This document shows positions 1 through 6,934 of a stretch of DNA of 6,934 nucleotides, piece by piece. The stretch is from positions 1 through 6,934 of the forward strand of contig JALOPK010000195.1 of NCBI GenBank assembly GCA_025453925.1, read 5' to 3'. This stretch comes from Candidatus Eiseniibacteriota bacterium (GTDB taxonomy: Bacteria > JAFGKV01). The translations under genes and the position numbers were made by a program. The notes under the pieces were generated by a model. That model did no database searches and was not told where the DNA came from. It saw nothing but the letters and a program-made list of their open reading frames with translations. The stretch's first letter is position 1; each line of letters opens with the position of its first letter.

Positions 1-633
1 GAGGCATTTGCACTCCACGCGTCGGGAAATGTCCTGGCTGACCTTCGAGTCTGCCGCGGCGATGTGGACGCCGCTTTCCGGGCGGCGGACGTGGTCATCG
101 AGAACACCTACCGAACCGGCTATCAGGAGCATGCCTATCTGGAGCCCCAGGGCGCAATCGCCGTGCCGGGTCCCGACAGACGCATGGTCGTGTACTCGAC
201 CTGTCAGTGCCCGTTCTACGTGCGCCGGGCGGTGGCCGATGTCCTCGGCTATCCTCTGACCAGGGTGCGCGTGATCCAGACCTGCACGGGAGGAGCCTTC
301 GGCGGCAAGGAAGACTATCCCTCGGAGGTGGCGGCGTGCGCCGCCCTCTTGGCGCTTGCCGCAAGCAGGCCGGTCAGACTCCTGTACGACCGCACGGAGG
401 ACTTCCGGTGGTCGTCGAAGCGTCATCGAACCCTCATCGCGCACCGGCTCGCTGCCCGTCTGGACGGCAGGATCCTGGCGATGCGGGTAGAGGCGGTTTA
501 TGACGCCGGCGCATACGCGGGCCTGAGCGTCGTGGTCGCCGAGCGCGGCAACAGCGCCGCGTGCGGTCCCTATGAACTTGCGGCCGTCGACGTGAGGACG
601 CGGATCGTCTACACTTCGGCGCTCCTCAGGTGA
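1..633 (+). CDS. Xanthine dehydrogenase-family molybdopterin-binding subunit, N-terminal piece (5' partial, frameshifted at its 3' end)
   Basis: This is the first visible part of a large molybdenum hydroxylase subunit (XdhA/CoxL-type, COG1529 family), which binds the molybdopterin cofactor and hydroxylates purines, related heterocycles or aldehydes. The frame is open from base 1, and the residues before the first ATG (position 64) already fit the family, so the true start lies upstream, probably 130-150 residues away. Recognisable blocks are VVIENTYRTGYQEHAYLEPQ (nt 91-150) and the cofactor-site glycine motif TGGAFGGKEDYPS (nt 286-324), followed by RPVRLLYDRTEDF and SSKRH. The EDYPS variant resembles the xanthine dehydrogenase branch more than CO dehydrogenase. 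After VRTRIVYT (ending near 614) the frame goes to TSALLR and a TGA at 631-633, whereas the family would continue with a GAFRGFG segment. The homology resumes in another frame from 615. The piece is therefore the front of one broken gene, not an independent protein. The exact substrate cannot be read from the sequence. Confidence 0.88.
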   Translation, partial: EAFALHASGNVLADLRVCRGDVDAAFRAADVVIENTYRTGYQEHAYLEPQGAIAVPGPDRRMVVYSTCQCPFYVRRAVADVLGYPLTRVRVIQTCTGGAFGGKEDYPSEVAACAALLALAASRPVRLLYDRTEDFRWSSKRHRTLIAHRLAARLDGRILAMRVEAVYDAGAYAGLSVVVAERGNSAACGPYELAAVDVRTRIVYTSALLR

Positions 634-635
634 CT
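605..635 (+). pseudogene. Lesion site joining the two pieces of the dehydrogenase gene
   Basis: In frame 1 the protein reads RIVYT up to about 614. In frame 3 it resumes at 615 with FGAPQVTFA. Members of this family have roughly ten residues of the form NTPPxGAFRG between these two points. The two halves join with the frame shifted by the loss of 3n+1 bases, about 31 if the loop has its usual length. The missing segment includes the Ala-Phe-Arg motif whose arginine (Arg880 in bovine xanthine oxidase) contacts substrate. The observation is a clean internal deletion, with no inserted sequence and no repeat at the junction that I can see. Whether it is a real mutation or an assembly error cannot be decided from one sequence. 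Confidence 0.75.
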
Positions 636-1826
636 TTTGCGACCGAGCGCCAGATCGACGAGCTTGCCCGGCGCATAGGGAAGGATCCCATCGCGCTGCG
701 AAGGATGAACCTGTGGCGGAGGGGGAGCGTTGCTGCATCGGGAGAAGTGCTCACCGGTGCGGTTGCCGCACGGAAGACCCTGCTCGAGGCGGCGCGGATG
801 TCTGGCTACGCGTCGAGACCCCCGTCAGTGCGGTCCGGCAGGGTGCTGAGAGGCATCGGTGTGGCCGCCAGCTACTACGGAAACAACCTGCACAAGGGGG
901 GCGAACGCCTCGATCGGTCACACGCCCTGGTGACGGTGAACGCGGATGGAAGCGTGAGCGTTCACGTCGGCTTGACAGAGATGGGCCAGGGGTTGCTCAC
1001 CGCGGTTGCGTTGATGGTTGCGGAGGACCTCGGCGCCCCGCATGACCGCGTCGTCGTGTCCCTTGTCGACACCGATGCGGTCCACGACAGCGGTCCGACC
1101 GTTGCATCGCGGGGAACTATCATGTCAGGCATGCCGGCCCGGAGGGCAGCGGCCGCACTGCGCCTCCGCATGCTCAAGGCCGCGCGCTCGCTTTTCCACC
1201 GAACGGATCTGGCGCTTTGGAGGGGGTACCTCGTGGTGCGCTCCACGAACGAGAGACTCCTGGCCTGGGACGGTTTGGTTGCGCAGTGCTACGCACAGCG
1301 GATCGAGATGACGTCCACCGGTTTCTACCGGCCGGCCGCGCGCCCGTACGATGCGACGACCGGGCAGGGCAGGCCCTATGCCACCAATTCCTACACCGCG
1401 CATGTCGCGGAGGTGGAGGTGCTGGCCGACACGGGCGAAGTACGGGTGCTCAGGGTGACGGCGGTGCACGACATTGGACGGGTGATTTTTCCCGACGGCG
1501 TGAGAGGGCAGATCGAGGGTGGGGTAGTTCAGGGCGCCGGGTTGGCGCTCTGGGAGGAACTCAAGACCGGCGCTGGATACGTGCAGAACCCCGGGTTCAC
1601 GGACTACGCCATACCGGGCATCGCCGATGCGCCGGAGGTCAGGTGGTCGGTGGTCGAGCAGCCGTGGCGCGGCGGACCGTTCGGTGCCAAGGGTATCGGA
1701 GAACCGTCCCTGATCGGCGTGCCGGCAGCCATTGCCAATGCGGTGAGCGACGCGATCGGCGTACCCGTGAGGGAGCTTCCTCTCACACCCGAACGCGTTC
1801 GACGGATGCTTGTCGCCTCCTCATAG
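630..1826 (+). CDS. Xanthine dehydrogenase-family molybdopterin-binding subunit, C-terminal piece
   Basis: This is the continuation of the same subunit in a different frame. Homology actually begins at 615 (FGAPQVTFATERQ), 15 bases before a GTG at 630 that could act as a start. That GTG overlaps the TGA of the upstream piece (GTGA), the geometry seen in translational coupling, but no Shine-Dalgarno precedes it. Counting from the GTG, family landmarks are: ID..A..IGKDPIALRR.N (residues 9-27), LTEMGQG (115-121), DSGPTVASRGT (153-163), GQGRPY..NSYTAHVAEVEVLADTGEV (245-271), QIEGGVVQG (294-302) and GAKGIGEPSLIG (352-363). The last holds the glutamate equivalent to the catalytic base of bovine xanthine oxidase (Glu1261). 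It ends normally at a TAG with the usual LPLTPERV tail. The rest of the sequence is well conserved, so the gene was broken recently or the break is a sequence error. No FAD or 2Fe-2S subunit gene follows it in the window; those may lie upstream. Confidence 0.87.
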   Translation: MTFATERQIDELARRIGKDPIALRRMNLWRRGSVAASGEVLTGAVAARKTLLEAARMSGYASRPPSVRSGRVLRGIGVAASYYGNNLHKGGERLDRSHALVTVNADGSVSVHVGLTEMGQGLLTAVALMVAEDLGAPHDRVVVSLVDTDAVHDSGPTVASRGTIMSGMPARRAAAALRLRMLKAARSLFHRTDLALWRGYLVVRSTNERLLAWDGLVAQCYAQRIEMTSTGFYRPAARPYDATTGQGRPYATNSYTAHVAEVEVLADTGEVRVLRVTAVHDIGRVIFPDGVRGQIEGGVVQGAGLALWEELKTGAGYVQNPGFTDYAIPGIADAPEVRWSVVEQPWRGGPFGAKGIGEPSLIGVPAAIANAVSDAIGVPVRELPLTPERVRRMLVASS

Positions 1827-1908
1827 ACCAGGTTCGTGGGCGGCCCATTCATGGGTGCCCGCCGGGAGTCTGAGGGCATTCCAGCGGCGGATTGTGCTCT
1901 GCGGGACC

Positions 1909-1938
1909 TTGACCGCACTCTGACCGTGGCCATACATT
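1909..1938 (+). promoter_or_regulatory. Weak candidate sigma70-type promoter for the deacylase gene
   Basis: TTGACC (1909-1914; 5 of 6 to TTGACA) is followed after 18 bases by TACATT (1933-1938; 4 of 6 to TATAAT). It points toward the deacylase gene and would give a leader of nearly 200 bases including both hairpins of this spacer. In GC-rich DNA such a match has limited weight, and the spacing is one base from optimal. Confidence 0.22.
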
Positions 1939-2099
1939 GTGGAGATGGGCGCGCCGCGCTGGCGCGGCTGACACCGGTACGGCGACACTCCGAGGCTTCC
2001 GCGACGCGCGAGCAGACCGGCCGCTCGAGATGTGGGGCGGCCCGCCGTTGCGCTGCCGATGATGCCGAGTGCTCAGTACGGGCACGTGGTCCGGTCTCT

Positions 2100-2119
2100 G
2101 GGGGATGGTGTCGTCCCCC
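2100..2119 (+). promoter_or_regulatory. Strong hairpin immediately upstream of the deacylase Shine-Dalgarno
   Basis: GGGGGATG (2100-2107) pairs with CGTCCCCC (2112-2119) around a GTGT loop: five G-C pairs, an A-T, a T-G wobble and a closing G-C. Only two bases separate it from the AGAAGGAGG at 2122-2130. TCT at 2097-2099 could additionally pair with AGA at 2122-2124 across a two-base bulge and tie up the edge of the ribosome binding site. The pairing is seen in the sequence; a role in translation control or mRNA stability is inference. Confidence 0.4.
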
Positions 2120-2121
2120 CC

Positions 2122-2130
2122 AGAAGGAGG
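2122..2130 (+). promoter_or_regulatory. Ribosome binding site fixing the deacylase start
   Basis: AGAAGGAGG is a near-perfect Shine-Dalgarno with six bases (TTTTTC) between it and the ATG at 2137. It selects this ATG over the in-frame ATG at 2032, which has no comparable site. Confidence 0.85.
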
Positions 2131-2136
2131 TTTTTC

Positions 2137-2598
2137 ATGCCGACGGGCAGGGTGAAAGAGTTTCTGAATGCTCAGGGTGTCCGGTACATCTCGATCCATC
2201 ACTCGCCGGCCTACACTGCCCAGGAGGTGGCGGCGTCCGCTCACGTTCCCGGGAAGGAATTGGCGAAGACTGTGATGGTGAAACTGGACGGGCGCATGGC
2301 CATGGCCGTCCTGCCTGCCTCGTACAAGGTCGACTTCGGCGCCCTGGCTGCAGCGGCCGGTGTGTCAAAGGCAGAACTCGCCACGGAAGCCGAGTTCAAG
2401 GATCTCTTCCCGGAATGCGAGCTGGGGGCGATGCCGCCCTTTGGGAATCTTTACGGGATGGAGGTCTACGCCGCGAAACGACTGGCAGAGGACGCGGAAA
2501 TCGCCTTCAACGCCGGCACCCATCGCGAACTCATCCGTCTTCGGTACGAGGATTTTTCGCGCCTGGTCCATCCCCGGCTGGTCTCGTTCGCCCTCTAG
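2137..2598 (+). CDS. YbaK/EbsC (ProX-type) aminoacyl-tRNA deacylase
   Basis: This 153-residue protein is a stand-alone member of the YbaK/prolyl-tRNA synthetase-associated (INS-like) domain family. Characterised members work in the cytoplasm and hydrolyse mischarged tRNA, for example Cys- or Ala-tRNA(Pro), correcting errors of prolyl-tRNA synthetase. Visible family features are the N-terminal helix and strand (MPTGRVKEFLNAQGVRYISI), YTAQEVAASAHVPGKELAKTV (residues 26-46), whose Lys44 matches the conserved lysine essential in YbaK/ProX proteins, the strand MAMAVLPASYKVD, the GAMPPFGN loop (97-104) and FNAGTH (124-129), which ends the substrate pocket. The length equals the usual single-domain size, so it looks complete. 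Which mischarged tRNA it edits cannot be told from the sequence; YbaK, ProX and other subtypes share these motifs. It stands alone, 310 bases after the dehydrogenase gene and convergent with the next gene, so it is probably a single-gene transcript. The start is set by the strong ribosome binding site six bases upstream. Confidence 0.93.
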   Translation: MPTGRVKEFLNAQGVRYISIHHSPAYTAQEVAASAHVPGKELAKTVMVKLDGRMAMAVLPASYKVDFGALAAAAGVSKAELATEAEFKDLFPECELGAMPPFGNLYGMEVYAAKRLAEDAEIAFNAGTHRELIRLRYEDFSRLVHPRLVSFAL

Positions 2599-2650
2599 AC
2601 GGCCGGACGCGGCTCTCCCGGGCGACCGCAATACGTTTCGGAGCGGCGCT

Positions 2651-5600
2651 TCATCGAGTCAGCATGACGGAGTGGGCCCGGCGAAGGTTGCCGTCTCTCA
2701 CCACCCAGACATAGGGCCCAGAGGGAACCATCGCGCCTCGTTCGTCGAAGCCGTCCCAGTGCACGACATGTGTGCCGGACGTGAGCGTGCCCCGCAACAC
2801 ACGGCGAATCCGGCGGCCTGACAGGTCGAAGATGGCGACATCGACCGCAGAGGGTGCAGGCACATCGATGGACAGAGACGTGATGCCCCGGGAAGGATTG
2901 GGCGCGCTGTGCGAGATGGTGAAAACCGGGAGACTGCCGCCGGCCTGCGGATCGCGAGGGTCCTGACCGACCGGTACCGCCCCCTGTGCCCACGCCGCAC
3001 CCACCACGGCCGCGGTGTTCCCGTTTGGTGATCCATCGCAGAGCGAGTCACCCCATCCTTCGTTCATCCGCCAGTAGCCTGCAAGCGCCGGCTCATCCCC
3101 GTGGAGAGGCAGGTGCATTGCACTCCGGATTTCCTCCTCGGATCGCGCGACATGCCAGACCCGCACCTCATCGACGATGCCGTCGAACGTGTAGCTTCCG
3201 CTCTCTGTATTCCCAATGACAAGGTCCAGCGCGGCATTGTCTCTGATTGAGCCAGTGGGGGGATCTGAGTGCGTCAACTCCTGCCGTTCGCCTTCGATGT
3301 AGACTTCCAGCCCGGCCGTTGCATCGTATGCCGCTGCCACGTGCTGCCATCGGCCCAAGGTAATGGAGTTGATCGGAGTCGCCGATACCCGCGGCGGGCC
3401 GCTGGCGTTCTTGACAAGGAACAGCAAGCTGTGATCGTTGTACGTCGGCCCCTCTCCGTGCAGATAGAGTGCGAAGCTGGTCTTGTCAGCGATCCTGCCA
3501 TAGCCCAACGCGGAGGATTCCCCCCATCCGAGAGGCTTGATCACCGCCTCCAGCGTTACCGCTTCGGAGAAGGCCAGCGAGGGGGACGCAACGCAGGTTG
3601 CCGACCCGGAATGACCGTCGAACTCCAGTGCCGACTCTCCGTCGAATACCCTGATGCACCTCTCCACAGTGACATCGGCGGTGGATTGATCATTGGCGAT
3701 GGCCAGCGATACTGCATACTCGCCGGGAGTGTCATAGGTCCACAGGGGACTCTGCTGATCTGACTCTGGTGACCCGTCGCCATCCAGATCCCATGACCAG
3801 GTGGTTGCGGCCCCAAGGGATTGATCGTTGAACTGCACGGACAGGGGTGCATGGCCCGAGGAGGGCGTTGCGCTGAAGCGGGGCAGAAGCGTGGAGAGCT
3901 GGAAGGCCCACGCCTCACGCCCGGAGAACTCGGATTGGGCGTATCCTGCGATAGCCACCGCACCCGGCGCCGCGGCGATGGCATTGCCCCACCGCACCTG
4001 ATCGCCGCCGATGACCTTCCGCCAGAGTTCGGCGCCGTCGAGGTCCATTGCCACGACGTATGCGTCGGTGCGCATCGTGACCGCGTCCGTTGTCGCACCG
4101 GCCAAAACCAGCGCGCCGTCCGCGTAGACCAGCGACCGGGCGTGATCCTGCAACGGATTCTCCCCGTACCGCCTGCGCCAAAGCTCTGTGCCCACCGGAT
4201 CCGTGCGGATCACGAAGGCGCAGAGAAGATCCCCGGCGGTGCTCGGTATCGGCCTATCGCTCACTCCCGCGACGACATAGCCGCCGTCCGGCGTTTCAAC
4301 CACCGCATGCCCCTCGTCCATGGCCGCCTCCGGCGCACCGCTCACCCCATCGTAGACTCGGGACCACTGCTCCATGCCGTCGGCGCTCAGCTTGAGCAGC
4401 CAGACATCCCTATTCGCAGCGCCGGAACCGCCGGTGGAGGCGGCGATCACGTAGCCGCCCTCGCTGGTCACGGAGACGGCACCGCCCATTTCGGAGCTGG
4501 CGCTTCCGATGAGCTTCGTCCACAGCTCATTGCCGTCTGCATCCGTCTTCACGAGGTAGAGGTCGTCCTCTCCTGCGCCGAAGGATTCGGTATGGCCAAG
4601 GACCATGACGTTCCCGTCGGCGTCCTGCACGACGGAGGCGGCCAGGTCCATGCCGGATCCGCCGAATGTCCGTGACCACAGCTCATTGCCGGATTCATCC
4701 ACCTTCAGCAAAAGCATGTCCTTGCCGCCGGCGCCTGCCGACGTGGTGCTGCCCGCGATCAGGTACCCTCCGCCCTGTGCGGGGCATATCGTTGTTCCAG
4801 CTTCCCAGCCGGGGCCGCCATAGACCCTCGACCAGAGCACCTCCCCCTCGGAGTTCAAGAGGCCAAGGTATACGTCGGACATGCCAGCGCCTTGGGAGTA
4901 CGTGAGGCCGACTACCGCGAACCCTCCACCTGTTGCAGGACAGATACCCAGTGCGACATCCTCTCCGCTCCCTCCGAACATGGTCGACCAGATGGCGTCG
5001 TCCCGGCTACGCGCAGCGCGGTCGTCCAGATGAAGCCAGGCGCGGCGGGCGACGACATTTCTGTCGTGGCTCTGCTCCAGGGCGCGGGCCACTGCGTTGC
5101 TGTTCTGTTGGTGGTAGTAGCGGCCTCGGGTGCACGTGACGATGGTGCCATCCACCACAGGGTAGTGGTTTCCCCCTACGAAGGTTGCTCCCGCGGCTTC
5201 GTACTCGCCCTGATACGTAGCGCTCCCGGTGACGTTGATGCCGTCCAACACGTCTGCCGCCGCAAGCACCCGAACTGACGCACACCACGCGGCAAGCACG
5301 ATCCCCGAGTCTGCGGCCGTGTGGATGAGATCCAATGCGTGTTGGCTTTGCAGGAGATCCTGGGCGGGTGGGGTGCCGGCCTGGGCCGATGACATAATGG
5401 CCACCACATCGTAGGCAGTGATATCCGTGATGTCCTCAAGCAGAATGTCAACGCCGATGGGCGGGCACCCGACAGGGTCAGCAAAGCTCCCGCAGGAGGC
5501 TATCGTGTCGGCTGTCCCGGCCGTCGTGATGTGCCAGCCGAACCGTCTGAAGTCGTTCAAATAGAAGAGCGCGTTGGCACCGTAGTTCTGAGGGAAGATG

Positions 5601-5680
5601 ACCAGGGCATCCACCGAGTCATGGGCATCCACGATCGCGGGGGTGAGGACGAAGAGCGTGAGCAGGGTCAGACGGAGCAT
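2651..5680 (-). CDS. Secreted multidomain protein: DJ-1/PfpI-like, seven-repeat beta-propeller, PKD, LamG-like, FlgD/sorting-like C-terminus
   Basis: A 1009-residue exported protein of unknown role. Residues 1-19 are a Sec signal peptide with a hydrophobic core and probable cleavage after VDA; no lipobox cysteine follows. Residues about 22-205 resemble a DJ-1/PfpI (class I glutamine amidotransferase-like) fold: DALVIFPQNYG opening strand, a nucleophile-elbow-like AWCAS with Cys133, then VLAAADVLDGINVTG and VVDGTIVTCTRGRY. The usual acidic residue of the first loop appears replaced (Asn36 by my alignment), so enzyme activity is uncertain. Residues about 229-597 are seven propeller-like repeats. 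Residues 600-680 form a PKD domain (FSATPSSGHAPLSVQFND, WSWDLDGDG, YDTPGEYAVSL). Residues 682-900 look like a LamG/concanavalin-type jellyroll (LEFDGHSGS, ITLGRWQHVAAAYD, FDGIVDEVRVWHVARSEEEI). Residues 918-1009 match FlgD-Ig/type IX-like sorting tails (APNPSRG, IFDLSGRRIRR, SGTHVVHWDG, VPSGPYVW). It is likely anchored or released at the cell surface and may bind glycans or protein; that is inference. GGGAGGA (5685-5691) supports the start. Confidence 0.9.
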   Translation of the reverse strand: MLRLTLLTLFVLTPAIVDAHDSVDALVIFPQNYGANALFYLNDFRRFGWHITTAGTADTIASCGSFADPVGCPPIGVDILLEDITDITAYDVVAIMSSAQAGTPPAQDLLQSQHALDLIHTAADSGIVLAAWCASVRVLAAADVLDGINVTGSATYQGEYEAAGATFVGGNHYPVVDGTIVTCTRGRYYHQQNSNAVARALEQSHDRNVVARRAWLHLDDRAARSRDDAIWSTMFGGSGEDVALGICPATGGGFAVVGLTYSQGAGMSDVYLGLLNSEGEVLWSRVYGGPGWEAGTTICPAQGGGYLIAGSTTSAGAGGKDMLLLKVDESGNELWSRTFGGSGMDLAASVVQDADGNVMVLGHTESFGAGEDDLYLVKTDADGNELWTKLIGSASSEMGGAVSVTSEGGYVIAASTGGSGAANRDVWLLKLSADGMEQWSRVYDGVSGAPEAAMDEGHAVVETPDGGYVVAGVSDRPIPSTAGDLLCAFVIRTDPVGTELWRRRYGENPLQDHARSLVYADGALVLAGATTDAVTMRTDAYVVAMDLDGAELWRKVIGGDQVRWGNAIAAAPGAVAIAGYAQSEFSGREAWAFQLSTLLPRFSATPSSGHAPLSVQFNDQSLGAATTWSWDLDGDGSPESDQQSPLWTYDTPGEYAVSLAIANDQSTADVTVERCIRVFDGESALEFDGHSGSATCVASPSLAFSEAVTLEAVIKPLGWGESSALGYGRIADKTSFALYLHGEGPTYNDHSLLFLVKNASGPPRVSATPINSITLGRWQHVAAAYDATAGLEVYIEGERQELTHSDPPTGSIRDNAALDLVIGNTESGSYTFDGIVDEVRVWHVARSEEEIRSAMHLPLHGDEPALAGYWRMNEGWGDSLCDGSPNGNTAAVVGAAWAQGAVPVGQDPRDPQAGGSLPVFTISHSAPNPSRGITSLSIDVPAPSAVDVAIFDLSGRRIRRVLRGTLTSGTHVVHWDGFDERGAMVPSGPYVWVVRDGNLRRAHSVMLTR
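3890..4996 (-). repeat. Seven propeller-like protein repeats of 52 residues (156-base period)
   Basis: Within the secreted protein, each unit begins with a tryptophan in a [LIQ]W motif, usually LW or LWSR. It is followed by a [YF]GG-type turn, then a GG[GY]-[FY]-hydrophobic-AG strand, a DxYLxK-like strand and a DxxGxE turn. The tryptophans fall at residues 231, 283, 335, 387, 439, 501 and 553. The spacing is exactly 52 residues five times, 62 once (a ten-residue insertion in the fifth unit) and 52 again. Seven units fit a closed seven-bladed beta-propeller. Units 1 and 2 are especially alike (both have ICPA then GGG[FY]), suggesting later duplication. The repeats are diverged at DNA level. 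Confidence 0.8.
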
Positions 5681-5684
5681 TGTG

Positions 5685-5691
5685 TCCTCCC
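5685..5691 (-). promoter_or_regulatory. Ribosome binding site of the secreted multidomain protein
   Basis: On the minus strand GGGAGGA ends four bases before the ATG at 5680-5678. It is a good match to the anti-Shine-Dalgarno and, with the signal peptide that follows directly, fixes the start. Confidence 0.8.
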
Positions 5692-5798
5692 GTCAGGGTA
5701 TCCGCCGGTGCGGCTTCGCCAGCGGGTGGGTACCCCGACAGTGGTATGGAGTGGGGTGCCGACGACGGTAATCTAAGCCTGACTCAGCAGGAACCGTG

Positions 5799-5824
5799 CC
5801 CATGGGTGCGGTGCCATGCATGGC
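5799..5824. promoter_or_regulatory. Two adjacent palindromes, possible operator
   Basis: CCCATGGG (5799-5806) and the perfect 12-base palindrome GCCATGCATGGC (5813-5824) have centres 16 bases apart, and both are preceded by GTG. They lie about 120-145 bases upstream of the secreted protein's start codon, a reasonable place for a dimeric regulator to bind. The symmetry is seen directly; binding by any protein is inference. Confidence 0.25.
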
Positions 5825-5868
5825 GCGGTGGCAGGCGAGGAAACCGTGATACTTCCTATGATTCAATA

Positions 5869-5886
5869 GCCCGCCGCAGGGCGGGC
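5869..5886 (-). terminator. Perfect GC-rich hairpin, possible terminator of the heparinase-like gene
   Basis: GCCCGCC (5869-5875) pairs perfectly with GGCGGGC (5880-5886) around a four-base loop. Read on the minus strand the stem is followed by TATTGAATCAT, which is AT-rich compared with the surroundings but has no real U-run. It lies nearly 190 bases beyond the heparinase-like stop codon, so it is a candidate for ending that transcript before the next minus-strand gene. Read on the plus strand the tail is GC-rich, which argues for minus-strand use. Confidence 0.35.
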
Positions 5887-6073
5887 GCCAGGATTGCGTG
5901 GACGTGGGCTGTTCGGATACGGCTCCCGGTGGTCATACCCGGACATCGGGCGGCAGCGAGCTCGGATGCCGGGAGCGAGTGTCGGGCCTCTTCACCACGC
6001 CGGCATTAGGCACTCCCCGGGGCCGGGTGCAATCCCGCCCGGATGACGCGGCCGGGTTTCGGTCTTAGGGGTG

Positions 6074-6934
6074 TTACTGCACCTCACGGATGATGGTCGT
6101 CCACTGCACCGCGGCCCCGCGCGCGGTTACTTGGAGCGTGGATGTGGCAGTCCGCTGTTCGAAGGCGGAGGAGAACCACCCGGATAGGGGGGAGAGACTG
6201 CCGTGATGCAGGGCCAGACTCCCCGGGCCGGTGATCTCCATCCGGAGTGTGTTCGCGCCCATCGTGAGCATGGCGATCGTACCATCAAGCGTCGCAATCG
6301 TCCAGGATGGATGGAGATGCCAATGCAGCCGGGCAGTGAATGCGGCGCGTCCACAGACCCTGTCTTCGATTTCCAGTCCGGCACACGAGAGACGCACGCG
6401 CCTAACATGCCGAACCCGTTGCGGCAGCCGCAGGTAACCATCGTGACGCCCTCGCGCCTCGAAGCCCCGGGAGCTGGGCATCCGTTCCGCATGACACGAG
6501 TATGGAGCACGCCAGGCAAAGTCGCTCTCCGGAAGGGATTGGCTTACCTCCTCAACCTCCACCGTGGAATGGGCCGCGGTCGACCGGAAGTAGTCACGCC
6601 ATGGCTGCTCCGCGTAGGAGTAGGTTCCCGGATCAACAATGACCGGCAGGCCGCGGAACCAGAGCGCAATGCTCAACGCATGGGCATGGCCGTGCCCGCA
6701 GGCCGGCGGGAGCCCCAGGCGTCCCGCGGCGAACAGCAGAGCGAAGGAGCCTCGATCGGCCAGTACGAACGAACGGGTCCAGAGATCCCCGTCCGGGGTC
6801 GGAGCGTCGGCAGGGCGACGGTCTCTCACCACAGAGGTCTCGTACGTGCTTCCGGACCGTGCGGACGCGGGGAATGAGCGGAGTGGCGGCACGCCCTCCC
6901 CCCACCGCATCAGCGCGTGTGCCCGCCCGCTCGG
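6074..6934 (-). CDS. Heparinase II/III family polysaccharide lyase, C-terminal part (5' partial at the window edge)
   Basis: The visible 286 codons are the C-terminal half of a heparinase II/III-like protein, a family that cleaves uronic-acid-containing polysaccharides by beta-elimination and often sits in exopolysaccharide gene clusters. The frame stays open through the right edge, with RAHALMRWGEG across the ATG at 6910. That ATG has no family support as a start, so the N-terminal alpha-barrel domain lies outside the window. Counting from that Met, the core is CGHGHAHALS (71-80), VDPGTYSY (92-99), YFRSTAAHSTVEVE (107-120) and an SDFAW element (129-133). By comparison with Pedobacter heparinase II, these carry the histidines of the HxH motif, the tyrosine and aspartate of DPGTY, and the final zinc-type histidine (His114). 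The aspartate commonly found after the HxH motif (GHGHAD) is His77 here. The rest is a beta-sandwich ending at a TAA. Substrate is unknown. Confidence 0.88.
   Translation of the reverse strand, partial: PSGRAHALMRWGEGVPPLRSFPASARSGSTYETSVVRDRRPADAPTPDGDLWTRSFVLADRGSFALLFAAGRLGLPPACGHGHAHALSIALWFRGLPVIVDPGTYSYAEQPWRDYFRSTAAHSTVEVEEVSQSLPESDFAWRAPYSCHAERMPSSRGFEARGRHDGYLRLPQRVRHVRRVRLSCAGLEIEDRVCGRAAFTARLHWHLHPSWTIATLDGTIAMLTMGANTLRMEITGPGSLALHHGSLSPLSGWFSSAFEQRTATSTLQVTARGAAVQWTTIIREVQ

What the first reader, a model, noticed from the sequence alone, without database searches (positions are those of the whole stretch)
2651..5680. Unusual architecture: exported DJ-1/PfpI-like domain fused to a propeller, PKD, LamG-like and sorting-like domain
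DJ-1/PfpI-like domains are mostly cytoplasmic single-domain proteins. Here one follows a signal peptide directly and is joined to surface-adhesion-type modules. It keeps a cysteine at the nucleophile elbow (AWCAS, Cys133), but the acidic partner of the first loop seems to be Asn36, which suggests a binding or sensing role, or altered chemistry. I know of no named family with this domain order.
Basis: partly seen in the sequence, partly recalled or inferred. Interest (0 to 1): 0.6.

Follow-up and report, generated by a model that had tools for sequence, protein, structure and literature searches.

The report
Exported DJ-1-like domain on propeller
This uncultured bacterium makes a large cell-surface protein that starts with a relative of the Parkinson's-linked protein DJ-1, but with the defining glutamate swapped for asparagine and an extra cysteine added, and the same arrangement recurs in at least four bacterial phyla, so it looks like an undescribed surface protein family rather than a chance fusion.

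Summary
The 1,009-aa minus-strand ORF at 2651-5680 has a signal peptide, a DJ-1/PfpI domain (Pfam E 2.6e-10), a seven-bladed propeller (AlphaFold pTM 0.83), PKD, LamG and a FlgD-Ig/T9SS-type tail. The order is not unique. I found ten such DJ-1 domains in six genomes of four phyla. Eight sit in one reading frame with the propeller. One (G060, L022) is cut from most of it by an in-frame TGA. One (G314) is a separate exported protein encoded directly next to a propeller-PKD-LamG-tail protein. The sorting tail occurs only in genomes with a T9SS SprA homologue.

The DJ-1 domains form one clade (support 1.0). Cys133 is kept in 10/10. The Glu found in 37/37 ordinary DJ-1 proteins is Asn in 10/10, the preceding acidic position is Gly, the oxyanion Gly-Gly is lost, and a second cysteine (Cys63) plus Trp49 and Tyr160 are invariant. 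DJ-1 glyoxalase/hydrolase chemistry is therefore unlikely.

Most likely it is a surface-anchored module whose DJ-1 domain acts through a Cys133/Asn36 site, perhaps paired with Cys63, at the interface with a CylK-like propeller. The chemistry is inferred; no confident DJ-1 structure could be computed.

The parts
2651..5680 (-). Complete ORF of the multidomain exported protein, 1009 aa; ribosome-binding-like GGGAGG at 5686-5691
   Evidence: relatives collinear
5624..5680 (-). Signal peptide, residues 1-19 (MLRLTLLTLFVLTPAIVDA)
   Evidence: read from sequence; N-terminal hydrophobic export signals also in the relatives, one with a lipobox
5066..5617 (-). DJ-1/PfpI-superfamily domain, residues 22-205
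   Evidence: Pfam PF01965 E 2.6e-10; family profile matches AtDJ-1D, YhbO, PfpI, InhA in the PDB
5573..5575 (-). Asn36, in the place of the DJ-1 Glu18 partner; invariant in 10/10 family members, Glu in 37/37 ordinary DJ-1 proteins
5492..5494 (-). Cys63, second invariant cysteine in a loop with no counterpart in ordinary DJ-1 proteins
5282..5284 (-). Cys133, nucleophile-elbow cysteine; invariant
3884..5008 (-). Seven-bladed beta-propeller, residues 225-599, CylK-like
   Evidence: AF2 model, Foldseek, phmmer to CylK
3662..3874 (-). PKD domain, residues 603-673
3128..3601 (-). LamG (Laminin_G_3, concanavalin-like) domain, residues 694-851
2654..2902 (-). C-terminal FlgD-Ig / T9SS type-A-like sorting tail, residues 927-1009
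   Evidence: SprA_N present in the same genome

Best explanation
It is a surface-displayed protein of a so far unnamed family. Shown by sequence: it carries an export signal; its tail and the SprA gene in the same genome fit type IX secretion; the conserved core is an exported DJ-1-type domain joined to a seven-bladed CylK-like propeller, with PKD, LamG and sorting tail as the usual but optional C-terminal equipment. Inferred: PKD works as a spacer and LamG as a carbohydrate or protein binder that hold the protein at the surface or on a substrate. Inferred: the DJ-1 domain packs on the propeller's top face as the N-terminal domain does in CylK, and works through Cys133 in a rebuilt pocket, with Asn36 instead of Glu and with Cys63, Trp49 and Tyr160. 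Without the glutamate and the oxyanion Gly-Gly it should not act as a DJ-1 glyoxalase, deglycase or hydrolase. The most likely role is a thiol-dependent surface function: either a Cys133/Cys63 dithiol that senses or reacts with oxidants or reactive sulfur, or covalent/specific capture of a ligand by Cys133.
For: Domain calls. Ten DJ-1 domains in six genomes of four phyla, forming one clade with support 1.0. DJ-1+propeller in one frame in eight of ten. G314 encodes the DJ-1 domain and the propeller-PKD-LamG-tail as two adjacent exported proteins in overlapping open frames. G390 keeps only DJ-1+propeller behind a lipobox, and it and G079 lack both SprA and the tail, while the four tail-bearing genomes have SprA (0 of 14 control genomes have SprA_N). 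Asn36, Cys63, Cys133 invariant 10/10; Glu and Gly-Gly 37/37 in ordinary DJ-1. Three members (L021, L023, L024) have exactly these two cysteines in the domain. E18Q, E18A and E15A abolish human DJ-1 cPGA hydrolase, and G74/G75 are assigned to the oxyanion hole (PMC12135873). CylK's active site lies between its N-terminal domain and the top face of its propeller (PMC8916777), and CylK is the best match of this propeller.
Against: No activity, ligand or partner is known. No confident model of the DJ-1 domain could be made, so the Cys63-Cys133 distance and the DJ-1/propeller contact are unseen. No conserved neighbouring genes point to a pathway. The one organism with a public name, G001, is a candidate Fermentibacterota genome; the lifestyle is unknown from these data, so an oxidant-sensing role is a guess. 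Asn at this place in human DJ-1 (E18N) is reported to favour Cys106 oxidation and the sulfinic form (PMC6089991), which does not by itself imply a disulfide switch.
Confidence: 0.45

Rival explanations
1. The DJ-1 domain is catalytically dead and serves as a dimerisation or structural cap on the propeller, as the Hsp31-derived C-terminal domain stabilises large catalases; Cys63 and Cys133 would form a structural disulfide of an exported protein.
For: Glu, first acid and oxyanion Gly-Gly all lost; exported location favours disulfides; precedent of an Hsp31-derived fused domain giving stability and chaperone activity (PMC9137513).
Against: Dead domains usually lose the nucleophile; here Cys133 and the surrounding CxxxRVLAAA elbow and the YGxN loop are among the best conserved parts across four phyla.
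Confidence: 0.3
2. It is still a DJ-1-type enzyme (glyoxalase/deglycase or amidase-like) moved outside the cell, with Asn36 doing the glutamate's job.
For: Superfamily profile and Cys kept; closest solved relatives by profile include AtDJ-1D and YhbO.
Against: E18Q, E18A and E15A abolish cPGA hydrolase in human DJ-1, and E18 is reported essential for its methylglyoxalase activity (PMC12135873); the family lacks E15, E18 and Gly-Gly counterparts, and the His next to Cys of PfpI types.
Confidence: 0.12
3. The fusion is a MAG assembly artefact or a one-off gene fusion.
For: Window is a 6.9 kb contig of a draft genome with 502 contigs.
Against: Same order in a second species (79% identity in the DJ-1 domain), an own-genome paralogue and a 5.0 Mb single-contig genome of another phylum with four copies.
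Confidence: 0.01

Closest known systems
DJ-1/PfpI superfamily (Pfam PF01965; AtDJ-1D, YhbO, PH1704 PfpI, human DJ-1, isonitrile hydratase InhA)
   Same: Domain profile, elbow cysteine, conserved D-G and T of the strand near the C-terminus, Ala-Gly turn before it
   Different: Exported and fused to a propeller; Glu to Asn, first acid to Gly, oxyanion Gly-Gly replaced by an insertion, extra invariant Cys63, no PfpI-type His after Cys
CylK/BrtB-type enzymes (N-terminal Ca2+ domain + seven-bladed propeller)
   Same: Propeller: E about 1e-26 by sequence, TM 0.78 by Foldseek on the query; a different domain sits N-terminal to it
   Different: N-terminal domain is DJ-1-like, not a Ca2+ beta-roll; CylK catalytic residues were not mapped; cyanobacterial biosynthesis, not surface display
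T9SS cargo adhesins with PKD, LamG, TSP3, dockerin and type A sorting domains
   Same: C-terminal half of the protein and its G060 relatives; SprA homologue in the genome
   Different: No paper found that describes one beginning with a DJ-1 domain
Hsp31-derived C-terminal domain of large-size catalases
   Same: DJ-1-superfamily domain fused to an unrelated module (PMC9137513)
   Different: Other end of the protein and no surface modules

Membership tests
DJ-1/PfpI superfamily (fold and homology) | Significant profile match to PF01965 above the gathering score | tested here: met
   40.8 bits against cut-off 26.6; the seven relatives tested with their DJ-1 part likewise
DJ-1/PfpI superfamily (fold and homology) | Elbow cysteine in the conserved strand-turn-helix | tested here: met
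   Cys133 aligned to Cys of YhbO, AtDJ-1D and 37/37 ordinary DJ-1 ORFs; geometry not seen because of the poor model
DJ-1/PfpI enzymes (glyoxalase/deglycase/hydrolase class) | Acidic residue (Glu18 in human DJ-1) hydrogen-bonded to the cysteine | tested here: not met
   Glu 37/37 in ordinary DJ-1, Asn 10/10 in this family; no acidic residue from 33 to 41 in the window protein, so independent of register
DJ-1/PfpI enzymes (glyoxalase/deglycase/hydrolase class) | Oxyanion Gly-Gly (G74-G75 in human DJ-1) | tested here: not met
   Gly-Gly 37/37 in ordinary DJ-1; family has an insertion there and no conserved Gly pair
DJ-1/PfpI enzymes (glyoxalase/deglycase/hydrolase class) | Turnover of methylglyoxal, glycated amino acids or cPGA | not testable with these tools
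   needs purified protein
CylK-type alkylating enzymes | Seven-bladed propeller of the CylK type | tested here: met
CylK-type alkylating enzymes | N-terminal Ca2+-binding beta-roll domain carrying Arg105 | tested here: not met
   the N-terminal domain is DJ-1-like
T9SS cargo | Signal peptide plus C-terminal sorting domain | tested here: inconclusive
   Tail matches FlgD_ig above cut-off, but TIGR04183 just below (20.4 vs 23 bits); relatives in G060 pass Por_Secre_tail
T9SS cargo | T9SS outer-membrane translocon (SprA) in the same genome | tested here: met
   SprA_N 66.6 bits in G000, 0 of 14 control genomes

The most novel reading that the evidence does not exclude
An undescribed class of cell-surface thiol protein: an exported DJ-1 fold with a Cys-Asn(-Cys) site in place of the Cys-Glu site, built against the top face of a CylK-like propeller, performing a redox or covalent-capture reaction outside the cell.
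Probability: 0.3. Interest if true: 0.65.

Novelty: new variant of a known kind. Interest (0 to 1): 0.5.

Why it matters
The glutamate next to the DJ-1 cysteine is the residue studied to explain cysteine reactivity in the human protein, and it is present in all 37 ordinary DJ-1 proteins compared here. This is a natural clade, spread over four phyla, in which that residue is always Asn while the cysteine is always kept. It gives ready-made proteins for testing what the Asn does to the cysteine, and it adds a DJ-1-type domain to the known repertoire of bacterial surface modules.

Tried and rejected
AlphaFold of residues 22-213 with the two sequences allowed (window and L019): pLDDT 44, not interpretable, not searched further. 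Viral contigs: no relative. Papers on secreted DJ-1/PfpI proteins with propeller, PKD or T9SS: none relevant. Assembly artefact: rejected, since the order recurs in independent genomes. PfpI-type Cys-His protease reading: rejected, residue 134 is A/S/Q/P in the family and His in 27/37 ordinary proteins. Human DJ-1 Cys46 as the counterpart of Cys63: considered from memory, not adopted, because in the alignment Cys63 falls in a gap of the ordinary proteins (34/37). Conserved operon: none seen around the relatives, beyond the G314 pair. Promoter scan uninformative.

Full report
WHAT IS THERE. The minus strand of 2651-5680 encodes 1009 aa from an ATG with GGGAGG 5 nt upstream. Pfam finds, all above the curated cut-offs, DJ-1_PfpI (43-184), PKD (603-673), Laminin_G_3 (694-851) and FlgD_ig (935-993). 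The NCBIfam T9SS type A tail matches at 20.4 bits against a cut-off of 23. Residues 1-19 are a plain signal peptide by eye. Residues 225-599 contain seven WSRxxGG...DGGY...KTDxxGNELW repeats; AlphaFold gives 28 strands, pLDDT 79, pTM 0.83, and the best solved match is the CylK propeller, E 3e-18, well ahead of the next match at 2e-8.

IT IS A FAMILY. A profile of the DJ-1 domain (A1) found strong matches only in G000 (two), G001, G060 (four), G079, G314 and G390, six genomes of four phyla, among several hundred genomes searched (5 of 386 in each of two overlapping samples). In G000, G001 and G060 the order is export signal, DJ-1, propeller, PKD, LamG, tail; two G060 copies read this way to the end with thrombospondin-3 and/or dockerin modules inserted before the tail, a third (L022) is interrupted by an in-frame TGA, and the fourth (L023) runs into masked N bases within the PKD domain. 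G079 has DJ-1 and propeller with another C-terminus. G390 has a lipobox, DJ-1 and propeller only, 636 aa. In G314 an exported 216-aa DJ-1 protein is followed, with overlapping open frames, by an exported propeller-PKD-LamG-tail protein of about 800 aa. Fused in most genomes and adjacent but separate in one is a classical sign that the two parts work together (inference).

EXPORT ROUTE. SprA_N, the T9SS translocon marker, is found in G000, G001, G002, G060 and G314, not in G079 or G390, and in none of 14 control genomes. Of the six genomes with a family member, the four with SprA are those whose propeller protein ends in the sorting-type tail; the two without SprA lack the tail. The agreement supports surface delivery by T9SS where available and, in G390, lipid anchoring instead.

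THE ACTIVE SITE. In an alignment of the ten family domains with 37 ordinary DJ-1/PfpI ORFs from other genomes: Cys133 is Cys in 10/10 and 37/37. Position 36 is Asn in 10/10 and Glu in 37/37. Position 34 is Gly in 10/10 and Asp/Glu in 34/37. The Gly-Gly pair after the central strand is 37/37 in ordinary proteins and replaced by an insertion in the family. Position 134, His in 27/37, is A/S/Q/P. Cys63 and Tyr160 are invariant in the family and absent from the ordinary proteins; Trp49 is invariant in the family and found in 1/37. L021, L023 and L024 have exactly two cysteines in the domain, the counterparts of 63 and 133. The register at position 36 is uncertain by one residue in the HMMER alignment to YhbO, but the window protein has no acidic residue from 33 to 41, so the loss of the acid does not depend on it. 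FastTree groups all ten with support 1.0 on a long stem (1.25). In human DJ-1, E18Q, E18A and E15A abolish cPGA hydrolysis, E18 is reported essential for methylglyoxalase activity, and G74/G75 are assigned to the oxyanion hole (PMC12135873). E18N is reported to enhance Cys106 oxidation (PMC6089991). The family therefore lacks the known determinants of DJ-1 hydrolytic chemistry, yet keeps the cysteine.

HOW IT MAY WORK. Shown: multidomain, one clade, rebuilt pocket, export signals. Inferred: the DJ-1 domain sits on the propeller as the N-terminal domain of CylK does, where the active site lies between the two (PMC8916777); the function depends on Cys133, possibly paired with Cys63; PKD and LamG position the protein. 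Rivals are a dead structural or dimerisation cap with a disulfide, and a relocated ordinary DJ-1 enzyme, the latter unlikely.

LIMITS. The DJ-1 domain could not be modelled: only the window and L019 could be submitted, and pLDDT was 44. Signal peptides were judged by eye. The literature library is open-access only, so absence of a paper is weak evidence of novelty.

VERDICT. A real, conserved, apparently undescribed architecture with a remodelled DJ-1 site: a new variant of a known kind, interest 0.5.

Noticed in passing
window 1-1826 (+): A molybdopterin-binding (xanthine dehydrogenase-type) large subunit is split into two ORFs overlapping at 630-633, MoCoBD_1 matching across both: a frameshift, pseudogene or assembly error.
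   Followed up: no
window 6074-6934 (-): Partial heparinase II/III C-terminal domain protein (E 1.2e-39), running off the contig, upstream of the DJ-1 gene on the same strand with a 393-bp gap.
   Followed up: no
window 2137-2598 (+): YbaK-like aminoacyl-tRNA editing protein, convergent with the DJ-1 gene.
   Followed up: no
L022 5331-5561 (-) in G060: The third G060 copy is interrupted by an in-frame TGA within the propeller; the frame is open on both sides.
   Followed up: partly
L007: A stand-alone DJ-1/PfpI protein of another genome carries a clear N-terminal signal peptide; together with L011, L014 and L015 it is the nearest ordinary branch to this family in the tree.
   Followed up: partly
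G390, many contigs: About 30 propeller matches of the same type in one genome, so the propeller module is common there and used in many proteins.
   Followed up: no
G000:C489:5561-6046 (+): The window's own genome also encodes an ordinary DJ-1_PfpI protein, strong match E 1.1e-37.
   Followed up: no
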